From an uncultured Clostridia bacterium (GTDB lineage Bacteria > Bacillota > Clostridia > UMGS1883), in assembly GCA_947589005.1 (NCBI GenBank), contig CANPZO010000002.1, positions 71,713 through 135,712 on the forward strand: 64,000 nucleotides of DNA, read 5' to 3'. Position 1 is the first letter of the stretch. Every line of letters starts with the position of its first letter. Below are positions 1 to 64,000 of this stretch, piece after piece. The position numbers were made by a program, and so were the translations under genes. The notes below the pieces were generated by a model. That model saw only the letters and a program-made list of their open reading frames with translations. It searched no databases and had not been told where the DNA came from.

Positions 1-945
1 AGGACGCTGTCCCCCTTCGCCACCTTAAGCGTCGATACCGCGGGACGGCGGGAGCCCGCTCCGCTGTGCGAGCTTAGGACGGAGTTCCAGCGGGACAGGG
101 ACAAGATAATACATTGCAAATCCTTCCGCCGGCTTAAGCACAAGACGCAGGTGTTCGTCACCCCGGAGGGAGACCATTACCGTACAAGGCTGACGCACAC
201 CCTTGAGGTCAGCCAGATAGGACGCACCATCGCCCGGGGTCTGCGCCTGAACGAGGATCTGGTGGAGGCCATCGCCCTTGGGCACGACCTGGGCCATACG
301 CCCTTCGGCCACGCCGGTGAAAAGGCCCTCAATATCCTCTGCGAAAACGGCTTCCGCCACAACGAGCAGAGTCTTCGGGTGGTGGACTGCATCGAAAACC
401 TGAACCTCACGGCGGAGGTCCGGGACGGCATCCTCTGCCACACCGGTCCGGAAACGGCGAAAACCCCCGAGGGCAAGGTCGTGCGCATAGCCGACCGCAT
501 CGCCTATATCAATCACGATATCGACGACGCCATCCGTGGCGGGATTTTGAAGGAGGACGATTTGCCTGCTGAAATTACCGCAATTCTGGGTAATTCTCAC
601 GGAAAAAGAATAGATACGCTGGTAAAGGACATAATATATAACAGTATGGACAAGGCCGAGCCGGAGCTTACCCCGAAGATAGGGGCGGCCATGGACGGAC
701 TGCGGGAGTTCATGTTTGAGCGCGTTTACCTTGATTCCACCGCCAAGGCCGAGGAGAAAAAGGTCTTTGGCATTATGGCAGGGCTGTTCCGCTATTACCG
801 TGAAAACCCCGACAAAATGGGCAGCATACGGGACGACGGAGATCCGGAACAGGTGGTCTGCGATTACATAGCGGGCATGAGCGACCGCTTCGCCCTCTAT
901 TGCTATAACAATATCTACATTCCGAAAAGCTGGAATAAAATTTAA
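1..945 (+). CDS. dgt: dGTP triphosphohydrolase-like HD-domain protein (5' end outside window)
   Basis: Frame 1 is open from base 1 (RTLSPFATLSVDTAGRR...EFQRDRDKIIHCKSFRRLKHKTQVF) and runs into the 151..945 ORF; HD motif ALGHDLGHTPFGHAGE; directly upstream of dnaG. Confidence 0.9.
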   Translation, partial: RTLSPFATLSVDTAGRREPAPLCELRTEFQRDRDKIIHCKSFRRLKHKTQVFVTPEGDHYRTRLTHTLEVSQIGRTIARGLRLNEDLVEAIALGHDLGHTPFGHAGEKALNILCENGFRHNEQSLRVVDCIENLNLTAEVRDGILCHTGPETAKTPEGKVVRIADRIAYINHDIDDAIRGGILKEDDLPAEITAILGNSHGKRIDTLVKDIIYNSMDKAEPELTPKIGAAMDGLREFMFERVYLDSTAKAEEKKVFGIMAGLFRYYRENPDKMGSIRDDGDPEQVVCDYIAGMSDRFALYCYNNIYIPKSWNKI

Positions 946-1019
946 ATTATAAAAGGGTTTTCGGATTTTGTGTCGAAATATAAAATATACAATGCAAAAT
1001 TCCGCGGGGAGGGTGAAGG

Positions 1020-2768
1020 ATGGCGCGCTATTCGGATGATGTGCTTAACGAGGTCAGGAATTCCGTGGACCTGGTGGAGATAGCCTCGGCCTACGTCCGC
1101 CTTAAGCGCAGCGGCAACAGCTATATGGGCTGCTGTCCTTTCCATAAGGAAAAGACTCCCTCGTTTCATATCGACCCGGACAAGCAGCTCTACCACTGCT
1201 TCGGCTGCGGGGCGGGCGGCTCCGTGTTTCAGTTCGTCATGGCGGCGGAGGGGCTGGATTTCCCCGACGCGGTGAAGATGGTGGCCGAGAGGGGCGGCGT
1301 CAGGCTGCCGGAGCCGGAGGACGGCGAGGACATATACCGGCGGAAGCGGGATATGTACGCCATGAACAAGGCCGCCGCCAGATTTTTCCGCGACTGTCTC
1401 TTTTCTCCCGAGGGGGAGGAGGCCCGCGCCTATCTTCAAAAACGGCGGCTCACCAGCAGAACCGTGGCCGCTTTCGGTCTGGGATACTCGCCCAAGGGCT
1501 GGGACGGACTGCTGAAGCACCTGGAGGCCCAGGGCTTTACCAGGGATATGATGGCCGAGACGGGCCTCTGCGTCCGCAACGACCGGGGCCATATGTACGA
1601 CCGCTTCCGCGACAGGGTTATGTTCCCAATTTTTGACGTCCGCCAGAACATCATCGGCTTCGGCGGCAGGATAATGCGGGACGGGGCCAGGGACAAATAC
1701 ATCAACTCCCCCGAAAGCATAATTTATAACAAGGGCAAAAACCTTTTCGCCCTTAACATCGCAAAAAAGAGCAAGCGCGGCTGCTACGTGCTGGTCGAGG
1801 GATATATGGACGTGATAAGTCTCCATCAGGCGGGCATCGACTGCGCCGTGGCGGGCTGCGGCACGGCTTTGACCGAGGCTCAGGCGCGGCTTATCGCCAA
1901 GGGAGGCGCCGTCTATCTCTGCTACGATATGGACGAGGCGGGGCAAAGGGCCTTTGACCGGGCGGCGGATATTTTTAACGGCCTTGACGCGAAGCTTAAG
2001 GTCATCACCATTCCCGACGGCAAGGACGCCGACGAGTACATAAAAAAATATGGCGGCGGCAAGTTTGAGGAGCTTATTCAAAACTCCCTGACGGTCACCG
2101 AATACAAGGTAGAACGGCTGCTGAGTAAATACGATCCCGACGATGTGGGCCAGAAGGTGGAGCTTCTTAACGAGGCGGCGGCCATGCTGGGCGGCATAGT
2201 CAATTCCGTCGAGCGGGAGGCATATATAAGGGAGCTTTCGGCGCGGACGGGCATCAGCGTCCAAGCCATAACCGCCGAGGTCAACAAGGCCGGCCGGCGG
2301 CAGGGACGCAAGGCCCTGCGGGAGCAGGTGGTAAAAAGCGTGGCCCAAAGCCGCGGCGCCCAGACTGGCACGCCGAAAAGCCGCCGTGAGGCGGCGGAAA
2401 CAAAGCTGCTGAGCATACTGACCGAGAGCCGGGACGTATACGGCAAATTAAAGGACAACCTGAACTCCGAGCTGTTTTCCGAGGGTCTGCACAGGGAAAT
2501 TTTCGGCGGGATAAAGGAGTGCTACGAGGGCGGCGAGCCCTCGGCGGAGCAGTTCCTCTTAAAGCGGTTCGAGCAGAGGGAGGAGGAGCTGGCCTCCGTG
2601 ATAATAAAAAACGACAGCCCCGACGACGCTTTGGCTGCGGCGGAGGATTATATAAGGGTGATAGGGGACGAGGACCTTAAGGCCCGCATAGCTTTGGCGG
2701 AAAAGGAGGGGGACGTCGTCCTCCTGGCCAAACTCATACAGAACAAACACCGAAAGGCAGGTACGTAA
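1020..2768 (+). CDS. dnaG: DNA primase
   Basis: CHC2 zinc finger ([30 protein letters not shown]), TOPRIM region ([16 protein letters not shown]); followed by rpoD. Confidence 0.97.
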
Positions 2769-2769
2769 T

Positions 2770-3864
<1,095 letters not shown>

Positions 3865-3897
3865 TATATTGCGCGGCAGGCTTTCGGCCCGCCGGCG

Positions 3898-3925
3898 GGA
3901 GTCGGGATTTTCCCGACTCCTTTCT
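3898..3925 (+). terminator. Rho-independent terminator after rpoD
   Basis: GGAGTCGGGA-TTT-TCCCGACTCC followed by TTTCT. Confidence 0.75.
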
Positions 3926-3955
3926 ATATTAATATAGTATCAGCGCGGCCACCCA

Positions 3956-4231
3956 TTACAACACGTTCACTATCACCGCCGCGGCGCCGGCCAGGACGGC
4001 CAGCCCCGCGGTTATGGCGAAGGGCAGAAAATCAAGCCGCGGGCCGCGCCGCCGCCCCCGCTCGGGAAGGGGCGCACAGTCGGGGAAAATATACTCCTCC
4101 ACGATGCGCTCCGCCTCATAGACGGCGCTGCCGCTTTCCTCACGCCCGTCCCTGAGCAGAAATACCGCCTGCTCAAAATGGGGCGAGTTAAGATTTTTCA
4201 AAACTATCACCCTTCGCTCTTTGCTTTTCAA
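3956..4231 (-). CDS. Small membrane protein encoded directly after spoIIE (TTGA start/stop overlap)
   Basis: 91-aa ORF with C-terminal TM segment (FLPFAITAGLAVLAGAAAVIVNVL); TTG start overlaps the spoIIE TGA. Confidence 0.6.
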   Translation of the reverse strand: MKSKERRVIVLKNLNSPHFEQAVFLLRDGREESGSAVYEAERIVEEYIFPDCAPLPERGRRRGPRLDFLPFAITAGLAVLAGAAAVIVNVL

Positions 4232-6516
4232 GCCCGTTTCCTCCTTATACTTGCCGCTATGACGGTCAGGTCGTCCTGGGGCACCCCGCTGGAACGGTCC
4301 CTGGCACGGTTAAGAATTTCCGAGGCCAGCTTCTGCGGAGTCGCCAGCCCGCCGTTTTCGATAAGCTCCTTTATCCATAGGCTTTCGCCGTCGCCGGAAA
4401 GGGCGACCCCGTCGCTTATCAGGACCAGGGTGCTCTCGTCCCGGAGACTTCGCTCGTAGCACTCGGCTCCGCCGCCGGCTTCGGTGCCCGCCGGCAGCCC
4501 CGCCGGGGCCAGCACCTCGGCGCCCCCGTCACGGCGCAGATACGTGGCCGCGCCGCCGCATTTGTAAAACCTCGCCGTGCCTCCAAGCTCCGCTATGCAA
4601 AGGTCGATGGCGGTTCGGCTGCCCACGCCGCTGCCCAGCATCAGCGAGTTTGTGAGATTTATTGCCGACTCCGCGTCCATGCCCGCCTCGAGCAGCGATA
4701 TCAGCAGCGTGGCGCAGAGCCTGCTCTCCTTGGCGGCCTCGTCACCGCTGCCCATGCCGTCGCACAGCGTCATCGCGAAGGTGCCTCGGTCCAGCAGGCA
4801 GCAGGTGGAAAAATCCCCGCTTATGCGGCGGTTTTCCTTTACCGCCGAGGCCGCCGCCGCTTCCACGTCAAAGTCTGGCGCGACCACATAGTGACAGCGG
4901 CAGTCCCCGCAGCTCTTGAGGCCGGTCTTGGCGAATTTCAGGCCCGTGGCCTCCTCCAGCACCTGCGGGACCATATCCTCGCACCGGCCCAGACCGCCGC
5001 AGTCGCTCATGTTCAGGCGCACCTCCGTGTTCTCGTCCGAGCCCGTGACGTAGACGTTCCTCACGTCCACGCCCTTACGCCGCAGACGGGAGCGTATATC
5101 GTCGGCCAGAAGCTCGTCGCAGAGACTTGGCTCCCCGCTCAGTCCGGCCAGCTCCCCGACCACCGAGTTTACCCCCGCGAAGCCCGTGCAAAGAGTGGAG
5201 CGCAGCTCCCTCCGCCGATCGCTCCACACGCGGTCACAGCGGTACAGGTCGTACATTTTTCCAAACTCCTCCGCGAAGGTGTCGGGCCTGATGCAGTGGG
5301 ACGGGGCGCGGTCGGGGCCGAGCTTTTCGCCCCTGTCGAGGACCTTTTCCATGCCCGCCATGGAGCGGCGGGTGTTGACCTCGTCCTTGCCCCAGCAGTA
5401 TTTCCGCAGCCCGCAGCGGCTGCACACCCGCCGGCAGGTGCGGCCGTACATATTCTCCCGCAGGGCGTTTATCTCTTCCTCTCTGCCGGCGGACAGGGAC
5501 CGCATGGCTCCCTCCGCCGTGCTCAGCGCCTTGCCCAAAAGCCGCAGCCGGTCGCGGAGAATGACGCTTTCCTCCGTGGCCGCGCCGCCGGTGGAGCTTA
5601 TCACGTCGAAGAATTTTTTCGGTATCAGGAACAGTATCGCCGACGCCGCCAGTGAGCAGGACAGGTTTATCAGCACCTCCGCCGAACCGTTGGCCAGGGC
5701 CGTCACAAGGGCGTTGCTCAGGATAAAGGCCGCGCAGGAAGCGGCCTTGCCGTGCTTGCCGAAGTATCCGGCGGCGATGCCGCTGACCGCGAAGGAGGCC
5801 GGCGCCGCGTCCACCCGGCCTCGGCTCAGGGCGCAGATGAGACCCATCACCGCTCCGACCACGCCCCCGTGGAGGCTGCCGAAGCGTATGGCGTACACCA
5901 GCACCATCAGCACGCAGGCGGTCTCGCCGATATCAAGACTTCCGAAAATCCGTATGCCGCACAACCCGCTTACGCAGCAGCCGAACAGCAGGGCGAAGCA
6001 CAGCGTCTCCTCACCGGTGAGCGAACGTCTCAGGTGCAGGGTGGAGCACAGGGGCAGCGCCCGGCCGAAGGCCGCCGCCGCCACATAGACGGTGGCCGCC
6101 TCCGCCAACAGCACGATAATGTCGTACAACAGCGGATAGCCCCCCACCGTCAGGCTTATGAACAGCAGGAACAGTCCCACCGCCGGCGATATGATGGCGG
6201 CCAGGGCCGCGCCCTGCCTTTTGGTGAAGAAGGGCAGCCTTCCCCGCCTTATTCCCGGCCACACGGCCATGAATACCGCCGCCGAGAATATGTATCTTCC
6301 TATTTCTAATAGTCCGGCCCCGGCCCAGATAAGGCCCGCCGCCCCGCCGATGGCGGCCGCCGGACTGCCGCCCACGGCGGCGAAGAAGGCGAAGCCGAAG
6401 GGATGACTGCCGCCTATGCCCTCGGCCCTTGACAGCAGCAGGGCCGTCAGCGTCATCGCCGCGCCGGGGGCGAGCTTTTTCCACAGTCCGACGGCGGCCT
6501 TAAGCCTCTGACGCAT
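4228..6516 (-). CDS. spoIIE: Stage II sporulation protein E (membrane PP2C phosphatase)
   Basis: N-terminal multispanning region; PP2C motif TLCDGMGSGDEAAKESR; C-terminal TLVLISDGV. Confidence 0.93.
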   Translation of the reverse strand: MRQRLKAAVGLWKKLAPGAAMTLTALLLSRAEGIGGSHPFGFAFFAAVGGSPAAAIGGAAGLIWAGAGLLEIGRYIFSAAVFMAVWPGIRRGRLPFFTKRQGAALAAIISPAVGLFLLFISLTVGGYPLLYDIIVLLAEAATVYVAAAAFGRALPLCSTLHLRRSLTGEETLCFALLFGCCVSGLCGIRIFGSLDIGETACVLMVLVYAIRFGSLHGGVVGAVMGLICALSRGRVDAAPASFAVSGIAAGYFGKHGKAASCAAFILSNALVTALANGSAEVLINLSCSLAASAILFLIPKKFFDVISSTGGAATEESVILRDRLRLLGKALSTAEGAMRSLSAGREEEINALRENMYGRTCRRVCSRCGLRKYCWGKDEVNTRRSMAGMEKVLDRGEKLGPDRAPSHCIRPDTFAEEFGKMYDLYRCDRVWSDRRRELRSTLCTGFAGVNSVVGELAGLSGEPSLCDELLADDIRSRLRRKGVDVRNVYVTGSDENTEVRLNMSDCGGLGRCEDMVPQVLEEATGLKFAKTGLKSCGDCRCHYVVAPDFDVEAAAASAVKENRRISGDFSTCCLLDRGTFAMTLCDGMGSGDEAAKESRLCATLLISLLEAGMDAESAINLTNSLMLGSGVGSRTAIDLCIAELGGTARFYKCGGAATYLRRDGGAEVLAPAGLPAGTEAGGGAECYERSLRDESTLVLISDGVALSGDGESLWIKELIENGGLATPQKLASEILNRARDRSSGVPQDDLTVIAASIRRKRA

Positions 6517-6592
6517 GGCCGTCGCCCCCTTCCGCGGACAAAACCTCAGTACATTTCGTCAATTCTTTCATTAGTTATCACTCCTCAACATA

Positions 6593-6626
6593 ATTATACA
6601 TCCGCCGCCGCGGACCTTTTGTCGAA
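6593..6626 (-). promoter_or_regulatory. Spo0A-type spoIIE promoter: 0A box overlapping a -35 with 21-bp spacer to TATAAT
   Basis: Minus strand: TATAAT (complement of 6593-6598); TCGACA (complement of 6620-6625) 21 bp upstream; overlapping plus-strand TTTGTCGAA (6618-6626). Confidence 0.7.
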
Positions 6627-6768
6627 ATGACGCCTGTCCGGCATAAAATTTTGCGACATGACCCGGCAAAATGCGCCATCGCCGGCCGCAAAAAGGGAGC
6701 GCCCCGCGCCGGAGCCCCCCGCGGGGGCGGCTCAATATTAAGCCTTTGTTACAAAATAAAAAAACATA

Positions 6769-6797
6769 TTGACATTTTATTGTTTATTGTGTAGAAT
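6769..6797 (+). promoter_or_regulatory. SigA promoter P1 of the SLH protein gene
   Basis: TTGACA (6769-6774), 17 bp, TAGAAT (6792-6797). Confidence 0.75.
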
Positions 6798-6914
6798 TCA
6801 AGTATACCAACAAGCCGGGGTCACTGTGCCCGGGGACGGCCCGCCCGTAGGGGGAGGGGGTGTGCGGAACGGCGAAATTATTTTTACATTTCCGTTACAT
6901 TTCCCGAAAACCTA

Positions 6915-6943
6915 TTGACGAACCTGACCGCGGGTGCTATAAT
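6915..6943 (+). promoter_or_regulatory. SigA promoter P2 of the SLH protein gene
   Basis: TTGACG (6915-6920), 17 bp, TATAAT (6938-6943). Confidence 0.8.
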
Positions 6944-7042
6944 TCCGGTAGAAGCTCGGAAACGGGCTCGGTTCACGGGGAGAAGAGGCCCGGGGCCGCA
7001 AACCAAAACTCTTCAAAAATTTATATTAGGAGGATTTGAGAC

Positions 7043-10000
7043 ATGAACACTCTCAAGAAAACCGTTGCGGTAGTTCTTGCGGTTGCTATGGTTCTCACAA
7101 TGGGTATCGCGACATCCTTTGCCGCCTTTACCGACGTGCAGAGCACCGCTGGCTACGCAGAGGCTGTGAACATCCTTGCTAACCTTGGTATACTCAACGG
7201 TTACACGGATGGTTCCTTCAAGCCTAACAACACCATCACCCGTGCGGAAGTTGCGGTGATCATGTGCCGTGTGCTTAATGCAGACCCCAACCCCGGCACT
7301 ACCCCTTTCACCGATGTTCCCGCTAACCACTGGGCTGCCGGTGAGATCAACACCGCCTATTCTCTGGGCGTGATCAACGGCTATCCCGATGGCACCTTCA
7401 GACCTGAGGGCAACGTGCTTTACGAGCAGGTAGTTAAGATGATCGTTTGCGCTCTTCAGTACGAGCCCAAAGTTCAGGGCAACTATCCCACCGGCTACCT
7501 TGCAGTTGCCAGTGAGAAGGACATCTCCAAGGGCGCTAACGGCACAGTTGGCCAGCCCGCTACCCGTGCCACCGTTGCCAAGCTCGTTTACAACTCTCTC
7601 GAGGTTGACAAGCTGGCTCCCGTAGAGTACGGCTATGCCGGTTCCAAGTGGGCCGAGAAAGAGGGCGAGACCCTTCTTAAGGGCCTTGGCATCGAGAAGC
7701 TTGAGGTTGTAGTTACCGAGACCTACTACACCAGAGCTGCTGACAATGATTACGATCCTGACGATAAGACCGTAGTTCTTGCTTCCAACAAGAAGAACCA
7801 GACCTATAAGGACGAGGAATTCGAAAAGGCTACCAAGGACACCAACGCTGACACCATCGAGTGCCAGGAGGGTGGCACCGCTGCCGGCAGCATGCTCGGC
7901 TATGCCTGCGTAGCTTATGTAGGTGAGGACGAGGAGACCGGCGACGACGTTATCTACGCCATCACCGCCAAGAGCTCCAAGAACTCTGTTACCACAGTTA
8001 CCAGCGACCGTTTCGTTGAGGAAGAGGACCTTACCTCTGCCGAGTCTAACAAGAACAATGAGGGTACGGTTTACTACTGGGGCAACAGCACCAAGACTCC
8101 TTCCCGCATCGCTCCCGACTCTGACGGCATCCTTGTTTATGTAAACTATGCCGACAACACCACCGAGTTTGACGAGGCTGCCGGTACCGCTTACTACGAC
8201 CTGCTCAACAAGGACGGCGGCGTTGTAGAGTTCATCGATAACGACGGCGACGGCGACTACAACGTAGCTGTTGTAAGCCAGTACACCAACGAGCTCGTTA
8301 TCGGCTCCGTAAGAGTTCTTGACGGTATTTACACCTTCAGACGCATGGAAGGCTCTCCCGGAAGCAACATCGACCAGTACGATCCCGAGGATGAGGAGCA
8401 GCTCAAGCTCTTTGTTAAGGGCGAGAACTACATCGATCCTTCCGAGATCGCCGAGGGCGACACCATCACCGTTGTTGGCGACGAGCAGAATGATCACATC
8501 ATCATCTATCTCGTATCCTCCGATAAGGTAGACGGCAGAAGCACCTCTTATGACAGCGAGGCCGAGACCCTTTCCATCGCCGGTAAGGCTTATTCCAAGT
8601 CTCCCTCTTACAATGCTGACCTCTCTGAGTTCAGAAACTTCAGCGGTACCTTCTACTTCAACGCTGACGGCCTCCTTGCCTTTGCTGACGGTTCTTCCAC
8701 CGCTTCCGGCAACTACGGCTATGTAGTAGGCACTCTCCTTGACCAGGATTGGAAGAATGCTTATGAGATGAGACTTGTTGACGCCAACGGTCAGGTTCAG
8801 ACCTACAAGCTTCGCGCTGACGGCGTATTCGTAACCGACGGTACCAACAATGGCAAGAGCCACAAGGTAGACGTTGAGGATATCCACGACAAGTTCGATA
8901 TCAAGGGCGCCGGCGAGACCCTTAACCCCGTTGACCGTATCGTTATGTACACCCTTTCCAATGGCGAAATCCGTAACCTTACTTATGTAAGCGATTATGA
9001 CGATATCGAGAAGAGCGCCAGAGAGCTCGACGAGGACATCGCCGAGAAGTATGACATCGACGACCATTCCTTCGGCGGCGAGTCCCTCAACGAGAATACC
9101 GTTGTATTCACCGTTGACAAGGAAGACGACCAGCCCATGATTGCCGATGAGGATTACATCACCGTTACCAAGGGCTACGGCAAGTTCGTAGACGGCGACG
9201 AGTATCCCATCGTAACCTTCACTGACGACAACGTAGTAACCGCTGCCGTTCAGATCACCACTGCCAACAAGGTTGACAATGAGCAGCACGTATTCGTTGT
9301 TACCAACATCTCTACCGACGTTAACGCGGACGACGAGAACATCGTTAAGTTCACCGGTATCCAGGATGGCACCACCACCTCCTTCGAGCTGTATGATGAC
9401 GATAAGGACTATGCCAACAGCATCGGCAACGATGACTATCCTCTTGGCAAGGGTTCCGTTCTCCTTGTAGGTCCCGAGGTTGGCGGCTATGTTGACACCA
9501 TCCAGATCCTTGTAGAGGTTCTCCGTGACGGCAGCAGACTTGGCTCCATCACTGGCGCCGGCTATGAGACCGGTAACGTTAAGTCCAGAGACATCGACTA
9601 CATCAGCGGTCTTACCACTGTTGAGCAGGTTGAGGACGACGACGAGATGGTTTACGTAACCAGCAACGGTTATGTACAGCTTAGCAGCTACACCGATCCC
9701 AGCGAGAAAGGCTACAAGCCCTCCTCCAGCACCGATGTTACCTTCGTTGACTTCACCACCGGCCGTAACTTCTCCGCCGCTACCATTCGCGGTAACCGCG
9801 GCGACCTGAGCGACCTTGAGGTAAACGATGTTGACAGCTGCGCTTTCGCCCTGTTCTTCAGAGCTTACGACGTAAAGGACGCTTCCGAGAACTTCGACAT
9901 CCAGAACGAGAGATCCAGAGTTCTTGACGTAGTAGTTTACAAGGTTAGCGACGCTTCCGACATCAACGTTGACGGCGCTCTCGCCGACGTTGGCGGCAAC

Positions 10001-10114
10001 AGCTGGGACGACGATGATGACTACGAGGATGTTGAGACTGTAGTTGATACCGCTGACGACGATGTTATCGACGTAACCGGTGACGACAGCGACAGCACCA
10101 TCGTTTGGGAGTAA
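7043..10114 (+). CDS. SLH-domain surface protein (probable S-layer protein)
   Basis: Signal peptide; three N-terminal SLH modules (FTDVQSTAGYAEAVNILANLGILNGYTDGSFKPNNTITRAEVAVIM; FTDVPANHWAAGEINTAYSLGVINGYPDGTFRPEG); acidic body; AGGAGG RBS at 7028; tandem promoters; distinct T-ending codon bias. Confidence 0.85.
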   Translation: MNTLKKTVAVVLAVAMVLTMGIATSFAAFTDVQSTAGYAEAVNILANLGILNGYTDGSFKPNNTITRAEVAVIMCRVLNADPNPGTTPFTDVPANHWAAGEINTAYSLGVINGYPDGTFRPEGNVLYEQVVKMIVCALQYEPKVQGNYPTGYLAVASEKDISKGANGTVGQPATRATVAKLVYNSLEVDKLAPVEYGYAGSKWAEKEGETLLKGLGIEKLEVVVTETYYTRAADNDYDPDDKTVVLASNKKNQTYKDEEFEKATKDTNADTIECQEGGTAAGSMLGYACVAYVGEDEETGDDVIYAITAKSSKNSVTTVTSDRFVEEEDLTSAESNKNNEGTVYYWGNSTKTPSRIAPDSDGILVYVNYADNTTEFDEAAGTAYYDLLNKDGGVVEFIDNDGDGDYNVAVVSQYTNELVIGSVRVLDGIYTFRRMEGSPGSNIDQYDPEDEEQLKLFVKGENYIDPSEIAEGDTITVVGDEQNDHIIIYLVSSDKVDGRSTSYDSEAETLSIAGKAYSKSPSYNADLSEFRNFSGTFYFNADGLLAFADGSSTASGNYGYVVGTLLDQDWKNAYEMRLVDANGQVQTYKLRADGVFVTDGTNNGKSHKVDVEDIHDKFDIKGAGETLNPVDRIVMYTLSNGEIRNLTYVSDYDDIEKSARELDEDIAEKYDIDDHSFGGESLNENTVVFTVDKEDDQPMIADEDYITVTKGYGKFVDGDEYPIVTFTDDNVVTAAVQITTANKVDNEQHVFVVTNISTDVNADDENIVKFTGIQDGTTTSFELYDDDKDYANSIGNDDYPLGKGSVLLVGPEVGGYVDTIQILVEVLRDGSRLGSITGAGYETGNVKSRDIDYISGLTTVEQVEDDDEMVYVTSNGYVQLSSYTDPSEKGYKPSSSTDVTFVDFTTGRNFSAATIRGNRGDLSDLEVNDVDSCAFALFFRAYDVKDASENFDIQNERSRVLDVVVYKVSDASDINVDGALADVGGNSWDDDDDYEDVETVVDTADDDVIDVTGDDSDSTIVWE

Positions 10115-10157
10115 TCTTTAAGGGTTATCTCTACGGAACGTAAAACAAAATAATTGG

Positions 10158-10182
10158 GAGCCGCCCACATTGTGGGCGGCTC
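10158..10182. repeat. Palindrome A (GAGCCGCCCACATTGTGGGCGGCTC), likely also a terminator
   Basis: Near-perfect palindrome just after the SLH gene; inner CCGCCCACATTGTGGGCGG recurs at 10399-10423. Confidence 0.8.
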
Positions 10183-10220
10183 TTAAACTGTCGATAAAGT
10201 CGATTTCTTTGCCGGATTTT

Positions 10221-10245
10221 GTAGGGGAGCGCATTGCGCTCCCGC
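10221..10245 (+). repeat. Palindrome B (GTAGGGGAGCGCATTGCGCTCCCGC)
   Basis: Same frame as the inverted copy at 10336-10360, different stem, ATT loop kept. Confidence 0.75.
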
Positions 10246-10335
10246 TTACACAGATTTACGGTGACAAATATACGGTTTCGTATATATTTTTTTGATTGTA
10301 ATATCATTTATCATTGTCAACGTAAACGTTTGATG

Positions 10336-10360
10336 GCGGGCGACCAATGGTCGCCCCTAC
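10336..10360 (-). repeat. Palindrome B' (reverse complement GTAGGGGCGACCATTGGTCGCCCGC)
   Basis: Inverted relative to 10221-10245; flanks GTAGGGG/CCCGC and ATT loop conserved. Confidence 0.75.
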
Positions 10361-10398
10361 ACAGTACCAAGGCTACAGTTTTGTTTTTCGACACGCTC

Positions 10399-10429
10399 GA
10401 TCCGCCCACATTGTGGGCGGATCTTTTTT
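10399..10429 (+). repeat. Palindrome A' (GATCCGCCCACATTGTGGGCGGATC + TTTTTT), terminator-like
   Basis: Same core as 10158-10182; followed by a T run. Confidence 0.8.
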
Positions 10430-10507
10430 GTCCGCCGCGGACGGCGGATATCACAAAAATACACAATAACTTTCGCGTATTTTTTCTCAAATTAAGCATA
10501 ATATTAC

Positions 10508-10536
10508 TTGACGAACCGCAGGTTTTATAGTATAAT
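10508..10536 (+). promoter_or_regulatory. SigA promoter of glgP
   Basis: TTGACG (10508-10513), 17 bp, TATAAT (10531-10536). Confidence 0.8.
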
Positions 10537-10571
10537 ACCAAAGTTAAGAAAGATATCCAATATGAGAAAGG

Positions 10572-13043
10572 ATGAAAAAAATGGCGAATACAGCACCTCT
10601 TACTAAGGCTCAGCAGGAGCTTAAGGAAGAAATTTTGGGCAAGCTCAGCCGTCACTACGGCCGCACCCTTGACGATGCCACCAAATCTCACATTTATAAG
10701 GCCACGGCTCTTACCGTCCGTGACACGATAATGAAGCGATGGACCGAATACCGCCGCAGTCAGCGCACCGCTCACCGCAAGGAGCTTTTTTACCTGTCCT
10801 TTGAGTTCCTCATGGGCCGCAGCCTAGGCAACAACCTGCTCAACACCGGCCTTACCGAGGACTATGAGGCCGTGCTCGAGAGCATGGGCTGCTCCCTGTC
10901 CGAGATTGCCGCTCAGGAAAGCGACGCGGGCCTTGGCAACGGCGGCCTTGGCAGGCTTGCCGCGTGCTTCCTCGACTCTCTGTCCGCCCTCAATCTCCCC
11001 GCCTTCGGCTGCTCCATACGTTACGAGTACGGCCTGTTCAGGCAGAAGATAGTTGACGGCCAGCAGGTGGAGACCCCCGACAACTGGCTCAGCGACGGCA
11101 CCGTCTGGGAGATACCCCGCCCCGAGGAACAGCAGATAGTCCGCTTTGGCGGCAATGTGGTCACCGACTACGTGGACGGCAAGATGGTCTTCCGCTACGA
11201 AAACACCACCGACGTTGTCGGCGTGCCCTACGATATGCCTATCGCCGGTTATAACGCCAATCTGGTCAACACCCTCCGCCTTTGGTCCTCACGGGCCAAA
11301 AACGACCTCAACATGGCCTATTTCAGCGGCGGCGACTACGTCAAGGCCGTCGAGGAGAAGGCCCTGGCCGAGGCTCTGTCCAAGGTGCTTTATCCCGAGG
11401 ATAACCATCAGGAGGGCAAGGCCCTGCGTCTGCGCCAGCAGTATTTCTTTGTTTCCTGTACGATACAGTGGATAATTTCCCGCTTTAAGCGTCACCATGC
11501 CGGCGAGGGCCTCGAGCATCTGGCCGACTATATAACCATTCATATCAACGACACCCATCCCGCAATCGGTATTCCCGAGATGATGCGCATCCTCATGGAC
11601 GAGGAGGGCATGGGCTGGGACGAGGCTTGGGACATCACCACCAAGGTATTTGCCTACACCAACCACACCGTTATGGCCGAGGCTCTGGAAAAGTGGCCGG
11701 TGGACCTGTTCAAGCGTCTCCTGCCCAGAATTTGGATGATAGTCGAGGAAATGAACCGCCGCCTCGTGGAAAAGCTCCTCGCGGTCTACGGCGAGGACTG
11801 GGGCAAGATAAACTATATGGCTATCGTGGCCAACAACTACATTTCCATGGCCAATATGTGCCTGGCCTCCTGCTACAAGGTCAACGGCGTCAGCGAGCTG
11901 CACACCGATATCCTTAAAAACGACGTTTTCAAGGACTATTACAACCTTTTCCCCAACAAGTTTGAGGCCATCACCAACGGCATCACCTACCGCCGCTGGC
12001 TTCGGCTTGCAAATCCCGAACTCAGCCGGATAATCAGCGACCGCATAGGCGAAAGCTGGATAACAAAGGCCGAGGAGCTGGAGGGAATTGCCAAGTACGC
12101 CGACGACGAGGAGTTCCAGCGGCAGTTCCGTGAGATGAAAAAAATCAAAAAGCAGGAGCTGGCCGCCTATATCAAGGAGCACAACGGTATCGACGTGGAC
12201 CCCGAGTCCATTTTCGACGTGCAGGTAAAGCGCCTTCACGAGTACAAGCGCCAGCTGCTCAACATACTTCATGTGCTTTACCTCTATGATAAGCTCAAGC
12301 ACGACCCCAATTACGATGTTCTGCCCCACACCTTTATCTTCGGCGCCAAGGCTTCTCCCGGATATAAGCGGGCCAAGCTCATTATCCGCCTTATCAACGA
12401 CGTCGCCAAGCTTGTCAATGACGACCCCGACCTGGGCGGCAAGCTGAAGGTAGTATTTATCGAGAACTACGGCGTGTCTCTGGCCCAGAAGATAATCCCC
12501 GCCGCGGACATCTCCGAGCAGATATCCACCGCCGGTCTTGAGGCCAGCGGCACCGGCAACATGAAGTTCATGGCCAACGGCGCCCTCACCATCGGCACAC
12601 TTGACGGCGCCAACGTGGAGATGCTGCGCTGCGTGGGCGACGACAATATCTTCATTTTCGGCATGACCACTCCCGAGGTCAACCGCGCCCTCCGCTTTGA
12701 GGGTGAGACCAGCCAGGATATCTACGCGTCCTCGCCCGACATTCGCCGGATATTGGATATGCTCATCGACGGCACCATCAATCCCACCGACCACCATCTC
12801 TACTACGACCTGTACCAGTCGCTGGTGTTCGGCGACTACGGCGTGGCCGACAAGTTCATGGTAGTCAGGGACTTCCGGGCCTACTGCGCCATCCACGAGA
12901 AGGCCGACCACCAGTACCGTGACCGGAAGCTCTGGACCAGAAAGGCTATCCTTAACGTGGCCTACAGCGGCTTCTTCTCCAGCGACCGCACCATCGAGGA
13001 ATACAATGACAAAATCTGGCACCTGCCCAAGGTGGAGCGGTAA
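10572..13043 (+). CDS. glgP: Glycogen/maltodextrin phosphorylase
   Basis: Full-length GT35: AACFLDSLSALNLPAFGCSIRYEYGLF; C-terminal PLP region EASGTGNMKFMANGALTIGTLDGANVEM. Confidence 0.97.
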   Translation: MKKMANTAPLTKAQQELKEEILGKLSRHYGRTLDDATKSHIYKATALTVRDTIMKRWTEYRRSQRTAHRKELFYLSFEFLMGRSLGNNLLNTGLTEDYEAVLESMGCSLSEIAAQESDAGLGNGGLGRLAACFLDSLSALNLPAFGCSIRYEYGLFRQKIVDGQQVETPDNWLSDGTVWEIPRPEEQQIVRFGGNVVTDYVDGKMVFRYENTTDVVGVPYDMPIAGYNANLVNTLRLWSSRAKNDLNMAYFSGGDYVKAVEEKALAEALSKVLYPEDNHQEGKALRLRQQYFFVSCTIQWIISRFKRHHAGEGLEHLADYITIHINDTHPAIGIPEMMRILMDEEGMGWDEAWDITTKVFAYTNHTVMAEALEKWPVDLFKRLLPRIWMIVEEMNRRLVEKLLAVYGEDWGKINYMAIVANNYISMANMCLASCYKVNGVSELHTDILKNDVFKDYYNLFPNKFEAITNGITYRRWLRLANPELSRIISDRIGESWITKAEELEGIAKYADDEEFQRQFREMKKIKKQELAAYIKEHNGIDVDPESIFDVQVKRLHEYKRQLLNILHVLYLYDKLKHDPNYDVLPHTFIFGAKASPGYKRAKLIIRLINDVAKLVNDDPDLGGKLKVVFIENYGVSLAQKIIPAADISEQISTAGLEASGTGNMKFMANGALTIGTLDGANVEMLRCVGDDNIFIFGMTTPEVNRALRFEGETSQDIYASSPDIRRILDMLIDGTINPTDHHLYYDLYQSLVFGDYGVADKFMVVRDFRAYCAIHEKADHQYRDRKLWTRKAILNVAYSGFFSSDRTIEEYNDKIWHLPKVER

Positions 13044-13056
13044 TGTCGGTATAAAT

Positions 13057-13172
13057 CCCAACCAACAATACGGCGTCGGGGCAAAGGTTGACTTTGCCCC
13101 GACGTTTTCTTTTGGGAAAACGTCGGAGCGCGCAGCCTTGCCGCTCCTTTTTCCGATATATTGTTTGTTGGG
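13057..13172. repeat. 116-bp structured element with terminal inverted repeats and internal hairpins
   Basis: CCCAACCAACAATA (13057-13070) vs TATTGTTTGTTGGG (13159-13172), 13/14; internal hairpins CGTCGGGGCAAAG-GTTGA-CTTTGCCCCGACG (13074-13104), TTTTC/GAAAA and GGAGCG/CGCTCC. Confidence 0.65.
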
Positions 13173-13206
13173 GCTTATTGCTCATGGAGTTTGCGTCAGT
13201 TCGAGT

Positions 13207-13236
13207 CACCCCCTGCAGCAAAGGGGTGATTTTTTA
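13207..13236 (+). terminator. Rho-independent terminator
   Basis: TCACCCC...GGGGTGA followed by TTTTTT. Confidence 0.75.
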
Positions 13237-13256
13237 AAAAAATTTACAAAAGGGCT

Positions 13257-13284
13257 TGAAATTTTACAACTATGGAGTTATAAT
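13257..13284 (+). promoter_or_regulatory. Promoter of the cohesin/dockerin protein gene
   Basis: TTGAAT, 16 bp, TATAAT (13279-13284); AGGAGG RBS at 13303. Confidence 0.6.
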
Positions 13285-13318
13285 ATAAATGAAAATTGCA
13301 ACAGGAGGTAGATATGAC

Positions 13319-15883
13319 ATGAAAAAAAGTAAATTCGTCGGGCTACTGGGGCTGGCGATTTTTTTTGCGCTGGTTTTGAGCTTACCGCCGCGGGGAGCCT
13401 TTGCCGCCGCCGGCTCCGGGAGCTGCGGCGTGGGGGTGCGTTGGACGTTCAGCGCGGCTACGGGGACGCTGACCATCAGCGGTGACGGTGATATGAACAA
13501 CTATTCCTACTATTCGCCCGCGCCCTGGGCCGATATGTACATGAGCATCAGCCGGGTAAATGTGGGCGAGGGTGTTACCTCGGTGGGTAGCTACGCCTTT
13601 TACGAGGGGCGGTGGGAGAGCGAGTATGTCAACCTTCGCTCGGTGTCCCTGCCCTCCACCCTCAAATCGGTGGGCAGTCACGCCTTTTATGAGTGCTCTG
13701 CCCTTACCGGCGTTGAACTGCCGTCCGAAGTGAGGAAAGTGGGAGATTATGCTTTTGCGGACTGTAAGTCTCTCAGAACCGTCACCGGCGGCGACGGCGT
13801 TACTGAAATGGGAGCTTACGCTTTTAGCGATTGTCAGGCTTTGACGGGCTTCGACCTGCCCGCCGGGCTCACGGCTGTTCCCGAGGGACTGTTCGAGGAG
13901 TGTGCCGGTCTGCGCACAGTTACCTTCCCCGATGGGTTGACATCAATAGGGCCGGGAGCTTTCGAGGACTGCGCCCTTCTGGGCGGAGCCGTCCTGCCCG
14001 AAGGTCTGCGGCTTATCGGCGACAAGGCGTTTGAGGGCTGCGCCTCGCTTAAGGCCGTCAACATTCCGTCCACGGTTACATATCTTGGCAGGGGAGCCTA
14101 CGAGGACTGCACCGGTGTGGAGACAGTGACCTACGACGCCGCCGACGCGGAGGTGTCCGCATACTATTACGGCGAGTATGAGCCTCCCTTTGCCGAGTGC
14201 CGGGGAATTACGAGCCTGATAGTCGGCTCGGGCGTAAAGAAAATCAAGGCCTATACCTTTGCCGGTCTGCGGAGCCTTGCCTCCGTTACTCTTGGCGACG
14301 GCGTCGGCGAGATAGGCGAGCGGGCCTTTTACGGCGATTCCCTCATACGGGACGTGTATTACGACGGCTCGACGGCGGATTGGGGCAGGATAAGAATTGC
14401 CTCCGGCAACGAGAGCCTTTCAAGGGCTCAGATACATTATGGCGGCAGCGGCAGCAGCGGCCCCGTTGACCCCGTTGACCCCGTTGACCCTGTTGACCCC
14501 GTTGACCCCGTTGACCCCACGGCCGCAAAGATAACGGTGGGCCGCGCCGCCGGCAGACCCGGCGCCAATGTGACCGTACCCGTTACTCTTTCCGGCAATC
14601 CGGGCATCGCCACGTTCAGCCTTCAAATCAACTTCGATAAAACAAAGCTGACTCCTGTTTCGGTCAAAAAGGGACCGGCCCTTACCGCGGGCACCCTTGT
14701 CAGCAACGTGGACCAGGGCGGCGACATGACGCGCTTCGATTTTGTGACCGCCTACTGGTATAATCCCTCCAATATCAGCGACAACGGCACGGTTCTGAAC
14801 CTTGCGTTCAAAGTTAACGAGACCGCGCCCGAGGGAGAGATACCCCTCACCGTGACTTTCAAGCCCGGAGACGCCGCCAACCAGCACATGGAGGATGTGG
14901 AGCTTAACATCACCGGCGGCGCTGTTGATGTACGCACGGCCATCATGGGGGATGTGAACACCGACGGAGAACTGAATTCCAAGGACGGCCTCAAGCTCAG
15001 CCAGTATCTGGCCAAGTGGGATGTGCCCATGAGCGCCTCCGAGCTTTCCGCCGCCGATGTGGAAAAGGACGGAGAGGTCAACTCCAAGGACGGCCTCAAG
15101 CTCAGTCAGTATCTTGCCAAATGGGACGTGTCTATTCAGGAGCTGGCGCTGCCAATGACCGCCGGCGGTCGCATAGCCTTTGCGGTGGACAGCGTTTCCG
15201 CCTCTGCCGGTGGCTACGTGGACGTGCCGGTGCGCATAACGGCCAACACTGGAGTATCGACCTTCAATCTTGAGCTTCACTATGACAGCTCGGCTCTGAC
15301 GCCTGTCTCCATAACAAAGGGAGAGGCCCTGGCTGACGGCAGTCTTACCAGCAATATACAGCAGGGCGGAGGTAATTACGACTTCGTGACGGCGTACTGG
15401 GTAAATCCTTACAATGTTGCCGCCGACGGCGAGGCGTTTACGGTAAGGTTCAAGGTGGCGGAAAACGCTGCCGGCGCTTTGTCCGTGGAGCTGCTTTACC
15501 CCGAAAACGACCCGCCGCTGACTCAGGGCTTTGAGCAGCTCAGGGTGGAAGCCGCCGGCGGCGTAGTGACCGTTGACGGAACCTCCGCTGAGGATCGCGA
15601 CTATACCGTAACTTCCCTCGTCAAGGAGGACATGGGCTCGTCGGTACGCCTCAGGGCCGGCGTGACCAAAAACACCGGCCGCTCCGGTGAGGACGCGGTG
15701 GTCATCGCCATGTACAAGGACGGCGAGCTGTTGGATATGATATTCATGGAAGCGAGCTTCGCTCAGGGTCAGACCGTGACCTTCGGCGGAACGCTGCCGT
15801 CGGCGCCCGGCGCGGTTTACAAGGCTTTTGTCTGGGACGACCTTGACAGCATGACGCCTTTGAGCAACGCGGCGTCCGAGTGA
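13319..15883 (+). CDS. Secreted leucine-rich-repeat (BspA-type) protein with cohesin-dockerin-cohesin architecture
   Basis: LRR_5-type repeats; (PVD)n linker; cohesin-like ITVGRAAGRPGANVTVPVTLSGNPGIATFSLQINFDKTKLTPVSVKKG; dockerin GDVNTDGELNSKDGLKLSQYLAKWDV + DVEKDGEVNSKDGLKLSQYLAKWDV; second cohesin-like IAFAVDSVSASAGGYVDVPVRITANTGVSTFNLELHYDSSALTPVSI. Start chosen downstream of AGGAGG. Confidence 0.85.
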   Translation: MKKSKFVGLLGLAIFFALVLSLPPRGAFAAAGSGSCGVGVRWTFSAATGTLTISGDGDMNNYSYYSPAPWADMYMSISRVNVGEGVTSVGSYAFYEGRWESEYVNLRSVSLPSTLKSVGSHAFYECSALTGVELPSEVRKVGDYAFADCKSLRTVTGGDGVTEMGAYAFSDCQALTGFDLPAGLTAVPEGLFEECAGLRTVTFPDGLTSIGPGAFEDCALLGGAVLPEGLRLIGDKAFEGCASLKAVNIPSTVTYLGRGAYEDCTGVETVTYDAADAEVSAYYYGEYEPPFAECRGITSLIVGSGVKKIKAYTFAGLRSLASVTLGDGVGEIGERAFYGDSLIRDVYYDGSTADWGRIRIASGNESLSRAQIHYGGSGSSGPVDPVDPVDPVDPVDPVDPTAAKITVGRAAGRPGANVTVPVTLSGNPGIATFSLQINFDKTKLTPVSVKKGPALTAGTLVSNVDQGGDMTRFDFVTAYWYNPSNISDNGTVLNLAFKVNETAPEGEIPLTVTFKPGDAANQHMEDVELNITGGAVDVRTAIMGDVNTDGELNSKDGLKLSQYLAKWDVPMSASELSAADVEKDGEVNSKDGLKLSQYLAKWDVSIQELALPMTAGGRIAFAVDSVSASAGGYVDVPVRITANTGVSTFNLELHYDSSALTPVSITKGEALADGSLTSNIQQGGGNYDFVTAYWVNPYNVAADGEAFTVRFKVAENAAGALSVELLYPENDPPLTQGFEQLRVEAAGGVVTVDGTSAEDRDYTVTSLVKEDMGSSVRLRAGVTKNTGRSGEDAVVIAMYKDGELLDMIFMEASFAQGQTVTFGGTLPSAPGAVYKAFVWDDLDSMTPLSNAASE
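14462..14518 (+). repeat. 9-bp tandem repeat (CCCGTTGAC)n encoding a PVD linker
   Basis: About six consecutive units with one C/T variation; keeps reading frame. Confidence 0.9.
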
Positions 15884-16240
15884 CGGCTTTTCCGCAGGAA
15901 ATGTCGGAACGGAGACCGGCTTTGCCCCGACGCCGACGAGGTTGATTTTAGTTCGTAGTTCAAGGGCATAAATTAAAAAGAAAAACCGTCTTTTTCTCGT
16001 AAAAAGGCGGTTTTTCCACATCAATTCACAAACTTGATTGTATTGCCGGATTTATCAATACATAAATTTGGCTTAAATAAAGGTTTTCAGCCAAATGGGG
16101 CCCCCGCAAAACGGCGAAGCCGATTTTGTGGGGAAAAGGAGTCACAGCGAGGTGAGCCGAGTTTTGATTTTTTAATTAAAACTCGCGATACCGAGCTTGT
16201 GACGACGCAGGTCTGCGCCATTTTTTTATAGCCCCTCTTA
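15877..16240 (+). repeat. Structured intergenic repeat, copy 1 (~364 bp)
   Basis: Aligns end to end with 30718-31082 at high identity; several hairpins (15981-16015, 16066-16096, 16102-16133, 16159-16184). Confidence 0.92.
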
Positions 16241-16248
16241 TTGTATAT

Positions 16249-17457
16249 TTATGCCGTCACATACACTGTCGTTTGCAGCGGTATCGTCGCGGCCAGCCAG
16301 TTGATATTTTCCGGCAGCAGGCGGACGCAGCCGTGAGAGATGCGCATCCCAACCCTGCCGTCATAGTAGCCGCCGTTATACCGCAGCAGCACCGAATGTA
16401 TGGCGTAGCCGTTGCCGTAAAATCTCATTATCGGGCCGCAGTAATAGTTGGGATAGGTCCAGCGGTCCTGCTTTTGATAATATTTGAAGGTCCCCTCGAT
16501 GGTGGGGGAGCCGGGAGCCCCGATAGCGCAGGGAAAGCTGTCTATCATATGCCAATGGTCCTTGGAGCCGGTAAAGACCCGAACGGTATATTCCGATTTG
16601 GATATCCAGATAAGGTATTCTGTGTCGCTGGACACTCCTCTGGAATTTATCCGCTTTTCGGCCTCGTTCATGGCGTAGGGCGAACGGTCCAGGGCAAAGT
16701 CCAGTGTGCGGCCGTCGTCGCTGTACCTGATGGCGCAGTCAAAAGCGCCGGCCACCGCCGCTGCGGGCACGTAAAGCTCCCCGTCAAGGCTCATGGGCAC
16801 GGGGGCCACGCTCATGGGCTCGCCGTTTTTATAGGCCGTGTCCCGGCCCGGATAGAACAGCAGCGTCCGGTCACCGGCGGCGAGCGTAACACCGCCGTCC
16901 TCGCCGTAGGACGAGCTGACGCCCACCTCGCTTTCGAGGGCGCCCGCGGGTATGAGCACGCCTTCGGGACAGGGATAGAGGGCCACGTCCGTCCGAACCC
17001 GTCCGTCAAAGGTCACGTTTATGAAACGCTCCGCCGCGGGGCGAAGGGTCAGATAAAACTCGGTGTGGTAGAGCAGAGCCGTGGCCTCCTCGTTGGGGTA
17101 GGAGTAGGTCTCCAGCTCAAAGGACGAACCGGCCGCGCCGTTGTAGAACAGCTCGGCCTCGCCGTCGGTCAGGGCGAATACAAAACGCTTGCCGGCGGAG
17201 TATTCCGGCACCGCGAACTCCAGAAGGGGCGCGGCCTCGTAGGTTTGGGAATACGTCACGCTCTTTGCGCCCAAAACCTCGCCGGTGTCGGCGTCCCGAA
17301 GCTCAAAGGTCAAGGTCTGAGCCTTGGGCGCGCCGTATGGCACGTCTGTTTGGAGCACCACGCCCACCGAGCGGAACAGAGGTTCCTCGGCAAGGGCCGC
17401 CGTCCCGAGGGACAAAAGCACGGCTAAGGCCGTTATCAGGGCTATGTATTTTTTCAT
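16249..17457 (-). CDS. L,D-transpeptidase (YkuD) with a copper-amine-oxidase-N-like domain, secreted
   Basis: Signal peptide; catalytic motif YDGRVGMRISHGCVRLLPENI at C-terminus; starts 2 nt after the recA stop. Confidence 0.88.
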   Translation of the reverse strand: MKKYIALITALAVLLSLGTAALAEEPLFRSVGVVLQTDVPYGAPKAQTLTFELRDADTGEVLGAKSVTYSQTYEAAPLLEFAVPEYSAGKRFVFALTDGEAELFYNGAAGSSFELETYSYPNEEATALLYHTEFYLTLRPAAERFINVTFDGRVRTDVALYPCPEGVLIPAGALESEVGVSSSYGEDGGVTLAAGDRTLLFYPGRDTAYKNGEPMSVAPVPMSLDGELYVPAAAVAGAFDCAIRYSDDGRTLDFALDRSPYAMNEAEKRINSRGVSSDTEYLIWISKSEYTVRVFTGSKDHWHMIDSFPCAIGAPGSPTIEGTFKYYQKQDRWTYPNYYCGPIMRFYGNGYAIHSVLLRYNGGYYDGRVGMRISHGCVRLLPENINWLAATIPLQTTVYVTA

Positions 17458-17459
17458 TG

Positions 17460-18572
17460 TCAGTCCTCCGCGGATTCGCTTCCGTCGCCGTCGTCGTCGG
17501 AGTAATGAGAGGCGACCGTGGCGCCGCCGTATATCTTTTCACGTATCTGGCGGTCGATTTCACGCGCAAACTCGGGGTTGTCAAGCAGGTACTTCTTTAC
17601 GTTTTCTCTGCCCTGCCCGAGGCGTTCGGTCCCGTAGCTGAACCACGCGCCGCCCTTTTTGATGATGCCCAGCTCCACGGCCACGTCCAAAAGACAGCCC
17701 TCGCCGCTGATGCCCTTGCCGTACATTATGTCAAACTCCGCCTCCTTAAAGGGGGGAGCCACTTTGTTCTTGACCACCTTGACGCGGGTGCGGTTGCCGA
17801 CGAACTCGCCGTTTACTTTCAGCACGTCGGCTTTGCGCACGTCCAGACGCACCGAGGCGTAGAACTTGAGCGCCCGTCCGCCGGCGGTGGTCTCGGGGTT
17901 GCCGTACATCACGCCTATTTTTTCACGCAGCTGGTTTATGAAGATGCAGACGGTGTTGCTTTTGTTCACCACGCCCGCCAGCTTCCGCAGGGCCTGGCTC
18001 ATAAGCCGCGCCTGAAGCCCCACATGGCTGTCGCCCATTTCGCCGTCTATCTCGGCGCGGGGCACCAGCGCCGCCACCGAGTCCACGACTATTACGTCCA
18101 GCGCACCGCTGCGGCAGAGGGCCTCGGTTATTTCCAGCGCCTGTTCGCCGGTGTCCGGCTGAGAAACTATCAGTGAATCGGTGTCCACGCCGATGGCCTT
18201 GGCGTAGACCGGGTCGAGGGCGTGCTCCGCGTCCACGAAGGCCGCCTCGCCGCCGCGCTTCTGCGCCTCCGCCACAATATGCAGCGCCAGAGTGGTTTTG
18301 CCGCCGGACTCGGGGCCGTAAATTTCGATTATCCTGCCTCGGGGCACGCCGCCGATGCCCAGCGCCAGATCCAGACTCATGGCGCCGGTGGGTATGGCGT
18401 CCACGTTCAGGGTGCTGGTCTGACCCAGACGCATAACGCTGCCCTTGCCGAACTGCTTTTCTATCTGTCCCATCACAAGGGCGAGAGCCTCCTTCCTGGC
18501 CTCGGCCTCTTTTATGTCAACTACCGGCGTCGCTGCCTTTGAGCTTTTTTTGTCCTTCTTTTCATCAGCCAT
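17460..18572 (-). CDS. recA: Recombinase RecA
   Basis: Walker [88 protein letters not shown]. Confidence 0.98.
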
Positions 18573-18644
18573 TTCCGTTGCCTCCCATATCTTTTATGAA
18601 GCGAAAAATGTCGGACGCCGCCGCCCGTTTTTTCGCATTGTTCA

Positions 18645-18692
18645 CGAACAAATGTTCTACTATATTATACTTTATTTTCGTAAAAAAGTCAA
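18645..18692 (-). promoter_or_regulatory. recA promoter with LexA/SOS box
   Basis: Minus strand TTGACT (complement of 18687-18692), 17 bp, TATAAT (complement of 18664-18669); just downstream CGAACAAATGTTCT (18645-18658), close to the Gram-positive LexA operator CGAACN4GTTCG. Confidence 0.85.
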
Positions 18693-18850
18693 GTCTTTTT
18701 ATAAAAAAACTGCGGTAAAAATATCCGTCCCCACATATATTTTACAAAAGGCAGCGCCGCGAGGGAGCTTTTAATTCGCCTTGTCCGCGGATTTTCGCCG
18801 TTTGCCGTGAAAAATCCGGCGCGCCCAATACTTTCCCGGGAGACAGCTTT

Positions 18851-20350
18851 ATGAACGAAAACGCCCATAAAATCTTTGTAAACACACTTATGCTGACGTC
18901 GGCCACGCTTGTCATGCGGGGAGTGGGGCTGATATTTCAGGTCTATCTGGCCGGGCGTATCGGAGCCTCGGCCATAGGCGTGTATTCCCTGATAATGTCG
19001 GTCTATACCATGTTTACCACCCTCGGCAGCGGCGGCATACGCTTCGCGGTGACCCGGCTGACGGCGGCGTCTCTGGCGGAGGGGGGCAGCGTCCGCCGCA
19101 CCGTGGGCAGCGCCCTCTGCTATTCCCTCAGCTTCGGCCTGTTCAGCTGCGCCTGCCTGTATTTCGGCGGCGGCTTCATCGCCGCCCGCTGGATAGGCAG
19201 CGACGGCTGTGCGCCGGCGCTGCGAGTGCTTGCCCTCAGTCTGCCCTTCATTTCCATGTCGGCGGTGTTCGGCGGTTATTTTACCGGAGTTGAGCGGGTA
19301 ATTCGGTCAGTGTGCGTGAATATTCTCGAGCAGCTCAGCCGAATTTTCACCACGGTGATACTTTTGGGCCTTGCCCCCGCCGGCATAGGCGGCGTGTGCG
19401 GGGCTCTTGCCGCCGCCGCCATTTTCGGCGAGGCGGTGAGCTTTACCGCCCTGGCGGTTTTGTATCTTATCGACGTGCGCCGTCTGCCGCGGGGCAGCGG
19501 AAAGGGGCGGTATATACGCTCGCTTTTCGGCACGGCCATGCCCATCGCCGTCAGTTCGTATATGAGGACCGGCCTCAATTCGCTGGGCCATATCCTTATC
19601 CCCAAGGGTCTCCAGCGCAGCGGCGCGGCCTTTGACGCTGCCTTCGCCTCCTACGGGGCCATACACGGCATGGCCTTCCCGGTGCTGCTGTTCCCCTCGG
19701 CCCTGCTTACGGCCCTTGCGGAGCTTGTCATACCGAGGCTCACCTCCGCCCAAAGCCGCGGCGGACAGCGGGGTATCAACTATATGGCCACAAGGGTCAT
19801 AAAGATAGGGCTGATATTTTCCGTCGGGGTTGGCGGAGTGATGTTCTTTTTCGGCGGACCTCTGGGCGAGGCGGTGTACGGTGAGCCGCAGGTGGGGCGG
19901 TATCTGCGCTGCTTCGCCCCGCTGGTGCCGGTGATGTACTGCGACATGATAACCGACGGCTGTCTGAAGGGCCTTGGCCAGCATATGAAGGCCATGGTCA
20001 TCAACATCGCCGAGGCCACCCTCAACGTGGCGCTCCTTTACATACTCATACCCCGCTGGGCCATAGCTGGATACGGCATAAGCATCTACGTGTGCGAAAG
20101 CTTCAACTTCGCGCTCAGCTTCGGGCGGCTGCTCAGGGTGGCGGACGTGGATATAGGACTGTCCGATTTGGCGCGGATAGTGATTTCCGGGGCTTTGGCC
20201 GGGTGGCTGGCGTCGGGCGTCCCGGGACTGGGCCTGGCGGCGGGAATAATCGCCGCGGTATTGATATATCTCGCGCTGCTGTACGCCGTGCGCGCCATAT
20301 CCAAAAACGACGTGACGTGGTTCAAGGGAGTGGTCAGGAGCGGAAATTAA
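18851..20350 (+). CDS. spoVB: SpoVB/MurJ-like polysaccharide (lipid II) flippase
   Basis: MATE/MVF-type multispanning protein (MRGVGLIFQVYLAGRIGASAIGVYSLIMSVYTMFTTLGSGGIRFAVTRLTA); next to spoIIIA. Confidence 0.8.
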   Translation: MNENAHKIFVNTLMLTSATLVMRGVGLIFQVYLAGRIGASAIGVYSLIMSVYTMFTTLGSGGIRFAVTRLTAASLAEGGSVRRTVGSALCYSLSFGLFSCACLYFGGGFIAARWIGSDGCAPALRVLALSLPFISMSAVFGGYFTGVERVIRSVCVNILEQLSRIFTTVILLGLAPAGIGGVCGALAAAAIFGEAVSFTALAVLYLIDVRRLPRGSGKGRYIRSLFGTAMPIAVSSYMRTGLNSLGHILIPKGLQRSGAAFDAAFASYGAIHGMAFPVLLFPSALLTALAELVIPRLTSAQSRGGQRGINYMATRVIKIGLIFSVGVGGVMFFFGGPLGEAVYGEPQVGRYLRCFAPLVPVMYCDMITDGCLKGLGQHMKAMVINIAEATLNVALLYILIPRWAIAGYGISIYVCESFNFALSFGRLLRVADVDIGLSDLARIVISGALAGWLASGVPGLGLAAGIIAAVLIYLALLYAVRAISKNDVTWFKGVVRSGN

Positions 20351-20428
20351 TATGACCTTGGCGCCGCTTTCAAGGTGTTCTAACTTCCGTTCTTGTCCCA
20401 TATACTGTACCGTGGAAGGAGGGGTAGC

Positions 20429-21253
20429 ATGGACTCACTGCTGCGTTATCTGCCGGCGGAGGTGGAACGGCGGCTGCTGCCGTATATGGACACCGCGCGG
20501 GAGATACGGCTCATGTCCACCGGGGTCACCGCCGTGGTAACTGACCGGGGCATCGTTGACGTTGAGGCGCCGGTCACGGCGCTGCAAATAAAAAACATAC
20601 TAAATTTCATATGTCGGGGCGCGGTCTATTCCAGCCAAAACACCCTGAAAGAGGGCTTCGTAACCATAGAGGGCGGGCACCGGGTAGGGGTCTGCGGCCG
20701 GATTTCCGGCGAGACCATGCTCGAGCCCTCCGCCCTGTGCTTCCGAATTGCCCGTGAGGTACCCGGCGCGGCCGAGAAAATAGAGAAATATCTGGACGGC
20801 AGCGCGCTGATAATATCTCCTCCCGGCTGCGGAAAGACCACCATGCTGCGGGACGCGGCCCGCATACTGGGCCAGCGGCGGCCGGTCTGCGTGGTGGACG
20901 AGCGCAGCGAGATAGCCGCCGCCGTCCACGGGGTGCCCGGATTGGACGTGGGCCGCTACACCTGCGTGCTGGACGGGGTAAAAAAGTCAAAGGGTATGCT
21001 GATGGCTCTGCGCACCCTTTCGCCCCGATACATAATCACCGACGAGATAGGCTCCGACGAGGACTGCGAGGCGGTCTACGCCCTGGCCGACGCCGGTGTG
21101 AGTCTGATTACCTCGGTCCACGGCTACGGCCCGAGTGACGCCGCACGCCGGGGCCGGCTGGGGGAGCTTATGGAAAAGGGGCTGTTCGCCTCGATAATAA
21201 CCCTGCGGGGCCTTGGCGAGGTGAAAGAGGTGGTGAGGGGCGGCCGTGCTTAA
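20429..21253 (+). CDS. spoIIIAA: Stage III sporulation protein AA (ATPase)
   Basis: Walker [54 protein letters not shown] before ATG at 20429. Confidence 0.93.
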   Translation: MDSLLRYLPAEVERRLLPYMDTAREIRLMSTGVTAVVTDRGIVDVEAPVTALQIKNILNFICRGAVYSSQNTLKEGFVTIEGGHRVGVCGRISGETMLEPSALCFRIAREVPGAAEKIEKYLDGSALIISPPGCGKTTMLRDAARILGQRRPVCVVDERSEIAAAVHGVPGLDVGRYTCVLDGVKKSKGMLMALRTLSPRYIITDEIGSDEDCEAVYALADAGVSLITSVHGYGPSDAARRGRLGELMEKGLFASIITLRGLGEVKEVVRGGRA

Positions 21254-21698
21254 GCTGCTCGGCGCGGTCATGGTGATGACCGGCGCCTTTGCTTTGGGAT
21301 TTCAGGCCCGAAGGTCGCTGGCGGACCGGGTGTCCGAGCTGGAGCTTCTGCTTTGGGAAACCGGCCGCCTTCGGGCGCGGATAGGCGGCTGCGGTCTCAG
21401 TCTGGAGGATTGCTTCGCCGAGAGCGGACTTTTCGCCCCCGCCGCCGAGGGCCTTCGGGCGGGCCTTACGCCGGGGGAGGCCGTGCTCTCCTGCGGTATC
21501 AAAGCCGAGGGCCTGTCTCTTTTCGCACAGGGGCTTGAGGCCGAGACCGTGGAGGGCCAGCTCCAGAACATCGACGTTTTTTCACGGCGGCTCGAGGTTG
21601 AGCTGGCCGCCGCGCGGGAGGATCTGGCCAAAAAAGGCCGCCTTTATATGGGGCTGGGCGCTCTGGGCGGCGCGGCGGTGTGCGTTATACTCGTTTAG
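21246..21698 (+). CDS. spoIIIAB: Stage III sporulation protein AB
   Basis: Position between AA and AC; size and N-/C-terminal hydrophobic segments. Confidence 0.85.
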   Translation: MLKLLGAVMVMTGAFALGFQARRSLADRVSELELLLWETGRLRARIGGCGLSLEDCFAESGLFAPAAEGLRAGLTPGEAVLSCGIKAEGLSLFAQGLEAETVEGQLQNIDVFSRRLEVELAAAREDLAKKGRLYMGLGALGGAAVCVILV

Positions 21699-21742
21699 CT
21701 CGCCCCGCGTCTTTCGGCCCAACTTTTACAGAGGTGTTTACA

Positions 21743-21937
21743 TTGGACATAGATTTGATATTTCAGATAGCGGGCGTCGGCATAATAGTGGCTGTGATGG
21801 ATCAGCTTCTGGCCCGGTCCGGGAGGGACGAGCAGGCCATGATGGTGACCATTGCCGGTCTGGTGGTCGTGCTGCTGATGCTGGTGGGCAAGATAGGCGA
21901 GCTGTTCACGGCGGTCAAGACCGTCTTTGGGCTGTGA
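21743..21937 (+). CDS. spoIIIAC: Stage III sporulation protein AC
   Basis: MDIDLIFQIAGVGIIVAVMDQLLARSGRDEQAMMVTIAGLVVVLLML; TTG start after GAGGTG. Confidence 0.9.
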   Translation: MDIDLIFQIAGVGIIVAVMDQLLARSGRDEQAMMVTIAGLVVVLLMLVGKIGELFTAVKTVFGL

Positions 21938-22323
21938 GCGTGGCGGCGGTCTGCGCCCTCGGCGTCTGCGCGGCGGTGACGGCCCTGTACCTTCGGGAGC
22001 TGCGGCCCGAGATAGCGCGGCTTTTCGCCTTGGGCGCCGGACTTGTGATAATGGCGGCCGTTGTGCCCATGGCCGGGGAGTTTGTGGCGGGGCTTCGGAC
22101 CTTCGGGGAGCTTGCGCCGCTGACGGCGGACTTCGTAGGACCGCTGTTAAAAATAACCGGCATAGCCTATATCGCGCAGTTTGCGGCGGAGCTGTGCCGA
22201 GACGCGGGGGAATCGGCGCTTGCGGGCAGGGTGGAGCTGGCCGGCAAGACCGCCATCGCCCTGATGAGCTTCCCCATTGTCAAGGAAGTGTTCATGAGCC
22301 TGATGAGGCTTATCGAGAGTTAA
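21934..22323 (+). CDS. spoIIIAD: Stage III sporulation protein AD
   Basis: GTG start overlapping the spoIIIAC stop; ALYLRELRPEIARLFALGAGLVIMAAV. GTG at 21940 is an alternative start. Confidence 0.85.
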   Translation: MSVAAVCALGVCAAVTALYLRELRPEIARLFALGAGLVIMAAVVPMAGEFVAGLRTFGELAPLTADFVGPLLKITGIAYIAQFAAELCRDAGESALAGRVELAGKTAIALMSFPIVKEVFMSLMRLIES

Positions 22324-22352
22324 CTTTTGACCGATTTGAAAGGTGGTTTACC

Positions 22353-23384
22353 ATGGACGAGACCCTTGCGCCGGCCATTTCCGCCGAAAGCGGCCAATGG
22401 CTCGACCGCCTTATGCCCGAGTTTACCGGCGAGGGCTCCGTCCGCAGTCTGTTGGAAGGAGGCTTTTCGGCGGACCCGGCCTCTCTTTTCGGAAGGGTCA
22501 TTGACCTTTTTGCCGGAGAACTGCGGCTCAGTCTGCGGGTGCTGGCCCTGCTGCTGGCCCTGGGAATTTTTTCGGCTGTGCTGAGAAGCCTGCGCTCCTC
22601 CTTCGGACGGGAGGGCGTGGCGAGGGCGGCGGAGCTGGCGGCGGCGGCCTATATGACGGCCATAGCCGTGGAGACCTTTTCCTCGGCGGCCGGCTGTGTT
22701 TCCTCGGCGGCGGCGGACCTTAACGCCGTTATGGACGCGGTCATACCGCTGACCCTAAGCCTTATGCTCAGCGGCGGCATGACTGTCAGCGGGACGGCCC
22801 TCCACCCGCTCATATATTTCATGTGCAGCCTCATGTCCAAGCTCATCGGCGGCGCGGTCATACCTTTGTCGCTGGCAGCGCTGGTGCTGTACATTCTGAG
22901 CGGCGTTTCGTCGGGGGTGAACACCGCGGGGCTGGCGGAGCTGTGCCAGCGGCTCAACAAGTATCTGCTGAGCTTTGTGATGGTCATTTTCACCGGCGTG
23001 CTGTCGGTGACCAAGTTCGCGGCCTCGTCCTTCGACTCCGTGGCGGCGCGTGGATTGAAGTTCGCCGTGTCCTCGGCGGTGCCGCTGGTGGGCGGCTCTA
23101 TCGCCGACGCTATGAATACCGTGGCCGGCGGGAGCCTGCTTTTGAAAAACTCCGTGGGCGCGGTGGGGGTGGCCCTGCTGATAGGCGTTTCCCTGCTGCC
23201 GGTCCTCAAGGTCGGGGCGCTGGCGCTGGTGTTCAGGGTCGGCGGGGCGCTGATGGGCCCCCTCGGCAGCGACAGTCTGGCGGGGACCGTGGGCCACATG
23301 GCGGACTGTCTGGAAATGATGGTGGCCGCCGTGGCCTGCATGGGGATAATGATGGTCATAGGCGTTATGGCGGTGATGAGTTAG
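22353..23384 (+). CDS. spoIIIAE: Stage III sporulation protein AE
   Basis: Multispanning; VMDAVIPLTLSLMLSGGMTVSGTALHPLIYFMCSLMSKLI; start MDETLAPA after AAAGGTGG. Confidence 0.9.
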   Translation: MDETLAPAISAESGQWLDRLMPEFTGEGSVRSLLEGGFSADPASLFGRVIDLFAGELRLSLRVLALLLALGIFSAVLRSLRSSFGREGVARAAELAAAAYMTAIAVETFSSAAGCVSSAAADLNAVMDAVIPLTLSLMLSGGMTVSGTALHPLIYFMCSLMSKLIGGAVIPLSLAALVLYILSGVSSGVNTAGLAELCQRLNKYLLSFVMVIFTGVLSVTKFAASSFDSVAARGLKFAVSSAVPLVGGSIADAMNTVAGGSLLLKNSVGAVGVALLIGVSLLPVLKVGALALVFRVGGALMGPLGSDSLAGTVGHMADCLEMMVAAVACMGIMMVIGVMAVMS

Positions 23385-23434
23385 CGGGGGCGGCATAACT
23401 CGCCGCTCCCCACACTTCGAAAGGTCGTGCAGTC

Positions 23435-23863
23435 ATGAGCTTTACCGCATACCTCCGCTCCCTCGGCGCGGCGGTCATAATTTCCGCCCTGACGGATATG
23501 CTGGCGCCGGAGGGCAGCTTTAAAAAATACTGCCGTCTGGCCTGCGGTTTCATGGTCGTGGCGGTCATGCTCAGTCCCGTGACCGGGCGGCTGACCGCCG
23601 ACGGCTTCAAGGCACCGCTCCTTGACACGGCGGCGGCCGAGGCCCAGGCGCGGGCAAGGGTGCTGGACCGCCACAGGGAAAATCTCGAGGCCATAACCGA
23701 GGCCCGGTTCCCGGGCTGCACCGCGGCGGTGGAGGTGGACGGCGACGGCGGCGTTACCTCGCTTACGGTGGAGGGCGCCGGCGACGCGGCGGCGGTGATG
23801 GAATACGCGAAGAACGAGCTGGGGCTTGAGGAGGACAGGGTGAAAATTAATGAAAATACCTGA
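23435..23863 (+). CDS. spoIIIAF: Stage III sporulation protein AF
   Basis: Two N-terminal TM segments and order in the operon. Confidence 0.85.
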   Translation: MSFTAYLRSLGAAVIISALTDMLAPEGSFKKYCRLACGFMVVAVMLSPVTGRLTADGFKAPLLDTAAAEAQARARVLDRHRENLEAITEARFPGCTAAVEVDGDGGVTSLTVEGAGDAAAVMEYAKNELGLEEDRVKINENT

Positions 23864-24332
23864 GCTGTTTAAGGGTGATAAAAAGCCGAAAATCGGAATA
23901 TATATATTATTGGCCGCCGGCATAGTCCTGCTGGCTCTCGGTTCCCTGCCGAAAAAGGAAAAAACCGTTCAGCAGCCGCCGTCCGTGACGGAACCCGACT
24001 ATATTGCCGGGCTGGAGGATAAGCTGGAGGCGGCGCTTTCATCCATCGACGGGGCGGGGACCGTAAAGGTGACCCTTGTGCCCAGGGACAGAGGCTCGGT
24101 GGACGTGGGGCGGGACGGCAGCGGCGAAAATTCCAAAACCGTGGTCCTCACCGGTCAAAGCGGAGGCCAGCCCCTCGTCCTCGCCGAGCTTTATCCCGAG
24201 GTCCGAGGGGCCGTCATCGTCGCGGAGGGGGCCGGCAATGACCGAATTCGCGCCGCCCTGACCGAGGCGGCGGCCACGGCCCTTGGCATAGGGACGCATA
24301 AGGTAAAGGTATACAAAATGCGGGACCGCTGA
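23850..24332 (+). CDS. spoIIIAG: Stage III sporulation protein AG
   Basis: Single N-terminal TM plus LEDKLEAALSSIDGAGTVKVTLVPRDRG...RGAVIVAEGAGNDRIRAALTEAAATALGIGTHKVKVYKM. Confidence 0.88.
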   Translation: MKIPELFKGDKKPKIGIYILLAAGIVLLALGSLPKKEKTVQQPPSVTEPDYIAGLEDKLEAALSSIDGAGTVKVTLVPRDRGSVDVGRDGSGENSKTVVLTGQSGGQPLVLAELYPEVRGAVIVAEGAGNDRIRAALTEAAATALGIGTHKVKVYKMRDR

Positions 24333-24407
24333 CAGGCGCATTTGAGCACAGGGGAGTCGAACCCCGTGCGCCGAACGGTCTCAATTAAAATCAAGCAGGC
24401 AGAAAGG

Positions 24408-24935
24408 ATGTTGTTCATGATGATGGTATTCAAGCGCAAACAGCTCATGGTGGCGGTATTGGCGGTGTTGGTGGGAGTGGCGGGCTACCTTAACATAAGC
24501 AAGGAGCGGACCGCCTCAACGGAGGAGGACGTGGAGACCGGCGGCGACTACCTGGGTCAGGCCCAGCTTGTTGAAAGCGGCAGCGTTGCCGATTATTTCG
24601 CCCAGGCCCGGATAGACCGGGAGGCCGGCCGCAGCAAGTCCATCGAGACCTTTAATTCCCTGATTTCCAACGAGGACGCCGACCCCGAGACCAGGGAGAC
24701 CGCCCAGCAGGGGGTTTTGACCCTGGCCCAGAATACCGAGACCGAAACCGCCATCGAAAACCTTATTCGGGCCAAGGGCTTTGAGGACGCGGTATGCTAC
24801 ATCAACAACGGCAGCGCCAACGTGGTCGTCAAGGCCGAGTCCATCGACAGCAGCGCCGCCGCCGCGATTTCGGAAATCGTGACGGAACAGAGCGGAATAC
24901 CCGCGGAAAAGATAAAAATTGTGGAATTAAATTGA
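24408..24935 (+). CDS. spoIIIAH: Stage III sporulation protein AH
   Basis: FKRKQLMVAVLAVLVGVAGYLNISKE; C-terminal VVVKAESIDSSAAAAISEIVTEQSGIPAEKIKIVELN. Confidence 0.88.
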   Translation: MLFMMMVFKRKQLMVAVLAVLVGVAGYLNISKERTASTEEDVETGGDYLGQAQLVESGSVADYFAQARIDREAGRSKSIETFNSLISNEDADPETRETAQQGVLTLAQNTETETAIENLIRAKGFEDAVCYINNGSANVVVKAESIDSSAAAAISEIVTEQSGIPAEKIKIVELN

Positions 24936-24965
24936 TACTAATACTTGCATTTCGGGAAAAACTAT

Positions 24966-25062
24966 GATAAAATAAAGCTGGAACTTTATTTTATCGTGGT
25001 TTTATGCGCCGCCGTAAACCCCCGCGCAGAGACCCGGGGGACGGCGGCGCGCGGTTTTATTG
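24966..25062 (+). terminator. Two consecutive hairpins after spoIIIAH
   Basis: GATAAAATAAAG-CTGGAA-CTTTATTTTATC (24966-24995, 12-bp stem) and GCGCCGCCGT...ACGGCGGCGC (25006-25050) followed by GCGGTTTTATT. Confidence 0.65.
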
Positions 25063-25107
25063 TATCATAATACGCAATAATACACAAATGTTACGGAGGT
25101 ATCAGTG

Positions 25108-25536
25108 ATGGCAGACGGATTTATTCCCAACGATAACGGCAATGTAAAAATATCCGACGAGGTAGTTATGCGCGTCAGCGCCATTTCCGCCCGAGAGGTG
25201 GAGGGCGTGGCCGCTTTGGGCGCTCCGGCGGCTTCGCTCGGCGAGCTTTGGGGCAAAAAGAACCAGTCCAAGGGCGTGAAGGCCGAGCTTACGGAAAATT
25301 CGGCCGAGGTGGATATCCATATCAGCGTTCGTATGGGCTATAAAATAATCGATGTGGCCCATAAGGTGCAGGAGTCGGTGCGCTTTGCGCTGGAATCCTA
25401 TGTGGGCCTTAACAATGTGGTGGTAAACGTCTTTGTGGACTCCATTACGCCGGAAAAGTCCGCCGCCGACAAGCTCGTCATCGAGGAGCCGGAGGAGCCG
25501 TCGGCCGGCCCGACGGAGGAAACTAAGGGGGAGTAG
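25108..25536 (+). CDS. Asp23/Gls24 family envelope stress response protein
   Basis: KISDEVVMRVSAISAREVEGVAALGA...VDIHISVRMGYKIIDVAHKVQESVRFALESYVGLNNVVVNVFVDSI. Confidence 0.9.
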   Translation: MADGFIPNDNGNVKISDEVVMRVSAISAREVEGVAALGAPAASLGELWGKKNQSKGVKAELTENSAEVDIHISVRMGYKIIDVAHKVQESVRFALESYVGLNNVVVNVFVDSITPEKSAADKLVIEEPEEPSAGPTEETKGE

Positions 25537-25607
25537 GCTCCCCCTTCTCCAAGGCGCCGTATAAAGAAATATAAAAGCATTATCATATAAGCAAAGGAGA
25601 AATAACC

Positions 25608-27092
25608 ATGATCAACATTCCCAAAATCAAGGTGGGCATCGTGGCCGTCAGCCGCGACTGCTTCCCGGAGTCCCTGTCCGTCACCCGCCGCAAGGCCCTT
25701 GTGGACGCCTACACCGCCAAATACGGCGGGGAGGACATCTACGAGTGTCCGGTCTGCATAGTCGAAAGCGAGATACATATGAAGCAGGCCCTGGCCGATA
25801 TCAAGGCCGCCGGCTGCAACGCCCTCTGCGTATATCTGGGCAACTTCGGCCCCGAGATATCCGAGACCATGCTGGCCCAGGAATTCGACGGGCCCAAGAT
25901 GTTCGTGGCCGCCGCCGAGGAAAACGTGGGCTGCCTCTCCGACGACCGGGGCGACGCCTACTGCGGTATGCTCAACGCCAGCTACAACCTTAAGCTCAGG
26001 GGAGTTACCGCCTACATACCGGAATATCCCGTCGGCGACGCTGACGACTGCGCCGACATGATACACGAGTTTTTGCCCATCGCCCGCGCCGTGGCCGGAC
26101 TTAAGGGACTGAAGCTCGTTTCTTTCGGCCCCAGGCCCCTCAACTTCCTGGCCTGCAACGCTCCCATATATCAGCTTTACAAGCTGGGCGTGGAGATAGA
26201 GGAAAACTCCGAGCTTGACCTCTTCGAGGCGTTCAACAAGCACGAGGGCGACAAGCGCATCCCCGAGGTTATGGCCGACATGGAAAAGGAGCTTGGCGCC
26301 GGCAACCTCAAGCCCGAGGTTCTGCCCAAGCTGGCCCAGTACGAGCTTACTCTTCTGGACTGGATAGAGGAGCATAAGGGCTCCAAGGAGTATGTCGCCA
26401 TCGCCGGCAAGTGCTGGCCCGCCTTCCAGACCCAGTTCGGCTTTGTGCCCTGCTATGTCAACAGCCGCCTCACCGGCCGGGGGATACCCGTTTCCTGCGA
26501 GGTGGATATTTACGGCGCGCTCAGCGAATACATCGGCGCCTGCGTCAGCGAGGACGCGGTCACCCTGCTCGACATCAACAACTCCGTGCCCGCCGATATG
26601 TTCAAGGCCGACATCGAGGGCAAGTTCCCCTATACCCACAAGGACACCTTCATGGGCTTCCACTGCGGCAATACCTGTTCCTCAAAGCTGGCCGCCTGCT
26701 CCATGAAGTATCAGAAGATAATGGCCCGCAGTCTGCCCATCGAGGTCACCAACGGCACTCTTGAGGGCGACATCGCCCCCGGCGACATCACCTTCTTCCG
26801 GCTTCAGTCCACCGCCGACGCCAAGCTTCGGGGCTATATCGCCAACGGCGAGATACTGCCCGTGGCCACCCGCTCCTTCGGCGGCATCGGCGTGTTCGCC
26901 ATTCCCGAGATGGGCCGCTTCTACCGCCATGTGCTCATCGAGAAGAATTTCCCCCACCACGGCGCGGTGGCCTTCGGTCATCACGGCAAGGCCCTTTACG
27001 AGGTATTCAAGTATGTGGGCGTGCCCGTGGAGGAGATAGGCTTTAATCAGCCCAAGGGTATGCTGTATAAGACGGAAAACCCATTTAAGTAA
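25608..27092 (+). CDS. L-fucose/L-arabinose isomerase family protein
   Basis: FucI/AraA-like fold signature (MFKADIEGKFPYTHKDTFMGFHCGNTCSSKL; FGGIGVFAIPEMGRFYRHVLIEKNFPHHGAVAF); followed by araD-like gene. Confidence 0.85.
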   Translation: MINIPKIKVGIVAVSRDCFPESLSVTRRKALVDAYTAKYGGEDIYECPVCIVESEIHMKQALADIKAAGCNALCVYLGNFGPEISETMLAQEFDGPKMFVAAAEENVGCLSDDRGDAYCGMLNASYNLKLRGVTAYIPEYPVGDADDCADMIHEFLPIARAVAGLKGLKLVSFGPRPLNFLACNAPIYQLYKLGVEIEENSELDLFEAFNKHEGDKRIPEVMADMEKELGAGNLKPEVLPKLAQYELTLLDWIEEHKGSKEYVAIAGKCWPAFQTQFGFVPCYVNSRLTGRGIPVSCEVDIYGALSEYIGACVSEDAVTLLDINNSVPADMFKADIEGKFPYTHKDTFMGFHCGNTCSSKLAACSMKYQKIMARSLPIEVTNGTLEGDIAPGDITFFRLQSTADAKLRGYIANGEILPVATRSFGGIGVFAIPEMGRFYRHVLIEKNFPHHGAVAFGHHGKALYEVFKYVGVPVEEIGFNQPKGMLYKTENPFK

Positions 27093-27107
27093 GGAGATAA
27101 AATCACC

Positions 27108-27806
27108 ATGCTTGAACAACTGAAAGAAGCGGTGCTTCGGGCAAATCTGGAGCTGCCGAAGAAAAATTTAGTCACCTATACCTGGGGCAACGTCAGCGGC
27201 ATCGACCGTGAAAAGGGACTGGTGGTAATAAAGCCCAGCGGCGTTCCCTACGATGAGCTGAAGGCCGGCGACATGGTGGTGCTGGATATGGACGGCAACG
27301 TCGTCGAGGGCAGCCTCCGCCCCTCCAGCGACACCCCCACCCACATCGCCCTTTACAAGGAGTACCCCGCCCTCGGCGGCGTGGTACACACCCATTCCCG
27401 CTACGCCACCATCTGGGCCCAGGCGGGCATGAGCATACCGCCTTTGGGTACTACTCACGCCGATTACTTCTACGGCCCCATACCCTGCACCCGTCCCCTT
27501 ACCAAGGAGGAAATAGAGGGGGATTATGAGCTGAACACCGGCAAGGTCATCATCGAGACCTTCAACAACGCCAAGATCAACCCCGTGTACGTCCCCGGCG
27601 TTGTGGTGCAGAGCCACGGCCCCTTTGCCTGGGGCAAGGACCCCGACGAGGCGGTTCACAACGCCGTGGTTATGGAGGAAGTGGGCATGATGGCCCTCAA
27701 TACCAAGCTCCTCAACCCGTCCATACCCGACGTGGACGCATATCTGCTGGACAAGCATTTCATGCGCAAGCACGGCCCCAAGGCTTATTACGGCCAGAGC
27801 AAGTGA
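27108..27806 (+). CDS. araD: L-ribulose-5-phosphate 4-epimerase
   Basis: Class II aldolase: [70 protein letters not shown]. Confidence 0.93.
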
Positions 27807-27816
27807 GGGACGGGCC

Positions 27817-28071
27817 ATGGTTTATACGTATAAGACAAAGGGAGTCTGCTCCCGCAATATAGTGCTGGATATAGACGACGGCAGTCATGTCATAAGGAGC
27901 GTGAAGTTTCAGGGCGGCTGCAACGGCAATACTCAGGGGGTCGCAAAGCTGGCTCAGGGCCGCAAGGCCGAAGAAGTAATGGACACCCTCCGCGGCATAG
28001 ACTGCAACGGGCGGGGCACTTCCTGTCCGGACCAGCTTGCCCACGCCCTTGAAGAAGCACTGGCACAGTAA
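27817..28071 (+). CDS. TSCPD domain (TIGR03905-type) protein
   Basis: VRSVKFQGGCNGNTQGVAKLAQGRKAEEVMDTLRGIDCNGRGTSCPDQLAHAL. Confidence 0.88.
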   Translation: MVYTYKTKGVCSRNIVLDIDDGSHVIRSVKFQGGCNGNTQGVAKLAQGRKAEEVMDTLRGIDCNGRGTSCPDQLAHALEEALAQ

Positions 28072-28094
28072 TAATCGAGCGGCTTACTCAAGAG

Positions 28095-28126
28095 GGGGCG
28101 GGGATAATTTCCCGCCCCTTCGCGGC
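28095..28126 (+). terminator. Probable terminator
   Basis: GGGGCGGG-GATAATTT-CCCGCCCC; weak T tract. Confidence 0.5.
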
Positions 28127-28176
28127 TTTTAGGTTATCCGTTAAATTTATAACTATATAAAAAGGAGGTCGCCAAA

Positions 28177-30288
28177 ATGAAAAAAATTATAAGAAAGTTC
28201 ACGGCCATTCTCACCGCCGCCGTAATGACGACGGCCCTTATCCCCGCCCCGTCGGGGGCCGCCGCCGACGACGCCGCCGAAACAAGGCGGCTCATCGAGC
28301 TGGTGAACGACTACTGGATAAGCCGCAATCAAAATTCCCCCTCCTACGGCTGGGCCGACGCCGCCTACTTTGTGGGCAACACCCAGGCATATCTGGTCAC
28401 CGGCATCGAGTACTACCACGACTTTGCCGTCAAATGGGGCGACAGCAACCACTGGTCCGGCCCGGAGGACAACAACGCCGGCAATTGGGACGCGGGCGGG
28501 GTGTTCCACGCGGACAACCAGACCTGCTTCCAGACCTATTTGGATATGTACTTTTTGGACGGGGACAGGAGCAAGATGGCCCGCCCGCTGGAGGTCATGG
28601 GCTCTCAGATACACACCGCCCCGAGCTACTACTGGACCTGGGACGACGCCATCTTTATGGCCATGCCCGCCATGAGCCGCCTCTACCGAGCCACCGGGGA
28701 CAGGCTTTATGCGGACAAGCTGTGGGAGTACTTCGCCGCCTGTCGGGACGAGCTGTATAACAGTGAGTACCGGTTGTTTTTCCGTGACGCGGGCTATATT
28801 AACGACAATGTTCAAGGACAAAGGAATTTCTGGGCCAGGGGCAACGGCTGGGTGATGGCCGCTTTGGCCCAGACCCTGCGGGATATGCCCGAGGATTGGG
28901 AGCACTACGGCGAAATGCTGGCCATATATCGCGACATGGCCGCCGGCGCCACGGCCTGCATGAAGGACGACGGCGCGGGCAACAAGTACTGGACCCAGTC
29001 CATGCTGCCCAAGTATCCCGTCAGCGCCGCCAACCCCAACGGCTATGAGACCAGCGGCACCGCCTTTATGACATACGCCCTCATGTACGGCATAAACGCC
29101 GGCCTCCTTGACAGCGAGACCTATCTGCCCTACGCCATGGGCGGCATCAATTACCTCAAAAACGTGGCCATACAGCCCAGCGGACGGGTGGGCTACGTTC
29201 AGGAGGTGGGCTCCGCCGCCACAAGCGCCACCGCCCAATCCGCCACCCAGAACTTCGGCGTGGGCGCCACTCTGCTGGCCCTGTGCGAGCTGTACAAATA
29301 TCAGGGCGGGCTCAGTGGCGGCGACCTGCTGCCCTATATCACATGGCGCACCAACAACACCGCCGTTATGCGGCTGGGCGGCGGGAATATGTTCTACGGC
29401 GGAAATCTTACCTCCGTCCCCGCACCCTATGAGGAAAACGGCGAAATATGGCTGCCCCTGCGGGCGATTGCCGAGACCTTCGGCTACACCGTGGAATGGG
29501 ACGACGGCGGCTACGCCTCCGTCGCAAAAGAGGGCCGCGTCCTCACCGTAACCCCCGGCGCTGCGGCCTCAAGGATAAACGGCGTCCGCACCGAGCTGCC
29601 GGCCGCTCCCGTCAACCGCGGCGGGACGATATACCTTTCCACCGGCGCGGCGGCCAAGGTCTTTGACCTGCGCTTCCAAAGGAGCGGCGACCTGCTCTAT
29701 CTTGGCTATAAGCTCAACAATTTCCTGCCCTGCGAGGCTTCGGCGGAGCTGATGCTGGACGGCATACTTTCCTCCGGCACAATCCCCGCCCGTCCGGAAC
29801 AGCCCTCCAAGGACCTCGGGAGCATACTTACCGAGACCTCCGACGGTTACGGCATTGACCTGGGCGACGCGTCGCAGGACTCCTCCCTCATTGACGACGT
29901 CACCGGCGGCAAAACCATTCCGATAAAGCACATATCCGCCGCCAGCGTGCCCGAGCCGGAGAACCCGCCGGAGAACGCCATCGACAGGGATATAAACACT
30001 CGTTACGCCGCCATCGCGTTTAACGCCGTGTTTGACCTGGGCGAGGTGAAGCCCGTTACCGGCGTGGCGCTGTCCTTCTGGCAGTACGACAGCCGCACCA
30101 CCAAATATGAGCTGGCGGTCAGCGCCGACGGCGAAAACTACACCACCGTTTATGACGGCAGCACCACCCTCGGCAGGGAGTTCGACATCCGTCCCGTGAA
30201 CGCGGACATTCGCTATATCCGCGTCATAGGCCACGGCAGCTCCAACGGCACCTGGACCAGTCTGCTGGAGATAGCGCCGTTTGTATAA
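28177..30288 (+). CDS. Secreted GH88/GH105 (unsaturated rhamnogalacturonyl hydrolase-like) with copper-amine-oxidase-N-like and F5/8C domains
   Basis: Signal peptide; SYYWTWDDAIFMAMPAMSRLYRATGD; GYINDNVQGQRNFWARGNGWVMAALAQTL; SGTAFMTYALMYGI; C-terminal discoidin-like AIDRDINTRYAAIAFNAVFDLGEVKPVTGVALSFW. Confidence 0.87.
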   Translation: MKKIIRKFTAILTAAVMTTALIPAPSGAAADDAAETRRLIELVNDYWISRNQNSPSYGWADAAYFVGNTQAYLVTGIEYYHDFAVKWGDSNHWSGPEDNNAGNWDAGGVFHADNQTCFQTYLDMYFLDGDRSKMARPLEVMGSQIHTAPSYYWTWDDAIFMAMPAMSRLYRATGDRLYADKLWEYFAACRDELYNSEYRLFFRDAGYINDNVQGQRNFWARGNGWVMAALAQTLRDMPEDWEHYGEMLAIYRDMAAGATACMKDDGAGNKYWTQSMLPKYPVSAANPNGYETSGTAFMTYALMYGINAGLLDSETYLPYAMGGINYLKNVAIQPSGRVGYVQEVGSAATSATAQSATQNFGVGATLLALCELYKYQGGLSGGDLLPYITWRTNNTAVMRLGGGNMFYGGNLTSVPAPYEENGEIWLPLRAIAETFGYTVEWDDGGYASVAKEGRVLTVTPGAAASRINGVRTELPAAPVNRGGTIYLSTGAAAKVFDLRFQRSGDLLYLGYKLNNFLPCEASAELMLDGILSSGTIPARPEQPSKDLGSILTETSDGYGIDLGDASQDSSLIDDVTGGKTIPIKHISAASVPEPENPPENAIDRDINTRYAAIAFNAVFDLGEVKPVTGVALSFWQYDSRTTKYELAVSADGENYTTVYDGSTTLGREFDIRPVNADIRYIRVIGHGSSNGTWTSLLEIAPFV

Positions 30289-30299
30289 ATTGTAAAAAA

Positions 30300-30366
30300 T
30301 CGGAACAATGGCTTGCGACGATGTTCCTCCTTTTCCACACAAACAACTTCGTTGTTTGTGTGGAGC
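30300..30366 (-). repeat. Fragment of the structured repeat family (copy 4)
   Basis: TTCCTCCTTTTCC-then-hairpin module; perfect 13-bp stem CCACACAAACAAC-TTC-GTTGTTTGTGTGG (30335-30363). Confidence 0.55.
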
Positions 30367-30407
30367 GGTACCGCCTTCGACGGCTTGTTTGTCCATCTCT
30401 GTGAGTC

Positions 30408-30433
30408 GGCGGCTTGAGGGCAAGCCGCCCTAC
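30408..30433 (+). repeat. Short palindromic repeat GGCGGCTTGAGGGCAAGCCGCCCTAC
   Basis: Identical 26-mer at 57643-57668; covarying inverted copy at 30458-30483. Confidence 0.85.
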
Positions 30434-30457
30434 GGTGCACTAACGTAACAAAGTGGC

Positions 30458-30483
30458 GTAGGGCGGGCTGCCCTCAGCCCGCC
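30458..30483 (-). repeat. Short palindromic repeat, inverted copy (GGCGGGCTGAGGGCAGCCCGCCCTAC on minus)
   Basis: Loop GAGGGC and tail CCTAC kept, stem changed with compensation. Confidence 0.85.
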
Positions 30484-30517
30484 GTCCCTCATGACGGACA
30501 AAAAACTCGCAAAAGGT

Positions 30518-30633
30518 TGGTATCGCGTCGTCACAAATCTCGCATCCTTGGCGACAAATTAAAAATTTGTCGCCAGAGTCGCTCGATTGTTCCTCCTTTC
30601 CCCAAAAACCTCATTTTGAGGTTTTTGGGGGCC
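30518..30633 (-). repeat. Diverged inverted partial copy of the structured repeat (copy 3)
   Basis: GCGTCGTCACAA...CTCG-[hairpin]-TCGCT...TCCTTTCCCC-[hairpin]-GGGGGCCC matches the reverse complement of copies 1/2 in order; stems replaced by other perfect stems (30549-30575, 30600-30630). Confidence 0.7.
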
Positions 30634-30717
30634 CTTTTAAGCCGTCGCGAGGGCCGCTTTAGGCCCGAAGCAGGCGACGCGAATGTGACCTTTTGCGAAA
30701 AAGGAGGGGCAAGCCAT

Positions 30718-31082
30718 CGAGTGACGACTTTTCCGCAGAAAATGTCGGAACGGAGACTGGCTTTGCCCCGACGCCGCCGAGTGGTGATTTTCGTTCGTAG
30801 TTCAAGGGCATAAAATAAAAAGGAAAACCGTCTTTTTCTCGTAAAAAGGCGGTTTTTCCACATCAATTCACAAATTTGATTGTATTGCCGACTTTATCAA
30901 TACATAAATTTGGCTTAAATAGAGGTTTTCAGCCAAAATGGGGTCCCCGCAAAACGGCGAAGCCGATTTTGTGGGGAAAAGGAGTCACAGCGAGGTAAGC
31001 CGAGTTTCGATTTTTAAATCGAAACTTGCGATACCGAGCTTGTGACGACGCAGGTCTGTGCGACTTTTTTTACAGCCCCTTA
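30718..31082 (+). repeat. Structured intergenic repeat, copy 2 (~365 bp)
   Basis: High identity to 15877-16240 along the full length. Confidence 0.92.
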
Positions 31083-31113
31083 TGTCCATTTTTTGTTTTT
31101 GTCATTTTTTCTC

Positions 31114-31142
31114 TTTACAAGCGGAAGATTTTGTTATATAAT
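31114..31142 (+). promoter_or_regulatory. SigA promoter of the aminopeptidase gene
   Basis: TTTACA (31114-31119), 17 bp, TATAAT (31137-31142). Confidence 0.7.
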
Positions 31143-31196
31143 TAGAATGAAAAATTACGGGGCGTCGCCCCGGATAAATATACGGGAGGAATTTTC

Positions 31197-32441
31197 ATGG
31201 ACAGAAGCTTTCATATGGAAAACAGACAGAGTCTTTACAAAAGACTGCCGAAGGGCAGCCTTGCCGTGATATTCAGCGGCTCCGCGCCGCGAAAGACCGC
31301 CGACGAGTACTACCCATTTTTCGCTGACCGCAGCTTTGTTTACCTGACCGGCGTGGAAAAGCAGGGCCTTATCCTGCTGGCCCGCATCGACGAGGGCGGC
31401 GCCAGCGAGACCCTTTACATACTTCCGCCGGACCTTATAGCCGAACGCTGGACCGGTGTCCGCATCAAGGCCGACGAGGTGCTGGAAAAGTCCGGCATAA
31501 GCGATTGCCGCTATGTGGACGATTTCCCCGCCGACCTTAAAAGGCTGGCCGAAAGCGGCAATTATAACAGCCTTTACCTTGACCTCCACAAGCTGACGCC
31601 CGACGAGGCCCCCAGCCCCGCCTACCGTCAGGCCGAGGAGGCGGCGCGGCGCTACCCCTTCCTTCGGATAGGCAATCTCAACCCCCATATCCGCACCCTG
31701 CGTACCATAAAAAAGCCCTGCGAGATAGAGGCCATGCGCAAGGCCGAGACCATAACCGCCGAGGGCATCATGGCCATGATGAAGGCGTCGAAGCCCGGTA
31801 TGTACGAGTATCAGTACAAGGCCGTCTGGGACTATACCCTCGCTCAGCACGGCGTACTCAGCCCCATGTTCCCCTCCATAATCTGCGCGGGGAAGAACAA
31901 TTTCTGCATACATTACTATGACTACCGGGGCCAGGCCCACGACGGCGACATGGTGCTCAACGATGTTGGCGCCGTATGGGACAACGTGGGCACCGACGTT
32001 TCCCGCGGGTGGCCGGTCAACGGCAAATACAGCGAAAAGCAGCGGCTGCTGTACCAATGCGCCTACAATACCTCCAACCATATGTTCGGCATCATAAAGC
32101 CCGGTATGCTAATGAAGGACGTGGACGCCACCGTCCGCAAATTTAACTTCGGCCAGCTCAAGGAGCTGGGCCTCTGCGACCGGCTTGAGGACGTTGGCAA
32201 ATATATCTGGCACGGCGGCGCTCACCATGTGGGCTATGACACCCACGACGTGGTCAACTGCCCGCCGGATATGCCCATCGCGCCGGGCATGGTGTTCTGC
32301 GTGGACGTGGGCATATACTGCGAGGAATGGGGCATAGGCTTCCGCCTGGAGGACAACTGCCTTGTCACCGAAAATGGCTGCGAAAATCTTTCCGTTGCGA
32401 CTCCCCGTTCCATCGAGGACATCGAGGCCGTCATGAGATAA
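31197..32441 (+). CDS. pepP: Xaa-Pro aminopeptidase (M24B)
   Basis: N-terminal AMP_N-like segment; metal-site motifs VLNDVGAVWDNVGTDVSRGWPVNGKYSEKQ, GAHHVGYDTHD, EEWGIGFRLEDNCLVT. Confidence 0.92.
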   Translation: MDRSFHMENRQSLYKRLPKGSLAVIFSGSAPRKTADEYYPFFADRSFVYLTGVEKQGLILLARIDEGGASETLYILPPDLIAERWTGVRIKADEVLEKSGISDCRYVDDFPADLKRLAESGNYNSLYLDLHKLTPDEAPSPAYRQAEEAARRYPFLRIGNLNPHIRTLRTIKKPCEIEAMRKAETITAEGIMAMMKASKPGMYEYQYKAVWDYTLAQHGVLSPMFPSIICAGKNNFCIHYYDYRGQAHDGDMVLNDVGAVWDNVGTDVSRGWPVNGKYSEKQRLLYQCAYNTSNHMFGIIKPGMLMKDVDATVRKFNFGQLKELGLCDRLEDVGKYIWHGGAHHVGYDTHDVVNCPPDMPIAPGMVFCVDVGIYCEEWGIGFRLEDNCLVTENGCENLSVATPRSIEDIEAVMR

Positions 32442-32446
32442 AGGGA

Positions 32447-32475
32447 TTGACAAAAGTCCGGCCCGATGGTATAAT
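32447..32475 (+). promoter_or_regulatory. Consensus SigA promoter upstream of the SGNH protein gene
   Basis: TTGACA (32447-32452), 17 bp, TATAAT (32470-32475). Confidence 0.85.
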
Positions 32476-32550
32476 TAATACTAATCTTCAATTAAAAGGG
32501 TCTGCGCTTAAGCCCCAAAACAAACGGCGAACAGCCGAAGGAGAAATATT

Positions 32551-33396
32551 ATGAAAAACGGACAAAATGTTATCGCTATCGCCCTTTGTATAATTTTCGC
32601 GGCCTCCATAGCGGGGATATATATCTACGAAAAAAACCGCCAGGCGCATCTTGAGGCGGACTACTGGGAGATACTGCCCCTTCAGGAGGAGCAGCGCAAG
32701 GAGCAGGAAAGGCTCAAGGAGGAGCATGAGCGCCTTCGCGAGGAGGCGCGGCAGAAATACGCCGCCGCCGTTGAGGAATATCTCCCCGGCATGGCTTTCT
32801 GCGGCGACAGCGTTATGTCCGACACCGGCGGCGGAGGCATGGACTTCCGTTCCACCGTCAACTCCCTTGTGCGCGCCAATGTGTGCAACTCGCCCACGGT
32901 GTTCATAAATGTCACGAACACCCCAAGCGTGGACGAAAAATACGCCGAATACCTGCCGATAATTTTTGTCGGGGCAGATATTTCTCTCGGCGACATCGAC
33001 GGCCTTAAAAGCCTCATATCCAGATATGTAGGCGCCAACGACCGCTATATCGTGGTGGGGCCCACCACCGGCAGCCAGGGCGATATGAGCTATCTGGAAT
33101 ACGTGCTTTCCGGGGCCTACGGCGACCATTTCATCAACATAAGGGAGTATATGAGCAGCGCCGAGCCCGGCGAGGGCCTGTCCAGTCTGGAGCTGGAAAT
33201 AACTCCCGAGGATAGGACGGCCATGGAGCAGGGACGCATCCCGCCGAGCCTGCTCAAGAGCGACGGCGTTCATCTCAACGACAACGGCACGAGGCTGCTG
33301 TCCTATCTTACCTACTCCCGCATGGAGGAGCTTGGGTACTTTGACGAGATACTGTCGGCCAAACAGATATACGAAGAGGCCGAGGGCAACGAGTAA
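32551..33396 (+). CDS. Membrane-anchored SGNH/GDSL-type hydrolase-like protein
   Basis: N-terminal TM, coiled coil (EEQRKEQERLKEEHERLREEARQ), GDSVMSDTGGGG block I-like, DGVHLNDNGTRLL block V-like. Confidence 0.7.
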   Translation: MKNGQNVIAIALCIIFAASIAGIYIYEKNRQAHLEADYWEILPLQEEQRKEQERLKEEHERLREEARQKYAAAVEEYLPGMAFCGDSVMSDTGGGGMDFRSTVNSLVRANVCNSPTVFINVTNTPSVDEKYAEYLPIIFVGADISLGDIDGLKSLISRYVGANDRYIVVGPTTGSQGDMSYLEYVLSGAYGDHFINIREYMSSAEPGEGLSSLELEITPEDRTAMEQGRIPPSLLKSDGVHLNDNGTRLLSYLTYSRMEELGYFDEILSAKQIYEEAEGNE

Positions 33397-33455
33397 TAAA
33401 AAGCGACGTGATAAGCGGGCATCTTTGGGGAAACCGTTTTGCGGAGGCGGAGTAA

Positions 33456-34031
33456 ATGAAAAGGTTTGGCGTCAACAGGTTTTGGCTTCTGGTTCTGGGC
33501 CTTATGGCCGTCGCGGTCATGACTGTCATTTTCTGCCTCTCTCAGCAGTCGGGCGACGAGTCGAACAAGCTTAGCCAGGCCGTCTTGGACGGCGTTAAGC
33601 AATCCGGACTGGACGTTTTCACTCCTGTTATCGCCTTGGGCGGAGATACGGAGCCGGCCGCGGACGGGGAAGACAAGTTCGCCCTCCGGCTGGAGGGACG
33701 CAAGTGGGCCCATTTTTACCTTTACGCCCTGCTGGGGGCGGTGGAGTACCTCTGGTGGGAGCGGTTTCTGTGCCGGCGCGGGGAGCTCCGTCCGGAGAAA
33801 AGTCCGCGCTTCCGAAGGCTTTGGGCGATGATACCCTCGTTTGCGTTCTGCCTGATGTACGCCTGCGCCGACGAGTTCCACCAACGCTTTGTGGACAGCC
33901 GCGAGGGTCGCCCCAGGGACGTCGTCTATGACGCGCTGGGCTTCGGCTTAAGCATATTGCTCACCTTCGCCGCGGCGTGGCTGACGGCCATGCTGATAAA
34001 AAAGCTCAGGGACAGGAGAAAGGTTGGATAA
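33456..34031 (+). CDS. VanZ family membrane protein
   Basis: KWAHFYLYALLGAVEYLWW...CADEFHQRFVDSREGRPRDVVYDALGF. Confidence 0.88.
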   Translation: MKRFGVNRFWLLVLGLMAVAVMTVIFCLSQQSGDESNKLSQAVLDGVKQSGLDVFTPVIALGGDTEPAADGEDKFALRLEGRKWAHFYLYALLGAVEYLWWERFLCRRGELRPEKSPRFRRLWAMIPSFAFCLMYACADEFHQRFVDSREGRPRDVVYDALGFGLSILLTFAAAWLTAMLIKKLRDRRKVG

Positions 34032-34641
34032 AATGGCCATCGACACCGTAATATTTGACATCGGCAACGTGCTGGCGGCCTTCGACTGGGCCGGCTTTGT
34101 AAAGGGCTTTGGCTTCGGCGAGGAGATCGACCGCCGCATCGCAAGGGCGGTTTTCATGAGCCGCGACTGGCCCCAGGTGGATTTGGGTCTCAAGACCGAC
34201 GAGGAGCTTGTCGCCGCGTTTGTGGCCAACGACCCGGAGCTGAAAAACGAGATAGAGGAAATATTCACCCGCTGGCAGTACTCAGTGGAGGAATATCCCT
34301 TTGCCGACGGCTGGCTGGCGGACCTTAAGGCCCGGGGCTACAGGATATACATACTGTCCAACTACGGCCGCACCATGTTCACCTACGCTAAGGAGCATTT
34401 TCGCTTTTTCCGCCACGCGGACGGGGCCGTCATCTCCTACAGCATAAACAAAATTAAGCCCTGGCCCGAGATTTACCGCCACTTAATAGATAAATATTCA
34501 ATAGTTCCCGAAAACGCGGTGTTCCTCGACGACCTGCCCGACAACCTTGCCGCCGCCGAAGCGCAGGGGATAAACACCATACTGGTGAAGGACCACGAGC
34601 AGGCGGCAAGAGAGCTGGAGACAATGCTTAAAGCAAAATAA
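34024..34641 (+). CDS. HAD-superfamily hydrolase
   Basis: DTVIFDIGNVLAAFDW; YILSNYGRTMF; VFLDDLPDNLAAAEAQGINTILV. Confidence 0.9.
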   Translation: MDKMAIDTVIFDIGNVLAAFDWAGFVKGFGFGEEIDRRIARAVFMSRDWPQVDLGLKTDEELVAAFVANDPELKNEIEEIFTRWQYSVEEYPFADGWLADLKARGYRIYILSNYGRTMFTYAKEHFRFFRHADGAVISYSINKIKPWPEIYRHLIDKYSIVPENAVFLDDLPDNLAAAEAQGINTILVKDHEQAARELETMLKAK

Positions 34642-34664
34642 ATTATCATAAAGGAGACTTATCA

Positions 34665-35747
34665 ATGAAAGACACATACAAAGTAGGCATAATAGGCGCA
34701 ACGGGCATGGTGGGTCAGCGGTTCATAACCCTGCTCCACGACCACCCGTGGTTTAAGATAACGGCCCTTGCCGCTTCTCCGCGCAGCGCCGGCAAGCCCT
34801 ACGCCGAGGCCGTGGGCGGCAAGTGGGCCATGAAAGCCGAAATACCCGCCTCCGTTAAGGATATGGTGGTAATGGACGCGGCCGCCGACGTGGAAAAGAT
34901 AGCCGCCATGGTGGACTTCGTTTTTTGCGCCGTGGATATGAAAAAGGACGAGATACGCGCCCTCGAGGAGCGTTACGCCAAGGCCGAGTGTCCCGTTATG
35001 TCCAACAATTCCGCTCACCGCCACACCCCCGACGTGCCAATGATAATTCCGGAGATTAACCCCGAGCATACCGAGGTAATCGCCGCCCAGCGCGCGAGGC
35101 TCGGCACAAAGCGGGGCTTTATCGCGGTAAAATCCAACTGCTCCATCCAGAGCTACGTCCCCGCCCTGCACCCGCTGCTCAAGTACGGGGTCGAGAAGGT
35201 CCTCGCCACCACGTACCAGGCTATTTCCGGCGCGGGCAAGACCTTCGAGTCCTGGCCCGAAATGGTGGATAACCTCATACCCTATATCGGCGGCGAGGAG
35301 GAAAAGTCCGAGCTTGAACCCCTCAAGGTATGGGGCAAGGTAGCGGACGGCAAAATCGTTGACCGCGAGGATATCTCCATCACCACTCAGTGCCTGCGGG
35401 TGCCGGTTTCCGACGGCCACACGGCGGCCGTGTTCGTAAAGTTTAAGAACAAGCCCACCGTGGAACAGATAAAAAAGGATTGGGCGGAGTTCAGCGGCGA
35501 GCCCCAGGCCCTTAAGCTGCCCCACGCCCCCGAGCGGTTCATCCACTATTTTGAGGAACCCGACCGGCCCCAGGCCCGGCTGGACCGTGACCTTGAGGGC
35601 GGCATGGCCGTCAGCGTCGGCCGCCTCCGCGAGGACACCCAGTATGACTACAAGTTCGTCGGCCTTAGCCACAACACCCTTCGCGGCGCCGCCGGCGGAG
35701 CCGTGCTCATGGCCGAGCTTTTGGCCGCAAAAGGATTTTTGGACTGA
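34665..35747 (+). CDS. asd: Aspartate-semialdehyde dehydrogenase
   Basis: VGIIGATGMVGQRFITLL; FIAVKSNCSIQSYVPALHPL; RVPVSDGHTAAVFVKFKN. Confidence 0.95.
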   Translation: MKDTYKVGIIGATGMVGQRFITLLHDHPWFKITALAASPRSAGKPYAEAVGGKWAMKAEIPASVKDMVVMDAAADVEKIAAMVDFVFCAVDMKKDEIRALEERYAKAECPVMSNNSAHRHTPDVPMIIPEINPEHTEVIAAQRARLGTKRGFIAVKSNCSIQSYVPALHPLLKYGVEKVLATTYQAISGAGKTFESWPEMVDNLIPYIGGEEEKSELEPLKVWGKVADGKIVDREDISITTQCLRVPVSDGHTAAVFVKFKNKPTVEQIKKDWAEFSGEPQALKLPHAPERFIHYFEEPDRPQARLDRDLEGGMAVSVGRLREDTQYDYKFVGLSHNTLRGAAGGAVLMAELLAAKGFLD

Positions 35748-35770
35748 ATTTGAACGGGAGATAAGGCATT

Positions 35771-37000
35771 ATGACATCGATAAAAGTTATAGACGGCGGC
35801 GTCACCGCGCCGCTGGGCTTTACCGCGTGGGGACTCCGGGCCGGCATAAAGCCCGGCAAAACCAACCGTGACATGGCCATGCTCCGCACCGAGCAAAAGG
35901 CCGAGACCGCCGGCGTCTTTACCAAAAATCTGGTGAAGGCCGCCCCGGTAAAATGGGACAAAAGCATAGTCGCCGCCGGCGGAAGGGTCGGGGCCGTTGT
36001 GGTAAACACCGGCTTCGCCAACGCCTGCACCGGCGAACAGGGGGATAAGGACGCCCGTACCACGGCGGCTTTGGCCGCCTCCTTCCTCGGCCTTGAGGCG
36101 GAGGAGGTGCTGGTGGCCTCCACCGGAGTTATCGGCGGACGGCTGCCCATGGACAAAATCGAGGCGGGGGTCCGCGCCCTTGCGCCGGAGCTGAAAGCCG
36201 GCCCCGAGGCCGCCGCTCTGGCCGCCGAGGCTATCATGACCACCGATACCCGCAAGAAGCAGTACGCCCTTGAGTTCGAGCTGGGCGGCAAGGTTTGCCG
36301 CATGGGGGGTATGTGCAAGGGCAGCGGTATGATACACCCCAATCTGGGCACCATGCTCTGCTTCATCACCACCGACGCCGCCGTGCCCAAGGCCGTGCTT
36401 CAGGAGCTTTTGGCGGAGGTGGCCGACGACACCTTTAATATGATATCCGTGGACGGGGACACCAGCACCAACGACAGCGTCCTTGTCCTTGCCAACGGCA
36501 TGGCCGGCAACGGCCCTCTGTCCGCCTCCGATAAGGAAACCCTCCGCGCCGCTCTCTACGAGATGCTGAAGTTCCTTTCCATGCGCATAGCCGAGGACGG
36601 CGAGGGGGCCACCAAGCTTTTTGAGGTAACGGTGAACGGCGCCGCCACCCGTGACGCCGCCCGCACCCTGGCCAAGAGCGTGGTCACCAGCAGCCTTACC
36701 AAGGCCGCCATCTACGGCCGTGACGCCAACTGGGGCCGCATACTCTGCGCCATGGGCTACAGCGGGGTCAATTTTGACCCCGACGCGGTGGATATAGTGT
36801 TCGAAAGCGCAAACGGCCGCCTCACGATTGTGGAAAACGGCGTCGCGGCGGACTACAGCGAGGAGACCGCCAAGGAGATACTTTCCGCCGACAAGGTAAC
36901 CGCCCTCATCGACGTACACGACGGAGAATTTTCCGCCACGGCCTGGGGCTGCGACCTGACCCACGAATATGTGAGCATAAATGCGGATTACAGAAGTTAG
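35771..37000 (+). CDS. argJ: Bifunctional glutamate N-acetyltransferase/ornithine acetyltransferase
   Basis: VVVNTGFANACTGEQGDKDA; cleavage-site region GGMCKGSGMIHPNLGTMLCFITTDA; NWGRILCAMGYSG. Confidence 0.96.
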   Translation: MTSIKVIDGGVTAPLGFTAWGLRAGIKPGKTNRDMAMLRTEQKAETAGVFTKNLVKAAPVKWDKSIVAAGGRVGAVVVNTGFANACTGEQGDKDARTTAALAASFLGLEAEEVLVASTGVIGGRLPMDKIEAGVRALAPELKAGPEAAALAAEAIMTTDTRKKQYALEFELGGKVCRMGGMCKGSGMIHPNLGTMLCFITTDAAVPKAVLQELLAEVADDTFNMISVDGDTSTNDSVLVLANGMAGNGPLSASDKETLRAALYEMLKFLSMRIAEDGEGATKLFEVTVNGAATRDAARTLAKSVVTSSLTKAAIYGRDANWGRILCAMGYSGVNFDPDAVDIVFESANGRLTIVENGVAADYSEETAKEILSADKVTALIDVHDGEFSATAWGCDLTHEYVSINADYRS

Positions 37001-37096
37001 TGAAAAATCAGGAATTAGTAATGCGGAATGAGGAATACTAAACGAAAGCCGGTGAGGGCCCGACCCCTCACCCCAAACTACCGCACGGAGGTTCGT

Positions 37097-38032
37097 ATGA
37101 AAAAATTAAAGCTATTTATACTTGCCGCGCTGGTGACGGCGCTGGCCGCCGCCTCTCTTTCCGGCTGCAAAAAGTCCGACGGGAAAAAGGGCGTGACCAC
37201 TTTGATACCGGGAGAGGACATAAGCTCCATGGCCGTCGACGGTCAGGGCAAGCTGTACATTCTCACGGACGAGGGGCTTAAGAGCTACGCCCTGGCCGGG
37301 GACAGGCGGCTGGAGCTTGAGTTCGACAGCGACGATATCGCCCAGGCGGAGTTCAAGTGGAATGACAGCGGCGACATGGTGGTGTTCTCCTCGTTCAAGC
37401 CGGAGCGCGTCATCGCTAACGGCGACACCGGCCTCCAGTTTTTGGGACGCTATATTGCCAATGACGGCGGGCGGGAAGCCGACCTTTTCGTGATACAGGA
37501 CATCGCCGATATGAACTATTCCGCCGCCTATTTCAGCGAGATACAGCGTGAATACGGGGCCAAGACTCCCACCGTCAACGGCGTTGGCGTCACAAAGAGC
37601 GGCATATATTTCAAGCTCAACCGCCCGAATGTGGACAGGCCCAACTATGACAAGGGCGCCAATATCTGGTTCGACGGGCATCTGACCTCCTACGACGTGC
37701 CCGACGGCGTCGTCGGCGCCATAGGCAAGACCGAGGACCTTAAGGAAGAGGTGTGGTTCCTGACAAAGGACGGCGACGGCTACGCGGTCACCGACGGAGC
37801 CAAGAACGTGCTGAAAAAGTATGACGGTGAAAAGGCCGCCGGAGCTTTCTCCGACACGGAGAGCTTCTATATAATTTACAAGACCGGCAAGGTCGTGCGC
37901 TGGACCCCGGAGGACGGCGAAAAGAGCTTTGCGGATTTGGGCGTAAAGCTGGACGAGGTTCGGGACCCCTTTGTCTGGGACGGTCAGATATACTGGCTCG
38001 ACGGCGAGGGAGTAAAGACCGCGGCAAAATAA
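37097..38032 (+). CDS. Secreted lipoprotein, beta-propeller/DUF5050-like
   Basis: Lipobox AAASLSGC; repeated strand pattern; ATG after GGAGG. Confidence 0.55.
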   Translation: MKKLKLFILAALVTALAAASLSGCKKSDGKKGVTTLIPGEDISSMAVDGQGKLYILTDEGLKSYALAGDRRLELEFDSDDIAQAEFKWNDSGDMVVFSSFKPERVIANGDTGLQFLGRYIANDGGREADLFVIQDIADMNYSAAYFSEIQREYGAKTPTVNGVGVTKSGIYFKLNRPNVDRPNYDKGANIWFDGHLTSYDVPDGVVGAIGKTEDLKEEVWFLTKDGDGYAVTDGAKNVLKKYDGEKAAGAFSDTESFYIIYKTGKVVRWTPEDGEKSFADLGVKLDEVRDPFVWDGQIYWLDGEGVKTAAK

Positions 38033-38171
38033 ACGGCGGTATATTTTCCGCTTTTTGTGCCTAATTACCATAGACATATTTTGTCGAAGGTAATATAATG
38101 TGAAGGTAATTAAGGTTTTTGCCGAGGAGGGCGGAAATCTCACTATTTGCTATCAATTGGAGGCACAAGTA

Positions 38172-39524
38172 ATGACAGCGCAAATTCTTGCAGTCATAAT
38201 TTTTGTTTTGATGTTCCTGCTCATCGTTTCGGAAAAGATTGAGCGCCACATCGTTACGCTGCTCTGCGCGGCGGCCACGCTGATACTGGTGTTCGGTCTC
38301 TGTATGCACGACGGCAGGGCTATCGTGGAAACGCTGAACGTCGGCGGCATCTTCAAGACAGGCTTTTGGTACGCGCCCGGCTCCGCCGAGGAGTCGTCCG
38401 TGGGTATAAACTGGGCTACCATAATATTCATCGCCGGTATGATGATAATGGTGGAGGGCATGGCCAAGGCGGGCTTTTTCCGCTGGCTCTGCATCGCCAT
38501 CGCCAGCTTTGTCCGCTACAGGGTCATCCCAATTTTTCTGACCTTTATGGTGATGTCGGCGGTGCTGGCAATGTTCATCGACAGCATTACGGTCATTCTG
38601 TTTTTGGCGGCGGTGACGGTGGAGCTGGCTCAAATGCTGAAATTTGACCCTGTGCCAATGATACTGTCCGAAATTTTCTGCGCCAATCTGGGCGGCTCCG
38701 CCACCATGTGCGGCGACCCGCCGAATATAATCGTCGGCACGTCTTTGGGCTATTCCTTCGCGGACTTCATCACCAACACCGGCGTAATCGCCGGAATATC
38801 GCTGGTCTTTATCGTCCTGTATTTCTTCCTCTGCTTCCGCAAGCCTCTGCGCTCGGGGGGCGGAACGGCGGACCCCTCCACCTTCCCCAAGCCGTCGGAC
38901 GCGATAAAGGATAAAAAGGGCTTTATTGTCAGCTGCGTAATCTTTGCCATGGCGATAGCACTGCTTGTGACTCACGCCATGACCGGCCTCACGGTGGCCT
39001 TTATCGGACTGTTCATCGCCCTTGTGACCCTTGCCGCCGCCGGACGGGATATGCTTAAGCTTATCAAAAAGCTGGACTATAAGACCCTGCTGTTTTTTGT
39101 GGGACTTTTCGTCGTGGTGGGCGGACTTGAACAGACCGGAATACTCGAGATAGCGGCGGACTTCATCGGACGCATCAGCGGCGGCAATATGTATCTTATG
39201 GTCGCCATAATAGTCTGGGTCTCCGGAATTGCCAGTGCTTTCGTGGACAATATTCCCTTTGCCGCCACCATGATACCCATTATCCGCGGCCTTTCGGACA
39301 TACCCGGCGTCAATCTCGCGGTCCTGGCCTGGGCCCTGTCCATGGGCACGGACGTGGGCGGCAGCGCCACCCCTATCGGAGCCTCGGCCAACGTCGTGGG
39401 CACCTCGGTGGCCGCGAGAGAGGGACACCCCATCGGCTGGGGGAAATATTGCCGGTATATGTTCCCGGCCACGCTCATAGTAATGTTAATATCCATGCTC
39501 TTTATATGGTTTAGATATATTTAA
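38172..39524 (+). CDS. SLC13/ArsB-NhaD family permease
   Basis: Multispanning; FCANLGGSATMCGDPPNIIVGTSLGYSFADF; GTDVGGSATPIGASANVVGTSVAAREGH. Confidence 0.85.
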   Translation: MTAQILAVIIFVLMFLLIVSEKIERHIVTLLCAAATLILVFGLCMHDGRAIVETLNVGGIFKTGFWYAPGSAEESSVGINWATIIFIAGMMIMVEGMAKAGFFRWLCIAIASFVRYRVIPIFLTFMVMSAVLAMFIDSITVILFLAAVTVELAQMLKFDPVPMILSEIFCANLGGSATMCGDPPNIIVGTSLGYSFADFITNTGVIAGISLVFIVLYFFLCFRKPLRSGGGTADPSTFPKPSDAIKDKKGFIVSCVIFAMAIALLVTHAMTGLTVAFIGLFIALVTLAAAGRDMLKLIKKLDYKTLLFFVGLFVVVGGLEQTGILEIAADFIGRISGGNMYLMVAIIVWVSGIASAFVDNIPFAATMIPIIRGLSDIPGVNLAVLAWALSMGTDVGGSATPIGASANVVGTSVAAREGHPIGWGKYCRYMFPATLIVMLISMLFIWFRYI

Positions 39525-39544
39525 TAAGAAGGGTGGGGACTATT

Positions 39545-40144
39545 ATGAAACAGCAGCTCATTATCGCTGTCGGGCGGGAGTTTGGCAGCGGCGGTCACGA
39601 GGTAGCCGAAATTTTGGCCCAAAGGTTCAACATACCTTTCTATGACAGCAACCTCCTGGAGGAGGTCGCCGCCCACAAAAACGTCGATGCGGCCGGTCTT
39701 ACCAAGTATGACGAGCGGCCCAGGTTTTTTGGGGTTTACCGCCATGTTCACGGCTACAGCAACTCTCCGGCCGAAAACATCGCCCACATACAGTTTAAGT
39801 ATCTTCGCACCATGGCCGAGGAGGGCAGGCCCTTCGTCATAGTGGGCCGCTGCGCCGAGGAGGTGCTGGCGGACTTTGGCTGCGTGGTGTCGGTGTTTAT
39901 CCTGGGCGACGAGCATAGAAAAATCGAGCGCGTCGCCAAAAAGTACGGCGTCCGTCCCGACGAGGCCCGCAATATGCTTTTGCTCAACGACAAAAAGCGC
40001 AAGGCGTATCACAACTACCACTGCAAGGGCAAGTGGGGCGATTCGCGCAATTACGAGCTTTCCATCAACAGCAGCCGTATCGGTGTTGAAAGCACCGCCG
40101 ATATTATAGAGATGTACATAAGAGAAAAGTATTCGCGGGATTAA
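39545..40144 (+). CDS. Cytidylate kinase-like family protein
   Basis: QLIIAVGREFGSGGHEVAEILAQRFNIPFYDSNLL; FVIVGRCAEEVLADF. Confidence 0.88.
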   Translation: MKQQLIIAVGREFGSGGHEVAEILAQRFNIPFYDSNLLEEVAAHKNVDAAGLTKYDERPRFFGVYRHVHGYSNSPAENIAHIQFKYLRTMAEEGRPFVIVGRCAEEVLADFGCVVSVFILGDEHRKIERVAKKYGVRPDEARNMLLLNDKKRKAYHNYHCKGKWGDSRNYELSINSSRIGVESTADIIEMYIREKYSRD

Positions 40145-40173
40145 GCACAGGGATGTCTTAGCACCGCACAGCG

Positions 40174-40209
40174 AGCCGCGGGGCCCTTTGACGAAAGGGT
40201 TCCGCGGCT
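40174..40209 (+). terminator. Strong hairpin after the cytidylate-kinase-like gene
   Basis: AGCCGCGGGGCCCTTT-GACG-AAAGGGTTCCGCGGCT; little T tract. Confidence 0.55.
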
Positions 40210-40248
40210 GTATTATGGCGGGCATTTGTAAATTTTTTTTAAATACGG

Positions 40249-40277
40249 TTGCTTTTACAGTGCCCTTGTGGTATACT
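40249..40277 (+). promoter_or_regulatory. SigA promoter of the yqeY-like gene
   Basis: TTGCTT (40249-40254), 17 bp, TATACT (40272-40277). Confidence 0.65.
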
Positions 40278-40317
40278 TATTATGGATTAAAATGTAAATA
40301 AGAAAGGAGAGTTCCCC

Positions 40318-40755
40318 ATGAACATAGAAACTCTGCGGGCCGACATGGTCGCCGCGATGAAGGCTAAGGACAAACCGAAAAAGGACGCCGTGTCCTCTCT
40401 CGTCGCCGCCGTTAAGAAGGCGGCCATAGACGAGGGCTGCCGGGACGATATTCCGGAAGAGCTTGTGGACCGCGTTATTCTCAAGGAAATAAAGACCGTT
40501 ACCGAGCAGGTGGACACCTGTCCCGACGAGCGGGCCGAGCTTAAGGCCGAATACCGCCAGCGGCTCGAGTACATTTCCGCCTACGCGCCGAAGCTCATGA
40601 GCGCGGAGGAGGTAAAGTCCCTCCTCGCCGAAAAATTTGCCGACGTGCTTTCCACCAAGAACAAGGGCCTTATCATGAAAACCGTAATGGCCGAGCTTAA
40701 GGGCAAGGCGGACGGAAAGGTAATAAGCGGCGCCGTCGCGGAATTGATAAAATAG
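40318..40755 (+). CDS. yqeY: GatB/YqeY domain-containing protein
   Basis: LRADMVAAMKAKDKPKKDAVSSLVAAVKKAAID...KNKGLIMKTVMAELKGKADGKVISGAVAELIK. Confidence 0.92.
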   Translation: MNIETLRADMVAAMKAKDKPKKDAVSSLVAAVKKAAIDEGCRDDIPEELVDRVILKEIKTVTEQVDTCPDERAELKAEYRQRLEYISAYAPKLMSAEEVKSLLAEKFADVLSTKNKGLIMKTVMAELKGKADGKVISGAVAELIK

Positions 40756-40810
40756 GCCGCCGCGCAAGCCCCGATTTTTATTACTGTTTATCAACGGAAA
40801 GGAATATAAT

Positions 40811-43800
40811 ATGAATCACAGCAAGTTTATGCGCGTTCCCCCGTCTAACGGCTATCCCGAATGGAACAACAACCCCGAGATTTTTGAGCTGAACCGTCTG
40901 CCCGCCCGGGCGACCCTGATGCCCTATGACAGCCGGGAGCAGGCCCTCGCCTGCGACAGGGACGCTTCCGGCAGGAAGATATCCCTCAACGGTATGTGGA
41001 GGTTCAGCTTTGCCGAAAACCCGGCCTCCGCTCCCGCCGGCTTTTTTGCGGCGGACTATGACGTCAGCGGCTGGGACGAGATAAAAGTACCGGCCCATTG
41101 GCAGCTTCAGGGCTACGACTACCCGCAGTATACCAACGCCACCTACCCTTGGGCTCTTCGGGAGCCTAAGCTCAAGCCCCCTTACGCCCCCTCGGGCTAT
41201 AATCCCGTGGGTAGCTATGTGCGCACTTTCGGCCTTGACAGGCAGGACGGCCCCGTGACCCTCCACTTCGGCGCGGTGGAAAGCACCTTCTATGTGTGGC
41301 TCAACGGCGACTTCCTGGGCTTCAGCCAGGACAGCTTCACGCCCGCCGAGTTCGACGTCACGCCGTATCTTGTGGAGGGGGAGAACCGTCTGGCGGTGCA
41401 GGTTTACCGCTGGAGCGACGCGAGCTGGCTGGAGGATCAGGATTTCTGGCGTCTCAGCGGCATTTTCCGGGAGGTTTATCTGGAAATACAAAGCCCCGTC
41501 CACGTTTACGACCTCTTCGTCAAGCCCGTGCTTAGCGCCGATTTCTCCGAGGCCGCGGTGGATATGGACGTTACTTTGAGAAATTACGGCTTTACAAACG
41601 ACAGGGTCAGCGTCAGCGCCCAGTTGTACTGTGACGGCGCCCCTGTGCTCAAAACCCCGTCAAAGGTCAGCTTCGACCTCTCCGGTGAGGAGACCGAAAA
41701 GCTGACCCTTACGGCCAAAATCGACGGCCCGCGGCTTTGGAGCGCCGAAAAGCCCGAGCTTTACACCCTTGTAGTCGCCCTGAAAAATGGCGATAAGACC
41801 GAGTACGTTTCCACCCGCGTCGGCCTGCGCTCCTTCGTCATCGAGGACGGCCTTATGAAGATAAACGGCGTGCCCGTCATGCTCAAGGGCGTCAACCGCC
41901 ACGACTTCACCGCCGACCACGGCAGGGCCACCACATATGACGAGATGGTTGCCAGCGCGCGGCTCATGAAGCGTCACAATATCAACGCCGTCCGCACCAG
42001 CCACTACCCCAACAACGAGCTTTGGTACGACATCTGCGACGAGTACGGCCTTTACGTCATCGACGAGACAAATCTCGAGACCCACGGCACCTGGCACTAC
42101 GGTCAGAAGGACGAGGGCGACACAATCCCCGGCAGCAAGCCCGAATGGGCGGGGGCGGTCATCGACCGCTGCAACTCCATGTTCATGCGGGACAAAAACC
42201 ACCCCTCGGTCTGCATTTGGTCCTTGGGCAACGAGTCCTTCGGCGGCGAGAATTTCGTCAAAATGCGGGACCACATCAAGGCCCTCGACACCACCGGCCG
42301 CCCCGTTCACTATGAGGGCGTGGCCCATAACAGGGAGTTCAGCCACGCCAGCGACATCGAGAGCCAGATGTACACCCACCCCTGGGACATCGTGCGCCAG
42401 ATAAATCACAATAACGACAAGCCCTACATACTCTGCGAATACAGCCACGCCATGGGCAATTCCTGCGGCGGCCTCAAGGATTACTGGGAGCTGTTCTATA
42501 AGTATCCCTCCCTCCAGGGCGGCTTTATCTGGGACTGGATTGACCAGGCCCTCTGGAACGAGACCCCCGACGGACGGCCCTATCTGGCCTACGGCGGCGA
42601 TTTCGGCGACGCGCCCAACGACGGCACCTTTTCGGGCAACGGCCTCATATTTGCCGACCACGGCATAACTCCCAAGCTCATCGAGACAAAGACCTGCTAC
42701 CAGAGCGTCGCTTTTTCCGACGCCGACCTTCAAAACGGCCGCGTCCGCATCGAAAACCGCTTCCTCTTCACCGATTTGGCGGAGTATGACTTCCGCTGGA
42801 GGCTGGAGCTGGACGGCGAGCCCATAAAGGACGGGACCTTTGAGGTAAGCCTCGCCCCCGGCAAGACCGGCGTGTTTAGCCTCGGGGCCGATATGCCCGC
42901 CAAGGGCAGGGGAGAGTACGTCCTCACCCTGAGCGCCCATCTGAGGAAAAACGAGATCTGGGCCGAGGAGGGCCACGAGATAGCCTTCGGCCAGTTCATT
43001 CTGCCCGCCGAAAACACCACCCCCGAGCGCAGCTTTGCCGCCGGAGCGGTGGAGATAGACGGCAACACCCTCCGGGGCGAGGGCTTCAGTCTGAGCTTCG
43101 ACCCCGAGACCGGCTATATAAACAGCTATGTCATCGGCGGCCGCGAGTTCCTCGACGGCCCCGCGGTAATGAACTTCTGGCGGGCCATGACCGACAACGA
43201 CAAGGGCAGCCGCCTTTACAAACGCTCAATTTCGTGGCGGGACGCCGGCCAAAACGCCTCGCTTAAGAGCCGCTCGGTGGAGGCGATGGCCGACGGAGTG
43301 AGGGTGGTCTGCGACTATGCCGTGCCCACCGAGACCGAAAGCGCCGCCCGCCTTGAGTACGAGGTGTACAGCGACGGCGAGATAAAGGTCACCATGACTC
43401 TCGACCCCGCTCTGAAAAACGGCGAGATACCCGAAATCGGCCTTATGCTCACGGCCGGCGGCGATATAACCGACCTGACCTTCTACGGCAAAGGCCCCCA
43501 CGAAAATTACATCGACCGCGACGCCTCGGCCCGCCTCGGCATTTACCGTCAAAAGGTGGCCGACCAGATGACCCGTTACCTTGTTCCGCAGGAGGCCGGC
43601 AACCACACTGCCGTCCGTTGGGCTGAGCTCACCCGTGAGGGCGGCAGCGGCATCCGCGTAGAGGCTCTCGGCCCGCTGGAGATAAGCGCCGTGCCTTGGA
43701 CCCCCGTGGAGATAGAGGCCGCAGACCACGCCTATAAGCTCCCCAAGAGCGAAAAATGCGTCATCCACATCAACGGCTGGCAGCAGGGCGTTGCCGGCGA

Positions 43801-43891
43801 CGACAGCTGGGGCAGCCGCCCGCACATACGGTATCAGCTTCAGACAAACAGGAGATATACGTTCTCGTTCGTTATATCGCCGATAAAATAA
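40811..43891 (+). CDS. lacZ: Beta-galactosidase, GH2
   Basis: LacZ landmarks: GVNRHDFTADHGRATTYDEMVASARLMKRHNINAVRTSHYPN; CIWSLGNESFGG; YILCEYSHAMGNSCGGLKDYW; GFIWDWIDQAL. Confidence 0.96.
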   Translation: MNHSKFMRVPPSNGYPEWNNNPEIFELNRLPARATLMPYDSREQALACDRDASGRKISLNGMWRFSFAENPASAPAGFFAADYDVSGWDEIKVPAHWQLQGYDYPQYTNATYPWALREPKLKPPYAPSGYNPVGSYVRTFGLDRQDGPVTLHFGAVESTFYVWLNGDFLGFSQDSFTPAEFDVTPYLVEGENRLAVQVYRWSDASWLEDQDFWRLSGIFREVYLEIQSPVHVYDLFVKPVLSADFSEAAVDMDVTLRNYGFTNDRVSVSAQLYCDGAPVLKTPSKVSFDLSGEETEKLTLTAKIDGPRLWSAEKPELYTLVVALKNGDKTEYVSTRVGLRSFVIEDGLMKINGVPVMLKGVNRHDFTADHGRATTYDEMVASARLMKRHNINAVRTSHYPNNELWYDICDEYGLYVIDETNLETHGTWHYGQKDEGDTIPGSKPEWAGAVIDRCNSMFMRDKNHPSVCIWSLGNESFGGENFVKMRDHIKALDTTGRPVHYEGVAHNREFSHASDIESQMYTHPWDIVRQINHNNDKPYILCEYSHAMGNSCGGLKDYWELFYKYPSLQGGFIWDWIDQALWNETPDGRPYLAYGGDFGDAPNDGTFSGNGLIFADHGITPKLIETKTCYQSVAFSDADLQNGRVRIENRFLFTDLAEYDFRWRLELDGEPIKDGTFEVSLAPGKTGVFSLGADMPAKGRGEYVLTLSAHLRKNEIWAEEGHEIAFGQFILPAENTTPERSFAAGAVEIDGNTLRGEGFSLSFDPETGYINSYVIGGREFLDGPAVMNFWRAMTDNDKGSRLYKRSISWRDAGQNASLKSRSVEAMADGVRVVCDYAVPTETESAARLEYEVYSDGEIKVTMTLDPALKNGEIPEIGLMLTAGGDITDLTFYGKGPHENYIDRDASARLGIYRQKVADQMTRYLVPQEAGNHTAVRWAELTREGGSGIRVEALGPLEISAVPWTPVEIEAADHAYKLPKSEKCVIHINGWQQGVAGDDSWGSRPHIRYQLQTNRRYTFSFVISPIK

Positions 43892-43912
43892 AACATATAA
43901 AAAAGGAGGAAA

Positions 43913-45247
43913 ATGAAAATGAAGATTAAGCTTTTGGCCCTGGCGATGGCGGCCGTCATGCTGTTGGGCACGGCGGCGGCCATCGCCGACGGGGGCGACA
44001 TCTGTACCAGGGGGGAGTTTTTTGCGCTGCTGGCCAAGGAGTGCAAGGTCAATCCCCTGCTCTACGAGGGAGCCTTCGCCGACCTCGACGCCGCCGACCC
44101 GACGGCCGACACGGTGCAGGGCCTTGTGAACGCCGGCATCATCGACGGCGAAATGGCCCCGGACGGCAATATAAATATCAATTCTCCCATCACCCGTGAG
44201 GAGGCCGTTGCCCTTATGGTTCGCGGTTTGCGTGCCAAGAAAAACGACCTCGCTGTCGGCGCCGACGTGCATTTCACCGACAAGGACGAAATCTCGCCCT
44301 GGGCGTTGAGCTATGTTGAGGTGGCAGTTAGCAACGGCCTCATTCAGGACGGTGGGGCCATTGCCCCCAAGGGTACCTTCACTCAGGCGGAGGCGGCGGC
44401 CATGATGGACAGTATGGAGCAGACCTACCGCAGCCTGCCCCTCAAGTCCGGCGCCGGCCTTCAGCGCGTTGAGTTCCCCGTTCTGGATATCCCCGACGGG
44501 GTCACAAGGCCCGCGCTTCTTGACGAGGAATACAAGCTTGTGTTCGACGACGAGTTCGACGGCGACACGCTCAATACCAAAAACTGGGGCTACAACTACT
44601 CCTGGGGCCACAGCCACAACCATTCCGGCTGGTGCGTGCCCGAAAACGTCATTGTCAAGGACGGTATTCTCACCCTGCGGGGCGACAATGAGCGGCACCC
44701 CGACTCCGTTGGCAAGCAGTACACGTTCAATAATCAGAAGTCCGACATCATGTACACCAGCGGGGCGGTGAACACCGCCGGCACCTTCCGCTTCAACTAC
44801 GGATACTTTGAGGCCCGCCTCAAGATGCCCAAGGGCAAGGGACTGTGGCCCGCCTGGTGGATGCTGAAGGACGGCTGGCCCCCCGAGATAGATATGCTGG
44901 AGATACTGTGCTCGCGGCCTCAGCAGCTTAGGGTGAACTGTCACTACGGCCCCGCCTGGAACGACGAGCGCAGTCACGAGCAGGTCATCAACCTTGACTT
45001 TGATTCCGGCGACGACTTCCATGTTTACGGCTTCGAGTGGACGCCCAAGTACATGAAGTACTATGTGGACGGCGTTCAAGTCGGTCACGCCCTGACCACC
45101 AAGGAGGCCCTTGACCAGTGTACAAATATGTACATGATACTCAACCTCGCCATCGACGGCTGGGACGGCAAGCCCGACGCCACCACCGTATGGCCCGCCG
45201 AGTTCCAGTGCGACTGGGTGAGGGTTTGGCAGAAGAACGAATATTGA
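43913..45247 (+). CDS. Secreted SLH-domain GH16 endoglucanase/laminarinase-like enzyme
   Basis: Signal peptide, two SLH-like modules, GH16 active site WPPEIDMLEIL (ExDxxE) and FHVYGFEWTPKYMKYYVDG. Confidence 0.9.
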   Translation: MKMKIKLLALAMAAVMLLGTAAAIADGGDICTRGEFFALLAKECKVNPLLYEGAFADLDAADPTADTVQGLVNAGIIDGEMAPDGNININSPITREEAVALMVRGLRAKKNDLAVGADVHFTDKDEISPWALSYVEVAVSNGLIQDGGAIAPKGTFTQAEAAAMMDSMEQTYRSLPLKSGAGLQRVEFPVLDIPDGVTRPALLDEEYKLVFDDEFDGDTLNTKNWGYNYSWGHSHNHSGWCVPENVIVKDGILTLRGDNERHPDSVGKQYTFNNQKSDIMYTSGAVNTAGTFRFNYGYFEARLKMPKGKGLWPAWWMLKDGWPPEIDMLEILCSRPQQLRVNCHYGPAWNDERSHEQVINLDFDSGDDFHVYGFEWTPKYMKYYVDGVQVGHALTTKEALDQCTNMYMILNLAIDGWDGKPDATTVWPAEFQCDWVRVWQKNEY

Positions 45248-45258
45248 TATAGCATTAC

Positions 45259-45290
45259 AAAATCCCCTGTGAAATTTCACAGGGGATTTT
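45259..45290. terminator. Bidirectional terminator between convergent GH16 and ribF genes
   Basis: AAAATCCCCTGTGAAATTTCACAGGGGATTTT, near-perfect palindrome with A/T flanks. Confidence 0.9.
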
Positions 45291-45328
45291 GCAATTGGAA
45301 AAAGACTGTCGGTCGTTTTTATCGAAAA

Positions 45329-46210
45329 TTAGTTGTTAAATATTGCCGCCGCGTCACGGCGTATCTGGGCGAAAAGCTCCTCCACGGAGGGGAACTCCCG
45401 CTCGGGCCGTAGGAATTTCAGAAATTCCACTTTTACAAACTTTCCGTAGAGGTCGCCCCTGTAGCCGGGAATATGGGTCTCGATGCGCACTCCGCCGCCG
45501 TGTACGGTGGGGTTGACCCCCAGGTTGGTCACGGCCCGGTGCGCCCCGCCCTCAAACAGCACCCTGCTGGCGTAAACGCCGTAGGGCATGGGCGGCAGTT
45601 CCGGCCCGGGGCTGATGTTTATTGTTGGGAACCCATTTTGATGGCCAAGTCCCTTGCCGTGCTCCACCGGCCCCGCCGCGGCGAAGGGCCTGCCCAGCAG
45701 TACCGCGGCCTCCTCCGGCCGCCCCTGGGCCAGCAGCTCACGTATACGGCTGCTGCTGACGGTTTCGCCGCCGATTTTCTTTTCGGGCTGTATTTCAACC
45801 TCGAAACCCAGCTCACCGCCAAGCTCCGCCAGAGCTTCGGCGTCGAGACGGTCGCCGCCGAAGCTGTAGTTGTAGCCGCAGACCGCCTTGGATATATTGA
45901 ACCGGCCCGCAAGCACATTTTTCGCGAAGTCACGGCCCGTCATGGACAAAACCTCCCTTGTTGCGGGGAGAAAGACGCACCGTGCCCCGAGCTCGGTTAT
46001 CAGCTTTGTCTTTTCGAATTTACCGGTGAGCTGCGGCGCGGTCTCGCCCCGCAGCACCTTTGCCGGCGACTCGTCAAAGCTCAGGGCCAGGGCCTCTATG
46101 CCCGCCGCCCTCGCCGCCGTGACAGCGGCGCGGATTATGTCGCGGTGGGCGGTATGTACCCCGTCAAAAAAGCCCAGGGCCGCCACGGTTTTCAGTTTGT
46201 TTTTCATCAT
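45329..46210 (-). CDS. ribF: Bifunctional riboflavin kinase/FAD synthetase
   Basis: VAALGFFDGVHTAHRDIIRAA; GKGLGHQNGFPTINISP; downstream of truB. Confidence 0.94.
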   Translation of the reverse strand: MMKNKLKTVAALGFFDGVHTAHRDIIRAAVTAARAAGIEALALSFDESPAKVLRGETAPQLTGKFEKTKLITELGARCVFLPATREVLSMTGRDFAKNVLAGRFNISKAVCGYNYSFGGDRLDAEALAELGGELGFEVEIQPEKKIGGETVSSSRIRELLAQGRPEEAAVLLGRPFAAAGPVEHGKGLGHQNGFPTINISPGPELPPMPYGVYASRVLFEGGAHRAVTNLGVNPTVHGGGVRIETHIPGYRGDLYGKFVKVEFLKFLRPEREFPSVEELFAQIRRDAAAIFNN

Positions 46211-47103
46211 TTTCCGTCCCCTCCGTAAAAGGATTTAACAGTTTTCAGGCAGGGCCGCCCGTCTATGCCGCCGCGCTCCGACAAGGCGATAAATTCCCCT
46301 CCGTCGTCGTATACCCTGAAGCGTTCCCCATCGGGGAAGCCGTCGAAGTATGGGGCGACGCCGTTTTTGACAAGGGCGCTGCGCCTACCGTCAAGGTGTA
46401 TCTCCGGCAGGCCGGCGAAGATTTTGTCTATGGGTATCACGGCCTCCGCCAGACGCCCCTCCGCCGCCAGCGTCTCCAGATCCTCAAGGGTGAAGGCGTC
46501 GGTCAGCTTAAGGCCGCCGCTTTCGGTGCGGCAAAGGCTTTTTAGACAGGCCCCGCAGCCCAGCGCCTCGCCGATGTCCGCCCCGAGGGTGCGTATGTAG
46601 GTGCCCTTGCCGCAGCGGACGTCCACCGTGACCACCGGCAGGCTCATGTCCAATATGTCTATGGAACGGATACTCACCCGCCGCGGGCGGCGCTCTATCT
46701 CGACGCCTTGGCGGGCCAGCTCATAAAGCCTGCGTCCCCCCACCGAAACGGCGCTGTACATGGGCGGCAGCTGCTCTATCTCGCCCACAAAGCTCATGAC
46801 GGTGCGGCGCACCTCCTCGGGTGAAGAGGTTACGGGGCTTTGAGCGAGTATGTTCCCGTCCAGGTCCAAGGTGTCGGTGACCGTGCCCAGCAAAATTTCG
46901 GCGGTGTAACGCTTGTTCTCCGCCGTCAGCAACTCCGCCGCCCGGGTAGCCTTACCCAGCAGCAGCGGCAGCACACCCGTGGCCGCCGGGTCAAGGGTGC
47001 CGGTGTGACCGATTTTTTTCATATTGAAGATACGGCGCGCCGCCCCCACCATTTTGTGAGAGGTGCAGCCCGCCGGCTTGTTTAAAATTACTAAACCGTT
47101 CAT
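46207..47103 (-). CDS. truB: tRNA pseudouridine(55) synthase
   Basis: LVILNKPAGCTSHKMV; IGHTGTLDPAATGVLPLLLGKATR; CGKGTYIRTLGADIGEALG. Confidence 0.96.
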   Translation of the reverse strand: MNGLVILNKPAGCTSHKMVGAARRIFNMKKIGHTGTLDPAATGVLPLLLGKATRAAELLTAENKRYTAEILLGTVTDTLDLDGNILAQSPVTSSPEEVRRTVMSFVGEIEQLPPMYSAVSVGGRRLYELARQGVEIERRPRRVSIRSIDILDMSLPVVTVDVRCGKGTYIRTLGADIGEALGCGACLKSLCRTESGGLKLTDAFTLEDLETLAAEGRLAEAVIPIDKIFAGLPEIHLDGRRSALVKNGVAPYFDGFPDGERFRVYDDGGEFIALSERGGIDGRPCLKTVKSFYGGDGK

Positions 47104-48086
47104 CAGCTCTCGCCCTTCAGCACTTTCTCCATTTCCGCCACCACCGTGCGCAAGGCCCTGTCCATGTCGCCGAACTTAAGCGTGCAGCCCGCGGCGCGGG
47201 TGTGTCCTCCTCCGCCCAGAGCCACCGCCGCGCGGCGCACGTCGTAGTCCTCCTTGGAACGGAAGTTGACCCTTATCTCGTCCGGCCCACGGTGGGAAAG
47301 AAAGGCGCTCATCACGACGCTGTCTATCTCCCTCGGGAGAGAGGCCAGCGCCTCGGTGTCGTGATTGTTGGCCCCGTATTTTTTATACATTTCGTCGGTG
47401 ACGTAGGCCGTGGCTATCTTTCCGCCGCAGTGAAGCTCTACGGTGTTGATGGCCTCGCCCTGAAGCTTTAGCTGGCGGAAGGTCTTGCGGTCGTAAAGCT
47501 GCTCGCAGAGCCAGGCGGTGTTTACGCCCATGTCCATTATCTCCGCCGCTATCCTGAGAGTGTGGCCGGTAGTGGAGGCATACTTGAACGAGCCTGTATC
47601 GGCGGAAACGGCGCAGTAAAGCCATTGGGCAATTTCCGTTGTGAGCGGAATGTCCGCGGCCTTAAGCATATCGTAAATTATTTCCCCCGTGGCGGGGGCG
47701 TCGGGGTCTACATAGCAAAGATGGGCGAAGCCCTCCGGACCGCCGCCGTGGTGGTGGTCGATGCAGAGCCTTTTTCCGTGATTGGCAAAGGCGCGGGCCC
47801 TGCGTCCGAGGCGGCTGCCCTCGCCGCAGTCCACCGCGCAGAGACAGCCGTACTTAAGTTCGCCCCCGCCGTAGACGCTCACTTGAGTGCCGAAGCAGAG
47901 CATATTCTCGGACAGCGGCTCGTCGGTGATTATGTCGCAGCTCACGCCCCTGTCCCGCAGCGCCGTCCGGAGGGCAAGACAGCTCCCCAGACAGTCCCAG
48001 TCGGGGTTTACGTGGGTCAAAAGCCCCACGCTTTCGGAGGCGAGGAGGTTTTCAATTATCTCCCTCATCTGTTCCCGGGTCTCCAT
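47103..48086 (-). CDS. nrnA: DHH/DHHA1 family phosphoesterase (NrnA-like)
   Basis: THVNPDWDCLGSCLALRTAL; CIDHHHGG; C-terminal GGGGHTRAAGCTL. Confidence 0.92.
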   Translation of the reverse strand: METREQMREIIENLLASESVGLLTHVNPDWDCLGSCLALRTALRDRGVSCDIITDEPLSENMLCFGTQVSVYGGGELKYGCLCAVDCGEGSRLGRRARAFANHGKRLCIDHHHGGGPEGFAHLCYVDPDAPATGEIIYDMLKAADIPLTTEIAQWLYCAVSADTGSFKYASTTGHTLRIAAEIMDMGVNTAWLCEQLYDRKTFRQLKLQGEAINTVELHCGGKIATAYVTDEMYKKYGANNHDTEALASLPREIDSVVMSAFLSHRGPDEIRVNFRSKEDYDVRRAAVALGGGGHTRAAGCTLKFGDMDRALRTVVAEMEKVLKGES

Positions 48087-48441
48087 CGGCGGCCTCCTCC
48101 TTAATTATCTTGTGCAGCAGCTCGTTTATGTGGGCTCCGTGCTCTATGGAGTCGCTGGCCTCAAAAATCACCTCGGGAGTGGTGCGGAGCCGCACACGGT
48201 CCCCCAGTTCCCGCCGTATAAAGCCGGCGGCGCTCTTAAGCCCTTTCAGGGCGGCGGCCTTTGTCTCGCTGTCGCCCATGACGCTTATAAGGACCTTGGC
48301 ATAGCGCAGGTCGCCGGAGACCTCCACCGCCACGACGCTGGTCATCAGCGGGATGCGCGGGTCCTTGAGCTCGCGGATTATGTCGCCCAAGGCCCGCTGT
48401 ATCTCGCCGGATATCCTGTCTGTCCGCTTAAAACTTGCCAT
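48052..48441 (-). CDS. rbfA: 30S ribosome-binding factor RbfA
   Basis: RTDRISGEIQRALGDIIRELKDPRIPLMTSVVAVEVSGDLRYAKVLISV; lies between infB and nrnA. Confidence 0.94.
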   Translation of the reverse strand: MASFKRTDRISGEIQRALGDIIRELKDPRIPLMTSVVAVEVSGDLRYAKVLISVMGDSETKAAALKGLKSAAGFIRRELGDRVRLRTTPEVIFEASDSIEHGAHINELLHKIIKEEAADGDPGTDEGDN

Positions 48442-48474
48442 TTATATCATTCTTTCTGTGACTGTAATTGCCGA

Positions 48475-50736
48475 TTACCGTTGTACCTCTTCCATTATAT
48501 AGCACTCCACGTTGTCGCCTTCCTTGATGTCGTTGAACTTTTCGAAGGACATACCGCACTCGTAGCCGGCCTGTACCTCCTTGGCGTCGTCCTTGAAGCG
48601 TTTAAGCGAGCTGAGCTCGCCCTCGTGAATAACTATGCCGTCCCGAACGATGCGGACGCCGCAGCCCCGCTGTATCTTGCCGTCGGTGACATAGCTGCCG
48701 GCGATGGTGCCCACGCCGCTGACCTTGAAGGTCTGGCGTATCTCCGCGTGACCGATGACGCTCTCCTTGAAGGTCGGGGCCAGCATACCCTTCATGGCGG
48801 CCTCTATTTCCTCTATGGCCTCATAAATTACACGGTACATCCTCATGTCCACCTTGCCGGTTTCCGCCGCGCTGCGGCCGCCGGCGTCGGGCCGGACGTT
48901 GAAGCCGACTATGATGGCGTTGCTGGCCGAGGCCAGCGAAACGTCGCTTTCGGTTATGGCGCCCACGCCGCCGTGAATTACCTTGACCTTGACCTCGTCG
49001 TTGCTGAGCTTTTCCAGACTTTGGCGGACGGCCTCCACGCTGCCCTGCACGTCGGCCTTCACTATGATGTTGAGCTCCTTGGCGGCGCCCTCCTTCATGC
49101 GGTCGAAGAGGGTCTCCAGACTTACGGCCTGGGTGACCTTCTGACTTTCGGCTTTCTGCTTCTGCTTGCGTTCCTCAACCACGGCTCTGGCGGCGCGCTC
49201 GTCGTCAACGGCGTAGAACAGGTCTCCGCCGTCGGGCACCTCGTTAAGTCCCACTACCTCCACGGGCGTGGAGGGGGCGGCGGATTTGAGCCGGCGGCCC
49301 TTTTCGTCCACCATGGCCCTTATACGGCCCACGGCGGTGCCGGCGACTATGATGTCTCCGACCTTGAGGGTGCCGTTCTGCACCAGAACGGTGGCCACGG
49401 GACCGCGGCCGCGGTCGAGCTTGGCCTCGATAACCGTACCCTTGGCCTTGCGGTTGGGATTGGCCTTCAGCTCCCGCATCTCGGCGGTGAGGATTACCAT
49501 CTCGAGCAAAGAGTCGATGTTTTTCTTCTGCTTGGCGCTGACCTCGACGCAGATGACGTCGCCGCCCCACTCCTCGGGAACGAGGCCGTGCTCGGTGAGC
49601 TCCTGCTTTACCCGCTCGGGGTTGGCGCCCTCCTTATCTATCTTGTTGATGGCTACTATAATGCTTACGTTGGCGGCCTTGGCGTGGTTGATGGCCTCGA
49701 TGGTCTGAGGCATGATGCCGTCGTCGGCGGCCACCACCAGAATGGCGATGTCCGTCACCTGAGCGCCGCGGGCGCGCATGGCCGTAAAAGCCTCGTGTCC
49801 GGGAGTGTCAAGGAAGGCTATGGGGCTGCCGTTGATGTTGACCATGTAGGCGCCGATGTGCTGGGTTATGCCGCCGGCCTCGGATGCGGTCACGTTTGTG
49901 GAGCGTATCGCGTCCAGCAGGCTGGTTTTGCCGTGGTCAACGTGGCCCATTACCACCACCACGGGCGGACGGGGGACAAGGTCCTTCTCGTCGTCGGGGG
50001 TGTCGTTAAAGAGCTTTTCCTCGGCGCTGACGATGATTTCGCGCTCGACCTCCGCGCCCATTTCCTCGGCCACAAGAGAGGCGGTGTCGTAATCTATGGT
50101 GTCGGTGACGGCGGCCATAACGCCCAGAACTATCAGCCTCTTTATTATTTCCGTGGGGCTGACTTTCATTCGCGAGGCCAGCTCGCCCACGGATATCTCG
50201 TCGGGAATGAGCACGTGTATTTTTTCCTGCTTTACCTTTTTCTTGTCGCGGCGCAAATCCTCCTCGCGGCCGCGCTGATTGTTGTTTTTGCGGCTCTGCT
50301 GGCTCTGGTTGTTGTTTTTCTTCTTTATCTTCTGCTTGCCCACGACGCTGTCCTTGATGTCCGGCGCGAGAGCCTCGGCCTTTTCCTTGGCAAGCTGCTT
50401 CTCCATGTCGATGACGTTGGCGCGGGTGTCCACATAGCGGCGGGTCTTTTTAGGCGCGGCTTCCGCGGCCTGCTGGGGCCGTTCCTCCTTTTTTGCCTTG
50501 GGCTCGGGAGCGGGCTTGGGCTCCTCCTTGGGACGGCTCTCCTCGATGTACTGCTCTATGGGCGTACCGTCGTCATATTTCTGAGTGTAAAATTCCAGAA
50601 CTATGTCCATTTCCGCCTGTTCCAGGCTGCTCTGAGAATTTCTGTTCTTTCCGATATATTTGGTAACCAGGGCGGCAACTTCCTTTGCCGGTACCTCTAT
50701 GGCCTTGGCTACCGCGCTGACCTTTGGTTTATTCAT
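48475..50736 (-). CDS. infB: Translation initiation factor IF-2
   Basis: [41 protein letters not shown]; start chosen at ATGAATAA overlap with the L7Ae gene. Confidence 0.97.
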
Positions 50737-51067
50737 TGGCCGATCCGTCCTTTCCATTAAGATCATACTTTAAATCATATTTTTTCGCTGCGGCGGCAAA
50801 GCTGTCGTCGCATACGCAGACCACGGGGACATTCTTTTTACCTATGCTGCGGCTGAGCTCCGCCGTGGTGGAGTGAAACGCCAGCGGTATTTTGTACTCC
50901 CGGCACACGGCCTCTATCCGCCGCCGGTTGGCCGCGCCGATGTCCTCCGCCGCGACCATGAGGCGGGCGCTGCCCTCCTCGGCGCTGCGCACGGCGCTGT
51001 ATGCCCCGGCGCTCAGCTTTCCGGCCCGCATAGCGAGGCCCAAAAGACCGAGAAATCTGTCTGTCAT
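50729..51067 (-). CDS. L7Ae/YlxQ family ribosomal protein
   Basis: [54 protein letters not shown]; nusA-infB operon position. Confidence 0.9.
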
Positions 51068-51074
51068 AAGCTGT

Positions 51075-51326
51075 TCAGTCCTTTAATTCCGTTACGGCGG
51101 CCTTTATCTCTCCGGGGACGGCGCCCTTGAAGGCCCTCTCCAGTCCCCTGACCTTTTCCAGCCGGGAAACACAGTCGCCTTCCCGACACACATAGGCGCC
51201 CCTGCCCGGCATCTTGCCGGTGGGGTCGAGGGCGAACACGCCCTCCTTGCTGCGCACTACGCGAATAAGCTCCGCCTTGTCCTTCATTGCGCGGCAGACC
51301 ACGCACATTCTCTGGGGCCGTCCCAT
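51075..51326 (-). CDS. YlxR/RnpM family nucleic-acid-binding protein
   Basis: RMCVVCRAMKDKAELIRVVRSKEG...DPTGKMPGRGAYVCREGDC. Confidence 0.93.
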   Translation of the reverse strand: MGRPQRMCVVCRAMKDKAELIRVVRSKEGVFALDPTGKMPGRGAYVCREGDCVSRLEKVRGLERAFKGAVPGEIKAAVTELKD

Positions 51327-51335
51327 GGCGGCCTC

Positions 51336-52397
51336 CTATTCTTCCGCCGTCTCCGCCTCGGGAGCGGGGGCGGGAGCGTCGCTCTTTATGTCTATCTTCC
51401 AGCCCGTGAGCCTTGCGGCCAGACGAGCGTTCTGCCCCTCCTTGCCGATAGCCAGCGAAAGCTGATCCGCGGGCACCAATACCAGGGCGGTCTTGGCGGA
51501 CTCGTCTACGTCCACGCTTATCACCTGGGCCGGACTGAGGGCGGCGGTAATGTACTGGGCGGGGTCCTCGCTGTACTGCACTATGTCTATTTTTTCACCG
51601 GACAGCTCTTCGACCACCGCGCCCACTCTTGCGCCCTTCGGCCCTACGCAGGAGCCCACGGCGTCGACGTTTTTGTCGTCGGAGTATACGGATATCTTGC
51701 TGCGGCTGCCGGGCTCGCGGGAGACGTTTTTCACTATCACCGTCCCGTCGGCTATTTCGGGCACCTCCTGCTCAAAGAGCTTGCGCACCAGATTGGGGTG
51801 GGTGCGGCTTATCATCAGGGAGATGCTGCGGGTGCCCTTGTTGACCTCGAAAACAAATACCTTTATCTTTTTGCCGGGATAGTATTCCTCCCCCGGGAGC
51901 TGTTCTCCGGGCATGAGCACCGACTCCGTGGTGCCCAGGTCCACCAGCACGCCCCGGCGGTCCACCTTTTCCACCTTGCCGGTCATTATGCCGTTTTTCT
52001 TTTCGTTGTATTCGTCGTAGATGTTGCCGCGCTCGGCCTCGCGAATTTTCTGCACCACCATCTGCTTGGCGGTGATGGCGGCTATGCGGCCGAACTTGGC
52101 CGGGTCTGCGGATATCTCCACCACGTCGCCCACCTGATACTTGGGGCTGATGGCGCGGGCCTCGTCAAGGCTCATTTCCAGAGCCTCGTCCTCCACCTCC
52201 TCGGTCACCGTCTTGCGGCAGTAAACCTTGATGTCGCCGGTCTTGCGGTCAAGCTCGGCCACGGTATCCGCCGCCTGCCCCAGATGCTTCTTGTACGCGG
52301 TGGCCACCGCCGTCTCCAGAGCCTCGCACATTACCTCTTTTTTGATGTTCCTTTCCTTTTCCAAAAGGTCAAGGGCCAGTAAAAGTTCACTGTTCAT
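51336..52397 (-). CDS. nusA: Transcription termination/antitermination factor NusA
   Basis: NusA_N, S1 and KH landmarks: [74 protein letters not shown]. Confidence 0.97.
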
Positions 52398-52418
52398 TTT
52401 TCTGACGCACTCCTAACT

Positions 52419-52877
52419 TTAAAAATCCAGCGAGAGCCTTACGCTCGCGGTCTTCCCTTTTTCAAGCATGACCCGCTTTCCGTCCAGCTCCAGCGAGAGG
52501 ACGCCGTGGTCATAATCCAGCAGCTTCGCCGTAAAAGCCTTGCTGCCCATGAAGGGGGCAAAGGTTTTTATGTCTACGTTCTTCCCGATGGCCTTTTCAA
52601 AGTGCCAGTCCCGGCGGAGCCTGCGGTCCAGTCCCGGGGAGGACACCTCAAAGACGTAAGCGTCCTTGATAAAGTCCGGCTCGGCGTCCAGCAGCTCGTT
52701 CAGCGCCACGCTGACGTTTTCACAGTCGTCCACACTGACGCCGCCGTCCTTGTCGATGTAGAGCCGCAGATAATACTGCCCGCCCTCCTTTACGTACTCG
52801 GCGTCGTAAATGTAAACGCCCTTTTCCTCACAGACCGGTCCCGCCAGCCTTTCAAGCACGGCTTCAGCCTTCGCCAT
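52419..52877 (-). CDS. rimP: Ribosome maturation factor RimP
   Basis: YYLRLYIDKDGGVSVDDCENVSVALNELLDAEPDFIKDAYVFEVSSPGLDRRLRRDWHFEKAIGKNV. Confidence 0.95.
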   Translation of the reverse strand: MAKAEAVLERLAGPVCEEKGVYIYDAEYVKEGGQYYLRLYIDKDGGVSVDDCENVSVALNELLDAEPDFIKDAYVFEVSSPGLDRRLRRDWHFEKAIGKNVDIKTFAPFMGSKAFTAKLLDYDHGVLSLELDGKRVMLEKGKTASVRLSLDF

Positions 52878-52902
52878 GGAAATCAGTCCTTTCTAAAACA
52901 TT

Positions 52903-52925
52903 AGGAGTGGGCCGCGCCCACTCCT
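52903..52925 (-). ncRNA. rimP-leader-like hairpin in the 5' UTR
   Basis: AGGAGTGGGC-CGC... perfect dyad AGGAGTGGGC/GCCCACTCCT between the rimP promoter and start codon; resembles the known Firmicutes rimP leader hairpin from memory. Confidence 0.55.
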
Positions 52926-52938
52926 GTCTACCATAGCT

Positions 52939-52967
52939 ATTATAACACCGTTGTTTGAAAAATGCAA
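52939..52967 (-). promoter_or_regulatory. Promoter of the rimP-nusA-infB operon
   Basis: Minus strand TTGCAT (complement of 52962-52967), 17 bp, TATAAT (complement of 52939-52944). Confidence 0.8.
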
Positions 52968-53007
52968 GTGTTTTTTGAAAATAATGTAAAAAATTTTTCC
53001 GCCCTTA

Positions 53008-53036
53008 TTGAAAAAAAGACAATTATAAGGTATACT
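53008..53036 (+). promoter_or_regulatory. SigA promoter of polA
   Basis: TTGAAA (53008-53013), 17 bp, TATACT (53031-53036). Confidence 0.7.
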
Positions 53037-53208
53037 ATAGTAAAGGCAGCGCCGCGCAAAGGCCGGCAAGGGGCTTTGCGCCCGTCTTTTTCGCGTGTTT
53101 TCTTATTGGGGAAATACCTCGCCGTTTTCGTAATCTCGTTAAAAATCTGCGGCAGAGTATGGGCGTTATGCGGCACTGTCTAAAAACGATACAGCGGAGA
53201 TGATTTTT

Positions 53209-55710
53209 ATGGCGTCCAAGCTCATCATAATAGACGGCAACAGCATCATAAACCGGGCCTATTATGGCATCAGGCCCCTTTCCACCGCGGACGGTATTCC
53301 CACAAACGGCATATTGGGCTTTATGAATATTCTGCTCAAGCTTCGGGAGGATTATGCCCCCGACTGCCTCTGCGTGGCCTTTGATTTGAAGGCCCCCACC
53401 TTCAGGCACCAGATGTATAAGGAGTATAAGGCCCAGCGCAAGGGTATGCCCGACGACCTTGCCGCCCAGATGCCCCACCTTAAGGAGCTGCTCTCCGCCA
53501 TGAACATACTTCAGCTCTCCATGGAGGGCTACGAGGCCGACGACATCATCGGCACCGTCAGCAGGATATGTCTGGACAGCGGCGTCTGGTGCGGCATAGC
53601 CACCGGCGACAGGGACGATTTGCAGCTGGCCGGGCCGTGGACCCATGTGCTTTTGACAACCACCGGCTATGGCCGCACCACCACCGAGGTCTACGACGAT
53701 AAGGCCGTGATGGACAAGTACGGCGTGACCCCCGAGGAATTCATCGCCGTCAAGGCCCTCATGGGCGACCAGAGCGACAATATCCCCGGCGTGGCCGGCA
53801 TAGGCGAAAAGTCCGCCTTTGAGCTTATAAAGAGCTTTCACTCCCTTGACGGAGTTTATGAAAACATCGACGACCCCTCCATCAAAAAAGGACAGCGCCA
53901 AAAGCTCGTTGACGGCAGGGACATGGCCTATTTCTGCTACGAGCTGTGCAAAATAAAGCGCGACGTGCCCATAGATTTCACTCCCGAGGCGGCGGAGATA
54001 AGGCCCTTTAACGGGGCGGAGCTCACCGCCAAGCTGGAGCAGCTCGAGCTGCGGCGCATTGCAGAACGTCTGGATATACCGGTGGAGGAGACCGCGCCCG
54101 TGGCCGAGGCGGAGACGAACCGGGCCGGAGAGACCGAGATATCCGCCGCGGAAAGGGCCGACGAGCTGGCCTTCCTCTTGGAGGACGGAGAGGTGCTTTT
54201 CGACCTTGACGGCAGGACATGGGCCGCCGCCCCCGACCGGCTCCGCGCCGCCCTTGAAAGCGGCTCCAAAAAGATAACCCACCGCTGGAAGGCCGCCAAG
54301 CACGCCCTTGCGGACATGGGCATAAATTTGTCCGGCCAATTTTACGATACCGAGATAGGCGAGTATATACTCGACCCCCAGCAGTCCGTCTACGACCTGC
54401 GCGAGCTGTGCCGCCGCCAGGGGCGTCCTTACGGCCCCTCGGCCCTGAAAGCCGTTATGGAGGCTCAGCTCAGGAGCATAGAGGAGCGCGGCCAGACGAG
54501 CCTGCTCTACGATATCGAGCTGCCATTGGAGGAGGTGCTTTTTTCCATGGAGCAGGAGGGCTGCAAGATAGACACCGGACAGCTTGCGGCCTTCGGTCAG
54601 ATGCTTGGCGAACGCATCGCCGGTCTGGAGCAGACCATCTACTTCATGGCCGGAGAGGAATTCAACATCAACTCTCCCAAACAGCTTGGGACCGTCCTCT
54701 TTGAAAAGCTGGGCCTGCCCGTCGTTAAAAAGAGCAAGCGCGGCTACAGCACCGACAGCGCCGTCATGGAAAAGCTCCGCGGCCGCCACGAGATAATCGA
54801 CTATATCATGGAATACCGCCATGCCGCCAAGCTGAAAAGCACCTATACCGACGCTCTTTTGCCCCTTGTGGACGGGGAGAGCCGCGTACATTCCAGCCTT
54901 AACCAGACCGTCACCGCCACCGGTCGCATCAGCTCCGCCGAGCCAAACCTCCAGAATATCCCCGTCCGCACCGAGCTCGGGCGTGAGATACGCAAGATGT
55001 TTGTGGCGAAGGAGGGCTGCGTGCTGGTGGACGCCGACTACAGCCAGATAGAGCTTCGGGTGCTGGCCCACATTTCCGGTGACGAGAATATGTGCCGGGC
55101 CTTCCGCGAAAACGAGGACATACACAAGATGACCGCCATGCAGGTCTTTGGAGTGCCGGATTTCTGCGTCACGCCGGAGATGCGCGCCCGGGCCAAGACC
55201 GTAAACTTCGGCATAATCTACGGCCAAAGCGACTTCTCCCTGGCCGGCGAGCTGAAGATAACCCGCAGGGAGGCCAAACGCTACATCGACAGCTATTTTG
55301 AAAAGTACAGCGGCGTGAGGGAGTATATGGACGGCACGATAGCCGCCGCCAGGGAAAACGGCTATGTTTCCACCATTTTCGGCCGCCGCCGCTATGTGCC
55401 CGAGCTTTCCGCCCGCAACTTCAACCTCCGTTCCTTCGGGGAGCGCGTGGCCATGAACACCCCCATTCAGGGCAGCGCGGCGGACATAATAAAAATCGCC
55501 ATGGTAAGAGTCTGGCGCGCCCTCAAGGAGGAGTGCCCGAACTCCCGGCTTATACTTCAAATACACGACGAGCTTATCATCGAGGCGCCCACGGACGAGG
55601 CGGAAAGGGCCGCTCAGGTCCTCCGCCGTGAAATGGAGGGCGCGGCGAAGCTCAGCGTGCCGCTTGTGGCGGAGGTAAAGAGCGGCCACAGTTGGTACGA
55701 GACCAAATAG
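53209..55710 (+). CDS. polA: DNA polymerase I
   Basis: 5' nuclease domain (IIIDGNSIINRAYYGI) and family A polymerase motifs (VLVDADYSQIELRVLAHISGD; RARAKTVNFGIIYGQSDFSLAGEL; LILQIHDELIIEAP). Confidence 0.97.
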   Translation: MASKLIIIDGNSIINRAYYGIRPLSTADGIPTNGILGFMNILLKLREDYAPDCLCVAFDLKAPTFRHQMYKEYKAQRKGMPDDLAAQMPHLKELLSAMNILQLSMEGYEADDIIGTVSRICLDSGVWCGIATGDRDDLQLAGPWTHVLLTTTGYGRTTTEVYDDKAVMDKYGVTPEEFIAVKALMGDQSDNIPGVAGIGEKSAFELIKSFHSLDGVYENIDDPSIKKGQRQKLVDGRDMAYFCYELCKIKRDVPIDFTPEAAEIRPFNGAELTAKLEQLELRRIAERLDIPVEETAPVAEAETNRAGETEISAAERADELAFLLEDGEVLFDLDGRTWAAAPDRLRAALESGSKKITHRWKAAKHALADMGINLSGQFYDTEIGEYILDPQQSVYDLRELCRRQGRPYGPSALKAVMEAQLRSIEERGQTSLLYDIELPLEEVLFSMEQEGCKIDTGQLAAFGQMLGERIAGLEQTIYFMAGEEFNINSPKQLGTVLFEKLGLPVVKKSKRGYSTDSAVMEKLRGRHEIIDYIMEYRHAAKLKSTYTDALLPLVDGESRVHSSLNQTVTATGRISSAEPNLQNIPVRTELGREIRKMFVAKEGCVLVDADYSQIELRVLAHISGDENMCRAFRENEDIHKMTAMQVFGVPDFCVTPEMRARAKTVNFGIIYGQSDFSLAGELKITRREAKRYIDSYFEKYSGVREYMDGTIAAARENGYVSTIFGRRRYVPELSARNFNLRSFGERVAMNTPIQGSAADIIKIAMVRVWRALKEECPNSRLILQIHDELIIEAPTDEAERAAQVLRREMEGAAKLSVPLVAEVKSGHSWYETK

Positions 55711-55723
55711 GGGCGGTGAGGAT

Positions 55724-56293
55724 ATGGCCGATTTCATTCTTGGCCTTACGGGGCTTACCGGCGCGGGGAAATCTCTCGCCGCTGAAATGCTGCGCGGGCG
55801 CGGCTTTTACGTGATAGACGGCGACGAGGTGGGGCACAGGGTCACCGCCCGCCCCGAGATTTTGGAAAAAATAAAGGCCGCCTTCGGGGACGGCGTCCTG
55901 AACTCCGACGGCGGCCTTAACCGCCGCGCATTGGGAGACATCGTGTTCTCCGATGCGGAAAAGCTAAAGATACTCAACTCCATCACCCACCCGGCCATCA
56001 GGGAGGCCGTCCTGCGCGAGGCGGGGGAGACCGCCGGTCCGGTGGCCGTAGACGGCGCCGCGCTTAAGGAGTGCGGCCTGACGGAGCACTGCGCCGCGGT
56101 CTTTCGCATAACCGCCCCCGAGGAGGTGCGAAAGCGCCGCATCATGGAGCGTGACGACCTCACCGAGGAGCAGGCCATGCGCCGCATACGCGCCCAGACC
56201 GACCGCTCCGACGGCTGGATAGACGTGGATAACGGCTCCACCGTGGAAAATCTGGAAAAAAATCTGGACAGGGCTTTGCGGGGAATAATGTAG
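55724..56293 (+). CDS. coaE: Dephospho-CoA kinase
   Basis: LGLTGLTGAGKSLAAEMLRGRGFYVIDGDEVGH; RIRAQTDRSDGWIDVDNGSTVENLE. Confidence 0.93.
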   Translation: MADFILGLTGLTGAGKSLAAEMLRGRGFYVIDGDEVGHRVTARPEILEKIKAAFGDGVLNSDGGLNRRALGDIVFSDAEKLKILNSITHPAIREAVLREAGETAGPVAVDGAALKECGLTEHCAAVFRITAPEEVRKRRIMERDDLTEEQAMRRIRAQTDRSDGWIDVDNGSTVENLEKNLDRALRGIM

Positions 56294-56426
56294 CGGGTGC
56301 CCGCTGCGCAAGTGAGGAGTTACCGCGCAGGAACTTTTTTTGATAAAATAACGGGCTGTAAAAAAGGTTCTATACTATAAATAGCGGTGTCCCCAAAACC
56401 GTCTCTCAAAAAAAGCAAAAAAAGAG

Positions 56427-56448
56427 GGGACGGCACAACTGCCGTCCC
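56427..56448 (-). terminator. Terminator for the minus-strand gene 56498-57532
   Basis: Minus strand GGGACGGC-AGTTGT-GCCGTCCC followed by CTCTTTTTTTGCTTTTTTT. Confidence 0.75.
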
Positions 56449-56497
56449 TGATTTAGTTGTTCATCGAGCCATAAAATGTACGTCCCCAAATGGCTCA

Positions 56498-57532
56498 TTA
56501 TGGAGATGTTACATAAACCGTATTTGTTTCTTCGTCCCATTTTACGTCGAAGCCCAGACTTTCATACGCCGCTCTCAAAGGCAAATAATCAGGATAAACA
56601 GGCACTTCGATTATTTTAACTTCACCCCCGCAGATTTCCGTCGCAGTATCTGAATTATTATCCGTATAATACTCCATTATTATGAGCTCGCCCGTATAGG
56701 AGTTTGCAACAATTCGTTTTGAAGTTTCAACATATTCCCCAAACTCTTTTTCGCAATATTCCCCCTTTGCGTCAAGGTATTTTTCATTACACTGGACTGG
56801 GTACATATACTTTATTACTAATGAGTCATACGTGATTGGCTGAGCATACTCGAGCAAAGGTAAAAAACTCATTCCTTCTGTTTCTTTGAATTGGCGAAAT
56901 GAAATGTATGTCATTCCGTTGTACAGTACGCAGTCTTCGAACTTTACTCCGTCAACATATACATCAATTTTTTTGCCTGCTTCAGCCAATGAAATTTCCG
57001 GGACGGTTATTTTGGGTTTTCTGAAACTATACCGTCCATATCCGTCCAAGTCAGCGGCATAATAGTCTATCGGGGTTTCAAAAAGCGTTGTATCTTCTGC
57101 AACAAAAATATCCAGAGGTGTTTTAACGTAATACTTTTTGAAATGTTCGATCATATTGTTCGGCATTTCTTTTATTGATGCCGGAAAAAATACTCTTTTT
57201 AAATTAACATTGCCCATAGGTCCTATTACATAACGATAACGTCCCGTCTGCCACATCGCAAAGCTCTCGTCTATATATTCCACGGGCTTGCCCTCCAATT
57301 CTGATGGTATGTTCAATTCCTCAGTTTCATCAGGGAAAGTTACGCTGAAAAGATTTATTGACCCGTTTTCAACGGTATAAGAATATATAGGGTCTGTCAT
57401 TGCAAAAGATGTAATCGACAATATTTCTGCAAAAAATATAGTTACAGTTACAATTCCCACGGCCCGTTTACATATTGACGAGTATCGCAGGAGCCGGGGC
57501 CCTAATTTTTTAATAATCATATCTTTTACCAT
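56498..57532 (-). CDS. Secreted protein of unknown function with C-terminal copper-amine-oxidase-N-like domain
   Basis: N-terminal TM/signal; C-terminal DYLPLRAAYESLGFDVKWDEETNTVYVTSP; AT-rich relative to neighbours. Confidence 0.65.
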   Translation of the reverse strand: MVKDMIIKKLGPRLLRYSSICKRAVGIVTVTIFFAEILSITSFAMTDPIYSYTVENGSINLFSVTFPDETEELNIPSELEGKPVEYIDESFAMWQTGRYRYVIGPMGNVNLKRVFFPASIKEMPNNMIEHFKKYYVKTPLDIFVAEDTTLFETPIDYYAADLDGYGRYSFRKPKITVPEISLAEAGKKIDVYVDGVKFEDCVLYNGMTYISFRQFKETEGMSFLPLLEYAQPITYDSLVIKYMYPVQCNEKYLDAKGEYCEKEFGEYVETSKRIVANSYTGELIIMEYYTDNNSDTATEICGGEVKIIEVPVYPDYLPLRAAYESLGFDVKWDEETNTVYVTSP

Positions 57533-57642
57533 ATCCTAATTCCTCTCTCAATTTTGCAGCCTATTCCAGATGTATTATGTTCCTCAGATGGCCAATAAGT
57601 TACAATACTACGAGTGAGTGCATCATTTTCGGATAGAACGAC

Positions 57643-57668
57643 GGCGGCTTGAGGGCAAGCCGCCCTAC
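57643..57668 (+). repeat. Short palindromic repeat GGCGGCTTGAGGGCAAGCCGCCCTAC
   Basis: Identical to 30408-30433. Confidence 0.85.
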
Positions 57669-57766
57669 ACATTTACCGCCGTATTGACATCGCCGGGGGC
57701 CCTACGGCGCTTAAGGTCGAATTTACGGTGACAACAACGCCGCTCAAGGCCGCCGTACCGCAACTC

Positions 57767-59776
<2,010 letters not shown>

Positions 59777-59852
59777 TCATAAATTTGCAAGCATAAAGTT
59801 GGCTTCGGGAAAATAGAATTTACTGTAAATCATATTACGGGGTGAGGATGAC

Positions 59853-60083
59853 ATGGATAAGGAGTTTTTCAAAAACATAGCGGCCCGCCTGCGGGACCTG
59901 CAGTACGGCACCTGGAGCATGGACGAAAGGCTGAGCTCCATGCGGACGGAGATAGGCAACCTTCAGGCATCCATACTTGGGGCCAGAGACGAGAAGGCCG
60001 TGGCGGACTACGCCCGCCGGCTCAAGTCCGCCGAGGACGAGTACAGGCGGCTTTTGAGGATAGCGAGGAAAAAGGTCTCTTAA
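59853..60083 (+). CDS. Small coiled-coil protein of unknown function
   Basis: 76-aa ORF with heptad-like C-terminal half, RBS GGGGTGAGG upstream, terminator downstream. Confidence 0.6.
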   Translation: MDKEFFKNIAARLRDLQYGTWSMDERLSSMRTEIGNLQASILGARDEKAVADYARRLKSAEDEYRRLLRIARKKVS

Positions 60084-60092
60084 TCTACGGCA

Positions 60093-60130
60093 AACCGCCG
60101 CAAGCGTCGTTTCGCTTGCGGCGGTTTTGT
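60093..60130. terminator. Terminator between convergent genes
   Basis: AACCGCCGCAAGCG-TCGTTT-CGCTTGCGGCGGTT + TTGT. Confidence 0.85.
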
Positions 60131-60171
60131 CTTAATTTGATTATACGTCCTTGCGCCGAAGGGCGCGGGGA

Positions 60172-61620
60172 TTATCTCCTCTTTTTGCGGCGGGCGCGGC
60201 CGCCGGCGATAATTATGGCGGCTGCGGCGGCGATTATCACCGCTATTGCCAGAACGTACACCCAGGCGGGCAGGTTGGTGCCCTTGACCTTGCTCCACGC
60301 GGCCAGCACCTTGTCGTTCTGGTCGCCGAAGTCCTCCATTATGCCGCAGCGGTAGGTGGTCTCAAGGTCGGGATACTGGGTCATGAGCTGACGGCGGCGC
60401 TGGCTGGTGCGGATGATGGCCTTTCCGTCGGTGAGACGGTCCTCGGAGAGCGTGCCGCCGAAAAAGTAGCTCAGGTCGTAGGCTATCTCTCCGTCCTCCT
60501 CGTCGTACCAGTCCCGGACAAGGTCAAATATATCGTTGCCCGCGATGACGCTGGTGTAGCCGATGAAGTCCTGATTCATGGCGGCGATTTCGGGCCGGCA
60601 CATGAAATCCACAAAATCCTGGGCCAGTTCAACATTGGCGCCCTTGGGCATTACCCAGCCGTCGAACCAGACGGTGCTGCCCTCCTCGGGCACCACGAAC
60701 TCCAGATATTTGCCGTCCTCCTCCTCGGCCAGGTCGAGGGCGTAGACGGCGTCGCCGCTCCAGCAGACGTTGGCCGATATTTTGCCGCTGACGATGTCGG
60801 TCTTTCCGGTGTCCACCTCAAAGCCGTAAATATTGTCCTTCATTTCCTTAAGGGCGCGCTCGACCTTTTTTATTGAGTCGTCGTCGGTGCGGTTGGCGAT
60901 TTCATGAACCCTGCGCTGAAGCTCCGGCCCGTCTATCTCGCCTTTGTCGTAAGCCTCGCGGTTGACCTTCAGCTCGTCGCCGTATACCTTGAGCAGGCCG
61001 ATGACGTAGGCGTCGCGGCTGGTGTCCTTGCAGGTGGCCTTTTTCTTGTAGTCGGTGTTCCAAAGAAAATCCCAGGTGCTAACGTCCTCGAGCTTTACCG
61101 CTTCGGGGTCGTACATAATGCCCACGCTGCCCCACATATAGCCCACGGCGTAGTCCGTCCAGCCGTACCTTTCAAAGAGGTCGGATATATAGGGCGAAAC
61201 ATTGGCGGTATAGTTGGGCATCTTCGATATGTCGTATTTCTCGATGGAAATATTTTTATCTCCGTCCTTGCCCTTCTGGGTTTCAATGAGCATCTTCTGG
61301 ATTATATAGTCCGAGGGGCAGACCAGGTCGTACTGGGTCTTGCCCGTGCGCAGGGTGTTGAGCATGGTCTCGTTGGTCTCGAACATATCGTACTGCACGC
61401 GGACCTTCTGTCCGGTGCGGGCCTCATAGTCCTTCTCCCACAGCTCCATGACGGACTCGCTTACCTTGCGGCCGTCCTCGTCGGTGCCGTCGTTAATGTA
61501 GTCCTGCCAATTGTAGACCCGGAGCACCAGCTCCTCCCCTTTGGACGAGGCGCACAGCGCGGGGCAGACGGCGGATGCCAGCAGAGTGAGCGCCATAAGC
61601 GCGGTGACAAATTTTTTCAA
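60172..61620 (-). CDS. potD: Spermidine/putrescine ABC transporter substrate-binding protein with C-terminal TM anchor
   Basis: VLRVYNWQDYINDG; YDLVCPSDYIIQKM; C-terminal LPAWVYVLAIAVIIAAAAAIIIAGGRARRKKRR. Confidence 0.9.
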   Translation of the reverse strand: MKKFVTALMALTLLASAVCPALCASSKGEELVLRVYNWQDYINDGTDEDGRKVSESVMELWEKDYEARTGQKVRVQYDMFETNETMLNTLRTGKTQYDLVCPSDYIIQKMLIETQKGKDGDKNISIEKYDISKMPNYTANVSPYISDLFERYGWTDYAVGYMWGSVGIMYDPEAVKLEDVSTWDFLWNTDYKKKATCKDTSRDAYVIGLLKVYGDELKVNREAYDKGEIDGPELQRRVHEIANRTDDDSIKKVERALKEMKDNIYGFEVDTGKTDIVSGKISANVCWSGDAVYALDLAEEEDGKYLEFVVPEEGSTVWFDGWVMPKGANVELAQDFVDFMCRPEIAAMNQDFIGYTSVIAGNDIFDLVRDWYDEEDGEIAYDLSYFFGGTLSEDRLTDGKAIIRTSQRRRQLMTQYPDLETTYRCGIMEDFGDQNDKVLAAWSKVKGTNLPAWVYVLAIAVIIAAAAAIIIAGGRARRKKRR

Positions 61621-61671
61621 TCTTTGAACTCCCTTTCTGATTTTATATTTTTATTTTATTATTTAAATTAT

Positions 61672-62475
61672 TTAATGCTTATTCTTTTTTGGCCCCAGCT
61701 TGCTCCGTCGGTTGGCCGCCAGCAGCACTATCAGCGCCAGCAGCGTTATAACCGTGGTCAGCGCCCTCAGCGAGGGGGGCAGGGTGCCCTTTTTGCTGGT
61801 GACGCCGTAGACATAGGTGCTCAGCGTCTGATAGGAGGTGTCGCGGGTAAAGGCGGTTATGATGTAGTCGTCCAGGCTCAGGGTCACCGACAGAATGAAG
61901 CCGCTGACTATGCCGGGCACGACCTCGGGCATTATTACCCGCATAAGGGCCTTGTTGGGCGTGGCCCCAAGGTCAAGGGCCGCCTCGTAAATGTTCGGGT
62001 CCATCTGCATCAGCTTGGGCCGGACGCTGAGTACAACGAACGGTATGGTCAGCACCACATGGCCCACAAGCAGGGTCAGAAAGTTGAACTTTACCCCGCA
62101 GAACACAAACAGTATGGTCAGCGAAAGGGCGGTGACTATCTCGGCGTTCATGATGGGTATCTGACCGATGCCCTCCATTACCGCCTTGCTGCGCTTTCCG
62201 CTGTAGAATATGCCTATGGCGCCCAGCGTGCCCAGCACGGTGGACACCGCCGCCGAGGAAAAGGCCACCACAAAGGTGTTGACCGCGGCGGTGACTATCT
62301 CCCTGTTGCGGAAGAGGGACAGATAGAGCCGGAGGCTGAAGCCGTTCCAGTTGCCGATTAGCTTCGCGTCGGTAAAGCTAAAGGCTATCAGCACCAGAAT
62401 GGGGGCGTACATAATGAACAGCACGATGTAAACGTAAAACTTTCGCAGAAAATTGCCGATTTTTGAGGTTCTCAT
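61672..62475 (-). CDS. potC: Spermidine/putrescine ABC transporter permease PotC
   Basis: EAALDLGATPNKALMRVIMPEVVPGIVSGFILSVTLSLDDYIITAF; TAATG overlap with potB stop. Confidence 0.93.
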   Translation of the reverse strand: MRTSKIGNFLRKFYVYIVLFIMYAPILVLIAFSFTDAKLIGNWNGFSLRLYLSLFRNREIVTAAVNTFVVAFSSAAVSTVLGTLGAIGIFYSGKRSKAVMEGIGQIPIMNAEIVTALSLTILFVFCGVKFNFLTLLVGHVVLTIPFVVLSVRPKLMQMDPNIYEAALDLGATPNKALMRVIMPEVVPGIVSGFILSVTLSLDDYIITAFTRDTSYQTLSTYVYGVTSKKGTLPPSLRALTTVITLLALIVLLAANRRSKLGPKKNKH

Positions 62476-63278
62476 TACCAGAGCCCTCCTCTCGCGTCGT
62501 CCTCGGTCTTGATGTTGCGGGTGGCGAAGCTGCCGATAACTATCATTATCAGCATTATAAGGGCCACAAGGCTGCCCATATGCCAAAGTCCCTGGTCAAA
62601 GTAAAGCTGTATGCTGTTGCCTATCAGGGAGATTTTCCTTTCGCCCATTACGTCGGATATAACATAGCTGCTCATGGTGGGCATGAACACCATCGTCGCC
62701 GCCGAAACTATGCCCGGCATGGTCATGGGCAGGATTATCTTCACAAAGGTCTGGGGCGGCGTCGCGCCCAGGTCGCAGCTGGCCTCTATCTGGCTCTGAT
62801 CCATTTTTATCATGGTGGTGTAAAGGGGCAGTATGGTGAAGGGCAGGTAATTGTATACCATGCCTATCATCGTGGTCAGATACGGGTGGTCGCCGCCGTT
62901 CAGCCCCAGCCAGAACAGCAGGTCGCGGGTGGCCGCCGTCCTCAGCACAAAGTTTATCCACATGGGCATTACGAAGAGCAGCACCGTCGCCATGGTGAAG
63001 CCCAGGTCTTTTTTTGCCAGAAAGTACGCCACCGGATAGCCCGCCAGCAGGCAGAGCACGGTGTTGCCCAAGCCGATGAACAGGCTGATTATCAGGGTGT
63101 TGATGTTGTTTGAGTCCCGGAAAAAGCTCATCAGATTCTCGACCGAGGGCATACCGCTCTGGTCGGTGGCCGCGTAGGCGATTATGAGCAGCAGCGGCAC
63201 CACAACGAACAGCACCATGAATATCATATACGGTATGGCGAGAAATTTTCTCTGGAAGTGGAGGCTATTTTTTTGCAT
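62475..63278 (-). CDS. potB: Spermidine/putrescine ABC transporter permease PotB
   Basis: IEASCDLGATPPQTFVKIILPMTMPGIVSAATMVFMPTMSSYVISDVMG; RBS GGGGAGG. Confidence 0.93.
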   Translation of the reverse strand: MQKNSLHFQRKFLAIPYMIFMVLFVVVPLLLIIAYAATDQSGMPSVENLMSFFRDSNNINTLIISLFIGLGNTVLCLLAGYPVAYFLAKKDLGFTMATVLLFVMPMWINFVLRTAATRDLLFWLGLNGGDHPYLTTMIGMVYNYLPFTILPLYTTMIKMDQSQIEASCDLGATPPQTFVKIILPMTMPGIVSAATMVFMPTMSSYVISDVMGERKISLIGNSIQLYFDQGLWHMGSLVALIMLIMIVIGSFATRNIKTEDDARGGLW

Positions 63279-64000
63279 ATTTGTTTGCCTCCCCATTGAG
63301 GGTAAGTCCGATAAGCTCGGGCTTTATCCTTATGCCGACCCTGTCGCCGGCGTCGTATGTGTACTCCGTGTCGATGACAAAGTCCTCGTCCTGCTGTGTG
63401 CGGACGGTCATCATGTAGTGGTCGCCCTTGTATATGTTTTCCACCACGTTGCCCCAGGCGTCGGCCTCGTCGATGTTGTCCACCAGCTCTATGTCCCCCA
63501 GACCCACGGTGGCCTTCACGTCCGCGTCGGTAAAGTCGTATACCTTCCCGTCGGGGCCGATGACATAGCCCTCGCCGTCCAGTCTGGAGCCGGGCACAAG
63601 GGCCGTTACGTCGCAGGGGAAGCGGAAGTCGGATATCACCACGTTGTTGTTCTTGTCTATGTATGCGTCGTCATAGACGTTGGCGGTGAGCTCCTTTTTC
63701 ATTATGTGTATGCCGTCCGGCTCGATAACTATGCCGGCGGGGCAGTTTATTTCCAAATTGCGGGTATCCTGAATTATGACCTCCGTGTGGCCGACCATCA
63801 TTGTGTACTCATAGTGTATGCCCTTGAATATCTTGTCGGTGAGCCGTCCGTCCACCATTCCCTCTCCGGGAGGCACCAGCTTCACGTCCTCGGGCCGGAC
63901 GACGACGTCCACCTTTTCGTTCTTTTCAAACTCGTCCAGCGCGTCGAACACATGGCCCAAAAACCGCACCTTGAGGCGGTCTATCACGGTGCCGCTGTAG
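63265..64000 (-). CDS. potA: Spermidine/putrescine ABC transporter ATP-binding protein PotA, C-terminal TOBE part only (N-terminus outside window)
   Basis: VVVRPEDVKLVPPGEGMVDGRLTDKIFKGIHYEYTMMVGHTEVIIQDTRN...GIVIEPDGIHIMKK plus a further C-terminal module; frame open to window end. Confidence 0.85.
   Translation of the reverse strand, partial: YSGTVIDRLKVRFLGHVFDALDEFEKNEKVDVVVRPEDVKLVPPGEGMVDGRLTDKIFKGIHYEYTMMVGHTEVIIQDTRNLEINCPAGIVIEPDGIHIMKKELTANVYDDAYIDKNNNVVISDFRFPCDVTALVPGSRLDGEGYVIGPDGKVYDFTDADVKATVGLGDIELVDNIDEADAWGNVVENIYKGDHYMMTVRTQQDEDFVIDTEYTYDAGDRVGIRIKPELIGLTLNGEANKYAKK

Follow-up and report, generated by a model that had tools for sequence, protein, structure and literature searches.

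The region upstream of an aminopeptidase gene (31197-32441) of the window, that is, of the whole stretch of 64,000 nucleotides that was analysed, is occupied by a cluster of repeats, among them a structured element that has further copies elsewhere in the window. The features are listed below; bit scores are those of a covariance model, R1, presented further on, and features without a score were read directly from the letters.

30526-30629, minus strand: element core, type B (held-out model match 59.6 bits; fold z = -8.0)
30600-30613 and 30617-30630: type B P1 arms CCCCAAAAACCTCA/TGAGGTTTTTGGGG, a perfect 14 bp
30592-30599: type B linker AAAGGAGG
30549-30560 and 30564-30575: type B P3 arms TGGCGACAAATT/AATTTGTCGCCA, a perfect 12-bp inner stem
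30525-30532: type B GACGACGC end
16102-16207, plus strand: element core, type A copy 1 (103.8 bits; in the training set of the model)
30945-31050, plus strand: element core, type A copy 2 (107 bits; in the training set of the model)
30251-30363, minus strand: truncated type E copy, P1 followed by AAAAGGAGGAACA... (40.1 bits, E 8e-9)
30677-30773, plus strand: type F copy with a short P1 (CCTTTTGCGAAAAAGG) and AGGAGGGGCAAGCC...GGCTTTGCCCCGACG (34.5 bits, E 2e-7)
13074-13172, minus strand: weak divergent copy (in the scan of the window, 19.9 bits and E 0.0016)
30785-30947, plus strand: surrounding repeat module, direct repeat D1, with a second, 93% identical copy at 15943-16105
30407-30484, no strand assigned: adjacent GTAG palindromes, two in inverted orientation and resembling a BIME, repeat D15

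On the minus strand, 30525-30633 runs in the order GGGCCC, P1, GGGGAAAGGAGG, the compound hairpin P2/P3 and TTGTGACGACGC. The double hairpin at 30526-30629 is real, and its scaffold of P1 hairpin, AAAAGGAG linker, P2/P3 hairpin and GACGACG end recurs in the copies at 16102-16207 and 30945-31050. The original prediction had described it as a diverged inverted copy with the scaffold order of the other two and with perfect stems of 12 bp (30549-30575) and 14 bp (30600-30630); the order agrees, and both stems were found again on rereading. The minus strand is predicted to fold into a very stable double hairpin (-51.8 kcal/mol, z = -8.0), and type A copy 2 has values of -57.0 kcal/mol and z = -8.2. 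That the stems are entirely different, as had been proposed, is true of the inner ones, which have been exchanged, whereas P1 retains its CCCC/GGGG foot and outer P2 its ACA/TGT core. The conservation of the linkers had been thought hard to explain by chance, and indeed a genome search with the linker motif, suggested at the time as a check, retrieved TTGTGACGACGC 25 times exactly in 2.1 Mb, and 45 times with at most one mismatch, versus 2 for the reversed pattern. Other loci show the same linker order: 97 distinct copies were collected, including two more of type B (L015 and L026). Within the cluster itself, the type E copy has a degenerate 3' part that merges with the end of the upstream gene, and the GTAG palindromes are a separate repeat family within the same mosaic.

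The 97 copies were drawn from the genome of the window, five others of its genus, further Clostridia matching the pattern TTTGTGGGGAAAAGGAGNNNCAGC (nearly all of them rabbit-gut metagenome assemblies) and a few others. P1, the linker, a P2 helix built as xxxCA-GC...GC-T-TGyyy and the GACGACG end are common to them all, on some 20 different bodies. The arms of P2 occur in 21 distinct combinations, with 77% Watson-Crick pairing versus 60% when partners are reshuffled; for P1 the values are 90% and 75%, and in both cases none of 5000 reshufflings came as high. Types recombine: L042 combines the P1 of type E with the body of type C, and L029 the P1 of type A with the body of type E. In L172 (CANRHW010000056.1, 287-782) P1 and the linker are found three times in tandem, at a spacing of about 235 bp and with changed 3' parts. 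L151 (CANQGQ010000031.1), a contig labelled Alistipes, carries a copy closely matching those of rabbit-gut Clostridia, and its label is likely a binning error. Several copies on contigs C2, C17, C20 and C31 of genome G000 are no more than about 350 bp away from a contig end; the repeat therefore probably breaks these assemblies, and copy numbers are underestimated.

In DNA searches at the level of BLAST the family appears to be specific to the genus. Model R1 was built from 21 aligned copies, type B being left out, and only P1 and outer P2 were modelled as pairs; its E-values are rough, as calibration was short. It recovers the held-out type B copy from end to end (E 6e-14), and the window yields three more relatives, which score 19.9-40 bits. 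The window's own genome has 82 matches at E <= 0.01. Across a sample of the class, matches were obtained in 88 of 392 genomes, belonging to 59 of 223 genera, with between 1 and 33 matches per genome in the 12 genomes examined more deeply. This class-wide spread was revealed by the structure-aware model alone, and missed at the BLAST level because the stems differ. At least 92 of 98 class-wide matches carry the GACG end (columns 189-192), and the other end reads GGG[C/T/A]|CCCC in more than half of the copies. Rfam, at gathering as well as lenient thresholds, returned no family match, only the neighbouring tRNA, tmRNA and pemK. A phage origin was also considered and set aside, with no exact match to the pattern in IMG/VR.

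Since alignment by R1 is biased towards its own structure, the class-wide covariation values are upper bounds: standard pairs fill 95.2% of the paired cells in the 98 distinct matches, each of the 17 modelled pairs has somewhere changed on both sides (299 double-change cells observed versus 85.5 expected, with none of 500 shuffles reaching the observed values), and the covariation score is 0.507, versus about 0.1 or less for slid structures. The model-free counts for P1 and P2 agree. Decayed pairs within types are G.T in 49 cases versus A.C in 52. Class-wide the numbers are 75 versus 19, with 51 of the 75 at a single P1 pair, a conserved wobble (51 G.U, 25 A-U, 12 G-C), and 24 versus 17 once this pair is taken out, so that the class-wide counts single out neither strand as the one that folds. 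The proposal that structure rather than stem sequence is maintained thus holds as a statement on structure. The selection on a resident structured feature that it implied fits less well: stems are nearly identical within a type, the sites are not conserved and decay within types is symmetric, which is why the structure seems to be retained mainly where the element is copied.

Where do the copies lie? With neighbours called simply as the longest open reading frames, those having two clear neighbours sit between convergent genes in 22 cases, codirectional genes in 35 and divergent genes in 8, and they show no preferred orientation relative to genes (17 versus 18). Mobility is deduced from comparisons between species. 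When 27 copies of the window's genome were set against 70 others, just one pair had neighbouring genes that resembled each other closely (71% identity). In front of the aminopeptidase gene, the window's genome has the cluster, G001 has another copy and a tRNA, and G007 an apparent remnant; in four other genomes nothing could be recognised there. Type A cores of the window's genome mostly diverge by 0-0.05 (up to 0.16 in P3) versus about 0.3 in the surrounding module, and this module also occurs without the core at other loci; we take the core to have been copied recently. Comparison of joined flanks revealed no target-site duplication and no exact empty site, and 5-13 target bases were seemingly replaced; as for the terminal inverted repeats expected of MITEs, the ends of the element are not inverted repeats.

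These data bear on the idea that we are dealing with functional or cis-regulatory RNAs, made from the strand GGGG-P1-AAAAGGAG-P2-GACG and held in place by selection on the fold. The strong folds (z -8.0 and -8.2), the covariation, the G.U conserved class-wide at one P1 pair and AAAAGGAGG, a perfect Shine-Dalgarno sequence, would all suit such RNAs. However, orientation relative to genes is even, neighbours are not conserved, decay within types goes equally to G.T and A.C, and the terminator form described below is found on that core strand in none of 127 copies. Sites that are not conserved between species, combined with the lack of an orientation bias, make a sense-strand RNA regulator unlikely, and we regard functional RNAs in general as an unlikely account.

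An independent line of evidence comes from tRNA genes, independent because R1 ends at GACG and contains nothing of a tRNA. Among 128 distinct full copies outside the window's genus, 29 are placed right beside an intact tRNA or tmRNA gene, and all 29 face the 3' end of the gene with their GACG end, at 0 nt from its CCA in 26 cases, 1 nt in two and 3 nt in one; no copy is docked at a tRNA 5' end or by the other side of the element. At the border, GACG|TGG..., the element stops where the complement of the tRNA 3' end starts. The genes concerned are those of Met, Leu, Pro, Gln, Arg, Gly, Ala, Glu, Lys and Val tRNAs and of tmRNA, and five copies of the 97-copy set are docked alike, at 1-3 nt. Another 18 copies carry stretches of 10 nt or more that match a tRNA 3' end (some of the longer ones possibly intact genes missed by ARAGORN), and 81 of the 128 have neither tRNA nor remnant. 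Some of the docked copies could have been inherited vertically in a lineage.

Read along the tRNA strand, the element starts with CGTC, a GC-rich hairpin and directly after it a T-run, the predicted form of an intrinsic terminator, as in L238 after tmRNA (GTCGCCGCAAGC ttcatatc GCTTGCGGCGAC TTTTTT); stems in the examples have 6-13 bp. By a strict test this form is present class-wide in 46 of 127 copies on the tRNA strand, and never on the other strand or in shuffles; the genus set has it in 27 of 97. Docked copies carry it in 24 of 29 cases versus 22 of 98 for the others (Fisher P = 6e-9, copies of the same lineage not being fully independent), and the hairpin seems to be retained mainly at tRNA genes. 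Types A and B of the window lack it, and these copies look like an amplified mosaic form.

Could these be ordinary intrinsic terminators, alike through common function and without any movement? The GACG end has the required form and is enriched beside tRNA and tmRNA genes. Yet P1, the linker and the 5' arm of P2 are conserved though they lie beyond the terminator, 26 of the 29 docked copies stand at precisely 0 nt from CCA, and 81 of 128 copies have no tRNA or remnant. The element is also absent from all 30 tmRNA loci that were chosen regardless of it, where the loci read 3' of CCA had other sequence in its place, which rules out that it is the standard tmRNA terminator. Ordinary terminators are therefore, in our judgement, quite improbable as an explanation.

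We find it probable, with appreciable room for doubt, that the element is a dispersed, non-autonomous mobile element of about 105 bp, similar to REPs and MITEs, which docks against the 3' end of tRNA genes with a predicted terminator of its own. On this reading the element, spread as it is over the bacterial class of the window, would have been amplified in the window's genus into mosaic intergenic arrays. A trans-acting enzyme recognising the feet of the hairpins would move it, and insertion behind a tRNA would be tolerated because the element supplies a replacement terminator, which would be kept at tRNA genes and decay elsewhere. Stems would be exchanged by recombination between copies together with compensatory change, arms remaining matched because only foldable copies would move. 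Another view of the exchanges is that they are a mutational by-product of template switching in hairpins (quasi-palindrome correction) and recombination of modules, without selection on structure. Hybrids such as L042 fit this, as do the arms of P3, which change fastest yet remain matched. By contrast, the linker, the foot of P1 and the GACG end stay constant across 59 genera while the stems turn over; as the full account a by-product is decidedly improbable, and template switching and recombination are probably contributing processes.

A bacterial retro-element must also be mentioned. Seven of the 18 remnant copies keep exactly 18 nt (tRNA-Pro four times, Ala, Leu and tmRNA; positions 59-76 of the tRNA). 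Since a retroviral primer-binding site has this length, and the element stops at the complement of a tRNA 3' end, copies might arise by reverse transcription primed from the CCA of a tRNA. We hold this to be very unlikely; insertion of other mosaic modules into the T loop, as into other hairpin loops, is equally allowed by the remnants. The seven copies (L254, L257, L272, L275:1201-1309, L278, L291 and L321) mostly continue with (A)CAGCCGC...GCGTC-like sequence. In L243, L265, L167 and L176, from rumen-type genomes, an antisense fragment of a tRNA 3' end forms the left flank and a sense fragment the right one, as if insertion had occurred between inverted tRNA ends.

Hardly credible at all is mobilisation by the tyrosine transposase that the genus possesses, a RAYT-like enzyme, the element being then the REP of that system: the genome does have GTAG palindromes and, placed between purM and purN, a gene similar to RAYTs (NCBIfam REP_Tyr_transpos at 54 bits, under the cut-off of 80), and GGAG at the foot of P2 parallels GTAG at the foot of REPs, but RAYT genes carry and are flanked by GTAG palindromes without this element, G001 (86% complete) and G005 have the element and no RAYT match, and G006 has a RAYT and just two weak element matches. 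With such flanks, and with no co-distribution across the genus, a Y1 transposase or RAYT was rejected as the mobiliser, a role for which the RAYT-like gene is a poor candidate. The RAYT-like genes (L062:1279-1788, in the order purM-RAYT-purN, and L064-L076) contain an in-frame GTAG palindrome, for example GTAGGGGAGCGCATTGCGCTCCC, with stems that vary between species; gene-borne and genomic REPs possibly change in concert.

Small palindromic repeats are common, and have been described mostly from Proteobacteria. Firmicutes have dispersed intergenic elements of about 100-150 bp with a predicted structure, such as the bcr1-type repeats of Bacillus cereus and the modular BOX of pneumococcus; neither exact tRNA docking nor a terminator end is known as a feature of bcr1 or BOX. 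The mobile element that we favour works like a REP/BIME or MITE repeat, and it is uncatalogued in Rfam. CGTC REPs are intergenic palindromes that leave CGTC (or TGTC/CCTC) unpaired at one of their ends and measure 20-40 bp, with stems of 8-9 bp, loops of 4-5 nt and mostly a CCA tail; they lie mostly between convergent or codirectional genes, have no linked transposase, had no known mobiliser in 2013, and none are listed for Firmicutes/Clostridia (Di Nocera et al., 2013, PMC3733652). Our element is likewise intergenic, also sits mostly between convergent or codirectional genes and has no linked transposase, and its GACG end is CGTC on the other strand. It differs in its core, which spans about 100-120 nt and comprises P1, P2 and P3, outside the size, stem and loop limits, in the AAAAGGAG linker, the T-run and tRNA docking, and in lacking a CCA-like tail, the CCA belonging to the adjoining tRNA; because size, stems and tail do not fit, we do not file it under CGTC REPs. 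With GTAG REPs, BIMEs and RAYTs it shares a tetranucleotide at the hairpin foot, mosaic arrays and co-changing stems (PMC2817692; PMC3733652), but the foot of its P2 is AAAAGGAG without a GTAG head, the composite unit is far longer, and it does not flank RAYT genes, whose loci carry GTAG palindromes. The terminal inverted repeats and target-site duplications of MITEs are both lacking, whereas the GC-rich hairpin and T-run of intrinsic terminators are present on the tRNA strand. A catalogue of uncurated covarying motifs of the human microbiome, some palindromic and terminator-like, is not known to describe a tRNA-docked repeat in its main text (Fremin and Bhatt, 2021, PMC8040213); catalogues of this type could already hold the motif unnamed.

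A class-wide Clostridia family with a precise CCA-end target and a strand-specific predicted terminator suggests how repeats may insert harmlessly beside essential genes, and makes the mobility of the element testable. The family would also add to many gut genomes an unannotated structured motif, present in up to tens of copies per genome. The weak copy of the window reads on the plus strand CGTCGGGGCAAAG-gttga-CTTTGCCCCGACGTTTTCT, terminator-like in its sequence and just 3' of a phosphorylase gene. It forms part of 13043-13172, where a CGTC-hairpin-TTTTCT terminator placed after that gene is bracketed by CCCAACCAACAATA/TATTGTTTGTTGGGG. Not far from it, 13289-15883 codes for a protein with leucine-rich repeats and cohesin and dockerin domains, which suggests a cellulosome-like system.
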